Below, one piece after another: positions 1 to 64,000 of a stretch of 64,000 nucleotides of DNA (position 1 is its first letter; every line of letters begins with the position of its first letter). The stretch comes from Gammaproteobacteria bacterium. GTDB taxonomy: Bacteria; Pseudomonadota; Gammaproteobacteria; Steroidobacterales; Steroidobacteraceae. The DNA lies in the NCBI GenBank assembly GCA_004297335.1, contig SCUD01000058.1, forward strand, positions 23,092 through 87,091, written 5' to 3'. The notes beneath the pieces are model-generated. The model did no database searches. It had not been told where the DNA came from and was given only the letters and a program-made list of their open reading frames with translations. A program made the translations under genes and the position numbers.

Positions 1-2074
<2,074 letters not shown>

Positions 2075-2083
2075 CGGACGACC

Positions 2084-3265
2084 GTGCCGGTCCGGGTCAT
2101 CCGCTCGCTCGAGGACGTCGATCCACAGCGGTGGAACGCGCTCGGGCTGGGCGGCTCGCCATTTCTGCGGCACGAGTTCCTGCTGGCCGTCGAGCAGTCC
2201 GGTGCGGCGGTACCCGCGACCGGCTGGGATGCCCACCACCTGCTGCTCGAGGACGCGGAGCACGGCCTCGCCGGCGCCGTGCCGCTGTACCTGAAGACTC
2301 ACTCGCGCGGTGAATTCGTCTTCGACTTCGCCTGGGCCGAGGCCAGCGAGCGGGCCGGGCACGCCTGGTACCCGAAGCTGGTCGCGGCCGTGCCGTTCAC
2401 ACCGGCGACCGGGCCACGCCTGCTCGTGCATCCCGCCGCCGATGCAACCGCAGTCCGCCGCCGCCTGCTGGCCGCCTGCCGCGAGCTGCGCCGCGAACTC
2501 GGCGCCTCGTCGCTGCAGTTGCTGTTCGTCACGGCCGCCGAGCGCGCGCTGCCGGAGGTCCAGGAACTGCTGCCTCGGCTCGACTGCCAGTTCCACTGGC
2601 ACAACGCCGGCTATGCCGACTTCGATGGCTTCCTCGCCGGCCTCACTGCCGAGCGGCGCAAGAAGCTGCGCCGCGAGCGCCGGCGCGTGGCCGAGGCCGG
2701 CGTGAGTTTCGCGACGCTGCACGGTGGCGAGCTGGATGAGGCCCGGCTGCGCGACCTGCATCGCCTGCATGCGGGTACCTTCCTGCGGCATGGCCAGCAG
2801 CCCTACGTCAATCTGGATTTCTTCCGGCGCCTCGCGCGGACGATGCCGGAGGCACTGGTCGTCCAGTTCGCGCTCCAGGACCACGCGGCGGTCGGCTGCT
2901 CGCTGTCGCTGCGCGGTGATGACACGCTCTACGGGCGCTACTGGGGAGCCTCCCGCGACATCCACAGCCTGCACTTCGAGACCTGCTACTACCGCGGCAT
3001 CGAGTACTGCATCCGCGAGCAGCTCGCGCGCTTTGAACCGGGCGCCCAGGGCGAGTACAAGCTGCTGCGCGGTTTTGCCCCGCAGCCAGTGTGGTCGCTG
3101 CACGAGATCGGCCACCCGCGCCTGGCGGCGGCCATTGCCCGCGCACTCACACTGGAGCGCGCGCGCGTCACCCGCTACATTGCCGACGCGGCGGAGCACC
3201 TGCCTTTCCGGCACGGGCACGCCGCCGGTCCCGACGACGATGCACCCGATCACCTGGCTCGCTGA
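2084..3265 (+). CDS. FemAB-like/DUF482 GNAT-fold protein, function unknown
   Basis: This 393-residue protein with a GTG start resembles the DUF482 (FemAB_like) family, once loosely called peptidogalycan biosynthesis proteins. Visible family-like stretches are the basic LTAERRKKLRRERRR near residue 190 and DDTLYGRYWGA near 285. The C-terminal FEPGAQGEYKLLRGF also fits. These are typical of the second acyltransferase-like lobe. There is no signal peptide or membrane segment, so it is probably cytosolic. Its substrate is unknown; aminoacyl or acyl transfer is only a fold-based inference. Its last 26 nt overlap aat, suggesting translational coupling, and it lies directly between trxB and aat. Confidence 0.8.
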   Translation: MPVRVIRSLEDVDPQRWNALGLGGSPFLRHEFLLAVEQSGAAVPATGWDAHHLLLEDAEHGLAGAVPLYLKTHSRGEFVFDFAWAEASERAGHAWYPKLVAAVPFTPATGPRLLVHPAADATAVRRRLLAACRELRRELGASSLQLLFVTAAERALPEVQELLPRLDCQFHWHNAGYADFDGFLAGLTAERRKKLRRERRRVAEAGVSFATLHGGELDEARLRDLHRLHAGTFLRHGQQPYVNLDFFRRLARTMPEALVVQFALQDHAAVGCSLSLRGDDTLYGRYWGASRDIHSLHFETCYYRGIEYCIREQLARFEPGAQGEYKLLRGFAPQPVWSLHEIGHPRLAAAIARALTLERARVTRYIADAAEHLPFRHGHAAGPDDDAPDHLAR

Positions 3266-3929
3266 ATCCGATCCGCCGACGGCGCTGCCACCGAGTGATC
3301 GCGCGCTCCGCGACCCGAACGGCCTGCTCGCGGCCGGCGGGGCGCTGAGCCCAGCCTGGCTGGTCCACGCCTACCGGCATGGCGTGTTCCCGTGGTATGG
3401 GCCGGGCCAGCCAATCCTGTGGTGGACGCCGGACCCGCGCGCCGTGCTGGTGCCGGATGAGTTTCGCATCTCGCGCAGCCTGGCACGCTCGATCCGCAAT
3501 CGCGGGTACCGGACGACGATCGATACCGCCTTCGGCGCGGTGCTCGCCGGCTGTGCGGCGCCGCGCCGGGATTCTCCCGGCACCTGGCTCACGGCGGCGA
3601 TGCGCGAGGCCTATCTGGCGCTGCACGCCCTCGGGCTCGCCCATTCGATCGAGACCTGGCACGGGGAACGGCTGGTCGGTGGAATCTATGGCGTCGCGCT
3701 CGGCCGCCTGTTCTTCGGGGAATCGATGTTCGCCCGCGGGCGCGATGCCTCGAAGGTCGCACTGGCCCGCCTGGTCGGCGAGTGCCGGCGCCATGGCGTC
3801 GGGCTGATCGACTGCCAGGTGCCGAGCCCGCACCTCGCGAGCCTCGGCAGCCGCTGCCTGCCGCGCGGGGAATTCGAGGCGCAGCTGCGGGAGCTGGTCG
3901 CGGCGGAGCCACCCGCGTGGCGGCAATGA
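3240..3929 (+). CDS. aat: leucyl/phenylalanyl-tRNA--protein transferase
   Basis: Aat transfers Leu or Phe from charged tRNA to proteins with N-terminal Lys or Arg, creating N-degrons that ClpS delivers to ClpAP. The family signature is clear: [11 protein letters not shown] near residue 25, YRHGVFPW near 41, [10 protein letters not shown] near 55, and later the [16 protein letters not shown] and GLIDCQ stretches. The length is 229 residues, typical. The tracked ORF begins far upstream in the same frame; I chose the ATG at 3240 because the family aligns from MHPITWL. It overlaps the preceding gene by 26 nt. clpS and clpA, its functional partners, lie just beyond infA. The second transferase gene, bpt/ate, is not present between aat and infA. 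Confidence 0.97.
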
Positions 3930-4000
3930 AACAGCCGGTTTGCAAGCCGGACCCCGCTAGGTCACAATCCGCGCGTTTTCCGCTACAGCAGCAGGACGGA

Positions 4001-4219
4001 ATGGCGAAGGAAGAGGCTCTCCAGATGGAAGGCGAGGTCGTCGAGACCCTGCCGAACACGACTTTCCGCGTCCGCCTGCAGAACGATCACATCGTCACGG
4101 CCCACATCTCCGGCAAGATGCGCAAGCATTACATCCGGATCCTGACCGGCGATACCGTGACCGTGGAATTGACGCCCTACGACCTGTCGAAGGGCCGCAT
4201 CATCTACCGGGCGCGCTGA
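4001..4219 (+). CDS. infA: translation initiation factor IF-1
   Basis: IF-1 binds the ribosomal A site during initiation. The 72-residue protein is one S1-like OB fold, with [15 protein letters not shown] at the start, the conserved [13 protein letters not shown] in the middle and [11 protein letters not shown] at the end. The track shows a longer ORF from 3782, but the family begins at the ATG at 4001, preceded by AGGA 5 nt upstream. It ends 4 nt before the stop codon of convergent clpA, leaving no room for a separate terminator. The aat-infA-clpA order is conserved in Pseudomonas. Confidence 0.98.
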
Positions 4220-4223
4220 TCGC

Positions 4224-6503
4224 TCAGTCCTGGGCCAGCAGCTCCGGCGCGCGTGCCGGCTGGCAATCGAGCACCAGGGCGGAGCCATCGGGCGCCACTG
4301 AAATCCGCGCCACTCCGCCGTTGGCCAGCCGGCCGAACAGCAATTCCTCGGCCAGCGGCCGCTTGACATGCTCCTGCAGCACGCGCGCCATCGGCCGCGC
4401 GCCCATCTGCGGGTCGTAGCCGCGTTCCGCGATCCAGCCGCGCGCCGCGGCGTCCACGGCGAGCGTCACGCCCTTGTGTTCGAGCTGCGCCTCCAGCTCG
4501 AGCAGCAGCTTGTCCACGACCCGCGCGATCGTCTCCGCATCGAGCCGGGCGAACTGGATGATCGCGTCGAGGCGGTTGCGGAACTCCGGTGAGAACAGCC
4601 GCCGCACCGCTTCCATCGCATCCGGGGCATGGTCCTGCTGCGTGAAACCGATGCTGGGGCGCTGCATCTCGGTGGCGCCGGCATTGGTCGTCATCACGAT
4701 GATCACGTGGCGGAAGTCGGCCTTGCGGCCGTTGTTGTCGGTGAGCGTACCGTGATCCATGACCTGCAACAGCAGGTTGAACACATCCGGATGGGCCTTC
4801 TCGATCTCGTCCAGCAGCAGCACGCTGTGCGGGTGCTTGGTGATCGCCTCGGTCAGCAGCCCGCCCTGGTCGAAGCCCACATAGCCGGGCGGCGCACCGA
4901 TCAGCCGGGAAACGGTATGCCGCTCCATGTACTCGGACATGTCGAAGCGCAGGAACTCGACCCCGAGCGCGAGCGCGAGCTGCCGGGTCACCTCGGTCTT
5001 GCCGACGCCGGTCGGCCCGGCGAACAGGAAGGCGCCCACCGGCCGGCGCTCGTTGCCGAGCCCGGCCCGCGACATCTTGATCGCCGCGACCAGCGCCTCG
5101 ATGGCGCGGTCCTGCCCGAAGATCACCAGCCGCAGGGTCCGCTGCAGGTTGCCGAGTACCTCGCGGTCCGACAGCGAGACGTTGCGCGGCGGAATCCGCG
5201 CGATCCGCGCGACCACCGACTCGATCATGGCGGTCGTCACGACACTCTCGCGCTCGCCCGGCGGCCGCAGCCGCAGCGCGGCCCCGGCCTCGTCGACGAC
5301 GTCGATCGCCTTGTCCGGCAGTTGCCGGTCGTTGATGTGCCGCGCGGCGAGTTCCGCCGCCGCGACCAGGGCCTCGTCCGCGTAGCTGACCCCGTGATGC
5401 TCCTCGAAGCGCGAGCGCAGCCCGCGCAGGATCTCGATGGTCTCGGCGATCGATGGCTCGACCACGTCGATCTTCTGGAAGCGCCGCGCCAGCGCGTGGT
5501 CCTTCTCGAAGATGCCGCGGTATTCCTGGTAGGTCGTCGAGCCGATGCAGCGCAGCTGGCCACTGGCGAGCACCGGCTTGATCAGGTTCGAGGCATCCAT
5601 GACCCCGCCCGAGGCCGCGCCGGCGCCGATGACGGTATGGATCTCGTCGATGAACAGGATCGCGCCCGGTCGCTTGCCCAGCTCGCCGATCACTGCCTTG
5701 AGCCGCTTCTCGAAATCGCCACGGTACTTGGTGCCGGCGATCAGTGCGCCGAGGTCCAGCGCATGGATCGTGCAGTCGGCCAGCACCTCGGGAACCTTGC
5801 CCTCGACGATCAGCCGGGCGAGCCCCTCGGCAATCGCGGTCTTGCCGACGCCCGCCTCGCCGACGTACAGCGGGTTGTTCTTGCGCCGCCTGCACAGGAT
5901 CTCGATCGTGCGCTGGACCTCGAGCTGGCGCCCGATCAGGGGATCGATGCGCCCGGCCACGGCGAGCGCATTCAGGTTGGTCGTGTACTTGTCCAGCACC
6001 GCCCCGCTGTCCGCCTCGGCCTCGCGCTCCGCTCCGGCCGGTGCCTCGCGCGGCGGGTCGCGCGTCTCGCCACCGGCGGGCAGCCCGTGCGCGATGAAGT
6101 TGACGACATCGAGACGCGCGATGTCCTGCAGCGACAGCAGGTAAGCGGCGTGCGACTGCTTCTCGCTGAAGATCGCCACCAGCACGTTGGCAACCGTGAC
6201 CTCCTTGCGCCCGCTCGATTGCACGTGGAACACGGCGCGCTGCAGCACGCGCTGGAAACCGAGCGTCGGCTGCACCTCCCGGTCGTCCTCGGTGGGCAGC
6301 ATCGGCGTCGTCTCGTCGATGAATTTCTGCAGCTCGCGCTGCAGGCGCGGCAGGTCGGCGCCGCAGGCCTTGAGGATCTCGCGGATGCGCGCGGCATCCA
6401 GGATCGCGAGCAGCAGGTGCTCCACGGTCATGTATTCGTGCCGCGCCGCGCGGGCCCGCTGGAAGGCCTCGTTCAGGCAGTACTCGAGCTCACTGGACAG
6501 CAC
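4224..6503 (-). CDS. clpA: ATP-dependent Clp protease ATP-binding subunit ClpA
   Basis: ClpA is the hexameric AAA+ unfoldase that feeds substrates to ClpP and receives N-degron proteins from ClpS. The 759-residue length is normal. The N domain occupies residues 1-140. Walker A of the first AAA+ domain (GEAGVGKT) lies near 215-222, with ILFIDEIHTVIGAG as its Walker B. The second AAA+ domain has GPTGVGKTE near 500 and the C-terminal D2 domain. It starts with GTG immediately after the clpS TGA, with no gap, so the two are surely co-translated. Its stop lies 4 nt from convergent infA. Confidence 0.98.
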   Translation of the reverse strand: MLSSELEYCLNEAFQRARAARHEYMTVEHLLLAILDAARIREILKACGADLPRLQRELQKFIDETTPMLPTEDDREVQPTLGFQRVLQRAVFHVQSSGRKEVTVANVLVAIFSEKQSHAAYLLSLQDIARLDVVNFIAHGLPAGGETRDPPREAPAGAEREAEADSGAVLDKYTTNLNALAVAGRIDPLIGRQLEVQRTIEILCRRRKNNPLYVGEAGVGKTAIAEGLARLIVEGKVPEVLADCTIHALDLGALIAGTKYRGDFEKRLKAVIGELGKRPGAILFIDEIHTVIGAGAASGGVMDASNLIKPVLASGQLRCIGSTTYQEYRGIFEKDHALARRFQKIDVVEPSIAETIEILRGLRSRFEEHHGVSYADEALVAAAELAARHINDRQLPDKAIDVVDEAGAALRLRPPGERESVVTTAMIESVVARIARIPPRNVSLSDREVLGNLQRTLRLVIFGQDRAIEALVAAIKMSRAGLGNERRPVGAFLFAGPTGVGKTEVTRQLALALGVEFLRFDMSEYMERHTVSRLIGAPPGYVGFDQGGLLTEAITKHPHSVLLLDEIEKAHPDVFNLLLQVMDHGTLTDNNGRKADFRHVIIVMTTNAGATEMQRPSIGFTQQDHAPDAMEAVRRLFSPEFRNRLDAIIQFARLDAETIARVVDKLLLELEAQLEHKGVTLAVDAAARGWIAERGYDPQMGARPMARVLQEHVKRPLAEELLFGRLANGGVARISVAPDGSALVLDCQPARAPELLAQD

Positions 6504-6833
6504 TCAGGTCTCCTCCATCGTGCACAGCAGCGGGTGCTGGTTCTGCCGCGAATAGGTCGTCACCTGCGCGACCTTGGTCTCGGCAATCTCGAAAGTGAAC
6601 ACCCCGCAGATACCCTTGCCTCGCGTGTGGACCTCCAGCATGACCCGGGTGGCACGGGTCCGGTCCAGCCCGAAGATGCGCTCCAGCACGTCGACGACGA
6701 ATTCCATCGGCGTGTAGTCGTCGTTCAGCAGCACGACCTGGTACAGCGGCGGCTGGCGCAGGCGCGGAGCCGCCTCCTCGACTATCAGGCTGTGGCTGCC
6801 CTGGCGTTCGTCAGATTCGCGTCCGCTGCCCAC
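6504..6833 (-). CDS. clpS: ATP-dependent Clp protease adaptor ClpS
   Basis: ClpS binds N-terminal Leu, Phe, Tyr or Trp and hands the protein to ClpA. The core is unmistakable: [17 protein letters not shown], which includes the degron-pocket Asn-Asp, then [15 protein letters not shown] and a C-terminal AETKVAQVT. The tracked start (ATG at 6863) gives 119 residues, but a good -10 box abuts that ATG, so it would lie upstream of the predicted transcript start. I therefore prefer the in-frame GTG at 6833, giving 109 residues, close to the usual length of about 106. The start is an inference; the gene call is firm. The stop codon touches the clpA start. Confidence 0.93.
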
Positions 6834-6862
6834 CTGGCCGGTCCATCCTGTACACGGCTGCA

Positions 6863-6891
6863 TTTATAGGCGCCGGCGACCGGTCGCACAA
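6863..6891 (-). promoter_or_regulatory. putative sigma-70 promoter of clpS-clpA
   Basis: On the minus strand, TTGTGC (6891-6886) is followed after exactly 17 nt by TATAAA (6868-6863). The -10 matches consensus in five of six positions. The transcript would begin near 6856, inside the tracked clpS ORF, which argues for a downstream GTG start. Seen in sequence only; no expression evidence. Confidence 0.5.
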
Positions 6892-7057
6892 GTGACCCGG
6901 TGACGACGAGTGAGAAGTGTCGCACAAGTCCCTGCGACAGCACCGGTTTCCGCCAGTTCCCTGCCTTGTGGCCGTAACCTGCCAGCCCGTATCATGGCGC
7001 GGCCAGACCGGGGCCACGAGCCCCCCGCCGGAATCGGCCTGCGCCGGATGGATCCGC

Positions 7058-7981
7058 ATGTCGCTGTTCGATCGAATCCGAAGCCCCTTGAGCGCCGCTG
7101 GCGGCGATGCGCGCACCCTGCTGGTCGCGTCCGGGCCGACGATCGCCGCCTTCGTGCTCGTCCTGCTGATCGCGGCCCAGCTCGCGAGCCTCGCCTGGCG
7201 CCTGTACGGGAGCCATGCAGAGCCGGGCGACCGGGTGCCGGTCGTCGCCGCTGCGGCAGCGCCCGCGATCGATGTCGCTGGCATCGTCAATGCCCATCTG
7301 TTCGGGATCGCCGCTGCGGATCCCGGCGCGGCTCCCGCAACCGCGTCCGGCAACCTGGTCCTGGCTGGCACGCTGGCGGGCCGGACGCCGGAACAGGGCT
7401 GGGCGATCCTCGGGCCGTCCCAGCAGGCCGCCCGCGTGTATGCGACCGGCGCGACGCTGCCGGGCGGCGCACGCCTGGTCGCCGTCTACGCGGACCGGGT
7501 CATCCTGGAGCGCGCCGGTCGGCGCGAATACCTGTCCTTGCCGCGCCTGAGCGGCGCGGCGCGCCAGGCACCCGACCCCTTCTCAACGCCGCCTGCCACC
7601 GCGCAGCTGCCGCCCGACGGCGTGCGTGAAGTGCTGGCCCAGCCCCCGGCCGCCGCCAGTGAAATCCTGCGCCCGCAGCCGGTCTTTGCCGGCGGCCAAC
7701 TGCGCGGCTATCGGGTCTACCCCGGGCGTAACCGCCAGCAGTTCACGCGCCTCGGCCTGCTGCCAGGAGACCTGGTCACGGCCGTCAACGGGGCGCCGCT
7801 CGAAGATCCGGGCCGTGGCCTCGAGGCGCTGCAGGGTCTGGCCGCCGGCGGCATGGCCACGCTGACCGTCGATCGCAACGGCCAGGTCCGGCAGCTGACC
7901 GTCGACATCGCGAGTGCATCCCAGGAACTGATGCCGGAGGGCGCTGCCGAGCAGATGCCCCAGGGCGAGGTCGCCGAGTAA
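7058..7981 (+). CDS. gspC: type II secretion system protein GspC
   Basis: GspC is the inner-membrane clamp protein that links the secretin GspD to the assembly platform. The 307-residue protein has a short cytoplasmic N-terminus and a membrane helix at about residues 29-46 (TIAAFVLVLLIAAQLASL). A periplasmic HR domain spans about 70-160, with VNAHLFGIA and LVLAGTLAG. A C-terminal PDZ-like region follows, with GYRVYPGRNRQQFTRLGLLPGD and AVNG. The tracked ORF extends 47 codons upstream; the ATG at 7058 puts the membrane helix where the family has it. It heads gspCDEF and is divergent from clpS. Confidence 0.92.
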   Translation: MSLFDRIRSPLSAAGGDARTLLVASGPTIAAFVLVLLIAAQLASLAWRLYGSHAEPGDRVPVVAAAAAPAIDVAGIVNAHLFGIAAADPGAAPATASGNLVLAGTLAGRTPEQGWAILGPSQQAARVYATGATLPGGARLVAVYADRVILERAGRREYLSLPRLSGAARQAPDPFSTPPATAQLPPDGVREVLAQPPAAASEILRPQPVFAGGQLRGYRVYPGRNRQQFTRLGLLPGDLVTAVNGAPLEDPGRGLEALQGLAAGGMATLTVDRNGQVRQLTVDIASASQELMPEGAAEQMPQGEVAE

Positions 7982-8008
7982 CGGCGGCGCGATCAGAGGA
8001 ACCATGTC

Positions 8009-9964
8009 ATGACCCGAACCCTCCGCTGCACCCTGGCGCTCGCGCTGTGGCTGCCGCTGGCCGCGACCGCCCAGCAGGGCGCCGAGATCACGCCGAACTA
8101 CAAGGACGCTGATCTCGGCCAGGTCATCGAGGCCGTGAGCCAGGTGACGGGCCGGAACTTCATCGTCGATCCACGGGTGCGCGCGCAGGTCACGATGCTG
8201 TCGACCTCGCCAATGAGCCCGGCGGCGTTCTACGAGGCCTTCCTGGCGATCCTGCAGGTGCACGGCTTCGTCGCCGTGCCCTCGGGCAACGTGATCAAGA
8301 TCCTGCCGGATGCCACCGCCCGTACGCTGCCGGCGGTCGACCTGCCGGAGCGCGTCAGTGCGACCTCGGACGAGATCGTCACGCAGGTGGTGCAGGTCCG
8401 CAATGTCTCGGCCGCCCAGCTGGTACCGATCCTGCGGCCACTGATCCCGCAGTATGGCCACCTCGCCGCGTATCCCGGCGCCAACATGCTGATCATCTCG
8501 GACCGCGCTGCCAACGTGAACCGGATGATGCGGATCATCAGCCGCATCGACCAGTCCGGCGACGGCGAGATCGATGTCGTCCGGCTCGAGCACGCCACCG
8601 CCGCGGAGATCGTCCGGGTCGTCAATGCGCTGAGCGCGTCGGCGACCGCCGAGGGCGGTGCGGGTGCGCGCCTGGTCGCGGATGACCGCACCAACAGCGT
8701 GCTGGTGGGAGGCGAGGCCTCGCAGCGCCTGCGCCTGCGCACCCTGGTCACCCACCTCGACACGCCGCTCGAGGCGGGCGGCGATACCCAGGTACGCTAC
8801 CTGCGTTACGCCGACGCGGAGAAGATCGCGGCCAAGCTGAAGGAACAGGTGCAGGGCACGGGCGCTGCCCAGCCTGGCCAGGCCGGCCCGGCGGCGGCGG
8901 ACCGGAGCGTCACGATCTGGGCCGAGCCACAGACCAACGCGCTGGTCATCACCGCCCCACCGAAGACCATGCGCACGCTGATGCAGGTCGTGGACCAGCT
9001 CGACATCCGCCGCGCGCAGGTGCTGGTCGAGGCCCTGATCGTCGAGGTCTCGGCCGATGCGACCGCCGATCTCGGCGTCAACTGGCTCGTGGATGGATCG
9101 GGCGACAACTTCCTGGTCGGCATGTTCAACCAGCCGGTCGGCGGGGTCAGCCTGACGGACATCGCCAAGGCCATCGACGACCCGTCCTCGGTGACCTCGG
9201 CGCCGAGCGGCCTGACCCTCGGCGGTGCGCGCGTCCAGGACAGCGGCACCAACTTCGCGGCGATCCTGCGGGCGCTGCGCGGCGATGGCAACACCAACAT
9301 CGTCTCGGTGCCGTCGATCATCACGCTGGACAACGAGGAAGCGCAGATCAAGGTCGCGCAGGAAGTACCGTTCGTAACCGGCCAGTTCACCAGCACCGGC
9401 GCCGCGCAGGGCCAGCTGAATCCCTTCCAGACGATCCAGCGCGAGGAGGTCGGCACGATCCTGAAGATCACGCCGCAGATCACCGCCGACGACACCATCC
9501 TGGTCAAGATCGAGCAGGAGGCTTCCAGCCTGGCGGCGGATTCGCGCGGCGCGGTGGACCTGATTACCAACAAGCGCACGATCAGCACGCGCGTGCTGGT
9601 GGACGACGGCGGCATGATCGTGCTCGGCGGGCTGATCTCCGACTCGCTGCAGGAGAGCGAGCAGCGGGTGCCGGGCATCGGCCGCATACCGCTGCTCGGC
9701 GAGCTGTTCCGCGTGCGCAGCAGCCGCAAGATCAAGACCAACCTGCTGGTGTTCATCCGGCCGCGGGTGCTGCGGGACGCCGAGGCCGCCGCGATCGCCA
9801 CCAACTCGAAGTACAACTTCATCCGCGATCAGCAGCAACAGCGCAATGGCGGCCGCGTGCAGCTGCTGCCCGGCGCGCAGCAGCCATTGCTGCCGCCGCT
9901 GGTCGGGCCGACGGCGCCGCCGGCGCCCGGGATCGCGACGGCCCCGGACGACGGCCGCGAGTGA
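8009..9964 (+). CDS. gspD: type II secretion system secretin GspD
   Basis: GspD forms the outer-membrane secretin channel. A signal peptide ends near AATAQ, residues 1-22. The N0 domain starts at [27 protein letters not shown], and N1-N3 repeats follow, for example [19 protein letters not shown]. The secretin core contains VPFVTGQ, the long stretch ending in [19 protein letters not shown], and [13 protein letters not shown]. Length is 651 residues. A GAGGA site precedes the ATG. The last 40 or so residues are Gln- and Pro-rich and may be the pilotin-binding S domain or a linker. It follows gspC by 27 nt. Confidence 0.97.
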
Positions 9965-9977
9965 GCGGATCGCGCGC

Positions 9978-11477
9978 ATGAATGCCGTGGCCCGCTCGAC
10001 CGCGTTGCCGCCCGGAATGCGGTTGTCATTCGCCTTCGCCAGGCGCCATGGCGTGCTGGTCCGCTCGATCAACGAGGGCCGGGCCCAGGTCGTCTACCGG
10101 GAGGGCGCCAGTGCGGCGGCCGTCGCCGAGCTGCGCCGGTTCCTCGGCATGCCGCTGGTGATCGAGCGCGCGACCACCGGGGTCTTCGACGAACTGCTGC
10201 AGAAGGCCTATGAGGGCGGCAGCGGCGAGGCCGGCCTGATCGTCGAGGGCATCGAGGGCGAATCCGACCTGGCCGGGCTGGCCGAGGGGCTGCCGGAGCC
10301 CTCGGACCTGCTCGAGAGCGAGGACGACGCGCCGGTGATCCGGCTGATCAACGCGGTGCTGACGCAGGCGATCAAGGAGAACGCCTCCGACATCCACGTC
10401 GAGCCCTACGAGAACCGCCTGGTCGTGCGCTTCCGGGTCGACGGCGTACTGCGCGAAGTGCTGCAGACCAAGCGCGCCGTCGCGCCGCTGCTGATCTCGC
10501 GCATCAAGGTGATGTCGCGGCTGGACATCGCCGAGAAGCGCCTGCCACAGGACGGGCGCATCAGCCTGCGCATCGCCGGTCGCGCGGTCGACGTGCGCGT
10601 GTCCACGATTCCGTCCGGGCACGGCGAGCGGGTGGTGATGCGCCTGCTCGACAAGCAGGCCGGGCGACTCAACCTCGCCTCGCTCGGCATGGAACCGCGG
10701 GTACAGGGGATGGTCGACGAGCTGATCCACAAGCCGCACGGCATCATCCTGGTGACCGGCCCGACCGGTTCCGGCAAGACCACCACGTTGTATGCGGCAC
10801 TCGAGCGCATCAACGACCGCACCCGCAACATCATGACGGTCGAGGACCCGATCGAGTACTACATCGACGGCATCGGCCAGACCCAGGTCAACACCAAGGT
10901 CGAGATGACCTTTGCGCGCGGCCTGCGCGCGATCCTGCGCCAGGATCCCGATGTGGTAATGGTCGGCGAGATCCGCGACACCGAGACCGCGCAGATCGCG
11001 GTGCAGGCCTCGCTGACCGGCCACCTGGTGCTGTCGACCCTGCACACCAACACCGCGGTCGGCGCCGTGACCCGGCTCCGGGACATGGGCGTGGAACCGT
11101 TCCTGCTGTCCTCGACGCTGCTCGGCGTGGTCGCGCAGCGCCTGGTCCGCGTGCTGAACAGCGACTCCCGGATCGGCTATCCGGCGGGCGACTACGAGGC
11201 CCGGCTGCTGAACCTGCCGCCCGGCGAGGCGGCCGACGTCACGCTGTACCGCCCCGGAACCGATTCCGCCGGCGGCTACCAGGGCCGCACCGGCATCTAC
11301 GAACTGGTCGTTGTCGACGAGCGCATGCGGGCCATGATCCACGACGGCGCCGGCGAACACGAGCTCGAGCGCCACGCCCGGCGTCTGACGCCGGGTATCC
11401 GCGACGACGGCCGCGTCAAGGTCCTGACCGGCACGACCTCGCTCGAGGAACTGCTGCGCGTCACCCGCGAGGAGTGA
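9978..11477 (+). CDS. gspE: type II secretion system ATPase GspE, lacking the usual zinc-ligand cysteines
   Basis: GspE is the cytoplasmic ATPase driving pseudopilus assembly. The 499-residue protein has the N1E region and then [23 protein letters not shown]. Walker A (GPTGSGKT) lies at 261-268, an Asp box before that, Walker B in [12 protein letters not shown] at about 323-334, and the His box in STLHTNTA. Most GspE/PilB proteins then carry two CxxC pairs binding zinc. Here the matching positions read LNSDSR (near 393-398) and [13 protein letters not shown] (near 427-439), so all four cysteines are missing. The tracked ORF starts 44 codons early; the ATG at 9978 follows the gspD stop closely. 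Its stop overlaps the gspF start (TGATG). Confidence 0.95.
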
Positions 11478-12691
11478 TGGCAGCCTGGGAATACACGGCC
11501 CTCGACGCGGGCGGACGCGAACGGCGCGGAGTTCTCGAGGGCGATAACGCGCGCCAGGTGCGCCAGCTGCTGCGCGAACAGTCACTGCTGCCGGTCACCG
11601 TCACTGAAGTGGCTGACGCGGCGCCAGCGCGCGGCCTGGGCCTGGCGCCCGGCATGCGGGTCGGTGCCGCGGCTCTGGCCCTGCTGACCCGCCAGCTCGC
11701 GACGCTGGTGCGCTCCGGCGTGCCGCTCGAGGAGGCCCTGCTCGCGGTCTCGCAGCAGAGCGAGAAGGTCCGCGTGCGCAATGTGGTAGCCGGGGTGCGC
11801 TCGCGGGTCATGGAGGGACGGACGCTGGCCGAGGGCTTCGGCGCGTTCCCGCGCGTGTTCCCGGAAATCTACCGCGCGACCGTGGCGGCCGGCGAGCAGT
11901 CGGGCCACCTCGACGCCGTGCTCGAGCGGCTCGCCGACTACACCGAGAATCGCCAGGTCCTGCAGCAGAAAATCACCAATGCGATGGTCTATCCGGTCCT
12001 GCTGACCGTAGTCTGCGCCGGTATCGTCGGCGTCCTGCTCGGCTACGTTGTGCCGGAGGTCGTGCGCGTGTTCGAGGCCGGGCACCAGGAGTTGCCGCTG
12101 CTGACCCGGCTGCTGATCGCGGGCTCGGACTTCCTCCGGGCCTGGTGGTGGCTGCTGGCCGCGGCCGCGGCACTCGCGGCGCTGGGGCTGCACCGCTGGC
12201 TGCGCGCTCCGGCGGCGCGCTACCGCTACGACCAGCTGAAGCTGCGGCTGCCGCTCATTGGACGGGTCACGCGCGGCAACAATGCTGCGCGCTTCGCCCG
12301 CACCTTCGCGATCCTGACCGCGAGCGCCGTGCCGGTGCTGGAGGCATTGCGGATCGCCGGCGAGGTCGTGACCAGCCTGCCGATGCGCCAGGCGGTCCAG
12401 GACGCCGCCGTGCGGGTGCGCGAAGGGGCGCCGATCGCCCGCTCGCTCGGCGCGAGCCGGTTGTTCCCGCCGATGCTCGTGCACCTGATTGCCAGTGGCG
12501 AGACCAGCGGCCAGCTCGAGGAAATGCTGGAGCGGGCGGCCACCAACCAGGAGCGCGAACTCGACGGGCTGGTCAACACCGCGGTCGGGATTCTCGGGCC
12601 GGTCATGATCCTGCTGATGGGCGTCTTCGTGTTCCTGATCGTTGTTGCGTTGCTGCTACCGATCTTCCAGCTCAACCAGCTGGTGCGCTGA
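11477..12691 (+). CDS. gspF: type II secretion system inner-membrane protein GspF
   Basis: GspF is the polytopic platform protein of the type II secretion system. The 404 residues contain two T2SSF domains: the first around LLTRQLATLVRSGVPLEEAL (about 67-190), the second around FARTFAILTASAVPVLEALR (about 272-395). Membrane segments follow each domain, including AMVYPVLLTVVCAGIVGVLLGYVV, AWWWLLAAAAALAALGL and PVMILLMGVFVFLIVVALLLPIF at the C-terminus. The start overlaps the gspE stop in TGATG; the track's GTG one codon earlier is less likely. It is the last gsp gene here; gspG-N are not in this window. Confidence 0.96.
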   Translation: MAAWEYTALDAGGRERRGVLEGDNARQVRQLLREQSLLPVTVTEVADAAPARGLGLAPGMRVGAAALALLTRQLATLVRSGVPLEEALLAVSQQSEKVRVRNVVAGVRSRVMEGRTLAEGFGAFPRVFPEIYRATVAAGEQSGHLDAVLERLADYTENRQVLQQKITNAMVYPVLLTVVCAGIVGVLLGYVVPEVVRVFEAGHQELPLLTRLLIAGSDFLRAWWWLLAAAAALAALGLHRWLRAPAARYRYDQLKLRLPLIGRVTRGNNAARFARTFAILTASAVPVLEALRIAGEVVTSLPMRQAVQDAAVRVREGAPIARSLGASRLFPPMLVHLIASGETSGQLEEMLERAATNQERELDGLVNTAVGILGPVMILLMGVFVFLIVVALLLPIFQLNQLVR

Positions 12692-12702
12692 CCCCCCTTG
12701 CA

Positions 12703-12726
12703 GGCGCGCCCCGCGCGCCTTATAAG
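12703..12726 (+). terminator. candidate terminator after gspF
   Basis: GGCGCGC and GCGCGCC form a 7-bp stem around a CCC loop (12703-12719), followed by TTATAAG. The stem is strong but the T tract is poor, so termination may be partial. It sits between gspF and the small acidic gene. Confidence 0.4.
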
Positions 12727-12755
12727 TCGCCCGCGGTGTCCCATGGACCGGGCCT

Positions 12756-13028
12756 ATGAGCGAAAAGCCCGAAGAAGACTTCGACGAAGATCCGGAGGAA
12801 GGCGAAGACGGCGAGTCAGGGCTCGACGTCGACCAGTTGATGCGCGACCTGGACACGCGCAAGCGGCGCAGTGCGCGGGCCAGCAATGAGCCCGCCTGGC
12901 GCCGGCTGGAACGCGCGCTCGAGGAGCGCCGCACCGCGGGCCTGCTGTCGGATTTCGACGACTACGACGTCGGCGGCCCGGATGACGGCAGGACGCACAA
13001 GTCGCCCGCGCGCCCGCGCCGCCGCTGA
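12756..13028 (+). CDS. small acidic/basic hypothetical protein
   Basis: This 90-residue protein has an extremely acidic N-terminus (EKPEEDFDEDPEEGEDG). A basic central segment DLDTRKRRSARASNEPAWRRLERALEERR follows, then SDFDDYDVGG and a basic tail. The pattern of a basic helix ending in an acidic D-D-Y motif recalls the small PA3496-type proteins of gammaproteobacteria, a weak resemblance only. No signal peptide or membrane segment is visible. It lies 64 nt after gspF on the same strand and converges on dnaE2, 9 nt away. The function is unknown. Confidence 0.6.
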   Translation: MSEKPEEDFDEDPEEGEDGESGLDVDQLMRDLDTRKRRSARASNEPAWRRLERALEERRTAGLLSDFDDYDVGGPDDGRTHKSPARPRRR

Positions 13029-13037
13029 AACCGCCAT

Positions 13038-16013
13038 TCAGTGGAACTCGCGCGTCGCCACCTGCAGCGCGCCGAGCATCGCCGAGCGGTCCTCGAGCCG
13101 CTCGGCGATGACGTGCAGCACCTCGCCCTCGCGCTGCAGCCTTCCGCTGACGCCCAGCAGCCGTGCTTCCCGCAGTGCGCGGCGCTGCCGCTCGGCCACC
13201 TGGCGCCACACCACCAGGTTGACCTGGCCGGTCTCGTCCTCGAGTGTCACGAAGGTCACGCCGCGCGCGCTGCCTGGCTGCTGCCGGGTCAGCACGAGGC
13301 CGCCGGTGCGCAGCCGTGCTCCCGCCGCGAGCCCGGCGACTTCTGCCGCCGTGAGCCAGCCGGACGCGACCAGCCGCGGGCGCAGCAGCGCCAGCGGATG
13401 ACGCCCGAGCGTCAGGCCAAGCGCCTGGTAGTCGGCGACGATGTCCTCGCCCTCGCCGGGCGTACGCAGCAGCGGGATGCCGGCCGGGTCACCGGCAACC
13501 GGCACGAGCGGCAACGGCGCCGTGATGCCATGCGCCTCCCAGGCGGCGCGATGCCGGTGTCCGGCCAGGCCGGCCAGGGCGCCGGCCGCCGCCAGCGCCG
13601 CGAGCTCGCGCCGTCCGAGCCCGGCACGCCGCGCGAGTTCACCCACGTCGCGATACGGGCCGTCCACGCGGGCGGCGACCAGGCGCCCGGCTGCCTCGCG
13701 GGCCAGGTCGCGGACCTGATTGAGTCCAAGGCGCAGCGCGGGACCCTCCTCCACAGGCTCCAGCGTCGCCTCGACCCCGCTCGCGTTGACGTCCACGCCA
13801 TGCACGATCACGCCGTGCCCGCGCGCGTCACGCACCAGCTGGGCCGGCGCGTAGAAACCCATCGGCTGGCTGTTCAGCAGCGCACAGCAGAAGGCCGCCG
13901 GCTCGTGGCACTTGAGCCAGGCGGAGGCATAGACCAGCAGCGCGAAACTCGCGGCATGCGATTCCGGAAAGCCATATTCGCCGAAGCCCTGGATCTGGCG
14001 GAACACCTGCTGCGCGAACGCCGCGGCATAACCGCGCGCGCGCATGCCCGTGATGAGCCGCTGCTCGAAGGACTCCAGCGACCCGTGGCGCCGCCAGGCG
14101 GCCATCGCCCGGCGCAGCTGGTCCGCCTCGCCGGGCGTGAAGCCGGCCGCGACGATCGCGAGCTGCATGACCTGCTCCTGGAAGATCGGCACGCCGAGCG
14201 TGCGCTCGAGCACGCCGCGCACCGCCGGGCCGGGATAGTCCACCGGCTCGAGGCCGGCCCGGCGCCGCAGGTAGGGATGTACCATCTGGCCCTGGATCGG
14301 ACCGGGCCGCACGATCGCGACCTCGATCACGAGGTCGTAGTAGCAGCGCGGCCGCAGCCGCGGCAGCATCGCCATCTGCGCGCGTGATTCGATCTGGAAC
14401 ACGCCGACCGTGTCGGCGCGGCTGATCATCGCGTAGACCGCCGGATCCTCGGCGGGGATGTCGGTGAGCCGGAATTCGCGGCCGCGCCGCCGCGCTACCA
14501 GCGCGAGCGCGCGGCGCAGTGCCGCCAGCATGCCGAGCCCCAGCACATCCACCTTCAGCAGTCCGAGCTCGTCGAGGTCGTCCTTGTCTCACTGGATCAC
14601 GGTGCGGGCCGGCATCGCCGCGTTCTCGACCGGCACGAGTTCCGCGAGCGGGCCGCGCGCGATCACGAAGCCGCCCGGATGCTGCGACAGGTGTCGCGGG
14701 AAGCCGATCAGCTCGCCGACCAGCGCCTCGGCATGCGCCGGCAGCGGCCGTGTCGGGTCGAGGCCGAGCGCCCGGCAGACGTCGCGCCGCGCACTCTTCG
14801 GGCGGTAGCGGGTCACCACTGCGGTCAGCGCCGCGCGCTCGCGCCCGTAGCGCTCGTAGAGGTACTGGATGACTTCCTCGCGCCGCTCGTGCTCGAAGTC
14901 GACGTCGATGTCCGGTGGCTCGTTGCGCTCGCGGGAGATGAAGCGCTCGAACAGCATGTTCATCCGCGCCGGGTCGACCGCGGTGATGCCGAGCGCGTAG
15001 CAGACCGCCGAATTGGCCGCGGAGCCGCGGCCCTGGCACAGGATGCCGCGCCCGCGGGCAAAGCGGACCAGGTCGTGCACGGTCAGGAAATAATGCTCGT
15101 AGCCGAGCTCGGCGATCAGCGCGAGCTCGCGGTCGAGCAGCTCGCGCACGGCCGGTGGCGTGCCACCGGACCAGCGCCAGCGCTCGCCCTGCGCAACCAG
15201 CCGCCGCAGCCGGGTACCCGGTGTCATGCCGGGCGGCACGGTATCCAGCGGAAATTCGTAGCGGAGCTCGTCGAGCGCGAAGCGGCAGCGCGCGGCGATC
15301 TCGAGCGTGGCTTCGCGCAATTCCCGAGGATAGAGCGCACTGAGGCGCGCCAGCGTGCGCAGCGAGCGCTCGCCGTTCGGAAACAGGGCGTGCCCGGCCT
15401 GCGCCACCGTCGTACCGAGGCGAATCGCGGTCAGCGTGTCCTGCAGCGCACGCCGGCGCCGCAGGTGCAGGTGCACGTCGCCACTCGCAACTGGCGGGAT
15501 GTCGAGCTGCCCGGCCAGCGCCAGCAGCGCGGCCAGCCGGGCGTGGTCCGCACCGGTAGCCGCCAGCTCGACGGCGAGCCACAGGCGCCCCGGGAAGCGC
15601 TCGCGCAGCCAGGCGCCCTCGCCCGCCTGCGGCTCCACGCCGGGCAGCCACAGCAGCAGGCAGTCCTCGAGCCCGGCCGCGAGATCGGCCCGCGTGAGCC
15701 GGTAGCGCCCCTTCGGCGCCGCGCGGCGGGCCTGCGTGATCAGCCGTGCGAGTGCGCCGTAGCCGCGCCGGCTCGTCGCCAGGCAGACCAGCCGCAGGCC
15801 GTCGTCGAAGGTGAGCTCGCTGCCGACCAGCAGCGTGAAACCGCGCTCGCGGGCGGCGACATGGGCCCGCACGATCCCGGCCAGCGAGCATTCGTCGGTC
15901 AGCGCGAGCGCGGCGTAGCCGAGCTGCTGCGCCCGGATGACGAGTTCCTCCGGATTCGAGGCCCCGCGCAGGAACGTGAAGTTGCTGAGGCAGTGCAGCT
16001 CGGCGTAGGACAT
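13038..16013 (-). pseudogene. dnaE2: error-prone DNA polymerase DnaE2 (ImuC) with an internal TGA
   Basis: DnaE2 is the C-family polymerase of the ImuA-ImuB-DnaE2 SOS mutagenesis complex. From the ATG at 16013 ([19 protein letters not shown]) to the stop at 13038 one frame of 992 codons covers the whole family. It includes the PHP domain, the polymerase core with [15 protein letters not shown] and [28 protein letters not shown], finger/thumb regions, and a C-terminal OB fold with [17 protein letters not shown]. Codon 475 (14591-14589) is TGA where the family has Trp in [18 protein letters not shown]. The track therefore splits the gene into two ORFs. Everything else is intact, so this is either a recent nonsense mutation or a base-calling error. 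It overlaps the imuB stop (ATGA). Confidence 0.9.
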
Positions 16014-17359
16014 CAGCCGAACACGCCGTGCAGGAACCAGTCCTGTCCCGGCGGACGCTCGCGGAAAACCCACAGCCGCGCTCCATCCCGTGCCAGCGCG
16101 ACGTAGTAGTCACGGCGCACGTCGTGCCCATCCCACCAGCCGCTCTCGATACGCTCGGGTCCCGCGACGAGCCGGATCTCCGGCTGCGCGAGCCGCTGCG
16201 GCACCGTGAGCATCCACAGCGGGCGCGGCGGATGCGCCGCGGGCCGGCTCCCGGCCGGTGGCGCACCGGCACCGGGTTCCGCGACCCGCCATGCCCGTTC
16301 CGGGCGATGGTCCGGCACCGGGCGGACGCCGAACACCGCGGCCTGACCGAGTCGCGCCCGCAGCCGCTCCAGCAGCTGCACCGGCGCCTCCGGATCCGCA
16401 CTGGCGCCCTGGTCGAACAGGCCAGCGCTGCGCCACTGCAGCGGCAACGGCACGCCGCTGCGCATGCGCAGGGCCGTGACCGGCGCGGGCAGCCGTTCCC
16501 GCGCGAGCCGCTCACGGAGCAATTCCCCGAGGTATTGCCCGTCGCCGGCCGGCCGGCCGAGGCCCAGCCGGATCCGGGACGGTGGCCGTTCCCGGTGCAG
16601 CAGGTCGAGGCGCAGTCCATCGATACCGCTCGCGCGGACCTGCAGGAATGCCCCGAGGCGCGCCAGCAGCCGGGTGATGCCCGGTACGAGTCCGGCCACC
16701 GCCACCGCGGGCGCCGGCAACTCGATCTCCGCAAGAAAACGCTCAGGCGCTGCGTAATGGCGGCGTGGCTGCGGGCAGCGACTGAAGCCTTCATCCAGTT
16801 CCCGAAGCAGGGCCGGCCCGAGGCGGCGCGCCAGGCCTTCGCGGGGCAGGCGCGCGAGTTCCGCGAGGTTGCGGATACCGAAGCGGGCCAGCGTAGCCAG
16901 GGCCGCCTCCGGCCAGCCCAGGCAGGAGAGCGGCAACCGCTTCGCGAGGCCTGGCAGCGCATCAGCGCGCAGGACGACGATCCCGAGCCCCGCCCGGGCG
17001 AGCCACAGGGCGCCACGCGGGCTCGGGGCAATGGCCACGCTGGCCTCATAGCCACCCGCGCGCAGGCCGGCCAGGGCGCGCTGCCGCAGCGCCGCGGCAC
17101 CACCGAACAGCCGCAGGCTGCCACGCACCTCACCGAGCAGCGCCGCAGGTGGCTCCAGGCTGACGCGCGGGGTGAAACGCAGTGCCCAGCAGGCCAGCGC
17201 GTCCAGCCGGATGGTCTCCACGGACTGCAGCTGCACGGCCAGCCACAGCTCGCGCACCCCGCCAGCTGCGACCGGGCCGGGAGCGCGGGCGACCGGCCGC
17301 AGCACCTGCCGGGATGCCACCGTTGCCGGCATCGCCGTCGCCGGGCGCGCTTCGGACAT
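16013..17359 (-). CDS. imuB: ImuB, inactive Y-family polymerase-like mutagenesis protein
   Basis: ImuB is a DinB-like protein without polymerase activity that bridges DnaE2 to the sliding clamp. The 448 residues begin with a short Ala/Pro linker and [20 protein letters not shown]-family landmarks follow: [59 protein letters not shown] (the helix-hairpin-helix) and a little-finger-like domain with [19 protein letters not shown]. The catalytic acidic residues of active Y polymerases are not evident. The C-terminus ends with the family-typical [18 protein letters not shown]. The start lies 9 nt after the imuA stop; the stop overlaps the dnaE2 start. Confidence 0.93.
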
Positions 17360-17368
17360 CTCTGTGCC

Positions 17369-17992
17369 TCAGCGGATCAACAGGCCGGCAATGCGCGCGG
17401 GCATGCCGCCGCGGCTTTTCAGGATCTCGACATCCAGGCTGCCATCGCGGGCCGCCAGCGCGAGCCGCAGCGCGGCCGGCGAGGATTCGTTGCGGCGCTG
17501 CCCGGGACGGAACAGCAGGCCGAGGCTCTGCCCCTCGGCAGCCGCCAGCTTCAGGCGCCGCAGTGCCGTATCGCTGATGGCATCCACCCAGCCGAGTACG
17601 GCCGCACAGGCGCTGGAACGCAGGGCCTGCTCCATCGCCCAGGGCAGCTCCACACCCGCCCGCGGCCGCACCACCAGCATCCGCCCGGGATCGAGCCCGA
17701 CCCCGGCCAGCGCCGGCGCATAGGGCAGATACGGGGGATCCAGCCACGCGATCCAGCGCGGCGCTTCCGGCCGGGCAGCGGACAGCTCTCGCAGCAGTGG
17801 CACCAGCAGTTCGAGCTCGCCGATGCCCGCGGCCGGCAGCAGCAGCTCCACGAGGGTGTCGAGCGGCCAGCCTCCGCCGGGCAGCCGCTCGTCGAGACGA
17901 CGGAATCCGGTAGGCACAGTGGCCGACGCCGCAGCATCCGCCCCGCGCCACAGCCCCGGGTGCGCCAGCAGCGACTCGAGCGGATCGCTCAC
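17369..17992 (-). CDS. imuA: ImuA, SOS mutagenesis RecA-like protein
   Basis: ImuA is the small RecA/SulA-like partner of the ImuB-DnaE2 mutasome. The 207-residue protein shows [24 protein letters not shown] near residues 28-51 and [11 protein letters not shown], followed by [26 protein letters not shown]. The C-terminus ends in [14 protein letters not shown]-like sequence ([13 protein letters not shown]). The P-loop of true RecA is degenerate, as usual in this family. A GTG start overlaps the lexA stop (GTGA), so imuA is translationally coupled to its own repressor and controlled by the SOS boxes upstream of lexA. Confidence 0.92.
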
Positions 17993-18612
17993 TGCATCGT
18001 TTCCGACCGGCCGCGCCGCAGCACGCCGACCACCACTCCCTCGATGACCAGCGACTGCTCGCGCAGGTCCACGCGGATCGGCGCAAACTCGGAATTCTCC
18101 GGCAGCAGCCAGACCACCGGGCCTTCCTGGCGATAGCGCTTGACCGTCACCTCGTTCTCGAGGCGCGCGACGATGATCTGCCGGTTGCGGACTTCCGGCG
18201 TGCGGTGGACCGCGACGAGATCACCATCGAGGATCCCGGCATCGCGCATGCTCATGCCGCTGACCCGCAGCAGGTAATGCGCCGCCGGCGTGAACAGCCG
18301 CGGATCGAGCTGGAACCGGCCCTCGATGTGTTCCTCGGCCAGGATCGGCCGGCCGGCTGCCACGCGGCCGATCAACGGCAGGCCAAGTTGCTCGCGCAGC
18401 ACGTCCTTCAGCACGATGCCGCGCGAAGTGCCGGCGATCAGCTCGATGGCCCCCTTGCGCTGCAGCGCGCGCAGATGCTCCTCCGCGGCATTGGCGGAGC
18501 GGAAACCCAGGGCCCGGGCGATTTCTGCACGCGTGGGCGGCAGGCCGTTATCAGCGATGGATTCCCGGATGAAGACGAGAATCTGCTGCTGGCGGGGGGT
18601 GAGATCATACAT
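17989..18612 (-). CDS. lexA: SOS repressor LexA
   Basis: LexA represses SOS genes and cleaves itself when RecA filaments form. The length, 207 residues, is standard. The winged-helix domain contains [25 protein letters not shown] (about 26-50). The cleavage bond is Ala86-Gly87 in RVAAGRP. The catalytic dyad is Ser121 in SGMSMRD and Lys158 in VTVKRY. The ATG at 18612 is preceded by AGGTG. It heads lexA-imuA-imuB-dnaE2, so the repressor and the mutasome share one transcript and one operator region. Confidence 0.98.
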
Positions 18613-18619
18613 GGGGCAC

Positions 18620-18635
18620 CTGTATGGAAAATCAG
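18620..18635. promoter_or_regulatory. degenerate second SOS box
   Basis: CTGTATGGAAAATCAG matches CTGT-N8-ACAG except for one base in the right half (TCAG). It lies exactly 20 bp from box 1, about two helical turns, close to the two-box spacing known at E. coli lexA, and just upstream of the lexA ribosome site. Cooperative LexA binding is an inference. Confidence 0.5.
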
Positions 18636-18639
18636 GAGG

Positions 18640-18655
18640 CTGTGATTATATACAG
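18640..18655. promoter_or_regulatory. SOS (LexA) box 1 over the lexA -10 element
   Basis: CTGTGATTATATACAG is a perfect CTGT-N8-ACAG LexA operator with an A/T core. On the minus strand it contains TATAAT (18650-18645), the likely lexA -10, with TTGCCG (18672-18667) 16 nt upstream as a -35. LexA bound here would block polymerase directly. Confidence 0.88.
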
Positions 18656-18773
18656 TTTCCATCACCCGGCAAGTCCTTCCCGCAGCCTCCCCCATTACGT
18701 TAATATTGCTTCTGAGCATTCCTGCCCACGCGGGCGTTTTTCGTTTTGTGCAACTCTGATGGAGAACAATCTC

Positions 18774-19085
18774 ATGACCAAGATCCTGAAAGTGGGCATC
18801 GCTGCCGCCGTCATCGCCCTGGGCGCTGGCTGCACTGATCTCAAGCCCCTGCAGGCGGAAGTCGATTCGCTGAAGTCGCAGGTTTCCCGGCTGTCCGGCG
18901 ACCTCGGCAGCGTGAAGTCCACGGCCGACGACGCCAGCCGCGCCGCCGCCTCCGCCCAGCAGGCTGCCACCTCGGCGCAGAACACGGCCAACCAGGCCCT
19001 GTCCGCGGCCCAGGCTGCGCAGACCTGCTGCACCGAGAACCGTGAGCGCATGGATCGCATGTTCGAAAAGTCGATGTCGAAGTAA
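18774..19085 (+). CDS. lpp: OprI/Lpp-like alanine-zipper murein lipoprotein
   Basis: This small outer-membrane lipoprotein of 103 residues is probably linked to peptidoglycan. The N-terminal signal MTKILKVGIAAAVIALGAGC ends in a lipobox-like LGAGC. A coiled segment, LQAEVDSLKSQVSRLSGDL, leads into an alanine-zipper repeat (SRAAASAQQAATSAQNTANQALSAAQAAQ). It ends in RMFEKSMSK, with a C-terminal Lys like the one that joins Lpp and OprI to the cell wall. Unusual for the family is a Cys pair (QTCCTEN) before the tail. The tracked ORF starts 150 nt too early; GGAG at 18761 supports the ATG at 18774. A strong terminator follows and an L,D-transpeptidase gene faces it. Confidence 0.88.
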   Translation: MTKILKVGIAAAVIALGAGCTDLKPLQAEVDSLKSQVSRLSGDLGSVKSTADDASRAAASAQQAATSAQNTANQALSAAQAAQTCCTENRERMDRMFEKSMSK

Positions 19086-19110
19086 TCGACCGTCACTGGT
19101 CCGATACGAA

Positions 19111-19140
19111 GGCCCCGCGGCACTGCCGCGGGGCCTTTTT
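19111..19140 (+). terminator. rho-independent terminator of the lipoprotein gene
   Basis: GGCCCCGCGGC and GCCGCGGGGCC form a perfect 11-bp stem with an ACT loop (19111-19135), followed by TTTTT. It lies 25 nt after the lipoprotein stop. In the reverse direction only two T residues follow, so it is mainly a plus-strand terminator. Confidence 0.92.
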
Positions 19141-19149
19141 CATGGCCCG

Positions 19150-20091
19150 TCAGTCCGGCGTGACCAGCGAGACAGCCTCCGGCAGGCCCCGCGCCTCGCT
19201 CCAGATCCGTTCGGCGCGCGGCCAGTCGATCGCCCGCGGTGCGGCACGCGTCGCCTCGACGATGAGCCGGCTCAGGTCCGTCAGCGTCGGCAGATCGACC
19301 GCATCCTCCTGCAGCGGCGGATGCACCTCGATGAGCAGCTGGCCCTCATGCCAGCCCCACTTGTAGGGCTGGTTCACGATCCGTACCGGCGTGTTGACGG
19401 CCGTCATGCCGAACAGCCGCTCGATGTCCTCCGGATAGAGGCGCATGCAGCCATGCGTGACCTGCATGCCGACGCCAGCCGGACGGTTCGTGCCGTGGAT
19501 CAGGTACGAACCCCCGGGAATGCCGAGGCGCAGTGCATGCTGCCCGAGCGGATTGTCCGGACCCGCGGGCACCACGGCCGGCAGGATGTCACCACGCCGC
19601 GCATGCTCGAGCCGCACGGACTGTGGCGGTGTCCAGGTCGGGTCCTTCACCTTCTGGACGATGCGCGTAACGCCGAGTGGCGTCTTCCAGTCCATCTTGC
19701 CGATACTGACCGGGAAGGCCCATACGACCGGCGTCTCCCCGGGTGCCGGCACCGGAAAGTAGTACAGCCGGTGTTCCGGCAGGTTGATCACGATCCCTTC
19801 GCGCGGCGCGACCGGCAGCAAGCGCTGGCGGGGCAGGACGATCGGCGTGCCGGCGCCCGGCAGCCAGGTGTCGACGCCTGGATTGGCGTTGATGATCTCC
19901 TCGTGGCCGAGTCCGTGCCGCCGCGCGATATCGGGCAGCGTATCCGTCGCGTGCGCCGCGGTCGTCAGTGGCACGCCGATCAGGTCGCTGCCCGGCGGTG
20001 GCAGTGCGAAACTCTCCGCCGCCACCGGTGGTACAACCACCAGCAACAGGATCAGCAACAGTCCGGTCTGGTGCACGGAACTCACTGTCAA
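19150..20091 (-). CDS. L,D-transpeptidase, YkuD family with LysM-like domain
   Basis: This periplasmic enzyme forms or transfers L,D peptide bonds in peptidoglycan, or links lipoproteins to it. The 313 residues start with a hydrophobic signal (LLLILLLVVVPPVAA). A LysM-like region follows (DTLPDIARRHGLGHEEIINANPGVDTWLP, about 50-80), then the YkuD catalytic domain. That domain has PGETPVVWAFPVSIGKMDWKTPLG, GSYLIHGTN and the active-site THGCMRLYPED at about 215-225, with the Cys and His in place. The ErfK/YbiS group that anchors Lpp has this layout. The TTG start at 20091 lacks a clear ribosome site; GTG at 20085 or 20076 is possible. It converges on the OprI-like gene, an apt partner. Confidence 0.92.
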   Translation of the reverse strand: MTVSSVHQTGLLLILLLVVVPPVAAESFALPPPGSDLIGVPLTTAAHATDTLPDIARRHGLGHEEIINANPGVDTWLPGAGTPIVLPRQRLLPVAPREGIVINLPEHRLYYFPVPAPGETPVVWAFPVSIGKMDWKTPLGVTRIVQKVKDPTWTPPQSVRLEHARRGDILPAVVPAGPDNPLGQHALRLGIPGGSYLIHGTNRPAGVGMQVTHGCMRLYPEDIERLFGMTAVNTPVRIVNQPYKWGWHEGQLLIEVHPPLQEDAVDLPTLTDLSRLIVEATRAAPRAIDWPRAERIWSEARGLPEAVSLVTPD

Positions 20092-20122
20092 TCGGACCCC
20101 GGCCCGGGTCGAAAGTTGCGGG

Positions 20123-21100
20123 TCAGTAGCGGATCAGCGCCGAACCCCAGGTGAAGCCGCCACCGAAGGTCTCGAGCAGCAGCAGCTGCCCACGGCGGAT
20201 CCGGCCGTCCCGGACCGCGGTGTCGAAGGCGAGCGGAATCGATGCGGCAGAGGTATTGCCGTGCTCCTGCACCGTGATGACCACTTTTTCCAACGGCAGC
20301 TGCAGCTTGTCGGCCGCCGCCTGGATGATGCGCAGGTTGGCCTGGTGCGGCACCAGCCAGTCGATCTGGTCGCGTTCGATGCCGTTCTTGGCCAGCGTCT
20401 CGTCGACCAGGCGCGACAGCGTGCGGACCGCAGTGCGGAACACCTCGTTGCCGAGCATCCGCAGGCCACCGGGCGCACCGGCACGCAGCTCGCCGAAGCC
20501 GTGCGAGACGCCGTACGGAAAGTTCAGCAGGTCCTTGTAGCGGCCGTCCGAATGCAGGTGGGTCGCGAGGATGCCCGGTTCGTCGGCCGGGGTCAGCACG
20601 AATGCGCCCGCACCGTCGCCGAACAGCACGCAGGTGCCGCGGTCAGTCCAGTCGACAATACGCGAAAGACACTCGGAGCCGACGACGAGCGCACAGCGCG
20701 ACTCGCCGAGACGCACGAACTTGTCAGCCAGCGACAGCGCGAACACGAAGCCGCTGCACGCGGCCTCCACCGAGAACGCGGGGCAGCCATGGATGCCGAG
20801 TCGCTGCTGCAGCAGGGTGCCGGTGTTGGGGAAGATCAGGTCCGGCGTCGTCGTGCCGACGACGATCAGGTCCACGTCCGCAGGCGTGAGCCCCGCGGCC
20901 TTCAGCGCGCGGCGGGCCGCATGCTCGGCCAGCGACGAGGCGGTTTCGTGCTCGGCTGCGATGTGCCGGTGCTCGATACCCGTTCGCGACCGGATCCAGT
21001 CGTCACTGGTCTCGACCAGCTGCTCGAGATCCGCGTTGCTCAGGATCTTTTCCGGCAGGTAGCTGCCGGTACCGACGATGCGCGAGTAGCGCAGGTTCAT
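20123..21100 (-). CDS. fabH: beta-ketoacyl-ACP synthase III
   Basis: FabH condenses acetyl-CoA with malonyl-ACP to begin fatty-acid synthesis. The 325-residue protein carries Cys115 in EAACSGF, the His of LVPHQANLRI and the Asn of EHGNTSAASIP, a complete Cys-His-Asn triad. It ends in GGGFTWGSALIRY, as the family does. It follows rpmF by 34 nt in the same direction. In most gammaproteobacteria plsX lies between rpmF and fabH and fabD-fabG-acpP follow; here plsX is absent and the next gene is an L,D-transpeptidase. Confidence 0.98.
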   Translation of the reverse strand: MNLRYSRIVGTGSYLPEKILSNADLEQLVETSDDWIRSRTGIEHRHIAAEHETASSLAEHAARRALKAAGLTPADVDLIVVGTTTPDLIFPNTGTLLQQRLGIHGCPAFSVEAACSGFVFALSLADKFVRLGESRCALVVGSECLSRIVDWTDRGTCVLFGDGAGAFVLTPADEPGILATHLHSDGRYKDLLNFPYGVSHGFGELRAGAPGGLRMLGNEVFRTAVRTLSRLVDETLAKNGIERDQIDWLVPHQANLRIIQAAADKLQLPLEKVVITVQEHGNTSAASIPLAFDTAVRDGRIRRGQLLLLETFGGGFTWGSALIRY

Positions 21101-21134
21101 TGCGGCTGGCGCGCGGCCCGCGGGCCCGCCGGCC

Positions 21135-21329
21135 TCATTCCTGAGGAGCGTCTTTGGCGCGCGGCTCGATCACGCGCCGGCCCCGATAGAACCCGTCGGG
21201 ACTGACACAATGCCGCCGGTGCGTCTCACCGGTGGTCGGATCCTTGGACAGCGCGGGCGCGGCCAGGCGGTCATGCGCCCGGCGCATGCCACGAGTGGAC
21301 GGTGTCCGGCGACTTTTCTGTACGGCCAT
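21135..21329 (-). CDS. rpmF: 50S ribosomal protein L32
   Basis: This is a 64-residue ribosomal protein with the family start [20 protein letters not shown]. The C-terminal half has [21 protein letters not shown]. Only one of the usual zinc-ribbon cysteines is visible (HCVS), as in many gammaproteobacterial L32 proteins. It lies 16 nt after yceD and precedes fabH, the conserved yceD-rpmF pair. Confidence 0.97.
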
Positions 21330-21345
21330 CTGGCATCTCTCCGTT

Positions 21346-21831
21346 TCAGTTCTTCAACAGCTTCCCCAGCCCGGCAAACGGCCGGCGGGTGGCCTCGGTC
21401 ACATCGGTCCCGGTGACGCAATCGTCACCCGGCCCATGCCGGGCCGCGACCGGCAGTCCCAGCAGCAATTCGTCCTCGACCAGCGCCTGCAGGTCGACCC
21501 GGGCTGGATCGGTCGCGATCGCCTCCGCATCCGCCGGCACGGCCGCATCCGGATCCGCGACCAGCGCCAGTCGCGATTCCGACTCGAGTGCGTGGACCAT
21601 CGGGCGCAGGCAGCGCTGGCACACGAGCGGCAGCCGCGCCCGCACCACCAGCGTCCCGACCGGCGTGCCGTCGATCAGCTCCAGCGCCAGCCGGACGGCC
21701 ACCCGCCCGTCCGGCACCGCGAGCCGGTCGGCCAGGCGCGGAAAATCTGCCAGCGCGAACTCCCGCTCGACGTTCGCCTGGCGTGCGGCCAGACTCACTG
21801 CATCCAGCCACGCCCCGGCTACCGTCGACAT
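21346..21831 (-). CDS. yceD: YceD/DUF177 family protein (23S rRNA accumulation protein)
   Basis: YceD homologues are needed for normal 23S rRNA levels; the mechanism is not settled. The 161-residue protein contains the family Cys pair region [12 protein letters not shown] near residue 65, probably metal-binding. An acidic C-terminal [15 protein letters not shown] follows, and [10 protein letters not shown] ends the protein. The tracked ORF runs 148 codons too far upstream, across the divergent maf gene; the ATG at 21831 matches the family start. It forms an operon with rpmF, 16 nt downstream. Confidence 0.93.
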
Positions 21832-21915
21832 GGGGGCGGTATCATAGTGACGGCCCGCGGGAGTGTCAAAGAAGCCACTGATGCAAATTCCTGTTTTTCC
21901 AGCCCGGATCGGTCC

Positions 21916-22506
21916 GTGAGCCCCCGACTGTACCTGGCCTCCACCTCGCGCTGGCGCGCCGCGCTGCTCGGCCGGCTGGGGCTGCCATTCCTGCAGGAAG
22001 CCCCGCGGGTCGCCGAGGATCCGCGCCCCGGCGAGGCCCCCGCGAGCCGCGCGCTGCGCCTGGCTGGTGAGAAGGCAGGCGCGGTCTGCGCCCGGCACCC
22101 GGACGCCTGGGTACTCGGTTCCGACCAGGTCGCCGAATGCGACGGACACATCCTCGACAAGCCCGGTGATTCCGCCCGCTGCGTGGCGCAGTTGCAGCTC
22201 TGCAGTGGCCGGGCGGCGCGCTTCCACACCGCCGTCACGCTGCGGCATGCGGCCTCCGGCGTCACCACGGAGCACGTGGACTGCACGACGGTGCGATTCC
22301 GCCGGCTGGCGCCCGCGGAAGTTGCCCGCTACGTGGAACTCGAGCAGCCCTTCGACTGTGCCGGCGGCTTCCGCTGCGAAGGCCTTGGCATAGTGCTGTT
22401 CGAGTCGATCGAGAGCCGCGACCCGACGGCCCTGGTGGGACTGCCGCTGATCTGGGTCGCTGCGGCACTGCGTCAGGCCGGGCTCGATCCGCTGGCGCCA
22501 GCCTGA
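21916..22506 (+). CDS. yceF: Maf-like nucleotide pyrophosphatase, YceF type
   Basis: Maf proteins hydrolyse non-canonical nucleoside triphosphates; the YceF subgroup prefers 7-methyl-GTP. The 196 residues begin SPRLYLASTSRWRAALLGRLGLPF, with the characteristic LASxSxxR substrate loop. WVLGSDQVAECDGHILDKPG carries the catalytic Asp, and FDCAGGFRCEGLGI and SIESRDPTALVGLPL follow. The tracked ORF includes a long spurious extension; I chose the GTG at 21916. It is divergent from yceD, as in E. coli. Its 3' end overlaps convergent rluC by 34 nt. Confidence 0.93.
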   Translation: MSPRLYLASTSRWRAALLGRLGLPFLQEAPRVAEDPRPGEAPASRALRLAGEKAGAVCARHPDAWVLGSDQVAECDGHILDKPGDSARCVAQLQLCSGRAARFHTAVTLRHAASGVTTEHVDCTTVRFRRLAPAEVARYVELEQPFDCAGGFRCEGLGIVLFESIESRDPTALVGLPLIWVAAALRQAGLDPLAPA

Positions 22507-23471
22507 TCCCGCCGGCCAAGCGGCAGTCGCGCGAGGACCGCCGCGAGATCGTCCGGCAGCGGCACGGTCACGGCAAAGCGCTGGTCGCTGCCGGGCCAGC
22601 GGAACGCCAGCGCAGCGCAGTGCAGGAACATGCGCCGCAGGCCGAACTCCCGCATTGCCGCATTGAAGACGCGGCTGCCGTAGCGCTCGTCTCCCGCCAC
22701 CGGATGGCCCGCGTGCGCCGCGTGCACGCGGATCTGGTGCATGCGCCCGGTCAGCAACCGCACCTCCATGAGTGTCGCCAGCTCGCGGTAGTGCTGGCGC
22801 GGCGCGAACACCGTCGCCGCACTCCGGCCCTCGGCATGCACACGCACGTGCCGCTCACCACCCTGGCGCAGGTGCGTGAGCACGGGCGCATCGATGGTCT
22901 TGCGGCCGAGCACCCAGCGGCCCTCCAGCAGCGTGGTGTAGTGCTTCTCGACCTGGCCCTCGCGCAGCAGCGCATGCAGTTCGCGCAGGGCCGGGCGCTG
23001 CCGTGCGACCAGCAGGCAGCCGCTCGTGTCCCGGTCCAGCCGGTGCGCGAGCTCGAGCTCCTCGCCGGGACGGTCGGCACGCAGCACCTCGATGACGCCG
23101 AAGGCGAGCCCCGATCCGCCATGCACGGCGATCCCCGCCGGCTTCGCGATCACCAGCAGGCGCGGATCCTCGTACACGATCGCCTCGCGGATCGTCTGCC
23201 GGAGGCTGGCCGGGACCCGCGGCGGCGCCGGGTCCGCAGACGCGGGCCGCACCGGCGGCAGCCGGATCTCGTCATCGGCCGCGAGCCGGTACTCCGGCTT
23301 CGCCCGTCCGCCGTTGACGCGTACCTCCCCGCGCCGCAACAGGCGATAGACATGACTGCGCGGCACGCCCTTGAATTCGCGCAGCAGGAAGTTATCCAGC
23401 CGCTGGCCGGCGTCCTCCGGTCCGGCGCGCACGCGCCGGACCCGCCCGTCCCCAGCCAGGTCTGGACTCAT
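22473..23471 (-). CDS. rluC: 23S rRNA pseudouridine synthase RluC
   Basis: RluC makes pseudouridines 955, 2504 and 2580 in 23S rRNA. The 332-residue protein has an N-terminal S4 RNA-binding domain (GQRLDNFLLREFKGVPRSHVYRLLRRGEVRVNG, about 22-55). The catalytic domain carries its Asp in AHRLDRDTSGCLL, with the RluC/D-type RLLTGRMHQIRVHAAHAGHPVAGDERYG. It is divergent from rne, the usual rne-rluC arrangement, and its last 34 nt overlap yceF. Confidence 0.97.
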   Translation of the reverse strand: MSPDLAGDGRVRRVRAGPEDAGQRLDNFLLREFKGVPRSHVYRLLRRGEVRVNGGRAKPEYRLAADDEIRLPPVRPASADPAPPRVPASLRQTIREAIVYEDPRLLVIAKPAGIAVHGGSGLAFGVIEVLRADRPGEELELAHRLDRDTSGCLLVARQRPALRELHALLREGQVEKHYTTLLEGRWVLGRKTIDAPVLTHLRQGGERHVRVHAEGRSAATVFAPRQHYRELATLMEVRLLTGRMHQIRVHAAHAGHPVAGDERYGSRVFNAAMREFGLRRMFLHCAALAFRWPGSDQRFAVTVPLPDDLAAVLARLPLGRRDQAGASGSSPA

Positions 23472-23488
23472 CGATATTTCCTAAGATA

Positions 23489-23518
23489 TTGATTTAACGG
23501 GTTCAAAGCTGGTATTGT
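23489..23518 (+). promoter_or_regulatory. putative rne promoter
   Basis: TTGATT (23489-23494) and TATTGT (23513-23518) are separated by 18 nt in the only AT-rich part of the rluC-rne intergenic region. A start near 23525 would give an rne leader of about 310 nt. Long rne leaders are known from enteric bacteria. Confidence 0.5.
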
Positions 23519-23836
23519 ACGAGCCTTCAGGTCTTGCGGCTCCAGCTATCCATAAAGATGAGGCAGGGCCGCTGACCGGTACGCGGTCCCTCCCTCCCCG
23601 GCCCCCCGGATTCCCGCAGGCGTCGCATCGGGCAGGCACCGCATGTTAGTTGGTCCGGAAGGTCCGGACCATCGCCGGCCGCAGGCACCAGATGTCCAGT
23701 TTTTCCCCGCGCGTGTTGCGTTCCCCGTGGCGTCCCGACGACGCCCGCGAAGCAATGCCGTACAGCGATGCCCACCCGCTCGCCACTGTCCGGGACATCC
23801 GTCGCCCCGCGGCCCTTACGACCTCGGAAGGGGCCC
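23519..23836 (+). promoter_or_regulatory. long rne 5' leader with perfect hairpin
   Basis: No gene is visible in this 318-nt stretch. It contains GGTCCGGA-AGG-TCCGGACC, a perfect 8-bp stem with a 3-nt loop (23652-23670), and polypyrimidine patches. RNase E is known to autoregulate by cutting its own 5' leader in E. coli, so this leader is a candidate feedback sensor. That role is inferred from position only. The tracked ORF extending upstream (from 23768) is not supported. Confidence 0.5.
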
Positions 23837-26257
23837 ATGAAGAGAATGCTGATCAATGCAACTCAGCAGGAGGAGTTGCGCGTAGCGCTGGTTGACGGCC
23901 AGAAGCTCTACGACCTGTCGATCGAGATTCCGTCACGCGAACAGAAGAAGGCGAACGTCTACAAGGCGCGCATCACGCGCGTCGAACCGAGCCTCGAGGC
24001 CGCCTTCGTCGACTATGGCATGCCGCGCCAGGGATTCCTGCCGCTGAAGGACGTCGCGCGCGAGTACTACCGGTTCCAGCCGGCACCCGGCGCCCGCTTC
24101 AACATCCACGACGTGCTGCAGGAGGGCCAGGAACTGCTGGTCCAGGTCGAGAAGGAGGAGCGCGGCAACAAGGGCGCGGCGCTGACGACCTACATCAGCC
24201 TCGCCGGTCGCTTCCTGGTGCTGATGCCGAACAATCCCCGCGCCGGCGGGGTCTCGCGCCGCATCGAGGGCGAGGACCGCGACGCCACCCGCGACGCGCT
24301 CCAGCACCTGCACGTTCCCGACGGCATGGGCACGATCGTGCGCACCGCCGGCGTCGGCCGCGGCACTGAAGACCTGCAGTGGGACCTCGACAACCTGCGT
24401 ACCAACTGGGATGCGATCGTCACCGCGGCGGCCGGGCGGCCGGCGCCGTTCCTGGTCTACCAGGAGAGTGACCCGGTCACCCGCTCGTTGCGCGACTATC
24501 TCGCCGACGACATCGGCGAGGTGCTGATCGATGAAGCCGGAGCCCACCAGCGCGCCCTCGAGTACGTGCAACGCTTCATGCCGCCGGAAGTGCAGCGGCA
24601 GATCCGCCTCTACACCGACGAAGTGCCGCTGTTCACCCGCTACCAGATCGAGAGCCAGATCGAATCCGCCTACTCGCACACGGTGACGCTGCCCTCCGGC
24701 GGCAGCATCGTGATCGACTACACCGAGGCGCTGGTGACGATCGACATCAACTCGGCGCGCGCCACCCGAGGCGCCGACATCGAGGCCACGGCGCTCAACA
24801 CCAACCTCGAGGCAGCCGACGAGGTCGCACGCCAGCTGCGCATCCGCGACCTCGGCGGGCTGATCGTCATTGACTTCATCGACATGGAGTCGAAGAAGAA
24901 CCAGCAGGCGGTCGAGGACCAGCTCCGGGATGCGGTCCGCGCTGACCGCGCCCGGATCCAGCTCGGGCGGATCTCACGCTTCGGCCTGCTGGAGATGTCC
25001 CGGCAGCGCCTGCGCCCGTCGCTCGATGAGTCCACGCGGTCCGTGTGCCCGCGCTGCAGCGGCATGGGCACGATCCGCAGCGTGGAATCGCTGGCACTGG
25101 CCGTATTGCGCCTGATCGGCGAGGAGGTGCGCAAGGATCGCACCGTTCGGGTCATCGCGCAGCTGCCCGTGGACGTCGCCACCTTCCTGATCAACGAGAA
25201 GCGCGAGTGGCTCGCACAGCTCGAGAACCGCAGCGCGACCGGCATCGTGCTGGTGCCGAACCCGAATCTCGAGACGCCGAACTATTCGATCCGCCGGGTG
25301 CGCGATGATGAGCTCGGCCTGCCCGAGAACACGGCGATCAGCTACCAGCTGGCCGAACAGCCACCGGTCGAGATTGATTTCCAGGGGACCGCCGCGAAGC
25401 GTCCCGGGGAAACCCCGGCCGTGCAGGCCATCGCGCCGGCGACTCCGGCGCCCGCGCCCGCGCCCGCGCCCGCCACTGCGGTCGTACCGGACGCCACGCC
25501 CGGAGCCTGGCGCCGCTTCGTTCGCTGGCTGTCCGGCAGCGCCGGTACCACGACCGGGACGGCCCAGGCGACCGCGGCTCCATCAGCGGACCAGCGGAAG
25601 CCCGCTGATCAGCGGGAGCAACGGCAGGACGGCAGGCGCAGCCATGGCGAGGACCGCGGCCCGCGCCGCCGCGATCACCGCGAGCACCGCGAACGTGACC
25701 GCGATCGCCACCGCGGGCGGGATCGTCCACGGACCCGCGATGGCGAACCCCGGGACGAGCGACCCCGCGACGAGCGGTCGCGCAGCGAGCGGCCACGCAG
25801 CGAGCGGCCACGCAACGAGCGGCCTCGGGACGAGCGACCGCGCAGCGAGCGGCCGCCGGAGGACCTCGAAAAGGCGACCGCCATCGCCGCCGTGGCCACC
25901 GCGGCAGAAGCACCCGGCGCCGACTCGGCAGCTACTGCAGACGCAGGTGCCGAGCCACGCCGCCGCCGGCGCCGCCGGCGTGGCCGTGGCGGCCGCGGCG
26001 GCGATGGCATGCCGCGCACGGCTCAGCTGCCGGGCATGGAGCAGGATGCGGAGCTGCCAGAGTCCGCTTCCGACTCTGCACCTCCGGAATGGTCACCAGA
26101 GTCGGATGCCCCGCAACAGGCACCAGCTGCGGCACCGGCCGTGGCCGCAGCCGCTGAGCCGACCCCGTCCTCAGAGGCGCCGCCACCGGCAAGTCCAACC
26201 TACACGGTCTGGTCGTCGTCACCCGGTGAGGAGCAGCACTTCGGACCGCGGGACTGA
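23837..26257 (+). CDS. rne: ribonuclease E
   Basis: RNase E is the endonuclease and scaffold of the RNA degradosome. The catalytic half starts [21 protein letters not shown], then has the S1 domain ([24 protein letters not shown]) and the 5'-sensor/RNase H-like region. The DNase I-like site follows, with catalytic Asp residues in [13 protein letters not shown] and [10 protein letters not shown], and the zinc-link Cys pair in VCPRCSGMG. After about residue 520 it becomes disordered: Pro/Ala-rich, then Arg/Asp/Glu-rich with a 5-residue repeat, then an Arg-rich patch ([17 protein letters not shown]) likely to bind RNA. At 806 residues it is shorter than the E. coli enzyme (1061). The 3' end overlaps the convergent phosphatase gene by 58 nt. 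Confidence 0.97.
25748..25852 (+). repeat. 15-nt tandem repeat inside rne (7 units)
   Basis: Seven in-frame 15-nt units encode [35 protein letters not shown]. The units differ slightly at the DNA level. The array lies in the disordered C-terminal scaffold of RNase E and is the kind of repeat that gains or loses units without breaking the frame. Confidence 0.88.
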
Positions 26258-26718
26258 GCCAGCGCTGACAACAGGCCGCGCGCCCCGGTTTCGACCAGGT
26301 CCAGCACGTCCTCGAAACCGGTTGGCCCGCCATAGTATGGATCTGGCACTTCGCGCCGGCCGAGCGCCGGCGCGAAGTCGAGGAACAGCCGGATGCGCGC
26401 GTGGAACTGCGGCGGCGCCATGCCGAGCAGGTGTTCGTAGTTGCCCTGGTCCATCGCCAGCACCAGGTCGAAGCGCTCGAAGTCACCCAGCTCGATGAGG
26501 CGTGCCCGCAGGCTGCTCATCTCGATGCCGCGTCGGCGCGCGGCCGCCATCGCGCGCTCGTCGGGCGCCGCGCCGAGGTGATAGGCGTGGGTCCCGGCCG
26601 AATCGACCTCGACCTCGAGGCCCGCGGACTCGCGGCGCAGCAGTTCCGACAGCACCGCCTCGGCAGTCGGTGAGCGACAGATATTGCCCATGCAGACGAA
26701 CAGGACGCGATGCTTCAT
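26200..26718 (-). CDS. low-molecular-weight protein-tyrosine phosphatase
   Basis: This cytoplasmic phosphatase belongs to the arsenate-reductase/LMW-PTP fold. The P-loop is [16 protein letters not shown] at residues 7-22, with the CX5R catalytic Cys and Arg. The general-acid loop is [20 protein letters not shown] near 120-140. The 172-residue length includes about 15 extra C-terminal residues ([15 protein letters not shown]) that arise where the gene overlaps rne by 58 nt. It ends the long envelope operon, with its ATG overlapping the aminotransferase stop (ATGA). PtpA lies at the same place in Pseudomonas. Confidence 0.95.
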
Positions 26719-27860
26719 CGTGGCCTCCGGCGCCGCAGCCAGCCAGCCAGCAGCTCCAGCGCCCGGCGGGTCTCATCCGTGCTGACCGCAAACGAGATGC
26801 GCAGGAACCGCTGACCCTGCAGCGAATCGAAATCGCGCCCGGTGTTGAGCGCAACGCCAGTGGCGTCGAGCAGCTCGCGGCAGAAGACCAGTGAGTCACT
26901 GGTCAGGTGGGCGATGTCCGCGTAGAGATAGAAGGCTCCGTCGGCGGGCGCAAACCCGGTGATGCCGAGCTGCGGCAGCGCGTCCAGCAGCAGCTGCCGG
27001 TTGACCGCGTAATCACCGACCCGGCGGTCGAGCTCCTCGCGCTCCTCGAGCGCCGCGAGCGCGACATGCTGGGCGAGTGTCGGCGGCACCAGGAACATGT
27101 TGGCCGAGTAGCGCCGGAAAGTCTCGGCCAGCGCCGCCGGAACCACTGCCCAGCCGAGGCGCCAGCCGGTCATGCACCAGTACTTGGAAAAACTGTTCAA
27201 CACGATCGCATCGGCTTCGTACTCGAGCAGTGTGTGCGCCGGGGCCCCGAAGGTGATGCCGTGGTAGGTCTCATCGGCGATGAGCCGGATGCCGCGCGCC
27301 CGGGCGACCGCCGCGAGCGCCGCCAGCTCGCCGGCATCCAGCATCGTGCCGGTGGGATTCGCCGGACTGGTCAGGATCATTCCGGCCGGCGACGGCACCA
27401 GGGCAGCCACCATCGCCGCGGTCGGCTGGTAGCGCGTGGCCGCATCGCAGTCGATCTCGACCGGCAGCAAGCCGAAGGCGCGCAGCACGTTGCGATGCGC
27501 CGGGTAGCCCGGCCGGGCGAGCGCGACACGCGCGCCGGCCGAGAACAACACCGCAAGTGCCAGCAGCAGGGCTCCGGAGGCACCCATCGTCAGGACGATC
27601 CGCTCCGGGTCAATCGTCAGGCCATGGCGCTCCCGGTACAGCCCGGCGATGCGCTCGCACAGCGCGCTGCTTTCCCAATAGCCCTGTGGAGTCGTGGCGA
27701 GTTTCTCGTGCGCGGCGGCCAGCGCTGCGACCGGTGCGCCACCGGATGGCTGCCCGACCTCCATGTGGATCACGGGCAGGCCGCGTCGTTCCCGCTGGTG
27801 CGCGAGCCGGTTGAGCTCGACCGCGTAGAAGGGCTCGACCGCGGCAGCTGCGTCGCTCAC
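26715..27860 (-). CDS. PLP-dependent aminotransferase, class I/II
   Basis: This fold-type I aminotransferase has 381 residues. Family marks are HMEVGQPSGGAP near residue 31, LTMGASGALLLALAVLF, ARPGYPAHRNVLRAFG and SPANPTGTMLD. The PLP Lys lies in NSFSKYWCMTGWRLGW near 225, and the substrate-carboxylate Arg in RFLRISFAVS near 355. The substrate cannot be told from sequence; aspartate- or alanine-type amino acids are usual for this group. It starts with GTG overlapping the kdsB stop (GTGA). In Pseudomonas murB occupies this position. Confidence 0.92.
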   Translation of the reverse strand: MSDAAAAVEPFYAVELNRLAHQRERRGLPVIHMEVGQPSGGAPVAALAAAHEKLATTPQGYWESSALCERIAGLYRERHGLTIDPERIVLTMGASGALLLALAVLFSAGARVALARPGYPAHRNVLRAFGLLPVEIDCDAATRYQPTAAMVAALVPSPAGMILTSPANPTGTMLDAGELAALAAVARARGIRLIADETYHGITFGAPAHTLLEYEADAIVLNSFSKYWCMTGWRLGWAVVPAALAETFRRYSANMFLVPPTLAQHVALAALEEREELDRRVGDYAVNRQLLLDALPQLGITGFAPADGAFYLYADIAHLTSDSLVFCRELLDATGVALNTGRDFDSLQGQRFLRISFAVSTDETRRALELLAGWLRRRRPR

Positions 27861-28624
27861 CGGCTTGCCCCGCTCGCCAGCAGTGCCGCGACTGCGGCGA
27901 GGTCCTCCGCCGTATCCACGCCGGGGCCGGGAACCACGGCAGCGTCGGCGACCACGATCGTGAGTCCGAGCTCGAGCGCCCGCAGCTGCTCGAGCCGTTC
28001 CAGCTGTTCCAGCGGCGTCGGTGGCTCCGCGGTGAGTGCGAGCAGTGCCGCCACCCGGTAGGCGTAGAGTCCGAGGTGCCGGCGCGCTCCGGCAAAGTCC
28101 GACTGGCTCGCGAGTCCCGCCGGCGCCGTGTCACGCTGCCACGGAATCGGCGCACGACTGAAATACAGCGCCCGGCCAGCACTGGTGGCGGCAACCTTGA
28201 CGACATTCGGATCGAGATACTCTTTGAGCGACCGGATCGGCGTCGACAGCGTGGCAATGTCCGCCGCTTCGTCCGCGTCCAGCAGCCGGGCAGCCTGGTC
28301 GATCAGCGCCGGCGGCAGCAGCGGCTCGTCGGCCTGCACGTTGACCACGATCGCCGTTGCCGGCCAGCCGCGCCGGCGCGCGACCTCGGCGATGCGATCG
28401 GTGCCCGCGACGTGCCCGGCCGCAGTCATCTCGACTTCAGCACCAAAGTCGCGACAAACCGCGGCGATGCGCGCATCGTCGGTCGCCACGACGACCTCGG
28501 TCGCGCCACTGGCCATGGCCTGCGCGTAGACCCGCCGGATCATCGGCTGTCCGGCAAGCAACGCGAGTGGCTTGCCCGGCAGCCGGGTCGACGCGTACCG
28601 GGCCGGAATGACCACGCGGAACAT
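27857..28624 (-). CDS. kdsB: 3-deoxy-manno-octulosonate cytidylyltransferase
   Basis: KdsB activates Kdo with CTP for lipopolysaccharide inner-core synthesis. The 255-residue protein has the nucleotide-binding start FRVVIPARYASTRLPGKPL, then VVATDDARIAAVC, VVNVQADEPLLPP and YFSRAPIPWQRD. HLGLYAYRV is replaced here by HLGLYAYRVAAL, as expected. It follows ycaR without a gap and precedes the aminotransferase by a 4-nt overlap. Together with lpxK and msbA it makes this operon an LPS assembly unit. Confidence 0.98.
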   Translation of the reverse strand: MFRVVIPARYASTRLPGKPLALLAGQPMIRRVYAQAMASGATEVVVATDDARIAAVCRDFGAEVEMTAAGHVAGTDRIAEVARRRGWPATAIVVNVQADEPLLPPALIDQAARLLDADEAADIATLSTPIRSLKEYLDPNVVKVAATSAGRALYFSRAPIPWQRDTAPAGLASQSDFAGARRHLGLYAYRVAALLALTAEPPTPLEQLERLEQLRALELGLTIVVADAAVVPGPGVDTAEDLAAVAALLASGASR

Positions 28625-28819
28625 TCAGCGGCCGGCCACCAGCACCGGGTCATCGCTGGCCAGGCGGCGGGCCTCGTCCGGCAGCATCACCGGGATGCCA
28701 TCGCGGACCGGGTAGGCCAGCCGGTCCACGCGGCACAGCAGTTCGTCACTCGCGTGCAGGCGCTGCAGCCCACCCTTGCAGACCGGGCAGGCCAGGATAT
28801 CGAGCAGCGGGACGTCCAT
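28625..28819 (-). CDS. ycaR: Trm112-family protein YcaR
   Basis: This is a small zinc-ribbon-like protein of the Trm112/UPF0434 family, conserved between lpxK and kdsB in many gammaproteobacteria. The 64 residues start MDVPLLDILACPVCKGGL, followed by ELLCRVDRLAYPVRDGIPVML. Three Cys are visible (two in CPVC, one in LLCRV). The tracked ORF adds 17 codons; the ATG at 28819 fits the family and starts just after the lpxK stop at 28824. In other organisms Trm112 partners methyltransferases; the role here is not known. Confidence 0.95.
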   Translation of the reverse strand: MDVPLLDILACPVCKGGLQRLHASDELLCRVDRLAYPVRDGIPVMLPDEARRLASDDPVLVAGR

Positions 28820-28823
28820 GCGT

Positions 28824-29825
28824 TCAACCTCCGGCGCAGCGACGGCGTGCGGCCGCCTCGATGCGCGCAATCAGGCCAGTGACATCGCCGGTGACCTGCG
28901 CCTCGACCTCGAGGTACCAGGCGTCGGTCGCAGCGGCAGCCGGGCATTTTACGGCATCCTTCTCCGTCATCAGCACGGGCAGGTCCGGTTCGGCCTCCAG
29001 TACCGCAGCGCTGATCGCCGCATGATCGGGCAGCGGGCGCTCGCTCGGCTCCATGCCGAGCTCGCGCAAGGCCCGGAAATACTGCGCGGGATGGCCGATC
29101 GCCGCAACTCCCAGGACCCGGCGGCCCGCGAATGCGCGCGGCGACAGGCGCCGGCCGTCCGTGAGCGCGACCAGTGCCCGCGGCACCAGTGTCATCCCGA
29201 GTGCTCCGGGCCACGCGAACCCGCCGCCATTGACGACCACCGCATCGACCTGCGCCAGCCGTGCCCCCGGCTCCCGCAACGGTCCCGCCGGCAGGTAACG
29301 GCCATTGCCGAGGCCACGGCGGCCGTCGACGATTGCGATCTCGATATCGCGCTGCAGCGCGTAGTGCTGCAGGCCATCGTCGGCGATGATCAGCTCGCAA
29401 TCGGCCTCCAGCAGGCGCACGGCCGCGGGCCGGTCGTGACCGACTGCGACCGGCACCCCCAGGCGCCTGGCCAGCAGCAGCGCCTCGTCGCCCACGTCCG
29501 TGACACTGCTCGTGCCCGTGACCCGGCGTGCGGCGCCACCGGCGCCCCGATAACCGCGACCCACGATTCCGACCCGCCAGCCACGCGCGAGCAGCTGTCC
29601 AGCCAGCCAGATCACGAACGGCGTCTTGCCGGTGCCGCCGACCGTCAGGTTGCCGACCACCACCACGGCCCGCGGCGAGCGGTAGCTCGCCAGCCAGCCG
29701 CGGCGCCAGCACTGGCGACGACCGGCCACCGCGGCCGCGAACAGCCAGGACAGTGGCAGCAGCCAGCGCCCGCGACGGTGATCGCCGTACCAGGTCGCCA
29801 GCAGCCAGTCGTGCAGCCGCGGCAT
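28824..29825 (-). CDS. lpxK: tetraacyldisaccharide 4'-kinase
   Basis: LpxK phosphorylates the lipid A precursor at the 4' position on the inner membrane. The 333-residue protein has an N-terminal amphipathic/membrane segment (WLLPLSWLFAAAVA). The P-loop is VVVVGNLTVGGTGKTPFV near residues 55-72, followed by GIVGRGYRGAG, DEALLLARRLGVPVAVGHDR and LIIADDGLQHYALQRDIEI with the catalytic Asp pair. LMTEKDAVKC lies near the end. It abuts msbA upstream and ycaR downstream. Confidence 0.98.
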   Translation of the reverse strand: MPRLHDWLLATWYGDHRRGRWLLPLSWLFAAAVAGRRQCWRRGWLASYRSPRAVVVVGNLTVGGTGKTPFVIWLAGQLLARGWRVGIVGRGYRGAGGAARRVTGTSSVTDVGDEALLLARRLGVPVAVGHDRPAAVRLLEADCELIIADDGLQHYALQRDIEIAIVDGRRGLGNGRYLPAGPLREPGARLAQVDAVVVNGGGFAWPGALGMTLVPRALVALTDGRRLSPRAFAGRRVLGVAAIGHPAQYFRALRELGMEPSERPLPDHAAISAAVLEAEPDLPVLMTEKDAVKCPAAAATDAWYLEVEAQVTGDVTGLIARIEAAARRRCAGG

Positions 29826-31601
29826 CTACACGCTGAACTGCATGCGGTGCAGCGCCGCGTACACACCGCCAGCGGCGAGCAGTTCTGCATGCGTGCCGGA
29901 CTCGACGATCCGGCCCTCATCCAGCACGATGATGCGGCTGGCATTCTCGATCGTCGACAGCCGGTGGGCGATGACCAGCGTCGTGCGGCCGTGCAGCAGT
30001 CCGGCCACCGCTACCTGCACGGCGCGCTCGGATTCGGAATCCAGCGCCGAGGTCGCCTCGTCGAGGATCAGCACCGGGGCGTCACGCAGCAGTGCCCGTG
30101 CGATCGCGACGCGCTGGCGCTGCCCGCCGGACAACAGGGCTCCGCGATCGCCAACCAGCGTATCGAGTCCAAGCGGCAGCTCGTCGGCGAATTCCAGCAC
30201 ATGCGCGGCACGCGCCGCGCGCTCGACGGCCGCAGCGTCCGCGTCCGGGCGACTGAAGGCGATGTTGTTGCGGATCGTGTCGTCGAGCAGCATCACGTCC
30301 TGGCTGACGAGGGCGATCTGGCGGCGCAGGTCAGCAAGCCGGTATTCCCGCAGGTCCACGCCATCCAGCAGCACCTGCCCCGCATCCGGGTCGTAGAAAC
30401 GCGGCAGCAGCCCGACCAGCGTGGACTTGCCACTGCCCGAGCGGCCGACGATCGCCACGGTCTCGCCGGGCGCAACGCGGAAGCTGATGTCGCGCAGCAC
30501 CCGGCCCTGCGACGGATCGTAGGTGAAATCGACCTGCCGGTACTCGACCTCGCCGACTGCGCGCGGCAGCGGCCGACCACCGCCCTGGTCCTCGGCCGGC
30601 GTATCGAGGATCGCAAACACGCTCTCGCCCGCGGCGATCCCCTGCTGCAGCGGCACGACCAGCGCGATCAACCGCCGCAGCGGCGCGGTGATCAGCAGCA
30701 GCGCCGTCAGGAACGACATGAACTCGCCGACCGTCAGTGCCTGCGCGAGCACCCGGCGGATCGCCACGTACATCACCGCGGCGAGCCCGATCGCCGCGAT
30801 CAGCTGCACCACCGGGTTCGAGACGGCGCGCACCCGGATCAGCTTCATGTGGCTCGCGCGATTGCGCTCGTTGACCTGCTCGAATACCGCGAGCTGACGC
30901 GGTTCGGCATTGAAGACCTTGATCACCCGATGGCCTTCCAGCGACTCCTTGGCGACCCGGGTGACATCGCCCATCGAATCCTGGATGCGCTGGCTGTAGC
31001 GGCGCAGCAGCCGACTGGTGATGCGGATCAGGCCGACGATCAGCGGCGCCACCGCGAGCGCGAACAGCGTCAGGCGCCAGTTCATCCAGAAGAGCCAGCC
31101 GAGCAGCCCGATGATCGTCAGCGTGTCCTTGATGAGCGAGGTCACGGCAGTCGTCGCCGCCTCGGCGACCAGCTCGATGTTGTAGGTCAGCCGCGACAGC
31201 AGCTGGGCCGCGCCGTTGCGGTCGAAGAACGCCGCTGGCAGTCCCAGGTAGCGGGCAAAGAGCTGGTGCCGCAGCGCCTTGATCACGTAGCGCCCGACCC
31301 GGCCGAGCGCATAGACGGACAGGAAGTCGCCGACGCCGCGCACCAGGAACAGCGCGATGATTCCGGATGGCACGAACAGCAGCATCGCGTTGCTGCGCTC
31401 GACGAAGGCCCCGTCGATGAAGCGCTTGACCAGCCATGCGAGCCCGGTATCGACGGCGGCATACAGCACCATGCCGAGCACGCCGAGCAGGAACATCGGC
31501 CACTGCGATCGCGCGTAGCCCAGCAGCCGCAGGTAGACCTGCAGGCCGCTGGCCGGTGGCAGGCCGGCCTCAGTCGTCGTTCTGCTGGCTGATAGTGGCA
31601 A
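29826..31601 (-). CDS. msbA: lipid A export ABC transporter MsbA
   Basis: MsbA flips lipid A-core across the inner membrane. The fused exporter has six membrane helices in residues ~25-320, including YVIKALRHQLFARYLGLPAAFFD as the first coupling region. The nucleotide-binding domain has Walker A VGRSGSGKST, Q-loop SQDVMLLDDT, signature LLSGGQRQRVAIARALL, Walker B ILDEATSALD and the His switch VIAHRLST. The tracked ORF runs through exbD; no ATG or GTG lies near the family start. I chose the TTG at 31601 (591 residues), which overlaps exbD by 32 nt. The start is uncertain. It directly precedes lpxK, a fitting pair. Confidence 0.95.
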   Translation of the reverse strand: MPLSASRTTTEAGLPPASGLQVYLRLLGYARSQWPMFLLGVLGMVLYAAVDTGLAWLVKRFIDGAFVERSNAMLLFVPSGIIALFLVRGVGDFLSVYALGRVGRYVIKALRHQLFARYLGLPAAFFDRNGAAQLLSRLTYNIELVAEAATTAVTSLIKDTLTIIGLLGWLFWMNWRLTLFALAVAPLIVGLIRITSRLLRRYSQRIQDSMGDVTRVAKESLEGHRVIKVFNAEPRQLAVFEQVNERNRASHMKLIRVRAVSNPVVQLIAAIGLAAVMYVAIRRVLAQALTVGEFMSFLTALLLITAPLRRLIALVVPLQQGIAAGESVFAILDTPAEDQGGGRPLPRAVGEVEYRQVDFTYDPSQGRVLRDISFRVAPGETVAIVGRSGSGKSTLVGLLPRFYDPDAGQVLLDGVDLREYRLADLRRQIALVSQDVMLLDDTIRNNIAFSRPDADAAAVERAARAAHVLEFADELPLGLDTLVGDRGALLSGGQRQRVAIARALLRDAPVLILDEATSALDSESERAVQVAVAGLLHGRTTLVIAHRLSTIENASRIIVLDEGRIVESGTHAELLAAGGVYAALHRMQFSV

Positions 31602-31992
31602 TGTTGACCTGCGTGAAACCCAGCCGCGCCGCGACGTCCATGGCCGTGACCACGGCCTGGTGGCTCGCGTGCGCGTCGGCACGGATGGTGATCGGCCGGC
31701 CGGTCGCGCCGGCCGCGCTCTGTACCAGGGCCGCGCGCAGGGTCTCGCGCGAGTTGTTGACCAGCGCGCGCTCATTGACCCGGTAGCTGCCCTGCGCGGT
31801 GACCGTGATCACCAGGGGATCAGGGATCGAGGTCGCCTGCCCAACGCTGGCGGACGGCAGCTCGACCCGCAGGCGGCCCTCCTGGACGAAGGTCGAGGAC
31901 ACCATGAAGAAGATCACCAGCAGCAGGACGACGTCGATCAGCGAGGTCAGGTTCAGTTCCGGATCCGCGCGGCGCCCGGAACTGAGCTTCAC
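31570..31992 (-). CDS. exbD: ExbD/TolR-family biopolymer transport protein
   Basis: ExbD forms proton-driven stator complexes with ExbB. The 140-residue protein has the cytoplasmic RRADPELNLTSLIDVVLLLVIFFMV, with the conserved Asp in the single membrane helix, followed by a periplasmic domain. It starts with GTG overlapping the exbB stop (GTGA). The long tracked ORF upstream is spurious. The exbB-exbD-lpxK arrangement occurs in Pseudomonas too, and no tonB or tolA accompanies it here, so the partner is unknown. Confidence 0.95.
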   Translation of the reverse strand: MKLSSGRRADPELNLTSLIDVVLLLVIFFMVSSTFVQEGRLRVELPSASVGQATSIPDPLVITVTAQGSYRVNERALVNNSRETLRAALVQSAAGATGRPITIRADAHASHQAVVTAMDVAARLGFTQVNIATISQQNDD

Positions 31993-32603
31993 GCCTGTAC
32001 TCCGAGGCGATCGAAGGCCTGCACCAGCTTGATCGCCTCCTTTTCCATCTCCACGACCAGTCCATCCACCAGGCCCTGCAGGTAGCGGTAGCCGATCAGG
32101 GCTGGAATGGCGACCATCAGGCCGGCGGCCGTCGTGATCAGGGCCTCGCCGATGCCGCCGGACAGCACGCGCGCATCGCCGACGCCCTGGGTGGTGATCG
32201 CTTCGAAGGCCTCGATCATGCCGGTGACGGTGCCGAGCAGTCCGAGCAGCGGCGAGATGGTTGCGATCGTGCCGAGTGTGTTGAGGAAACGGCCAAGCTC
32301 GTGCACGACGTGGCGACCGGAGTCCTCGATGACCTCCTTCATGATCTCGCGGCCGTGGTGCCGGTGCGCAAGTCCGGTAGCCAGCACCCGGCCGAGCGGC
32401 GAATTGCGCTCGAGTGCCTGGATGTGCTGCTCGGTCAGCGAATTCGTCTCGACCAGCTTCCAGACCCGCTCGGTCAGCTCGCGCGGGATCACCCGCTTGC
32501 GCTGCAGTGTCCACAGGCGTTCGAGAATGATGGCCGCCGCACCGACCGAGCAGATCAGGATCGGCCACATGACCGGTCCACCGACGAGGATGATTTCCCA
32601 CAT
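31989..32603 (-). CDS. exbB: ExbB/TolQ/MotA-family proton channel protein
   Basis: This is the channel subunit of an ExbBD stator. The 204 residues contain a first membrane helix (WPILICSVGAAAIILERLW), a cytoplasmic domain, then LGTIATISPLLGLLGTVTGMIEAF and GGIGEALITTAAGLMVAIPALIGY, the paired helices lining the channel. The ATG at 32603 lies 49 nt inside the 3' end of comEC. It is one of two exbBD pairs in the window; the other is with tonB at 54.8-56.6 kb. Confidence 0.95.
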   Translation of the reverse strand: MWEIILVGGPVMWPILICSVGAAAIILERLWTLQRKRVIPRELTERVWKLVETNSLTEQHIQALERNSPLGRVLATGLAHRHHGREIMKEVIEDSGRHVVHELGRFLNTLGTIATISPLLGLLGTVTGMIEAFEAITTQGVGDARVLSGGIGEALITTAAGLMVAIPALIGYRYLQGLVDGLVVEMEKEAIKLVQAFDRLGVQA

Positions 32604-34891
32604 GCGACGGCATGATACCGTGCACCGTCGCGGCGCTGCCACCAGCGCCGCGATGAACTGCGGGCCGACGTCGCGCGGATCTCGCCCGGCCGCGCGCCAA
32701 AGTGCACGCTGACGGCACCGCTCGAGGCAGTCGTCAGCACGGTCGTGCCGGTGGCACGCCAGCGCGCGACCACCTCCGCGTGCGGCAGCCCCCACTGGTT
32801 GCCGAAACCCGCCGAGGCGATGCCGAGGCCTGCGCCAACGGCCTGGACCAGTACCGGCGTCGACGAACTGCGGCTGCCGTGGTGCGGCAGCAGCACGACG
32901 TCCGCTGCGATCTGTTGCCGGCTGAGCGACATTTCCGCGGCTCGCTCGGCATCCGCGAGCAGCAGTGCGCTGCCGGCGGACCCGGTGACAGCCAGCACGC
33001 AGGAGCCTTCGTTGTCGCTGCCGACGAAGTCCCCCGGCGGGTGCAGGAAGCGAAAATGCACGCCGTCCCAGTCCCATTGCTGGCCCGCGCTGCAGCGGGC
33101 TACCGTGCCCGCTCCGGCCAGATCCGGTCCGACCGACAGTTGCGCGACCGGCAGCGCCTGCTGCAGCGTGGCAACGCCTCCCGCATGATCCGCATCGCCA
33201 TGACTGACAACGAGGCGGTCGATCCGGCGGACCCCGGCGGCGCGCAGCCACGGCACCAGCACCGTGCGCGCCGCCGTACCTCCGCCGCGCCAGCGTGGTC
33301 CCGTGTCGAAGACCAGCGTGTGCTGCCCGGTCCGGACGACGGCTGCCAGCCCCTGCCCGACGTCGAGCACCGCGAGCGTCCAGGTTCCTGGTCCGGGTTG
33401 CGGCCCGCGCCCGCAGATGACAGCGAGCAGCATGGCGGCGGCCGCGATGCGCAGTCCGCGCTGGGGCAGCACCAGCGCGAGCGCTATGGCGAGCCCGGCG
33501 AGCGCGACGACTGGCAGCGGCTGCCGCGCCGTCGCCCAGGTCGCGCCCGGCAGCTGGCCGGCCCAGATCAACCAGGGCCAGACCTGGTCGAGCAATTTGC
33601 CGAGGCTGCCCCAGGGCGCTGCCGGGGAACCAGGGGCCACGAGCGCGAACGCGGTACCGGCGAGCGTCGCTGGCAGCAACAGGAAGCTGAAGACCGGGAT
33701 CGCCACCGCGTTGGCGAGCGGTGCGACCAGCGACAGGCGCCCGAACGCGACCGCGAGCACGGGCGCCAGCACGATGAGCAGGGTCCACTGGGCCCGGGCG
33801 AAGGTCACCAGGCGCGCCGGCCAGCCCTGGCCCGCGTCCGCGAGCGCCAGCAGCGCCCAGGTGGCGACGAAGGACAGCCAGAATCCAGCCGAACTGACGG
33901 CGAGCGGATCGCCGGCGACCAGTACCAGGGCCGCGAGCGCCAGCGTACGCGGTGCGATGCTGGTGCGCCGCAAGGCCCGCAGCCCGGTCACGATCGCTAC
34001 CATCGCCAGGGTGCGCAGTGCCGGCAGCGACGCTCCGGCCAGCAGCGTATAGCCGGCGGTCGCCACCAGCACCAGCGCCGACTCCAGGCCGACGCGCCAG
34101 CGCAGCGCGCCGCAGCCGGGCAGCCTCCAGGCGGCGCGCAGCAGTATGAGCACGACCAGTGCGAAGGCCGTTACATGCAGCCCCGAGATCGCGATCAGGT
34201 GCGCGGTACCGGTCGCGGCGAAGGCCTCCCAGAGTTCCCCGGGTATCGCGCCGCGCAGGCCGACTGCGAGCCCCTGCAGGACCCCGGCTGAGGGACCGCC
34301 CGCCAGCACGCGGTCGATATCGGTCGCTACGCGCGAGCGCAGTCGCTCCACCGGATGCCGCCATGGCCGCTCGACCAGCAACTCCGGCGGCGGATCGGTG
34401 CGCAGATAGCCGGTTGCCACGATCCGCTGGCGCAGCAGATCGAGTTCGCGATCGCTGCCGCCGCCGTTCGCGAAGCCGCTGCGACAGCGCAGGCGCGCCG
34501 TCACCCGCCAGTCCTGGCCGGGCCTGGGCAGGACGGGTGCGTCGTACCAGGACAACCGCAACCGTCCCTGCGGCGCCCCCGGGCCCCGCGGCTCGAGCAC
34601 GCGCAGCTCCAGTTCGACGTGCCCGTCACGGGCAACGGCCGGCGCCACCACGCGAACCGTCAGCGGCAGGTCCTCGCGGTCACGCGCGCAGGGCCAGTCC
34701 CGGGCCAGCAGCTGCCCGGCGCCATGGGCCGTCCACGCGAAGCCCAGGCACACGGCGGCGAGGCCACGGGAGTGAGGCCAGGCAGCGGCCGCGATCAGCG
34801 CGATGAGCAGCAGGACCGGCGCCGCGGGCAGCTCCGGCAGGAACTGCACGGCTCCGGCACCAGCGCAGCAGCACAGGACCAGCCGCAGCAT
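32555..34891 (-). CDS. comEC: DNA internalization protein ComEC/Rec2
   Basis: ComEC is the inner-membrane channel for single-stranded DNA in natural transformation. The 778-residue protein has an N-terminal DUF4131 region with hydrophobic helices and an OB-like domain (LPLTVRVVAPAVA). The competence core includes GTAHLIAISGLHVTAFALVVLIL and many helices. A C-terminal metallo-beta-lactamase-like domain follows, with VLDVGQGLAAVV, VVSHGDADHAGG and LLPHHGSRSSS. All three parts are present, so it looks full length. It follows lolD by 63 nt and overlaps exbB by 49 nt. Whether the organism is competent depends on genes outside this window. Confidence 0.96.
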   Translation of the reverse strand: MLRLVLCCCAGAGAVQFLPELPAAPVLLLIALIAAAAWPHSRGLAAVCLGFAWTAHGAGQLLARDWPCARDREDLPLTVRVVAPAVARDGHVELELRVLEPRGPGAPQGRLRLSWYDAPVLPRPGQDWRVTARLRCRSGFANGGGSDRELDLLRQRIVATGYLRTDPPPELLVERPWRHPVERLRSRVATDIDRVLAGGPSAGVLQGLAVGLRGAIPGELWEAFAATGTAHLIAISGLHVTAFALVVLILLRAAWRLPGCGALRWRVGLESALVLVATAGYTLLAGASLPALRTLAMVAIVTGLRALRRTSIAPRTLALAALVLVAGDPLAVSSAGFWLSFVATWALLALADAGQGWPARLVTFARAQWTLLIVLAPVLAVAFGRLSLVAPLANAVAIPVFSFLLLPATLAGTAFALVAPGSPAAPWGSLGKLLDQVWPWLIWAGQLPGATWATARQPLPVVALAGLAIALALVLPQRGLRIAAAAMLLAVICGRGPQPGPGTWTLAVLDVGQGLAAVVRTGQHTLVFDTGPRWRGGGTAARTVLVPWLRAAGVRRIDRLVVSHGDADHAGGVATLQQALPVAQLSVGPDLAGAGTVARCSAGQQWDWDGVHFRFLHPPGDFVGSDNEGSCVLAVTGSAGSALLLADAERAAEMSLSRQQIAADVVLLPHHGSRSSSTPVLVQAVGAGLGIASAGFGNQWGLPHAEVVARWRATGTTVLTTASSGAVSVHFGARPGEIRATSARSSSRRWWQRRDGARYHAVACGKSSSSVDRSCGRS

Positions 34892-34954
34892 CGAGGTCCA
34901 TCCGTGGACAAGCCACGGTGATCCTCGCCCAGCGCGGCCGGCGCCGCGCTGCGC

Positions 34955-35671
34955 TCAGCCGCTGTGTTCGGCCAGAATTCCGTCGGTCAGCGTCAGCACG
35001 CGGTCCATGCGGGCGGCCAGCACCTCGTCGTGCGTCACGATCACGAGACTGGTCCCGAACTCGCGGTTCAGGTCCATCATCAGGTCGAACACCTGGCGGG
35101 CGCGCGCGGCATCCAGGTTGCCGGTCGGCTCGTCGGCCAGCACGATCCGCGGCCTGGTCACCAGCGCCCGCGCCACCGCCGCGCGCTGGCGCTCGCCGCC
35201 GGAGAGCTCGGCCGGCCGGTGCGCCAGGCGCGCGCCGAGGCCGACACGCTCGAGCAGCGCGCGGGCCTCCGCCTGCGCCTGCGCGCGCGGCAGCCGGCGG
35301 ATCAGCAGCGGCATCGCGACATTCTCGAGCGCACTGAATTCCGGCAGCAGGTGATGAAACTGGTAGACGAAGCCGAGCGCCGCATTGCGCAATCGCCCGC
35401 GCTCCGCATCCGGCAGGGCCGACATCTCGCGCCCGTCGATCCGGACGCGTCCGGAGGTCGGCAGGTCGAGCCCGCCGAGGAGCTGCAGCAGTGTCGTCTT
35501 GCCGGATCCGGACGCGCCGATGATCGCGACCCGCTCGCCGCGCCGGATCTCGAGGTTCACGCCGCGCAGCACTGGCACGAGCACCGGCCCCTGCCGGAAT
35601 TCCCGGCTGAGGCCCACGCAGGCCAGCACGATGTCGTCATTCGTGGATGGAGCTTCGCCTTCAGACTTCAT
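34955..35671 (-). CDS. lolD: lipoprotein-releasing system ATPase LolD
   Basis: LolD powers LolCE to release outer-membrane lipoproteins to LolA. The 238-residue ATPase has Walker [20 protein letters not shown], the Lol-specific [23 protein letters not shown], signature [17 protein letters not shown] and Walker [12 protein letters not shown]. The tracked ORF is 45 codons too long; MKSEGEAP at 35671 is the likely start, overlapping the lolE stop by 11 nt. It is followed by comEC. Confidence 0.97.
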
Positions 35672-36938
35672 GACGCAGGGCCTCGGCCGGCTGGGTTGCG
35701 GCGGCGCGCAACGCCGGCCAGATGGTGGCGAGGACGACGAGCACGAGCGCCGTGCCGGCCACCAGCGCGACGTCCGCGGGGCGCACCTCGGCGGGCAGGT
35801 CGGCAATCAGGTAGATGCCCGGATCCACCAGCGTGATCCCGAGCAACCGCTCGAGGACCTGCACCACCGCGGTGATGTTGGTCGCGATCGCGAGCCCGAG
35901 CGCGACACCCCCGAGCGTGCCGAGCAGGCCGATCGCTGACCCCTGTACGAGGAATACCGCCAGGATCTCGCGTGGCGTCGCGCCCTGGGTGCGCAGGATG
36001 GCGATGTCGCCCCGCTTTTCCTTCACCACCATCACCAGTGTCGCGATGATGTTGAATGCTGCCACCGCGATCAGCAGCAGCAGCACGATGAACAGGATGG
36101 ACTTCGTGACCTGGATCGAGCGGAAGAAATTGCCATGCCGGCGGCTCCAGTCACTGACCAGGAAATCCCGCTCCAGATCCCAGGCCAGGTCGAGCGCCAG
36201 CGCGCGCACCTCGGCGGCAGCCTGCAACGGATCCACCAGACGGTAGCGCAGGCCGGTGACCGCATCGCCGAGCCGGAACAACCGCGCCGCGTCGTCGAGA
36301 TGCAGCAGCGCCAGGCCGCGGTCGTATTCGAACATGCCGGAATCGATGAAGCCCGCCACCGTGAAGCGGCGCATGCGCGGCAGCAGGCCGGCCGGCGTCA
36401 CCTGTCCCTGCGCGATCACCAGCAGCACGCGGTCACCGATCGTCGCGCCAAGCTCGACGGCCAGCCGCCGGCCGAGCAGGATCCGGTAGTCGCCGGGCGT
36501 GAGCGACTCGAGCCCGGCGCCCTGCAAATGCTCGTGCAGCCGCGAGACCGCGCGTTCCGCCGCCGGCTGCACACCACGCAGTTCGACCGCCGCCGAACGG
36601 GTGCCGTGCACGAGCATGCCCCAGCCGGCGACGTACGGTGCCGTAGCGAGGACGGCCGGTCGCGCGGCCGTCCGTTCCCGGATCCGCTCCCAGTCTTCGA
36701 GCTGCCCGCTGCTGCCCTCGAGCGTCGCGTGGGCGACGACCTCGAGGATCCGGCTCCGGAGCTCGGTCTCGAAGCCGTTCATGACCGAGAGCACGGCGAT
36801 CAGCACCGCCACGCCCAGCAGGATGCCAGCGATCGCAATGGCCGAGATGAAGCTCACGAAGCGGTTCGAGCGGCGCGCACGGAGGTAGCGGCCGCCCATC
36901 CACCAGGTCCACGCCGGCCAGCCACGCCGCTCACTCAT
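35661..36938 (-). CDS. lolE: lipoprotein-releasing system membrane protein LolE/LolC
   Basis: This is one of two paralogous permeases in the Lol exporter. The 425-residue protein begins with [43 protein letters not shown], the first membrane helix and family signature. A large periplasmic domain follows, then three C-terminal helices ([61 protein letters not shown]). The coupling motif [17 protein letters not shown] is present. It overlaps lolC by 8 nt and lolD by 11 nt. Assigning LolE versus LolC from position alone is tentative. Confidence 0.93.
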
Positions 36939-38169
36939 AGCGCAGCGCCTCGGCCGGTGCCGTGGCGGCGGCGCGCCGCGCCGGATACACCGTCGCCAGC
37001 AGCGTCAGTGTCAGGGCCGCCCCGGCCACGAACACGACATCGGCGAGCCGCAGCTCCGACGGGATCGTGGTCAGGTAGAAGACCTCGGCATCGAAGATCG
37101 TGAAGCCGAACAGGCGCTCGAGGCCCGCAGCCACGGCACCGGCGTTCCGGGCCAGCGCCACCCCGAGGCCGACCCCCGCCACCACACCCGCCCAGCCGAT
37201 CACCGTACCCTGTACCAGGAAGGCGCCGACCACGTCCGCACGCGACAGGCCGAGCGTGCGCAGGATGGCGATGTCGCCGCTCTTCTCCGTGACGACCATC
37301 ACCAGGCTGGCGACGATGTTGAACGCAGCCACGGCGACAATCAGCAGCAGGATTACGGTCATCATGGTCTTTTCCAGCCGGATCGCGCGGAAATAGGCCG
37401 CGTGCTCGACCGTCCAGTCGCTCGCGCCGGAGACCCCGAGCGCCGCGGCGACCCGTGATGCCAGCTGCGGTGCCGCGAACGGATCCGCGAAGAACAACCG
37501 CAGGCCGGCCGGAGCCTGCTCACCGGCCAGCGCGACCACGTCGTCGAACGCGGCCACCGCCAGCACTGCATCATGGTCCGCGAGCCCGATCTCGAAGGTG
37601 CCGGCCAGCGTGAAGCTGCCGATGCGTGGCTCGAGTGCGCCACCGTCGCCGGTCCGCGGCAGCAGCACCGTCACCGTATCGCCGGGCGCCACGCCGAGCT
37701 GCACGGCGAGTGCGCGTCCGAGCACGATGCGCCGGCTGCCGGGCAGGAGCGCCTCGAGCGTCCCCTCCCGCATCGCGCTGCGTAGCGTTGCATCGGCCTC
37801 GGCACCACCCGCACCCAGGCCCCGCAACGTGAAGCCAGCCAGTTCCGCTCCGGCGGAGACGAGCCCCTGCAGCTCGACGAAGGCCTGTGCCGCGATCACG
37901 CCGGGCTGGTTGCGGGCCCGGGCCGCCAGCGCCGCCAGTTGCGATCCATCCGCCGCCGCCGGCAGCGTCGCATGGGCGGTGAGCGCAAGCAGGCGACTGC
38001 GCAGCTCCCCCTCGAAGCCATTCATCACCGACAGGATCGTGATCAGGGCCGCGACGCCGAGGCCGACGCCGAGCAGGGAGACCCAGCTGATGAACGAAAC
38101 GAGGAACTGATGGCGACCGGCGCGCACGTAGCGCAGTCCGAGTCCCAGCGGCAAGGGGGTCAGCAGCAT
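36931..38169 (-). CDS. lolC: lipoprotein-releasing system membrane protein LolC/LolE
   Basis: This is the second Lol permease of 412 residues: [49 protein letters not shown], a periplasmic domain, then [39 protein letters not shown] and the last two helices. The tracked ORF extends 105 codons too far; the ATG at 38169 fits. It is the first gene of the minus-strand envelope operon and is divergent from the small exported protein at 38294. The C-E-D order here differs from E. coli lolC-lolD-lolE. Confidence 0.94.
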   Translation of the reverse strand: MLLTPLPLGLGLRYVRAGRHQFLVSFISWVSLLGVGLGVAALITILSVMNGFEGELRSRLLALTAHATLPAAADGSQLAALAARARNQPGVIAAQAFVELQGLVSAGAELAGFTLRGLGAGGAEADATLRSAMREGTLEALLPGSRRIVLGRALAVQLGVAPGDTVTVLLPRTGDGGALEPRIGSFTLAGTFEIGLADHDAVLAVAAFDDVVALAGEQAPAGLRLFFADPFAAPQLASRVAAALGVSGASDWTVEHAAYFRAIRLEKTMMTVILLLIVAVAAFNIVASLVMVVTEKSGDIAILRTLGLSRADVVGAFLVQGTVIGWAGVVAGVGLGVALARNAGAVAAGLERLFGFTIFDAEVFYLTTIPSELRLADVVFVAGAALTLTLLATVYPARRAAATAPAEALRYE

Positions 38170-38293
38170 CGCCGCGTATTGAAGCACAGTGGGCCGCCGA
38201 CATGGCGTTTCCGCGATGTGCATCAAGGTTTTCCGGCTGGCCGCAGCTCCACTGCCCCTCCCCGGTGCTACACTCGCCACCGGAGGAACCGCG

Positions 38294-38572
38294 ATGACAA
38301 TGGTAAGCAGAGGCCTGCTGGCCGCACTCCTCGCAGTGGCACCCGCGATCGCCACCGCACAGGACCAGCCCGATGGTGGCCCGGCCGTGGACCGCCCGCA
38401 GCGCGGTACCGCGATGAGCACCGTGCAGAATCGCTTCGGCGAACCGGTCAACCGCCACCCGGCGGTTGGCCAGCCGCCGATCACGCGCTGGGACTACCCG
38501 GGATTCTCGGTGTTCTTCGAACACGACCTCGTGATCCACGCCGTCCTGGTCCGGACCGCAGCGGCCAGCTGA
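38294..38572 (+). CDS. small exported protein, BamE/SmpA-like pattern
   Basis: This 92-residue protein starts with a clear signal peptide (SRGLLAALLAVAPAIATAQ) and GGAGGA 12 nt before the ATG. The mature part contains GTAMSTVQNRFGEPVNRHPAVGQPPITRWDYPGFSVFFEHDLVIHAVLV. The motif of a small residue pair, V-x-x-x-F-G-x-P, then W-x-Y-x-x-F-x-V-x-F resembles SmpA/OmlA/BamE-type domains. It is periplasmic by inference. I recognise the pattern as common in gammaproteobacteria, but not a characterised function. It precedes mfd by 88 nt and is divergent from lolC. Confidence 0.72.
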   Translation: MTMVSRGLLAALLAVAPAIATAQDQPDGGPAVDRPQRGTAMSTVQNRFGEPVNRHPAVGQPPITRWDYPGFSVFFEHDLVIHAVLVRTAAAS

Positions 38573-38660
38573 GCTTGCCCCCGGCGGAAACCGGGGTATC
38601 CTGCCGGGTTTGACCCCGCCGGGCCGTTCCGGAACGGGGCCGTACGTTCGCAGGGCCCCG

Positions 38661-41600
38661 ATGCATTCACCAGCGCCGATCCATGTACCGCTGCCGGAGG
38701 CCGGTACCAGCCTGTGCTGGGGTGAACTCTACGGCAGTGCGCTCGCGCTGATCCTGGTCCAGGCGGCCGGACGCGCCGCGGGGCCGCTGGTGGTCGTTGC
38801 CAGCAGTGGCCGGGAAGCGGACCGCCTGCTCGCCGAGCTGCACTTCTTCGCCGGGCCCGGGCTGCGCCTGCTGGCACTGCCGGATCATGAGTCGCTGCCC
38901 TACGATCCGTTCTCGCCGCATCCGGACCTCGTCTCCGAACGGCTGCGGGCGCTCGCGGCGCTGCCCGAACTGGCGCGCGGCATCGTCGTGACGACCCGCG
39001 CGGTCGTGCTCGGACGCCTGCCGCCGCGCCGCTTCATCGCCGCACACAGCTTTGAGCTGCAGCGTGGTGAACGCATCGACGTCACTGCGCTGCGGGCCCG
39101 CCTGGCGCTCGCGGGCTATGCCCACGTGAGCCAGGTGCAGAGTCCCGGCGAGATCGCCGTGCGCGGCTCGGTCATCGACCTGTTCCCGGGTGGCGCGGCG
39201 CAGCCGCTGCGTCTCGACCTGTTCGATGACGTGATCGAGAGCCTCCGCGCCTTCGATCCCGAGGACCAGCGCTCCGGCGAGCACCTGGAGCGCGTGGACC
39301 TGCTGCCAGCGCGCGAGTTCCCGACCTCGCCCGAGGCGATTGCCGGATTCCGTGGCCGCTGGCGCGAGCGCTTCGAGGGTGATCCGCAGCAATGCCCGCT
39401 GTATCGCGCGGTCAGTGCCGGCCATGCCCCAGCCGGCATCGAGGCCTGGATGCCCTTGTTCTTCGATGCGACCGCCCTCCTCGCGGACTACCTGCCCGCG
39501 ACCGCGCTGGTCGTCGACACCGTCGATCTCGAGCGGGCACTCCCGCTCGCCTGGGACGAGATCACCGAACGCTACGAGGACCGGCGGCATGACCGCGAGC
39601 GGCCGCTGCTGGCCCCCGAGGAGGCGTTCGTGCCCCCCGCGGAAGCGGCTGCGCGTCTGGCGGCGCATGCGCGCGTGCTGGTCACCGTGACCAAGGCGGA
39701 ACCACTGGGCAGCACCGGCCCATTCCACAATTTCGGCTCCGAACCGCCGCCGGATCTGCGGATCGATCCGCGCGCGCTGGTGCCGCCCGCGGCATTGCTG
39801 GCTTCGCTCACAGGCCACGACGACCGCGTGCTGCTGCTGGCCGACTCGGCCGGCCGCCGCGAGCTGCTGCTCGGCCTGCTGCGCGACGCCGGCCATGAAC
39901 CGCGCCCGCTGCCGGACTGGCCGGCGTTCCTGGGCAGCGCGGAACGTTTCGCGATCGCGGTTGCGCCCGATGTGCGCGGCCTGGTGTTGCCCGCGCACGG
40001 ACTGCGACTGGTCGCCGAGGACCAGCTGTTCGGCGCCCGGGCCCGCCAGGAGCGCCGGCGCCGGCGCGCCGAGCGCGATCCGCTCGCGATCCTCGGCGAA
40101 CTGACCGCGCTGGCGCCGGGGACCCCGGTCGTGCACGAGGAATACGGCGTCGGCCGTTACCGCGGCCTGCGCGTCATGCAGGTCGAAGGCCAGCCGGCGG
40201 AGTTCCTCGTGCTCGAGTACGCGGGCGGTGACCTGCTGTACGTACCGGTGCACGCCCTCGACCGCGTCGCCCGTTATACCGGCGGGTCTCCGGACACCGC
40301 GCCACTGCACCGGCTCGGCACCGAGCAGTGGGTCCGGGCCCGGCGCCGCGCCGCCGAAAAGCTGCGCGATGTCGCCGCCGAACTGCTCGACCTCTATGCG
40401 CGCCGCGCCGCGCGGCCAGGTCGCGCGCTCGAGTTCGACGCCGCCGCCAGCGCCGCCTTCGCCGCCGGCTTCCCCTTCGAGGAGACCGCGGACCAGCGCG
40501 ACGCGATCGAGGCCGTGCTCACGGACCTGCGCTCGGGACAGCCGATGGACCGCGTGGTCTGCGGCGACGTCGGCTTCGGCAAGACCGAGATTGCGCTGCG
40601 CGCGGCCTTCGCAGTCGTGCAGGCCGGGCGCCAGGTCGCGGTGCTGGTGCCGACCACGTTGCTCGCCCAGCAGCATGCACAGACTTTCGCTGACCGCTTT
40701 GCCGACTGGCCGGTGCGGGTCGAGAACCTGTCCCGGTTCCGCAGCGTGGCCGAGCAGCGCGTGGTGCTCGCGGCGCTCGCCGCGGGCACGGTCGACATCG
40801 TCATCGGCACCCACCGCCTGCTGCAGCGTGACGTTGCCTTTCGCGATCTCGGCCTGGTGGTGATCGACGAAGAGCACCGTTTCGGCGTCGGCCATAAGGA
40901 GCGCCTGCGGCAGCTGCGTGCCGATGTGAACGCGCTGACGCTGACCGCCACCCCGATTCCGCGGACGCTGAACATGGCGCTCGGCGGGCTGCGCGACCTG
41001 TCGCTGCTGGCGACACCGCCCGCCGGACGCGTCGCGATCGAGACCTTCGTCTGCGAATGGAATGACACGCTGGTCCGCGAGGCCTGCCTGCGCGAGATCC
41101 GCCGCGGCGGCCAGGTCTACTTCGTGCACAACACCGTGCAGGGCATCGAGCAGCGCGCGGAGGCGCTGCGCCGGCTGGTGCCCGAGGCCACGGTCCGGGT
41201 CGGACACGGGCAGATGCGCGAGCGCGACCTGGAGCAGCTGATGGTGGACTTCTATCACCGCCGCTTCGAGATCCTCGTCTGCACCACGATCATCGAGTCC
41301 GGCATCGACGTGCCGACCGCCAACACGATCCTGATCGAGCGCGCGGACCGCCTGGGGCTGGCACAGCTGCACCAGCTGCGCGGGCGGGTCGGCCGTTCGC
41401 ACCACCGCGCCTTCGCCTACCTGATAGCGCCGCCGCTCGCCGCCTTGCCGGCCGATGCGGTGAAGCGCCTGGAAGCGATCGAGGCCCTCGAGGATCTCGG
41501 CGCGGGCTTCACGCTCGCGACCCACGACCTGGAGATCCGCGGTGCCGGCGAACTGCTCGGCGAGGAACAGAGCGGCCAGATCGAGGAGATCGGCATCGGC

Positions 41601-42134
41601 CTGTACCTGGAACTGCTGGAGCGGGCCGTCCAGGCGCTGCGCGAGGGCCGTGAACCCGATCTCGAGGGTCCGCTGCACAGCGGCCCGGAAATCGAGCTGC
41701 AGCTGCCGGCACTGTTGCCCGATGACTATGTCCCGGACGTGCACCTGCGCCTGCAGCAATATCGGCGCATCGCCGCGTCAGCGACGATGCCCGTACTCGA
41801 CGACCTGCGCGCGGAAGTGATCGACCGCTTCGGGCCGCTGCCGCCACCCGCCCGCAACCTGTTCGAGCTCCACGGCCTGAAGCTGCAGGCCCGGCAGCTG
41901 GGTCTCCGGCGCCTGCAGGTCGGTCCGACGACCGGACTGGTGGAATTCGCGCCGGAGCACCGCGTGGATCCGGCCCGCGTGATCCGCCTGATCCAGGGCG
42001 ACCCGCGGCACTATCGCATGGACGGCCCGCAGCGCCTGCGCTTCAGCGGCGCTGCGCCCGACGCCGCAGCACGCTTCGCTCTGGCGCTGCGGCTGCTCGG
42101 AGAACTCGGCCCGCCCGCTCAGCCCTCGAACTGA
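38661..42134 (+). CDS. mfd: transcription-repair coupling factor Mfd
   Basis: Mfd removes stalled RNA polymerase and recruits UvrA to the damaged template strand. The 1157-residue protein has the UvrB-like N-terminus (ADRLLAELHFFAGPGLRLLALPDHESLPYDPFSPHPDL). The RNA polymerase-interacting domain begins at LAPGTPVVHEEYGVGRYRGL. The RecG-like motor has GDVGFGKTEIALRAAF, VIGTHRLLQRDV, VIDEEHRFGVGHKE and LTATPIPRTLNMAL, then IESGIDVPTANTIL, QLRGRVGRSHHRAFAY and the C-terminal regulatory domain. The ATG at 38661 is 17 codons inside the tracked ORF. The last 16 nt overlap convergent nagZ. Confidence 0.98.
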   Translation: MHSPAPIHVPLPEAGTSLCWGELYGSALALILVQAAGRAAGPLVVVASSGREADRLLAELHFFAGPGLRLLALPDHESLPYDPFSPHPDLVSERLRALAALPELARGIVVTTRAVVLGRLPPRRFIAAHSFELQRGERIDVTALRARLALAGYAHVSQVQSPGEIAVRGSVIDLFPGGAAQPLRLDLFDDVIESLRAFDPEDQRSGEHLERVDLLPAREFPTSPEAIAGFRGRWRERFEGDPQQCPLYRAVSAGHAPAGIEAWMPLFFDATALLADYLPATALVVDTVDLERALPLAWDEITERYEDRRHDRERPLLAPEEAFVPPAEAAARLAAHARVLVTVTKAEPLGSTGPFHNFGSEPPPDLRIDPRALVPPAALLASLTGHDDRVLLLADSAGRRELLLGLLRDAGHEPRPLPDWPAFLGSAERFAIAVAPDVRGLVLPAHGLRLVAEDQLFGARARQERRRRRAERDPLAILGELTALAPGTPVVHEEYGVGRYRGLRVMQVEGQPAEFLVLEYAGGDLLYVPVHALDRVARYTGGSPDTAPLHRLGTEQWVRARRRAAEKLRDVAAELLDLYARRAARPGRALEFDAAASAAFAAGFPFEETADQRDAIEAVLTDLRSGQPMDRVVCGDVGFGKTEIALRAAFAVVQAGRQVAVLVPTTLLAQQHAQTFADRFADWPVRVENLSRFRSVAEQRVVLAALAAGTVDIVIGTHRLLQRDVAFRDLGLVVIDEEHRFGVGHKERLRQLRADVNALTLTATPIPRTLNMALGGLRDLSLLATPPAGRVAIETFVCEWNDTLVREACLREIRRGGQVYFVHNTVQGIEQRAEALRRLVPEATVRVGHGQMRERDLEQLMVDFYHRRFEILVCTTIIESGIDVPTANTILIERADRLGLAQLHQLRGRVGRSHHRAFAYLIAPPLAALPADAVKRLEAIEALEDLGAGFTLATHDLEIRGAGELLGEEQSGQIEEIGIGLYLELLERAVQALREGREPDLEGPLHSGPEIELQLPALLPDDYVPDVHLRLQQYRRIAASATMPVLDDLRAEVIDRFGPLPPPARNLFELHGLKLQARQLGLRRLQVGPTTGLVEFAPEHRVDPARVIRLIQGDPRHYRMDGPQRLRFSGAAPDAAARFALALRLLGELGPPAQPSN

Positions 42135-43165
42135 AGCGGATCCGCCTCGAAGCAGCGCGCCGCGGCTGCTGCGCATTCCTGCCAGCGCGGGCCCGCGAGC
42201 AGCTCTTCGCGTCCCGGCATCGGCCGGCCGTGCAGGCGTGCCAGGCGCAGCGCGCTCACCGGGTCCGCCGCCGTCGCCGGCAGGGTCGCGAGCAACGCCT
42301 GCACCGCGGCGCGGTCGTTGCACACGGGCAGCATGTCGCAACCCGCCGCGAGCGCGAGAGCGGCCCGCGCCACGACGTCGCCGCAGGCCGCCGCGCCCGC
42401 CATCGACAGGTCGTCCGCGAACACGGCGCCCTGGAAACCGAGTTCGCCGCGGAGGCAGTCGCGCAGCCAGCGCGGCGACAGGCTGGCCGGCAGCGAGTCC
42501 ACGGCCTGGTAGACCACGTGCGCAGCCATGACCGCCGGCAAGCCGTTGGCCAACAGGCGCCGGTACGGCAACAGGTCGGACTCGAGATCAGCCCACTCGC
42601 GCCGGTCGACCGGCAGCGCCACGTGGGAATCAGCCGCGACGGCGCCGTGGCCGGGAAAGTGCTTCGCGACTGCGGCCATGCCCGCCTCGCGCATGCCGAA
42701 CATCCACGCTACCGCCAGGTCGCCGACAGCGGCGGCACGGCGATGCAGCGCGCGATCGCCGATGACCTGGCTGAAGCCGTAATCCAGGTCGACGCAGGGC
42801 GCGAATGAAAGATCGACGCCGGCCGCCCGCAGCTCGGAGGCCATCAGCCAGCCCAGCTGCCGCGCCAGAGCCAGACCAGCAGCACGGTCGCGGTCCAGGC
42901 GATGCCCCAGCACGCGGGCCGGCGGCAACCGTGTAAAGCCGTCGCGGAAGCGCTGCACGCGCCCACCCTCCTGGTCGACCGCGACCAGCAGCGCCGGGGT
43001 CCGCAGCGCGTGGATGGCCGTGACCAGCCGCTGGAGCAGCTCCGGGCTCTCGTAATTGCGTGCAAACAGGATCACGCCACCGACCAGCGGGTGCCCGAGC
43101 AGCTCCCGCTCCTCGGGTTCGAGCGCCGCACCACGCAGATCCACCATCAGCGGACCCAGGTTCAT
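42119..43165 (-). CDS. nagZ: beta-N-acetylglucosaminidase NagZ
   Basis: NagZ is a cytosolic family 3 glycosidase that trims GlcNAc from imported anhydromuropeptides in cell-wall recycling. The 348-residue protein has GVILFARNYESPEL, VAVDQEGGRVQRFRDGFTRLPPA and SFAPCVDLDYG. The active-site loop is AVAKHFPGHGAVAADSHVALP with the catalytic His, and the nucleophile Asp lies in FADDLSMAGA. It follows rlmD by 8 nt and is the last gene of the nine-gene operon. Its 3' end overlaps mfd by 16 nt. Confidence 0.97.
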   Translation of the reverse strand: MNLGPLMVDLRGAALEPEERELLGHPLVGGVILFARNYESPELLQRLVTAIHALRTPALLVAVDQEGGRVQRFRDGFTRLPPARVLGHRLDRDRAAGLALARQLGWLMASELRAAGVDLSFAPCVDLDYGFSQVIGDRALHRRAAAVGDLAVAWMFGMREAGMAAVAKHFPGHGAVAADSHVALPVDRREWADLESDLLPYRRLLANGLPAVMAAHVVYQAVDSLPASLSPRWLRDCLRGELGFQGAVFADDLSMAGAAACGDVVARAALALAAGCDMLPVCNDRAAVQALLATLPATAADPVSALRLARLHGRPMPGREELLAGPRWQECAAAAARCFEADPLQFEG

Positions 43166-43173
43166 GGCCGCCC

Positions 43174-44484
43174 TCAGGCCGGTTCGAACATTGCGATCGA
43201 TTCGACGTGCGCGGTATGCGGGAACATGTCCATGATGCCGGCGGCGACGAGACGATACCCATATTGCCCGACCAGCAGGCCCGCGTCGCGGGCCAGCGTG
43301 CCAGGGTGACAGGAAACATAGACGATCCGCCTGGGCCGCGCCGCAGTTGCCGCCGGCAACACCTCGCGCGCGCCAGCCCGCGGCGGATCGAGCAGCACCA
43401 GCTCATGGGGCTCCCGCGCCCAGTCCGCGGCCGCGCCCGCGGCACTGAGGTCCGCCACCTGGAAGCCGGCATTGCTGATGCCATTGCGGTGGGCGTTGGC
43501 GCGTGCCCGCGCCACGAGCCCGGCATCACCCTCGACGCCGCTGACCCGGGCGGCCCGCTGCGCGAGCGGCAGGCTGAAATTGCCCAGCCCGCAGAACAGG
43601 TCGAGCACCCGGTCCTGCGGTCCCGGCGCGAGCAGCTCGAGGGCACGCGCGACCATCGCCTGGTTGACCGCGTCATTGACCTGGACGAAGTCGGTCGGCT
43701 CGAACTCAATGCCGGCGGCCAGACCAGGCAGCTCGTAACGCAGCACTGGTGGATCCGGCGCCAGCGGCCGGACGGTATCGAGGCCGCCGGGCTGCAGCCA
43801 GAAATCGACCCGGTGCAAAGCCGCGAACCCGCGCAGCTGCTCGAAGTCCGCAGGCCCCGGTTCATCGAGCACGCGCAGCACCAGCGCGGTCACGCCGCTG
43901 CCCGCGGCGACCTCGATCTGCGCAATCCGCTCGCGAATGGTGAGCCCGCCGATCAGCTCGGCGAGTGGCTGGATCAGACCGCCGACCGGCTCAACCAGGA
44001 TCTCGCAGCGCTCGAGGTCGGCGAGCAGCGGACTCGCCCGCTCGCGGAACCCGACCAGCACCCGGCCCTTCTTCGCAACATAACGGCAGCCCAGCCGCGC
44101 GCGCCGGCGGTAAGCCCACACCGGCCCGGTCAGCGGCGGCAACCACGTGTCCGGCTGCAGGCCGGCGATGCGTCCGAGAGCGTCCGCGACCTGCCGCTGT
44201 CGACACTCGAGCTGCGCTGCCGGGGCCAGGTGCTGCAGCACGCAGCCCCCACACACACCGAAATGCCGGCAGCGTGGCTCGACCCGGTGCGGCGAGGACT
44301 CCAGCACCTCGACGACCATCGCCTCGTCGTGCTGGCGCCGCCGGCGCACGCGGCGCAGCAGCACCCGCTCCCCAGGCAGCGCACCGTCGACGAACACGGC
44401 CTTGCCGTCGATGCGGGCGATGCCGCGGCCGGCATGGTCGAGATCGTCGATGCCCGCGACTTCCGGCGTTGCGGCCGGTTTCAA
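43174..44484 (-). CDS. rlmD: 23S rRNA (uracil-1939-C5) methyltransferase RlmD
   Basis: RlmD methylates U1939 of 23S rRNA. The 436-residue protein has an N-terminal TRAM domain (IDDLDHAGRGIARIDGKAVFVDGALPGERV). The iron-sulphur cysteines lie in CRHFGVCGGCVLQHL with a fourth further on. The SAM domain has FVQVNDAVNQAMV, VLDLFCGLGNFSLPLA and VLLDPPRAGA, and the catalytic Cys is in IVYVSCHPGTLARD. A TTG start overlaps the exonuclease stop (TTGA). Confidence 0.96.
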   Translation of the reverse strand: MKPAATPEVAGIDDLDHAGRGIARIDGKAVFVDGALPGERVLLRRVRRRRQHDEAMVVEVLESSPHRVEPRCRHFGVCGGCVLQHLAPAAQLECRQRQVADALGRIAGLQPDTWLPPLTGPVWAYRRRARLGCRYVAKKGRVLVGFRERASPLLADLERCEILVEPVGGLIQPLAELIGGLTIRERIAQIEVAAGSGVTALVLRVLDEPGPADFEQLRGFAALHRVDFWLQPGGLDTVRPLAPDPPVLRYELPGLAAGIEFEPTDFVQVNDAVNQAMVARALELLAPGPQDRVLDLFCGLGNFSLPLAQRAARVSGVEGDAGLVARARANAHRNGISNAGFQVADLSAAGAAADWAREPHELVLLDPPRAGAREVLPAATAARPRRIVYVSCHPGTLARDAGLLVGQYGYRLVAAGIMDMFPHTAHVESIAMFEPA

Positions 44485-45266
44485 GGCGCAGTCCAGGTGG
44501 CCGCGAATGCCTGCCAGTGGGCTTCCGGCCGCGCCTGCAGCCAGCTGCGGACCCGCGCGGTTTCGGCGGCGTAGTCCGCAGCATCCAGGTGCCCGCGGAC
44601 CAGCTCGAAGCGCAGATAGACCAGGTAGGTATTGAGGACGTCGGTCTCGCAGTAGTCACGGATGCCGCCAATGCGGCCCTCGCACCATTCGTCCCAGACG
44701 CGCTCGCCACTCATGCCGAGCTTGCCGGGCAGCCCGAGCAGCGCCGCGGCCCGCTCGAGGCTGGCGCGGCCGCGGCCCTGGTACCCGGACAGCACGTCCA
44801 TCAGGTCGAGGTGCCGGGCATGGAAACGGTTCAGGTAGTTGTTCCAGCGAAAGTCGCGATCGAGGTCGCCGGTGTCCCAGTACACCGGGGCCACGATGCC
44901 GTGCCGCAGCAGCCGGTAATGCAGCACCGGCAGGTCGAAACCGGAACCGTTCCACGAGACCAGGGTCGGAACGACCTTGTCGATGCCGCCGAAGAAACGC
45001 CGCAGCAGCTCGTCCTCCGGGCTGTCCGCGCTGCCGATGCTCCACAGCTGCCACTGGTCGCCGCTGCGCAAGGCGGCGGCAATCGCCACGACCCGGTGCT
45101 GCTCGAAAGACAGGAACTCGCTGCCGGTCTCCTCCACGCGCCGCGCGAACATCGCCGCGGCCACGGCACGGTCATCCGCGTCCGGGAGCCCGAGCAGCCG
45201 GCGACCGAGCTCGACGTCCGGCACGGTCTCGATGTCGAACACCAGGCAGTGAAGCGGTACGCTCAT
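44481..45266 (-). CDS. 3'-5' exonuclease, DNA_pol_B_exo2 family
   Basis: This is a DEDDy-type exonuclease-like protein of the PF10108 group. The 261-residue protein has the first acidic motif CLVFDIETVPDVELG, a second in TLVSWNGSGFDLPVLHYRLL and a third in IGGIRDYCETDVLNTYLVYLRF. Asp and Glu positions needed for two-metal catalysis are visible. Its biological role is not established; a nucleic-acid trimming function is inferred. It overlaps acpS upstream and rlmD downstream by 4 nt each. Confidence 0.88.
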   Translation of the reverse strand: MSVPLHCLVFDIETVPDVELGRRLLGLPDADDRAVAAAMFARRVEETGSEFLSFEQHRVVAIAAALRSGDQWQLWSIGSADSPEDELLRRFFGGIDKVVPTLVSWNGSGFDLPVLHYRLLRHGIVAPVYWDTGDLDRDFRWNNYLNRFHARHLDLMDVLSGYQGRGRASLERAAALLGLPGKLGMSGERVWDEWCEGRIGGIRDYCETDVLNTYLVYLRFELVRGHLDAADYAAETARVRSWLQARPEAHWQAFAATWTAP

Positions 45267-45646
45267 GGACGCCTCATCAGCACGGCCACCGCGACGACGA
45301 GCCCGGCCTCGTCGGTGAGGCTCAGGTGTCCCTCACCGGCGCCCAGGCCCTCGGCGACGGCGCGGCCGCGCGCCGAGAAAACCACCTCCGGGCGGCCCCA
45401 GGCATTGGCCAGGAAGCCGACGTCGCGGACCCATACGCCATGCGCGAACCCGGTGCCGAGCGCCTTGACGATGGCCTCCTTGGCCGCAAAGCGCATCGCC
45501 AGGAAGCGCGCCGGCCGGCGCGCCGGATCGAACTGCGCGCGCTCCGCCGGCAGCAGCAACCGCTCGACGAAGTGCTCGCCGAAGCGCTCCCAGGTCGCGG
45601 CGATCCGCTCGATCCGCACGATATCGGTACCGATGCCGAAGATCAT
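45263..45646 (-). CDS. acpS: holo-[acyl-carrier-protein] synthase
   Basis: AcpS transfers 4'-phosphopantetheine from CoA to acyl carrier protein. The 127-residue protein has the magnesium-binding [15 protein letters not shown] and the [25 protein letters not shown] catalytic helix. [16 protein letters not shown] near the end matches the family S-x-S/T-D/H-E. It overlaps pdxJ by 4 nt (ATGA), the usual pdxJ-acpS pair of gammaproteobacteria. Confidence 0.97.
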
Positions 45647-46380
45647 GCCGGGCGGGCTGCGCGCATCAGTCGCTTCATCTCCGCGACCGCCGCTGCCAGC
45701 CCCGTGAACAGCGCGCGGGCGACGATCGCGTGACCGATGTTGAGTTCGACGATCTCGGGTATGGCGGCGACCGGCTGCACGTTGTGGTAATCGAGCCCAT
45801 GGCCCGCGTGGACGATGAGCCCGCAGGCCGCGGCCTGGCGCGCGGCCACGGCCAGCCGCCCGAGCTCGCTCGCCTGGCGCGCCCCGCGAGCCTCTGCATA
45901 CGCTCCCGTGTGCAGCTCGATGGCGCGCGCTCCCGCGCGGAGCGCGGCCTCGACCTGCGCTGGCTCGGGATCGATGAACAGCGCCACGCGGACGCCGGCC
46001 GCCGCGAGCCGGGTGCAGGCGGCCGCAATCGCGGCTGGCTGGCTCGCGACATCGAGCCCGCCCTCGGTAGTCAGTTCCTCGCGCCGCTCGGGCACGAGGC
46101 AGGCGTCCTCCGGCTGGATCCGCACCGCGATGTCGAGCATCGGTGCCGTCGCGGCCAGTTCGAGATTCATGTGGGTCTGCAGGGCGCCGCGGAATGCCTC
46201 GACGTCGCGGTCCTGGATGTGGCGGCGGTCCTCGCGCAGGTGCAGCGTGATGCTGTCGGCGCCCGCCTGCTCCGCCAGCAGCGCCGCCAGCAGCGGGTCC
46301 GGCGAGCGGCCACCGCGCGCCTGCCGCAGCGTGGCGACATGATCGATGTTGACGCCCAGTTGTATCGGGATCGCGCTCAA
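45643..46380 (-). CDS. pdxJ: pyridoxine 5'-phosphate synthase
   Basis: PdxJ closes the ring of vitamin B6 from 1-deoxyxylulose 5-phosphate and 3-amino-2-oxopropyl phosphate. The 245-residue TIM barrel has [18 protein letters not shown] with the catalytic residues of the first strand. [59 protein letters not shown] and [12 protein letters not shown] follow. The tracked ORF adds 23 codons; the TTG at 46380 overlaps the recO stop (TTGA) and fits the family start. acpS follows with a 4-nt overlap. Confidence 0.96.
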
Positions 46381-47108
46381 GTGCTTCGCTCCAGCCGGCT
46401 CAGTGCCAGCATCACTTCGCGGCTGTGCAGGCCGCGTCCATCCAGGCAATGACCGAGCGCTGCGCGCAGCACGCGCCGCGCCGCGGCCAGCGCACGCTCG
46501 TCGTCGAGCGCTCCGGTCGCCACCGCGAGCAGGTCCCGTCCCGGCAACGCCGTCGCGCCCGGCACTTCGTCCCGGACCGCGAGCAGGCCCTGCCCCGGTC
46601 GGAAATGATAGTACCGATCGGGATCGAGTGGCGTGCCGCTGTCGGCCTCATGCGTGAGCGCGAGCCCATAGCCAAGTTCCTCGAGCAGCAGCAGCTCGAA
46701 AATCCGCAGCGCCCGCGCCGGCGCCTCCGCCGCCAGCGTGGCAAGCGCCGCGGCGTATCCATCGAACACGCGATCATGCCGTTCCTCGCGCGGCAGCAGC
46801 CGCAGCAGCAGCTCGTTGAGATAGAAGCCGCTCATCAGCCGGTCCGACGGCAGGGTCGTCCAGGTCCCGGCGATCTCGGCGCCGGTCAGCGTGCCGCCGT
46901 CCGCCCGCCCGCTCCAGGACACCAGCAGCGGCAGGAAGGGCTGCAGCAACCCGCGCAGCCGCGATTCCGGCCGCCGCACGCCGCGCGCGAACAGCGTGAC
47001 CCGCCCGTGCCCGCGGGTCACGAACTCGAGGATTCGTCCGGCGTCGCTCCACGGGCGATGGTGCAGCAGCCAGGCTGGCTCGTGCAGTACCCGCCGCGGC
47101 GCGCTCAC
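46377..47108 (-). CDS. recO: DNA repair protein RecO
   Basis: RecO loads RecA with RecR in the RecFOR pathway. The 243-residue protein has the OB fold at its N-terminus ([36 protein letters not shown]). A helical domain contains [30 protein letters not shown] and [12 protein letters not shown]. The zinc cysteines of some RecO proteins are absent, as in many gammaproteobacteria. A GTG start overlaps the oppD-like stop (GTGA). The more usual upstream neighbour, era, is not here; an ABC transporter takes its place. Confidence 0.94.
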
Positions 47109-47890
47109 CCGTCGATCCCGGCGGACAGCGCCGCCAGCAATGCCGCGCTGTACGGATGCTGCGGCGCCCGCAGCAGTGACGCGGTCGGCGCCGTCTCGAC
47201 GATCCGCCCGCCCTGCATCACCGCGATGCGGCTTGCGAGCGCGGCGGCGACGCCGAGGTCGTGGGTGACCAGCAGCAGGGCCATGCCGAGATCCTGGCGC
47301 AATTCCTCGAGCAATGCGATCACGCCAGCCTGCACGGTCGGATCCAGTGCCGTCGTCGGCTCGTCCGCAAACAGCAGGCGCGGCCTGGCCATCAGCGCCG
47401 CGGCGATCGCCACGCGCTGGCGCATGCCACCGGAAAGTTCGTGCGGATAATGTCGCAGGTGGCGGCCGGCATCCGGCAGCCGGACGCGCTCGAGCATCCG
47501 CGCCGCCTCCGCGCGCGCGCGCGCGCGCGGGCAACCGCGGGTCGCGACTGCGACCTCCGCCAGCAGTTCACCGATGCGGCGATGCGGGGTCAGGCTGCCA
47601 GTCGCATCCTGGAAGATCATGCCGATGCCGCTGCCGCGCACGCCGGCCGCCGCGCCGCCGGGCCCCAGCAGCTCGCGTCCGGCGAAGCGCGCCGAGCCGG
47701 TGGCGGCGCCGCCCGCCGCCAGCAGGCCGGTACAGGCGAGCAGCAGCTGGCTCTTGCCGGACCCGGACGCGCCGACCAGCGCCACGCACTCGCCCTCCGC
47801 AACGTCCAGGTCCACGCCGTCCACGGCCGGCACGGCATCCCGCATCCCGGCGAAGCGGACCGCGAGATTCCGGACCGTGAGCAGCGCCAT
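47105..47890 (-). CDS. oligopeptide/dipeptide ABC transporter ATPase, OppD/DppD type
   Basis: This is the ATPase subunit of a peptide-type ABC importer. The 261-residue protein has Walker A LVGASGSGKSQLLLACTGLL, Q-loop GMIFQDATGSL and signature YPHELSGGMRQRVAIAAALM. Walker B LLFADEPTTALD and the His switch LLVTHDLGVAAALASRIAVM follow. LLRAPQHPYSAALLAAL near the end is typical of OppD/OppF. A second ATPase (OppF) is not adjacent, so it may act as a homodimer or with a partner elsewhere. A (CG)10 run lies in the gene. It follows the OppC-type permease by 1 nt and overlaps recO. Confidence 0.93.
   Translation of the reverse strand: MALLTVRNLAVRFAGMRDAVPAVDGVDLDVAEGECVALVGASGSGKSQLLLACTGLLAAGGAATGSARFAGRELLGPGGAAAGVRGSGIGMIFQDATGSLTPHRRIGELLAEVAVATRGCPRARARAEAARMLERVRLPDAGRHLRHYPHELSGGMRQRVAIAAALMARPRLLFADEPTTALDPTVQAGVIALLEELRQDLGMALLLVTHDLGVAAALASRIAVMQGGRIVETAPTASLLRAPQHPYSAALLAALSAGIDG
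47510..47529. repeat. (CG)10 dinucleotide tract inside the ABC ATPase gene
   Basis: Twenty consecutive alternating C and G bases encode part of CPRARARAEAAR in the linker between the Q-loop and the signature motif. Alternating CG can slip during replication and can adopt Z-DNA. Loss or gain of one or two units would frameshift the ATPase. Confidence 0.9.
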
Positions 47891-47891
47891 G

Positions 47892-48743
47892 TCAGGAGTC
47901 CTGCGGATCGAGCGCGTCGCGCAGGCCATCGCCGACGAAATTGCAGCAGAACACTAGCAGCACCAGGCAGCCGCCGGGCACGATGAGCAGCCACGGTGCC
48001 GTCTCCATCTCGGCTGCACCGTCGGCGATCAGGTTGCCGAGGCTCGCCAGTGGCTGCTGGATCCCGATGCCGAGGAAGCTCAGGAAGCTCTCCACCAGGA
48101 TCACCTGCGGTATCAGCAGCGTCGCATAGACGATCACCGGCCCGAGCAGGTTGGGAACGATGTGGCGGGCGATGATCCGCGCGGTGGTCGCGCCGCCGAC
48201 CACCGCGGCCGCGACGAACTCGCGCTCCCGCAGCACGAGCGCCTGGCCGCGCACGATACGGGCCGTGGTCAGCCAGCCGAAGGCCGCGATCGCGACCAGC
48301 AGCGTTGCGGGGCTGCGGCCGAGGGCCACCGTCACGATGATCACGAAGAAGACCTGTGGCAGCGCATAGAGCACGTCGACGATCCGCATCATCACCGCGT
48401 CAGTGCGTCCGCGCAGATAGCCGGCGACCGCGCCCCAGGTCACGCCGAGCAGCAGGCTGACGAGCGTAGCCGCCAGCGCGATCGCCAGCGACACCCGCAG
48501 GCCATGCAGTGTGCGCACCAGCAGGTCACGACCGAGCCGGTCGGTGCCGAGCCAGTGCCCCGGAGCCGCGAACGGTGCCGCCGCCACATGCTCCCAGTCG
48601 AGCTGCACCTGGTCGTGCCCGAGCAGCGCGGGCCCCACTGCGGCGAGGATCCCGAGCAGCAGCAGCAGCGCGAGACAGCCCATCGCCAGGCGGTTGGTGG
48701 CGAAGCGCCGCAGCGCGGCCCGGCCAGGCCCTGGATCAGTCAC
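47892..48743 (-). CDS. peptide ABC transporter permease, OppC/DppC type
   Basis: This inner-membrane permease has 283 residues. An N-terminal helix (AMGCLALLLLLGILAAVGPALLG) precedes HWLGTDRLGRDLLVRTLHGLRVSLAIALAATLVSLLLG, the family entry motif. The EAA-type cytoplasmic loop is EFVAAAVVGGATTARIIARHIVPNLLGPVIV, and GDGLRDALDPQDS ends the protein, the standard C-terminus of DppC/OppC. The GTG at 48743 overlaps the OppB-type stop (GTGA). Confidence 0.95.
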   Translation of the reverse strand: MTDPGPGRAALRRFATNRLAMGCLALLLLLGILAAVGPALLGHDQVQLDWEHVAAAPFAAPGHWLGTDRLGRDLLVRTLHGLRVSLAIALAATLVSLLLGVTWGAVAGYLRGRTDAVMMRIVDVLYALPQVFFVIIVTVALGRSPATLLVAIAAFGWLTTARIVRGQALVLREREFVAAAVVGGATTARIIARHIVPNLLGPVIVYATLLIPQVILVESFLSFLGIGIQQPLASLGNLIADGAAEMETAPWLLIVPGGCLVLLVFCCNFVGDGLRDALDPQDS

Positions 48744-49669
48744 CGCGCCCCCCGGCGGATGCGCGGATCGAGCCAGGTACAAGCCAGGTCGGCCGCCAGA
48801 TTGAGGGTGATCATCAACGCCGCGTAGACGATCACCATGCCCATCACCAGCGTGTAGTCGCGATTCAGCGCGCCCTCGACCAGGTATCGACCCATGCCGG
48901 GCAGCCCGAACAGGGTCTCGACGACGAGAGATCCGGACAGGAGCGCCGCGATCGCCGGACCGAGATAGCTGACCACCGGCACCAGCGCAGCGGGCAGCGC
49001 GTGCGCCAGCACGATGCGGCGTTCCGGCAGGCCTCGGGCCCGCGCGGCACGGATCCAGGGCGCACGCAATACTTCGAGCAGACTGCCCCGGCAGAGTCGG
49101 GAGAGCTGGGCGGCGACCGGCAGCGCGAGCGCCACGACCGGCAGGATCAGGTCGCGGTAACGTCCGGACTCCCAGCCCGCGACCGGCAGCCAGCCGAGGC
49201 GGATCCCGAACCCGAGCACGAGCAGCGGGGCAATGACGAAGACCGGTACTGCGATCCCCGCCGCTGCCACCGCCATGATGGCGCGGTCCGGCCAGCGATC
49301 CCGGCGCAATGCGGCCCACGCCCCTGCCGGCAGCCCGACCAGCAGCGCGACGAGCAAGGCCGAGCCACCGAGCACGAGACTCACCGGCAGGCCGCCCCGG
49401 ATCAGTTCGGTGACCGTGAAGTCGCGAAATTTGAACGAGGGGCCGAAATCACCGCGCGCCAGCCCGGCCAGGTAGCGTCCGAACTGCACTGGCAGCGGCC
49501 GGTCCAGTCCATACGCCGCCTCGAGGTTGGCGCGAATTTCCGCTGGCAGCGCCTGCTCCTCGTCGAAGGGGCCACCCGGGGCCAGGCGCGTCATCAGGAA
49601 GGCAATCGCGATGATGGCCGCCAGCGTCGGGATCGCCCCCAGCAGGCGCCGCAGCAACAGCGCCGTCAT
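48740..49669 (-). CDS. peptide ABC transporter permease, OppB/DppB type
   Basis: This is the first gene of the nine-gene minus-strand operon. The 309-residue protein has the usual start LLRRLLGAIPTLAAIIAIAFLMTRLAPGGPFDEE, then YGLDRPLPVQFGRYLAGLARGDFGPSF, which is strongly characteristic. The loop is PWIRAARARGLPERRIVLAHALPAALVPVVSYLG, and LSGSLVVETLFGLPGMGRYLVEGALNRDYTLVMG follows. The track starts at a GTG 4 codons earlier; I prefer the ATG at 49669. Neither choice has a clear ribosome site. No substrate-binding protein gene is in the window, so the substrate is unknown. Confidence 0.95.
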   Translation of the reverse strand: MTALLLRRLLGAIPTLAAIIAIAFLMTRLAPGGPFDEEQALPAEIRANLEAAYGLDRPLPVQFGRYLAGLARGDFGPSFKFRDFTVTELIRGGLPVSLVLGGSALLVALLVGLPAGAWAALRRDRWPDRAIMAVAAAGIAVPVFVIAPLLVLGFGIRLGWLPVAGWESGRYRDLILPVVALALPVAAQLSRLCRGSLLEVLRAPWIRAARARGLPERRIVLAHALPAALVPVVSYLGPAIAALLSGSLVVETLFGLPGMGRYLVEGALNRDYTLVMGMVIVYAALMITLNLAADLACTWLDPRIRRGAR

Positions 49670-49844
49670 CGCCCGGGGCACTCTTGGGTGAAATCACGGG
49701 GAAAACCATCCATAACGGCACAACTATAAGCTGAATCACTGCCCCGGCCACGACCCCGTCCGCGACTGCGAATGGATGGCGAGTTTCGCTGCCGCAGATG
49801 GTAGGATGCGCGCTTTCCGCCAGCCATGAGGGACATTGGGGCGC
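49670..49844. promoter_or_regulatory. divergent intergenic region, oppB-like / etfB
   Basis: This 175-nt gap must hold promoters for both the oppB-recO-nagZ operon and etfBA. An A/T-richer patch at about 49690-49735 contains TATAAG-like sequence, and TAGGAT occurs near 49802. I cannot assign -35/-10 pairs with confidence and see no operator repeats. Confidence 0.35.
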
Positions 49845-50597
49845 ATGCGCAAGGTACTGGTCGGCATCAAGCGGGTCATCGATTACAACGTGCGGGTCCG
49901 GGTACGCCCGGACGGCAGCGGGGTCGTGACCGACGGCGTCAAGATGAGCATCAATCCCTTCGACGAGATCGCGCTCGAGGAGGCGCTGCGCATCCGCGAG
50001 CGTGGTGCCGCGGATGAGGTCATCGCCGCCAGCATCGGCCCGGATGACGCCCAGCAGCAGCTGCGCACAGCGCTCGCGATGGGGGCCGACCGGGCCATCC
50101 TGGTGCGCGCCGACGGCGCCATCCCGTCGATGATCGCGGCGCGTGCGCTGCACGCGCTGGTCGAGCGGGAACAACCCCTGTTCGTGATCCTCGGCAAGCA
50201 GGCCATCGACGACGACAGCGGCCAGACCGGGCAATTGCTGGCCGGACTGTGGGACCGGCCGCAGGCGACGTTTGCGTCGAAGATCGAGCTCGAAGGCAAC
50301 AGTGCCCGCGTCACGCGCGAAGTCGATGCCGGGCTCGAGGTGATCGAGGTCGACCTGCCGGCGGTCTTCACGACGGACCTGCGCCTCAACGAACCGCGCT
50401 ACGTCAAGCTGCCCGATATCATGAAGGCGAAGAAGAAGCCCCTCGACGTGACCGACCTGGCTGCGCTCGGCGTCACTGCCGCCGCGCAGCTGCGCGTGGT
50501 CCGGCTGGATCCGCCGGCTCAGCGCCAGAAGGGGGTCGTCGTCAAGGATGCGGCCGAACTGGTCGCCGCGCTGAGGCAGAAGGGACTGTTGCAATGA
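49845..50597 (+). CDS. etfB: electron transfer flavoprotein subunit beta
   Basis: EtfB with EtfA carries electrons from acyl-CoA and other dehydrogenases to the quinone pool. The 250-residue protein starts MRKVLVGIKRVIDYNVRVRV. Family stretches include VKMSINPFDEIALEEALRI, FVILGKQAIDDDSGQTGQLLAGLWDRPQATFAS and the recognition-loop-like NEPRYVKLPDIMKAKKKPLD. The ATG at 49845 lies three codons inside the tracked ORF. Its stop overlaps the etfA start (ATGA). Confidence 0.97.
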   Translation: MRKVLVGIKRVIDYNVRVRVRPDGSGVVTDGVKMSINPFDEIALEEALRIRERGAADEVIAASIGPDDAQQQLRTALAMGADRAILVRADGAIPSMIAARALHALVEREQPLFVILGKQAIDDDSGQTGQLLAGLWDRPQATFASKIELEGNSARVTREVDAGLEVIEVDLPAVFTTDLRLNEPRYVKLPDIMKAKKKPLDVTDLAALGVTAAAQLRVVRLDPPAQRQKGVVVKDAAELVAALRQKGLLQ

Positions 50598-51532
50598 ATC
50601 AGGTACTGGTCGTCGCCGAGCACTCGGGCGGCAAGCTGAATCTGGCCATCGCCAAGTGCGTGAGCTGCGCCGCCGCAGTTCCGGATGCCGAGGTGGTGGT
50701 ACTGGTGCTCGCCGCGGATGGCAGCGCCGTCGCGGCGCAGGCCGCCGCCATCACCGGCGTGAAACGCGTTCTGCTCGCAGAGCATCCCGCCAGCGAGCCG
50801 GCGCTCGCCGCGGTGCTCGCGCCGCAGGTCGCGAAGCTTGCGGCCGATGCCAGCCATGTCTTCGGCCCCTCGACCACCTTCGGCAAGGACCTGATGCCGC
50901 GCGTCGCGGCGCTGCTCGATGCCCAGCAGATCAGCGACGTCATGGCGGTCGAGACCGCCAACCGCTTTCGCCGCCCCTGCTATGCCGGCAACGCGATCGC
51001 CACGGTCGAGGTCGACGCCGGGTGCCGGGTCGTTGCGACGGTACGGGTGGCGTCCTGGCAGGCGGCCGGTTCCGGCGGCAGCGCGCCGATCGAGCGGATC
51101 TCCGTCGATACGCCTCTGCCGACGCATACGCGATTCGTGTCGGTGTCGGCCGGCCGCAGCGACCGGCCGGACCTGCAGACGGCCGCACGGGTCGTATCCG
51201 GTGGCCGCGCACTCGGCAGCGCCGACAACTTCGCCCTGATCCAGCGCTTCGCGGACCGCATTGGCGCCGCCGTTGGTGCCTCGCGGGCCGCAGTCGATGC
51301 GGGTTATGCTCCGAACGAGCTGCAGGTCGGGCAGACTGGCAAGATCATCGCGCCGGAACTGTACATCGCGGTCGGCATCAGTGGCGCGATCCAGCACCTG
51401 ACGGGCATCAAGGACGCACGCACGATCGTCGCGATCAACAAGGATCCGGAGGCGCCGATCTTCGAGGTCGCCGATCTCGGGCTGGTCGGCGACCTGTTCA
51501 AGCTCGTCCCGGAGATCGAGAGCCAGCTGTAA
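50594..51532 (+). CDS. etfA: electron transfer flavoprotein subunit alpha
   Basis: EtfA binds the FAD of the electron-transfer flavoprotein. The 312-residue protein has the N-terminal half [18 protein letters not shown] and [28 protein letters not shown], then [15 protein letters not shown]. The C-terminal FAD domain contains [59 protein letters not shown] and [22 protein letters not shown]. The tracked ORF adds 115 spurious codons; the ATG at 50594 is coupled to etfB. It converges on the peroxiredoxin gene 9 nt downstream. Confidence 0.97.
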
Positions 51533-51541
51533 CGCCGGCTC

Positions 51542-52033
51542 CTACGAGCTGGCGAGCTTGGCGAGTACGGCCTCCGCACTCGAGACCCCGAACTCGCCCG
51601 GTGGCTCGACCCACAGCGAACGGACGACACCGTCCTCGATGACCATCGCGAAGCGCTGGCTGCGCACGCCCATGCCGAAGCCACGGGCGTCGAGCTCGAG
51701 GCCCAGCGCGCGCGCGTAATCGCCGTTGCCATCAGCGGCCATCACGACGTCTGAGCCGGCACCAGCGGCCTTGCCCCAGGCGTTCATCACGAACACGTCA
51801 TTCACGGCCAGGCAGACGATGCGCCCGACGCCGCGGGCACGCAGCGCCGCGGCCTGCTGGATGTAGCCCGGCAGGTGCTTCGCACTGCAGGTCGGGGTGA
51901 AGGCGCCCGGCACCGAAAAGAGCACGACGCGCCCGGTCCCGAGGAGCTCGGCAGCCGCGACGTTCGCGGGCCCCTCATCGGACATGAGCTTGAGTGTCCC
52001 AGGCGGAATCCGGTCACCGACTTTGATGGTCAT
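51542..52033 (-). CDS. peroxiredoxin, Prx5/AhpE-like
   Basis: This is a thiol peroxidase of the peroxiredoxin 5 group. The 163-residue protein has [15 protein letters not shown] and [24 protein letters not shown], in which PGAFTPTCS carries the peroxidatic Cys with its Thr partner. [16 protein letters not shown] and [21 protein letters not shown] follow. The Arg that completes the active site is probably in [14 protein letters not shown]. No glutaredoxin domain is fused. The ATG at 52033 is 11 codons inside the tracked ORF. It sits immediately after the second TPR gene on the same strand and converges on etfA. Confidence 0.94.
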
Positions 52034-52044
52034 GCTTGCTGTCC

Positions 52045-53295
52045 TCAGGTGGCGACCGTGGTCCACAGATCAGCGACGCCCTTCATCTGGGCGTTGGCAG
52101 TACCTGCCGCCTTGAAGGCATCGCGGGCCTCGGTGCCCTTGCGGGTCTCGACCAGGGCAATGCCGAGCAGCATGTGCAGGTCGTCCATGCGCCGCACGCG
52201 GCCCTTGTCCACCCCGCGGCGCGCGGCCTCGGTGACCTTCGGGAAGTTCCGCAGCGTGAAATAGACGGTCGCCAGCCGGGCCTCGGCATCGCCGCTCGCC
52301 ATCGCGATGGCTTCGCGCTCCTGCTGGGGCACTGCCGATTTCAGCTTCTCGACCTGGGCCTTCGCGTCGGCCAGCAGGCGGTTGTTGCGGTCATCGCGCT
52401 TGATCGCACCGCTGCTCATGCCCTTCTCGATCATCGCCACCGCCTCACCGGGGCTCGACAGGTCGAGCGCAGCCTCGGCGTAGTGGATGAAATGATCGCC
52501 GGCGAGCAGGCTGCGGGCAGCCCCGAGCCGGTACAGGTTGATCATCACCACCGCATCGCCCTTGGAGTCCCGCTGGTAGGCATTGACGAGCTGGTCGAAG
52601 ACGCTGGTCTTGGGCGCCACTGCCATCAGGCGGTGCAGCGTCGCCATCCGCCTGGGTTCGTCCTGCAGCTCGAAATACGCCTTGTTCAGCATCTCGAGCA
52701 GCGGCCCGATCGTGCGTGCCGGCTTGCCGGCCTTCTCGGCCGCGGTCACGGCCCGGTCGAGGGTGGTGGCAGCCGCGCGATAGTCGCGCACCTGGAACTG
52801 CGAGTTGCCGAGCAGGATCAGGTCGTCAGCCGTCGACGATCCCGCTGCAGTCGCCAGGCGCTGGAGCGCATCGATGGCGCCACGGTAATCCGACAGCGCG
52901 TAGTGCGACGTGGCCTTCAGGCGCAGCTTTGCCACCAGGTCCCGTCCGCTGACGCGACCGGTGGCGATGCGCTCATCGACGGTCTTGATGACCAGCCGGT
53001 GATCCTTGGTATTGCTCGCCGCCCAGATCAGCAGCTCATTGACGCCCTGTTCCTCCTGCGGCTGCAGCGGCCCGCGCGCCTTGGCTTCCTGCAGCACGCG
53101 GATCGCCTCGCGGAAATCGCCCTTCTTGCCCGCAGCCTGCGCCGCGGCGGCCTTGTCGGCGATCTCCTTGCGCCAGCCACCCGCCTGCTGGTCGGCAACA
53201 GCCACCGCCGGAATCCCGGCCGCGATCACCCCGGCCAGCGGCAGGGCCAGCATCGCCAGCAGCGTACCCGTCCCGAGTCCCGGTATTTTCCACAT
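52045..53295 (-). CDS. exported TPR protein (second of a pair) in a TonB operon
   Basis: The 416-residue protein begins with a membrane or signal segment (GTGTLLAMLALPLAGVIAAGIPAVAVA). Degenerate tetratricopeptide-like helices follow: KKGDFREAIRVLQEAKA, LSDYRGAIDALQRLATAAG, VRDYRAAATTLDRAVTAAEKAG and VYFTLRNFPKVTEAARRGVDKG. A paralogue of the preceding gene, it shares PGEAV and the pattern VRRMDDLHMLLGIAL versus VARVDDAQLLLGAAL. It is periplasmic by inference. The start overlaps the preceding stop (TGATG). TPR proteins accompany some TonB2-type systems, so a role in TonB assembly or regulation is plausible but not shown. Confidence 0.85.
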   Translation of the reverse strand: MWKIPGLGTGTLLAMLALPLAGVIAAGIPAVAVADQQAGGWRKEIADKAAAAQAAGKKGDFREAIRVLQEAKARGPLQPQEEQGVNELLIWAASNTKDHRLVIKTVDERIATGRVSGRDLVAKLRLKATSHYALSDYRGAIDALQRLATAAGSSTADDLILLGNSQFQVRDYRAAATTLDRAVTAAEKAGKPARTIGPLLEMLNKAYFELQDEPRRMATLHRLMAVAPKTSVFDQLVNAYQRDSKGDAVVMINLYRLGAARSLLAGDHFIHYAEAALDLSSPGEAVAMIEKGMSSGAIKRDDRNNRLLADAKAQVEKLKSAVPQQEREAIAMASGDAEARLATVYFTLRNFPKVTEAARRGVDKGRVRRMDDLHMLLGIALVETRKGTEARDAFKAAGTANAQMKGVADLWTTVAT

Positions 53296-54620
53296 CAGCT
53301 TGCACTCCTGCTTTCGTCCACCGCAGCGGCCGGCTCCACCCGACCCAGCCGCGCCAGCCATAAACCAGCGATTCGTCCCAGCAGCGAGCCGCTGCCGGCT
53401 GCCGCCGCCGCCTCAAAGGCCGCACGCGCCTCGTCGGTGCGACCCAGCTCGAGCAGCGCCGCACCCAGCAGCAGCTGGGCGTCATCCACGCGCGCGACAC
53501 CGCCGCGAGTGAGGCCACTGCGTACCAGCTCCACGGTCCTGGCGTAGTCGCCCTTGCTGAAGTACCCCAGGCCCACCTTGACCTCGACCTCACCCTTGGC
53601 ACTCTTCGCCGCCGCGGCGGCGTCGGCAGCCAGGTTCCGGCTGTCCGCAGCCAGCGCGGCCCGGGCCTCCTGCAGCGCGGCCTGGTTGCTGCCGGCATCC
53701 GGGACGATCTCCTCGCGCATGCCCCGCTCGAGCGCCCGGACGGCCTCGCCGGGGCTGCCCATCACCAGGGCCACGTCCGCGTAGGCGAGATAACTGCCGA
53801 CGGTCCCGAGGCCACCCAGCGGATCACTGACGGCCACACGAAAGGCATTGAGCATCACGACCTTGTCGTCGCCGCTCCGGGCCCGATACAGGGCGACCAC
53901 GCGGCTGTAATAGTCCCGGCTGGGATACTCCGCCACCAGCGCCTCGAGGTTCGCCAGGCGATCGTCATCGCGCTTCAGCTCCACCAGGCAGCGGTCACGC
54001 AACTGGAACCAGAGCTCGTCCGGGCGCTTTCCAGCCCGCCGGGTATTGTCGATGACCCGCACCAGCCAGCGGTCAGCGTCCTCGCAGCGATTGTTCTGCA
54101 GATACAGACGAGCGAGCGTCTCGATCTCCTTGGCCTCGGCGTCCGGAGTGGCATCGATGAAGGCCTGGTAGTGTTCGAGGGCCTTCACGTTGTCTTTCTT
54201 TGAGTTGTACCAGGCGGCGAGCTGCTGGTGCAGCGCACCCACCTGCTCCGGCGCAGCAAAGCCATCCGCCAGGAAGCGCTCGAACCCGGCCATCAGCCCC
54301 TCGGTGTCCCCCGTGGCCTGCAGCGCCTGCAGTTTCCAGCCGGACAGCACCTTGCGATCATCCAGGTTCAGGGTCGGGATCGCCTCGATCTCCGGCAATG
54401 CCGCGAGGACCTCGGGCCACTTCTTGTCGTTGACCAGCTTCTGGACCGGGACCGCCTTCTTGACGAATTCCTTGCTGAACTGCTGCTGCGGCTCCGTCGG
54501 CGCTTCCTTGGCGGCACGCTCCCGCGCCGCCATCGCCGGGAGCGGTCCAGCCATCGCGAGGACCAGCAACCCGGTCAGTGCAGCCCTGGTCCAATCAGCC
54601 ATCGATGCCCTGTGTTTCAT
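53295..54620 (-). CDS. exported TPR protein (first of a pair) in a TonB operon
   Basis: The 441-residue protein has a signal peptide (RAALTGLLVLAMAGPLPAMAA) and GGAGAGG 5 nt before the chosen ATG at 54620, six codons inside the tracked start. After a charged stretch the protein is mostly TPR-like helices: NSKKDNVKALEHYQAFIDATP, LARLYLQNNRCEDADRWLVRVID, YFSKGDYARTVELVRSGLTRGG and LLELGRTDEARAAFEAAAAAG. It follows exbD by about 167 nt, which contains a weak terminator-like hairpin. It is probably periplasmic or inner-membrane anchored. No enzymatic motif is visible. Confidence 0.86.
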   Translation of the reverse strand: MKHRASMADWTRAALTGLLVLAMAGPLPAMAARERAAKEAPTEPQQQFSKEFVKKAVPVQKLVNDKKWPEVLAALPEIEAIPTLNLDDRKVLSGWKLQALQATGDTEGLMAGFERFLADGFAAPEQVGALHQQLAAWYNSKKDNVKALEHYQAFIDATPDAEAKEIETLARLYLQNNRCEDADRWLVRVIDNTRRAGKRPDELWFQLRDRCLVELKRDDDRLANLEALVAEYPSRDYYSRVVALYRARSGDDKVVMLNAFRVAVSDPLGGLGTVGSYLAYADVALVMGSPGEAVRALERGMREEIVPDAGSNQAALQEARAALAADSRNLAADAAAAAKSAKGEVEVKVGLGYFSKGDYARTVELVRSGLTRGGVARVDDAQLLLGAALLELGRTDEARAAFEAAAAAGSGSLLGRIAGLWLARLGRVEPAAAVDESRSAS

Positions 54621-54733
54621 GAATCCCTCTCCAGTCACTTCATGGACTGCGGCGCTGCCACCGGGTTCCAGGCCAGCAAAAACAATTCCTTATTCAGCAA
54701 CTGTTCAGCTTCGGTTCCCTGCACAACAAAGGA

Positions 54734-54758
54734 GCGGGGCCCGCGTCGCGAGCCCCGC
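54734..54758 (-). terminator. candidate hairpin between exbD and the TPR genes
   Basis: On the minus strand GCGGGGC and GCCCCGC pair around TCGCGACGCGG, followed by TCCTTTGTTG. The T tract is interrupted, so I read it as a possible partial terminator that would reduce TPR gene expression relative to tonB-exbBD. Confidence 0.4.
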
Positions 54759-54787
54759 CCCGGTTCGTGCCCTGCAGGTTCCCCGCC

Positions 54788-55204
54788 TCACTTGCCGAGC
54801 GGCGGCTCCGCGATGAAGCCGACCTTGCGCATCCCGCCATGCTGCAGGTCGGCCAGCGTATCGGCGATGTACTCATAGCGCGCCCGCACGTCGGCCCGGA
54901 TGTGCACCTCCGGCTGCGGATCCTTGACTGCCTCCTGCAGCACCTGGCTGATCAGGTCCCGCCGGGCGATGTTGGTATCGTTCCAGTAGATCGAGCCGTC
55001 GAAGTCAATCGAGAGATTGATGTTCTCCGGAGTGGTCACCGTCGGCTCGTTGAACTGCTTCGGGAGGTCGATCTTCACGGCCTGGGTCATGACCGGGACC
55101 GTGATGATCATGATGATCAGCAGCACGAGCATGACGTCCACGAGTGGAATCACGTTCGGATCGACCATCGGATCCTCGCTGGCACCGGTAACCGAGACGG
55201 CCAT
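54788..55204 (-). CDS. exbD: TonB-system energizer protein ExbD
   Basis: This is the second ExbD in the window and a true partner of TonB. The 138-residue protein has DPNVIPLVDVMLVLLIIMIITVPVMTQ, with the conserved Asp in the single membrane helix. A periplasmic domain carries INLSIDFDGSIYWNDTNI and VHIRADVRARYEYIADTLADLQHGGMRKVGFI. It follows exbB by 3 nt. It differs from the first ExbD mainly in the periplasmic part. Confidence 0.96.
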   Translation of the reverse strand: MAVSVTGASEDPMVDPNVIPLVDVMLVLLIIMIITVPVMTQAVKIDLPKQFNEPTVTTPENINLSIDFDGSIYWNDTNIARRDLISQVLQEAVKDPQPEVHIRADVRARYEYIADTLADLQHGGMRKVGFIAEPPLGK

Positions 55205-55207
55205 GGC

Positions 55208-55912
55208 TCACTTCCCCTGGACGCGGGAACCAGCAACGAGGGCCGACTCGACGTCGTGCGCGAAATAATTCGCGCGCTCCATGATCGACTTGTTGACCCG
55301 CAACAGGCCGTTGAAGCCCAGCACCGCCGGCACCGCGACCGCGAGACCGAGGGCCGTCATGATCAGGGCCTCACCGATCGGGCCGGCCACCTTGTCGAGC
55401 GAGGCCTGACCGGCGATCGAGATGCTGATCAGCGCGTGGTAGATGCCCCACACCGTGCCGAACAGCCCGACGAATGGCGCCGTGGAGCCCACCGAGGCCA
55501 GCACCACCATGCCCTGCTGCAGGCTCGACTGCAGCATGTCGGTGCGCCGGTTGATATGCGTCGTGACCCAGTCCGCGAGGTCGATGTTGCTCGACACGTC
55601 CCGCGAGGTGCTCTTGCGGTGATGCTCGGCGGCCTGCAACCCGTCCTGGACGATGTCGCGGAAGGGATTGACCTTGCCCTTGAGCTTGGCAATGCCGTCC
55701 TGCATCGAACTGGCCGACCAGAAGTTCTTCTCGGCCTCGGTCGCGACCTTCTTCAGTGCGCGCTGGTCCAGCCACTTCGTGATCATCACCATCCACGACC
55801 ACAGCGACATCGCGATCAGGATGACGAACACGCCCTTGCCCACATAGTCGCTCTGGGCCCAGAGCCCGCCGACGCCATATGGGTTCTCGGTCATACCGGT
55901 TTCAGCTGCCAT
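55208..55912 (-). CDS. exbB: TonB-system energizer protein ExbB
   Basis: This is the channel protein for TonB energisation. The 234-residue protein has a first helix (GVFVILIAMSLWSWMVMITKW), a cytoplasmic domain and MVVLASVGSTAPFVGLFGTVWGIYHAL. The last helix pair region is GPIGEALIMTALGLAVAVPAVLGFNGLL. Thr and Pro residues of the proton path (SVGSTAPFVGLFGTVWG) are conserved. It lies 57 nt after tonB. Confidence 0.96.
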   Translation of the reverse strand: MAAETGMTENPYGVGGLWAQSDYVGKGVFVILIAMSLWSWMVMITKWLDQRALKKVATEAEKNFWSASSMQDGIAKLKGKVNPFRDIVQDGLQAAEHHRKSTSRDVSSNIDLADWVTTHINRRTDMLQSSLQQGMVVLASVGSTAPFVGLFGTVWGIYHALISISIAGQASLDKVAGPIGEALIMTALGLAVAVPAVLGFNGLLRVNKSIMERANYFAHDVESALVAGSRVQGK

Positions 55913-55969
55913 TCTCGACTTCCTCTAACGGTTGTTTGTCTCGCGGTCCTGGTTCCCAACGCTGCCGGA

Positions 55970-56608
55970 TCACGACTCCAGCTTGAACACGATCGGCAAT
56001 ACGGCCTGCGCCTCGACCGGCTGGCCATCGCGCCGGCCAGGGTTGAAGGTAAGCCTGCGGATCACGCACTCCGCCGCGGCATCCAGACGCTCGAAGCCGC
56101 TGCTCTGCGTCACACTCATGGCCCCCGCCTTGCCGGCGGCGTCGATCGTGATCGAGACGACCACGCGGCCTTCCTCATTGAGGCGCCGCGACGCGGATGG
56201 GTAGCACGCATTGATGGCCGCGGCGATGCGGTCGCCACGGGCGCGCAGCGTGGGGGCCGTGATCTGTACCGGCTTCGGTGGCGGCGGCGCCTGCACCCGC
56301 GGCGGCGGCGCCTCGGCCACGCGAGCCGTGATCGCCGAGCTCGGCCCTTCGAACACCGGCAGGTCGAGCAACGGCGGCGGCACCACTGGCGGCGGCACGT
56401 CGACCGGCGGCGGTGGCGGCGGCTCCTTCAGGTCTTCCGGCGGCGGCGGCGGCGGCGGCAGGTCGATGATGCCCAGGTCGTCGGCCAGCTGCAGCCCTTG
56501 GCGGGCCAGCCCGCTGACCAGCGCATAGTAGAATCCGATGTGCAGGACGACGATGCCGACAAGCACGGCTGTCCTGCGCGATCCGCCCGCGGAATACATG
56601 TTCGCCAT
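55970..56608 (-). CDS. tonB: TonB energy-transducing protein
   Basis: TonB spans the periplasm and opens outer-membrane TonB-dependent transporters. The 212-residue protein has an N-terminal anchor (TAVLVGIVVLHIGFYYALVSG) and long proline-rich linkers (DLPPPPPPPEDLKEPPPPPPVDVPPPVVPPPLLDLP, then APPPRVQAPPPPKP). The C-terminal TonB domain has CYPSASRRLNEEGRVVVSITIDAAGKAGAMSV, FERLDAAAECVIRRLTFNPGRRDGQP and AVLPIVFKLES. It is the first gene of tonB-exbB-exbD-TPR-TPR. No Fur box was recognisable upstream. Confidence 0.96.
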   Translation of the reverse strand: MANMYSAGGSRRTAVLVGIVVLHIGFYYALVSGLARQGLQLADDLGIIDLPPPPPPPEDLKEPPPPPPVDVPPPVVPPPLLDLPVFEGPSSAITARVAEAPPPRVQAPPPPKPVQITAPTLRARGDRIAAAINACYPSASRRLNEEGRVVVSITIDAAGKAGAMSVTQSSGFERLDAAAECVIRRLTFNPGRRDGQPVEAQAVLPIVFKLES

Positions 56609-56825
56609 ACCAGACCTTGCCCAGCCCCCCGTCCGTTGAACCGGTTCCGTTCTCAGGTAACCGGGCCGCCCGTCCTTGAATCAGCTACTGGCCCTCGCGC
56701 GGCGCCGGCCACCTTAGCGGCAGATCCGCATCACTGCAAGCACCTTTGCATCATATCGGTGCTGCTCCCGTCCGTAAAGCAAACGCGCGCTCCGGCAGCC
56801 CGGCAGGCGGCTGCGCAACCTCAGG
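56609..56825. promoter_or_regulatory. intergenic region upstream of tonB and ilvC
   Basis: There is no gene in this 217-nt stretch. A perfect 10-bp palindrome, GAACCGGTTC, lies at 56638-56647, 30 nt before the tonB start, where an operator would be expected; its binder is unknown. I see no other structure. The ilv-leu promoter and attenuator follow. Confidence 0.35.
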
Positions 56826-56855
56826 TTGACAGCCGCGTGGACCGTGTGCTGTCAT
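56826..56855 (+). promoter_or_regulatory. putative ilvC-leu operon promoter
   Basis: A perfect -35 TTGACA (56826-56831) is followed after 18 nt by TGTCAT (56850-56855), four of six to consensus. The transcript would begin near 56862, about 36 nt before the leader peptide ATG, leaving a leader of about 240 nt before ilvC. Confidence 0.6.
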
Positions 56856-56897
56856 CACCGCATCTTGCACCGCACCATATCCATGATGCACGAGCGA

Positions 56898-56996
56898 ATG
56901 ACTACTGCGAAGACGCCGCTTGCCCTCGCCACCGCCGTGCTCCCGGATCGCGGGCTGTTGCTGCTTGCGCAGCAAAGGTGCGGGGCGACGGGCTGA
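56898..56996 (+). CDS. leuL: ilv-leu operon leader peptide
   Basis: A 32-codon ORF, too short for the track, reads MTTAKTPLALATAVLPDRGLLLL and ends AQQRCGATG. Four consecutive Leu codons (CTG TTG CTG CTT, 56955-56966) sit at residues 20-23, with Leu, Val and Thr also frequent earlier. In-frame ATGs at 56883 and 56886 could extend it. The E. coli leu leader likewise carries four adjacent Leu codons in a short peptide. The reading frame stops at 56996, with the attenuator stems arranged around it. The gene symbol is by analogy. Confidence 0.8.
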   Translation: MTTAKTPLALATAVLPDRGLLLLAQQRCGATG

Positions 56997-57058
56997 CACC
57001 CGGCGAAACTGGAGATCAGGAAACCCCGCACCGGAACCCGAACCGGGGCGGGGTTTTT
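56958..57058 (+). promoter_or_regulatory. transcription attenuator of ilvC-leuACDB
   Basis: Four elements are visible. A hairpin TTGCTGC-TTGC-GCAGCAA (56958-56975) covers the Leu codons. GGTGCGGGG (56977-56985) is a perfect 9-nt complement of CCCCGCACC (57024-57032), the antiterminator. AAACCCCGC (57021-57029) is a perfect complement of GCGGGGTTT (57048-57056), the terminator, which ends in TTTTT. Antiterminator and terminator share 57024-57029, so they exclude each other. A ribosome stalled on the Leu codons would leave 56977-56985 free and favour read-through; one reaching the stop at 56996 would cover it. Confidence 0.85.
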
Positions 57059-57101
57059 CGTTGTTGGAGCTGTACGTAACCACGGGTAACAGGAGTCTGC
57101 G

Positions 57102-58091
57102 ATGCGCATCTATTCCCGCAAACATGTCCGGCCGACGGCCCTGAAGGGCGCCCGGATTGCGATCATCGGCTACGGCAGCCAGGGGCGCGCGCACGCGCTG
57201 AACCTGAAGGACAGCGGCTTCGACGTGATCGTCGGCGTCCGTCCGGGCCCAAGCCGCACCCGGGCACGCCGCGATGGGCTGCGCGCCGTGGATCCGGTTA
57301 CCGCGGTGTCCGGTGCCGACGTCGTCGCCATGCTGGCCCCCGACCTCGCCCAGCCCCAGATCTGGCGCGAGATCCGCAAGTCCCTCAAGCCAGGGGCTGC
57401 GCTGCTGTTTGCCCACGGCTTCAACATTCATTTCGGGCAGATCCGTCCGCGCCGCGACATTGACGTCGTGCTGATCGCGCCGAAGGGTCCCGGTGACCTC
57501 GTGCGGCGGCAGTACCAGCAGGGCCGCGGCGTGCCCTGTCTGCTCGCGGTCGCGCAGGATGCCAGCGGCAACGCCAGGCACCGGGCGCTGGCCTACGCCG
57601 ATGGCATCGGCGGCACGCGCGGTGGCGTGCTCGAGACGACCTTCGCCGAGGAGACCGAGACCGACCTGTTCGGCGAGCAGGCCGTGCTGTGTGGCGGTGC
57701 CACGGAACTCGTGGTCGCCGGTTTCGAGACCCTGGTCAAGGCCGGCTACCAGCCCGAGGTCGCCTATTACGAGTGCCTGCACGAGCTCAAGCTGATCGTG
57801 GACCTGCTGCACGAGGGCGGGATCGCCAAGATGCACCGTTTCATCTCCGACACCGCCAAGTACGGCGACCTGACCCGCGGTCCGCGCGTGATCAACCGCG
57901 CGACCCGGAAGGAAATGAAGGCCATCCTCGGCGAGATCCAGAGCGGTCGCTTCGCGCGCCAGTGGATCAGCGAGAACCGCCGTGGCGGAGCGCGCTACAA
58001 GCGGCTGCTGAAGCGCGACCTGGCGCAGCCGATCGAGAAGGTCGGCCGCCGGCTGCGCGCGCGCATGCCGTGGCTCGAGGACCAGGCCTGA
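57102..58091 (+). CDS. ilvC: ketol-acid reductoisomerase, class I
   Basis: IlvC isomerises and reduces acetolactate or acetohydroxybutyrate on the path to valine, leucine and isoleucine. The 329-residue protein is the short class I form. The Rossmann motif is [17 protein letters not shown] near 18-34, with Arg-rich beta2-alphaB loop sequence ([12 protein letters not shown]) suited to [49 protein letters not shown] and [19 protein letters not shown] carry the metal ligands. AGGAG lies 7 nt before the ATG. It is the first structural gene after the attenuator, followed by leuA. Confidence 0.97.
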
Positions 58092-58110
58092 ACCCGGGAG
58101 GACCCAGCCG

Positions 58111-59670
58111 ATGACCGGCCACGACCCCGACCGCGTACTGATCTTCGACACGACGCTGCGCGACGGCGAGCAGTCGCCGGGCTGCAGCATGACCCGCGAC
58201 GAGAAGCTGCGGGTCGCCCGGGCGCTCGCCGAACTCGGAGTCGACGTAATCGAGGCGGGCTTCCCGGCCGCCTCGGCCGGAGACTGGGAGGCCGTCCACG
58301 AGGTTGCCCGCCAGGTGCGCGGACCGGTGATCTGCGCGCTGGCCCGCTGCAACACCGACGACATCGACAAGGCCTGGTCGGCGATCTCGGTCGCGGCCCG
58401 GCCGCGCCTGCACGTATTTCTCGCGACCAGCGCGATCCATCGCGAGCACAAGCTCAACATGGCGCGCGAGGAGATCATCCGGGTCGCGGTCGAAGGCGTA
58501 CGCCGGGCACGCAGTTACTGCGACGACGTGGAGTTCTCGCCGGAGGATGCCTCGCGCACCGAGCTCGAGTTCCTCGCCGAGGTCGTGCAGGCGGCAGTCG
58601 ACGCCGGCGCGACGACGATCAACGTTCCCGACACCGTCGGCTATACGACGCCGCAGGAATTCCACGAGACCTTCAGCTACCTGCGCGCGCAGGTGCGTGG
58701 CATCGAGAACATCACGCTGTCCGTGCACTGCCATGACGACCTCGGCATGGCGGTGGCCAACAGCCTGAGCGCCGTGCGCGCCGGCGCACGCCAGGTCGAG
58801 TGCACGATCAACGGCATTGGCGAGCGCGCCGGCAATTGCGCGCTCGAGGAAATCGTGATGGCGCTCGCGACCCGCGCGCAGGTGTTCGGCGTGCACACCG
58901 GCATCCATACCCAGCGCCTCTACCCGACCTGCCGCCTGGTCTCATCGCTGACCGGCATGGCGATTCCGCGCAACAAGGCCATCACCGGCGAGAACGCCTT
59001 CGCCCACGAGTCGGGCATCCACCAGCACGGCATGCTGCGCCACTCGGCGACCTACGAGATCATGCGGCCGCAGGATGTCGGCCTGACCCGCAGCCATCTG
59101 GTGCTCGGCAAGCACAGCGGCCGGCATGCGTTCCGCGAGCGCGTGCGCGAACTCGGCTTCGAACTGGAAGCGCAGGAACTGGATGAAGCCTTCACCCGCT
59201 TCAAGGCGCTGGCCGACCGCAAGAAGGAGCTGTTCGACGGCGACATCGAGGCGCTCGTGCTGCAGATCGAGACCGGCACCGGTGGGCCGTGGACACTCGT
59301 GAGCCTCACCACCGAGGCGGCGACCGGAGCGGACGCGCGCGCCGTCGTCCGGCTGCGGCACGCGGACGGCCGCGCGGTCGAGCAGGCCGCGACCGGCGAC
59401 GGTCCGGTGGACGCGGCACTGACCGCGATCGAGCGCGCGATCGGCCTGCCGGTCCGGCTCAGCAAGTTCGAGGTACGCAGCGTCTCCGAGGGCGAGGATG
59501 CCCAGGGCGAGGCGCTCCTCACGGTCGAGTGCGAGGGCCGCAGCTACCGCGGCAGCAGCGTCAGCACCAACATCGTCGAGGCCGGCGTGCTGGCCTTCCT
59601 CGAGGTGGTCAATCGGATCGAGCAGAGCCGCGCGGCGCGGCGGCCGCGGGTCGCCGCAGGAGCCGCATGA
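58111..59670 (+). CDS. leuA: 2-isopropylmalate synthase
   Basis: LeuA condenses 2-ketoisovalerate with acetyl-CoA, the first committed step of leucine synthesis and the usual site of leucine feedback. The 519-residue protein has the TIM barrel start [19 protein letters not shown] with the metal-binding Asp, then [29 protein letters not shown] and [60 protein letters not shown] follows, and a C-terminal regulatory domain from about residue 390. GGGAGGA precedes the ATG. Its stop overlaps leuC (ATGA). Confidence 0.98.
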
Positions 59671-61076
59671 GTCCGCGGACGATGTTCGACAAGATCTGGC
59701 AGGCCCATCAGGTCGTGCCGGAGACCGTCGACACGCCGGCCGTACTCTACGTGGACCTGCACCTGGTGCACGAGGTGACCTCGCCGCAGGCTTTCGCGCT
59801 GCTGGGAGCGCGCGGCCTGCGGGTCCGGCGCCCGGACCGCACGCTGGCCACGCTCGATCACTCGACCCCGACCGATGCGGATGAGCTGTTTGGCCGCGTG
59901 CCGATGCGCGACGCCGCGGCCGCCGGCCAGATCGCCGCGCTGCAGCGCAATGCCGCCGCCGCCGGCATCGAGCTGCTCGACATCGGCGATCGGCGCCGCG
60001 GCATCGTGCACGTGATCGGTCCGGAGCTCGGCGCAACCCAGCCCGGCAGCGTCATCGTCTGCGGCGACAGCCATACCAGCACCCACGGCGCCTGCGGGGC
60101 CCTGGCCTTCGGCATCGGCACCACCGAGGTCGGCCATGTGCTGGCGACGCAGTGCCTGCTGCAGCGCAAGCCACGCACGCTCGCCGTCAATGTCGCGGGC
60201 AAACTCGGCGCCGGTGTCACCGCCAAGGACCTGGTGCTGGCGATCATCGGCCGGCTCGGCGTCGCCGGCGGCACCGGCCAGGTCATTGAATACCGCGGCG
60301 CGGCCGTCCGGGCGCTGACGATGGACGAGCGCATGACCGTGTGCAACATGTCCATCGAGGCCGGCGCGCGCGCCGGCATGATCGCCCCGGATGCCACCAC
60401 ATTTGAGTACCTGCGCGGCCGGCCGCGGGCACCGGCCGGCGCGGACTGGGAACGCGCAGTCGCGGCCTGGAGCGAGCTGCCGACCGACGCCGGGGCCACT
60501 TTCGATCGCGAGATGAGCCTGGATGCCGCGGGCATCGAGCCGATGATCAGTTTCGGGACGAATCCCGCGATGGTCTGTCCGGTCGGCGGCAGCGTGCCCG
60601 GGCGTGACGATCCCAGCTACCGCAAGGCCCTGGTCTACATGGGCTTCGCCCCGGGCGAGCGGCTGGCCGGCAAGCCGGTCGACGTGGTCTTCATCGGCAG
60701 CTGTACCAATTCGCGGCTGTCCGACTTGCGCGCCGCGGCTGCCCTGCTGCGAGGGCGACGGGTCGCCGCCGGGATCCGGCTGCTGGTCGTGCCCGGTTCC
60801 GAAACGGTGCGGCGCGCCGCCGAGGCGGAAGGCCTGGCTGCGGTATTCACCGCCGCCGGCGGCGAATGGCGGGAACCGGGCTGTTCGATGTGCCTCGGCA
60901 TGAACGGCGACCTCGCCGCACCTGGCCAGTACGTGGTCAGTACCAGCAACCGCAACTTCGAGGGCCGCCAGGGCGCCGGCGTCCGCACGCTGCTCGCGAG
61001 CCCGGCGACCGCCGCGGCTGCAGCAATCGCCGGCTGCATCGCCGACCCGCGCGAATTTGCGACCCGGGAAGAGTGA
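59667..61076 (+). CDS. leuC: 3-isopropylmalate dehydratase large subunit
   Basis: LeuC with LeuD isomerises 2- to 3-isopropylmalate through a 4Fe-4S cluster. The 469-residue protein has [21 protein letters not shown] and [32 protein letters not shown]. One cluster Cys lies in [10 protein letters not shown] and two in [24 protein letters not shown] is near the end. The tracked ORF extends 126 codons into leuA; the ATG at 59667 overlaps the leuA stop. Confidence 0.98.
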
Positions 61077-61082
61077 ATCACG

Positions 61083-61661
61083 ATGGAACCGTTCCGCCGC
61101 CTGCGCTCTCGCACCGTGGTCCTGCCAGCCACCGACATCGATACGGACCAGATCATCCCGGCGCGCTACCTGACGACCACCGGCCGCGAGGGCCTTGGCC
61201 GCCACCTGTTCGCCGGCTGGCGCTATGCCGGCGATGGCACGCCGCTGGCGGACTTCCCGCTGAATCGGCCGCAAGCGGCCGGCTGCGCGATCCTGGTCGC
61301 CGGCCGCAACTTCGGCTGTGGCTCGTCGCGCGAACACGCCGCCTGGGCGCTGTACGACTACGGCATCCGCGTCGTCATCAGCAGCGAGATCGCCGACATC
61401 TTCCGCAGCAATGCACTGAAGAACGGCCTGCTGCCGATTCTGGTCGATGAACCGCTGCATGCCTGGCTGCTGGCGCACCCCGGTGCCGACCTCGAAATCG
61501 ATCTCGAGGGCAACCGGCTGCTGCTGCCGGATGGCCAGGCGGTGACTTTCGCGATCGAGCCATTCGCACGCTATTGCCTGCTGCAGGGCGTCGATGAGCT
61601 CGGTCACCTGCTGGCGCAACTACCGAGGATCGAGGCGTTCGAGCGGGAGACCGCTCGGTGA
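61083..61661 (+). CDS. leuD: 3-isopropylmalate dehydratase small subunit
   Basis: LeuD is the swivelling small subunit of isopropylmalate isomerase. The 192-residue protein has [66 protein letters not shown] and a C-terminal [19 protein letters not shown]. It follows leuC by 6 nt and overlaps the leuB GTG start by 4 nt. Confidence 0.98.
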
Positions 61662-62716
61662 AGGCACGGGTTGCCGTATTGCCGGGCGATGGCATCGGGC
61701 CCGAGGTCACCGGCGAGGCGCGGCGCTGTCTCGAAGCCGTCGCGCGGCGCTTCGGACACCAGTTCGTGCTCGAGGAAGCACCGGTCGGCGCAGCCGCAAT
61801 CGACGCCTGCGGCGAGCCGCTGCCGGCGGCGACGCTGGCGCTGGCCCGGGGTGCCGACGCCGTGCTGTTTGGTGCAATCGGTGACCCCCGCTTCAACGAT
61901 CCGTCCCTGCGGGTCCGGCCCGAGCAGGCGATCCTGGGCCTGCGCGCTGAACTCGGCCTCTATGCCAACCTGCGCCCGGCAGTGCCCCACCCGTCGCTGC
62001 GGCGGGCCTCGCCGCTGAAGGACGAACTGCTCGCGGGCGTCGACCTGCTGGTCGTGCGCGAACTGACCGGCGGCATCTACTTCGGCCGCCGCACCCGCGA
62101 CGCGGATTCCGCCACGGATGAGTGCCGCTACACGGTCGGCGAGATCGAGCGCATCGCGCGCGTGGCCGGACGGCTGGCCCGGGGCCGGCGGCGCCGGGTC
62201 ACCTCGGTCGACAAGGCCAATGTGCTGGAGACCTCGCGGTTGTGGCGCCAGGTCGTCACCGGGATATTCGCCGCGGAGTTCCCTGACTGCAACCTCGAGC
62301 ATCAGCTCGTGGACTCGGCAGCGATGCTGCTGCTCGCGCGGCCGGCCTACTACGATGTGCTGGTCACCGAGAACCTGTTCGGCGACATCCTGAGCGACGA
62401 GACCGCGGCGCTCGCCGGCTCGCTCGGGCTGCTGCCCTCCGCTTCGCTCGGCGACGGTCCGCGCGGACTGTACGAGCCGATCCACGGCTCCGCGCCGGAC
62501 ATCGCCAACCGCGGCATCGCCAACCCCTATGGAGCCATCGGCAGCGCGGCGCTGCTGCTGCGCCACTCGCTCGGCCTCGAGGCCGAGGCCAGCGCGCTCG
62601 AGAAGGCCATTCACCAGTCGATCGGCGGCGGCGTACTGACCGCCGACCTCAGCCCGCGCGGCACCCAGGCCGCGACCACCCGCGAAGCCGGCCAGGCAGT
62701 CCTCGACCGGCTCTGA
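61658..62716 (+). CDS. leuB: 3-isopropylmalate dehydrogenase
   Basis: LeuB oxidatively decarboxylates 3-isopropylmalate with NAD. The 352-residue protein has [36 protein letters not shown] and [34 protein letters not shown] carries the catalytic Lys, and [30 protein letters not shown] and [23 protein letters not shown] follow. A GTG start overlaps leuD (GTGA). It is the last gene of the operon; no ordinary terminator follows, only the two large hairpin elements. Confidence 0.98.
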
Positions 62717-62757
62717 CTACCGCTGTCGCATCCGGTCGGCTGCCGGGCGCCAGCGTG

Positions 62758-62846
62758 CGGCGGGCCGGGGCGGCGGGAACATCACTCGCTCGCGCCGCCG
62801 GAACATACGCGCTCGCTCGCGACGTTCCCGCCGCCCCGGCCCGCCG
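62758..62846. repeat. large hairpin element 1 (23-bp perfect stem, 43-nt loop)
   Basis: Arms 62758-62780 and 62824-62846 are perfect reverse complements over 23 nt, rich in G and C. The 43-nt loop contains CGCTCGCGCCGCCGGAACAT and continues to GCGCTCGC, a 30-nt core (62787-62816) that recurs inverted in element 2. Inside, CTCGCTCGCG occurs twice in direct orientation. No T tract follows, so an ordinary terminator is unlikely. It is 41 nt after the leuB stop. Confidence 0.9.
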
Positions 62847-62881
62847 TCATTGCCGCGGCTCCGGCCGCAACCTCACACGGT

Positions 62882-62965
62882 GCGGGTGAGGCGGACGGGG
62901 ATCCGCGCGCGAGTGCGTAAGTTCGGGCGGCACGAGCGCGCGGGGTCCCCGTCCGCCTCGCCCGC
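62882..62965. repeat. large hairpin element 2 (23-bp stem, 38-nt loop), core inverted
   Basis: Arms 62882-62904 and 62943-62965 match over 21 of 23 positions; both mismatches would be G-U pairs in RNA. The stem sequence is unrelated to element 1. The loop core (62909-62938, GCGAGTGCGTAAGTTCGGGC and on) matches the reverse complement of the element 1 core at 26 of 30 positions. It lies 14 nt before the stop of the minus-strand metB-like gene. Confidence 0.88.
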
Positions 62966-62979
62966 GCCGCGGTGGCGCT

Positions 62980-64000
62980 TCAGGCCGCCGCGGCGCGATC
63001 GAGGCCGGCGGTGACGTCCTCGAGCAGGTCGGCGGTCGCCTCGATGCCGACCGACAGCCGCAGCAGCCCCGGCGTGATGCCCGCCGCCGCGCGTGCCTCC
63101 GGCGTCATCGCCGCATGCGTCATCGACTCCGGATGCGCGACCAGGCTCTCAACGCTGCCGAGCGACTCGGCCAGCGAGAAGAAGCGCAGGCCGTCGAGAA
63201 ACCGCCGCACCGCCGGCAACCCGCCGGCGAGCTCGAAGGACAGCATCGCCCCGAAGCCCTGCTGCTGGCGGGCTGCCAGTGCATGATCCGGGTGCGCCGC
63301 CAGGCCCGGATAGTGCACGCGCGCCACCGCCGGATGGCCCGTGATGGCCGCCGCGAGCGCTGCAGCGTTCTCCTCGTGCTGGCGCAGCCGCACATGCAGC
63401 GTACGCAGGCCGCGCAGCGCGAGCCAGGCATCGAAAGCACCACCGGTGACGCCCAGGCAATTGGCCCACCAGGCCAGGTCCTGCAGGAGTGCCTCATCGC
63501 GCGCCACGACCGCGCCGGCGACCAGGTCGCTGTGCCCGTTGACGTACTTGGTCGTCGAGTGAACGACGAAATCCGCGCCGAGCGCCAGCGGTCGCTGCCA
63601 CAGCGGCGTCATGAAGGTGTTGTCCACGGCGACCAGCGCCCCGGCGACCCGCGCCCGGGCGGCGACACTCTCGATGTCGGTGACGCGCAGCAGCGGATTG
63701 GAGGGCGTCTCGATCCAGACCAGCCGCGGGTCCCGCGCGAGTTCCCGCTCGAGCGCCGCGCGGTCGGACAGATCCACGAAGGCGACTTCGGCGCGGCCGG
63801 TCCTGGCATACGCAGCCAGCAGCCGCCAGGTGCCGCCATAGCAGTCGTGTGGCGCGACAATGAGTTCGCCGGGCCGCACCAGCGCGAGCGAGAGCGTGAC
63901 CGCGGCCATGCCAGTCGCCGTGATGACGCCGCCAGCACCGCCTTCGAGATCGGCCAGCGCGTCGCCGAGCAGGTCGCGGGTCGGGTTGCCAGAGCGTGAA
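62980..64000 (-). CDS. metB: cystathionine gamma-synthase-like PLP enzyme (cut by window edge)
   Basis: This is a trans-sulfuration enzyme that probably condenses O-acylhomoserine with cysteine. The visible 339 codons include YSRSGNPTRD-like RSGNPTRDLLGDALADLEGG at the window edge, GELIVAPHDCYGGTWRLL, VWIETPSNPLLRVTDI and VAVDNTFMTPLWQRPLALGAD. The PLP Lys lies in VVHSTTKYVNGHSDLVAG. LRFFSLAESLGSVESLVAHPESMTHAAM and LRLSVGIEATADLLED are typical C-terminal signatures. The tracked start (63909) is an internal Met. MetB versus cystathionine gamma-lyase cannot be separated with certainty here. Confidence 0.93.
   Translation of the reverse strand, partial: SRSGNPTRDLLGDALADLEGGAGGVITATGMAAVTLSLALVRPGELIVAPHDCYGGTWRLLAAYARTGRAEVAFVDLSDRAALERELARDPRLVWIETPSNPLLRVTDIESVAARARVAGALVAVDNTFMTPLWQRPLALGADFVVHSTTKYVNGHSDLVAGAVVARDEALLQDLAWWANCLGVTGGAFDAWLALRGLRTLHVRLRQHEENAAALAAAITGHPAVARVHYPGLAAHPDHALAARQQQGFGAMLSFELAGGLPAVRRFLDGLRFFSLAESLGSVESLVAHPESMTHAAMTPEARAAAGITPGLLRLSVGIEATADLLEDVTAGLDRAAAA

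Follow-up and report, generated by a model that had tools for sequence, protein, structure and literature searches.

Several kinds of described system bear on the hairpins reported here. REPs with a GTAG or CGTC tag are dispersed palindromes with stems of 5-13 bp, found mostly in convergent or unidirectional gaps near stop codons, often as inverted dimers, and in some cases as in-frame parts of DNA repair genes, DNA polymerase I included (PMC3733652). In template-switched quasipalindromes, the arms become identical and the spacers invert (PMC8604942). The usual dispersed bacterial palindromes conserve the stem; in the family to which the locus below belongs the reverse is found, the loop and internal mismatches being kept while the stem turns over, even at orthologous sites.

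Two hairpins between leuB and a metB-like gene

The gap between leuB and a convergent metB-like gene contains two hairpins (Table 1), which are one composite unit of a dispersed REP/BIME-like family. An inverted-repeat scan ranks them at the top of the 64-kb window (the whole stretch of DNA that was analysed), the loop that they share has two matches in the window against 0.01 expected by chance, and both fold far more stably than shuffled sequences on either strand (z -7 to -10). The initial annotation described a perfect 23-bp stem in element 1 and a 30-nt loop core shared in opposite orientations, both of which are recovered at the coordinates of Table 1, and its pairing of 21 of 23 positions with two G-U mismatches in element 2 agrees with the pairing tabulated here over a longer stretch.

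Table 1. Features of the leuB-metB intergenic region (positions in the window)
Feature	Position	Strand	Remarks
leuB (3-isopropylmalate dehydrogenase)	61658..62716	+	convergent left neighbour; ORF call
Element 1 (type A), 5' stem arm	62758..62780	+	perfect 23 bp
Element 1, loop region	62781..62823	.	between both arms
Element 1, 30-nt core	62787..62816	+	26/30 identical to element 2 core
Element 1, 3' stem arm	62824..62846	+	
Linker between elements 1 and 2	62847..62877	.	basis: unit alignment
Element 2 (type B), 5' stem arm	62878..62904	+	24/27 Watson-Crick plus three G·T on + strand
Element 2, 30-nt core	62909..62938	-	opposite orientation to element 1 core
Element 2, 3' stem arm	62943..62969	+	
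Cys/Met metabolism PLP enzyme (metB-like)	62980..63999	-	convergent right neighbour; continues past window edge

On the minus strand, the loop region of element 1 folds into short GC stems, a pair of tandem GA/GA internal loops and the apical loop GTATGTTCCGGCG, whereas element 2 takes the GA/GA form on the plus strand, with the apical loop GTAAGTTCGGGCG. A direct repeat of CTCGCTCGCG flanks the apical loop on both sides in type A hairpins such as element 1. No T tract is present at either element, and in the unit alignment the linker resembles that of other composite units in the source genome (G000). Relatives of leuB in congeners are up to 79% identical. Inspection by eye showed no hairpin after leuB in G001, G003 and G004, where the neighbour is not metB-like, and none between leuB and the metB-like convergent gene next downstream in G012 and G018; for a test of insertion, the locus offers only distant empty sites.

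Distribution, anatomy and covariation of the hairpin family

The initial annotation predicted that a covariance model applied to the genome and its relatives would find many intergenic copies with conserved loops and compensated stem changes, and such copies were found; none of the outcomes that it had set against this idea (two copies only, a stem kept rather than the loop, arms without covariation) occurred. The loop pattern has 23 matches in the source genome against 0 in a reversed control, and a covariance model trained on 37 copies detects about 33 family hairpins there and about 42, 20, 9, 7, 4 and 2 in six congeners; most counts given below refer to the 118 hairpins analysed in these seven congeners. 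The last bases of two source-genome contigs (C104 and C182; loci L006 and L008) are a hairpin followed by the Illumina adapter sequence AGATCGGAAGAGCG, and contigs C69, C108 and C158 also terminate in hairpins. Since contigs end in this way, short-read assemblies seem to break at these hairpins, and the copy number of the family is a lower bound.

The family occurs in an uncultured genus of the Steroidobacteraceae and in one sister genus or more, and almost all other relatives are without it. The first covariance-model search found no family hairpin in the 32 genomes that represented other genera or families, and a search of 217 genomes of the Steroidobacteraceae, with stricter filters by which weak matches were possibly lost, found one further genus (G182) with clear copies. 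A single weak match in G198, apparently in coding sequence, was taken as chance. The records that match the loop exactly are MAGs labelled Steroidobacteraceae, Gammaproteobacteria or Betaproteobacteria, ACE_PRO67 and a deep Lake Baikal MAG among them; phage records, plasmid records and viral contigs gave no family match. Rfam 15 returned no match above gathering score, only sub-threshold microRNA and snoRNA models attributable to chance, and a literature search for such a repeat found nothing specific. The hairpins are a real and apparently undescribed family, genome-wide in extent, as the suggestion of a new repeat family had anticipated.

The strand here called the GA strand folds into a long stem rich in GC (across the loop, a median of 42 bp in the 118 hairpins). 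Just below the apical loop it has tandem GA/GA internal loops, between one and three in number and spaced by at least two base pairs. The apical loop falls into conserved 13-nt classes: GTNAGTTCSGGC in 75 of the 118, and xTAAAGTTCYGGC or rarer classes in the others. At least one GA/GA 2x2 loop occurs in 103/118 hairpins, and GA/GA accounts for 156 2x2 loops against 4 for the runner-up. Sheared tandem G·A pairs in a CGAG context are stable, in RNA as well as in DNA. Of the two strands, the GA strand is more stable in 110/118, a count that leans on the energy model's GA/GA bonus, and its stem exceptions comprise 99 G·T against 44 A·C (61 against 42 without the source genome), an excess inflated by wobbles common to type A copies. 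A GAGG/GGATCC basal module is found in 23 congener copies and also in G182. Two unusual structures were observed: in G002 (L216:1959-2127), a very long and almost perfect palindrome with two facing loop cores, which folds as a single hairpin; and a near-perfect stem of about 40 bp (L208:1990-2109) with a divergent loop that contains an A-rich/T-rich run.

Both-side changes affect 18 of 20 stem pairs in the 37-copy alignment. There are 137 double-change cells, against 45 in shuffled alignments and at most 65 for slid partners, and 0/500 shuffles reach 137; the alignment includes related copies, so that the shuffle count is not a probability, but the slid controls retain relatedness. The inner stem, too, covaries: it may be GCGC, GTGC or of a longer class, while the loop is unchanged. 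At orthologous site 3, where a site-specific loop variant (GAGCGAACTC) is common to three species, G002 differs from each of the other two by five doubly compensated pairs, with two or three broken; poorly aligned orthologous sites, whose counts are dominated by misalignment, were left out. The stems had been called freely varying, which describes them between loop types and between species, but within the source genome same-slot stems are similar among copies.

Genomic context and exchange of parts

Context was counted at 80 loci with a purpose-written gene caller. Gaps with a hairpin are convergent in 32 of 68 cases (tandem 33, divergent 3), against 18 of 219 for gaps without one (tandem 174, divergent 27), an odds ratio of 9.9 (p 1e-11); taken by itself, the depletion in divergent gaps does not reach significance (p 0.07). 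The median distance from stop codon to modelled core is 31 nt. Close pairs consist of a TC form followed by a GA form on the plus strand in 35/36 cases, and the composite unit of the source genome is a TC-form hairpin, a short linker and a GA-form hairpin. Among single hairpins in tandem contexts, polA copies excluded, the GA strand is sense in 10 and antisense in 5, which is not significant.

The only coding copies found are those in polA, the rest being intergenic. Four species (G001, G002, G004 and G006; loci L172, L183, L203 and L209) have a hairpin in frame at the same codons of this gene, where the encoded linker joins the 5'-3' exonuclease domain of DNA polymerase I to the 3'-5' one. 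REPs are known inside this gene in other bacteria (PMC3733652). The polA gene of the source genome has no hairpin, and linker lengths are too variable between species for a clean insertion to be shown. In G002 the loop is reversed relative to the other three species and the encoded peptide differs; thus, a fixed orientation is not essential there.

About 12 orthologous sites are common to two to four species. In the source genome, loop types are swapped between the slots of composite units, and three units (L219, L229 and L230) contain mosaic hairpins in which each arm comes from a different stem variant, as if recombined in the loop; the units have stem and linker sequence in common, as after recent amplification. 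No target-site duplication, such as marks the ends of MITEs, was seen by eye in 13 aligned units, an alignment of occupied sites only.

Explanations and comparison with known systems

The reading that we prefer, with a probability of about 0.5, is that of a dispersed REP/BIME-like hairpin family that acts as folded RNA at 3' ends and whose arms are kept complementary partly by template switching. The strand that works in folded form would be the GA strand, and most likely as RNA; this choice relies on the position behind genes, the dyad arrangement and the greater number of G·T than of A·C exceptions. Whichever neighbouring gene it starts from, a transcript would meet the TC-form hairpin first and the GA-form hairpin second, so that the unit may act at the 3' ends of both convergent genes, as a barrier or a stabiliser. 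Arm complementarity may arise from template switching at replication together with selection against unpaired stems, and parts may be exchanged among copies by recombination in the shared loop.

The initial annotation took the conserved loop and varying, self-complementary stems as a mark of selection on the fold. Covarying arms and an inverting loop are also made by template switching, so this pattern alone is no proof of selection on structure; a folded functional element is better supported by the retained tandem GA/GA mismatches and by the location behind genes. Possible, at less than even odds, is a selfish or neutral palindromic repeat that spreads by some mobility route, the arms of which are complementary only through template switching by DNA polymerase, which also flips loops, and the position of which behind genes reflects tolerated insertions. 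Arm homogenisation and spacer inversion by this route are documented (PMC8604942), and the flipped polA loop of G002, the mosaic arms and the stem and linker sequence common to units of the source genome are in keeping with it. Template switching should, however, also erase the GA/GA mismatches, of which 103 of the 118 hairpins retain at least one; the covariation of the inner stem around a constant loop and the persistence of many sites across species also count against purely neutral upkeep. Structural selection and neutral arm homogenisation probably both act.

Recognition of a folded strand is supported by the retention of loop and mismatches while stems are exchanged. The recognised part may be the apical loop with the tandem GA/GA; a putative dedicated protein would read these, in RNA or in single-stranded DNA, and accept a stem of nearly any sequence. 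We regard this proposal as tentative and somewhat doubtful. Unlikely is the related idea that loop and GA/GA are the binding site of a transposase of the RAYT/Y1 type, which acts on single-stranded hairpins, with the unit as a REPIN-like passenger. Y1_Tnp genes occur in G000 (two), G002 (two), G003 and G004 and were not detected in the hairpin-poor G001, G005 and G006, which are incomplete genomes, and paired inverted hairpins recall REP dimers and REPINs. Yet no RAYT gene flanked by the family repeat was found around the Y1_Tnp loci of G000, G002, G003 and G004 by an R1 search and an inverted-repeat scan (about 1.5 kb per side at two loci), Y1 genes are also present in genera without hairpins, and REP tags are not enriched at the feet of the 118 hairpins (GTAG 7 against 3.6 expected, CTAC 0 against 4.4, CGTC 3 against 14.1, GACG 13 against 14.7).

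Very improbable is a double-stranded site for a nucleoid protein, gyrase or a replication-termination protein. E. coli BIMEs bind gyrase and IHF, and the direct repeat in type A could be such a site, but types B and C replace the CTCGCTCGCG repeat and keep pairing and loop; thus, duplex sequence is not conserved outside the 13-nt loop. An ordinary intrinsic terminator pair, for which the location between convergent genes and close to stop codons would be apt, is barely credible: none of the 118 hairpins has four consecutive T within 10 nt of a foot, on either strand, which excludes a T-tract terminator, as the initial annotation had held, and stems of about 42 bp with a conserved loop are atypical of terminators.

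If recognition of loop and GA/GA is true, the family would not be a REP variant but a bacterial 3'-end or mobility element of a new class. The family is also a natural data set for separating selection on the fold from arm homogenisation, and a lead towards a protein that would read hairpin tips.

Quasipalindromes of the template-switched kind (PMC8604942) are isolated and short, whereas the family hairpins have a common loop and fixed internal mismatches. Rickettsia palindromic elements are likewise larger palindromes able to sit in frame in genes; the family differs in that the coding copies found are confined to polA, and it is set apart from these elements by description. The composite units resemble BIMEs and REPINs in their two inverted hairpins (35/36 pairs), recurrent linker and modular exchange of parts, but the hairpin is about 90 nt long with tandem GA/GA, is not built from REPs, and no RAYT was found beside its copies. 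As in REPs, the hairpins are intergenic, behind genes and in inverted dimers, with in-frame copies in polA; unlike REPs, they have stems of about 42 bp rather than 5-13 bp and conserve the loop, not the stem. The view that they are not simple REPs thus holds for the GTAG/CGTC REP structure, which is absent, but not for behaviour, which is REP-like: in tag, stem length and transposase association the family departs from REPs, yet it works like REP/BIME repeats.
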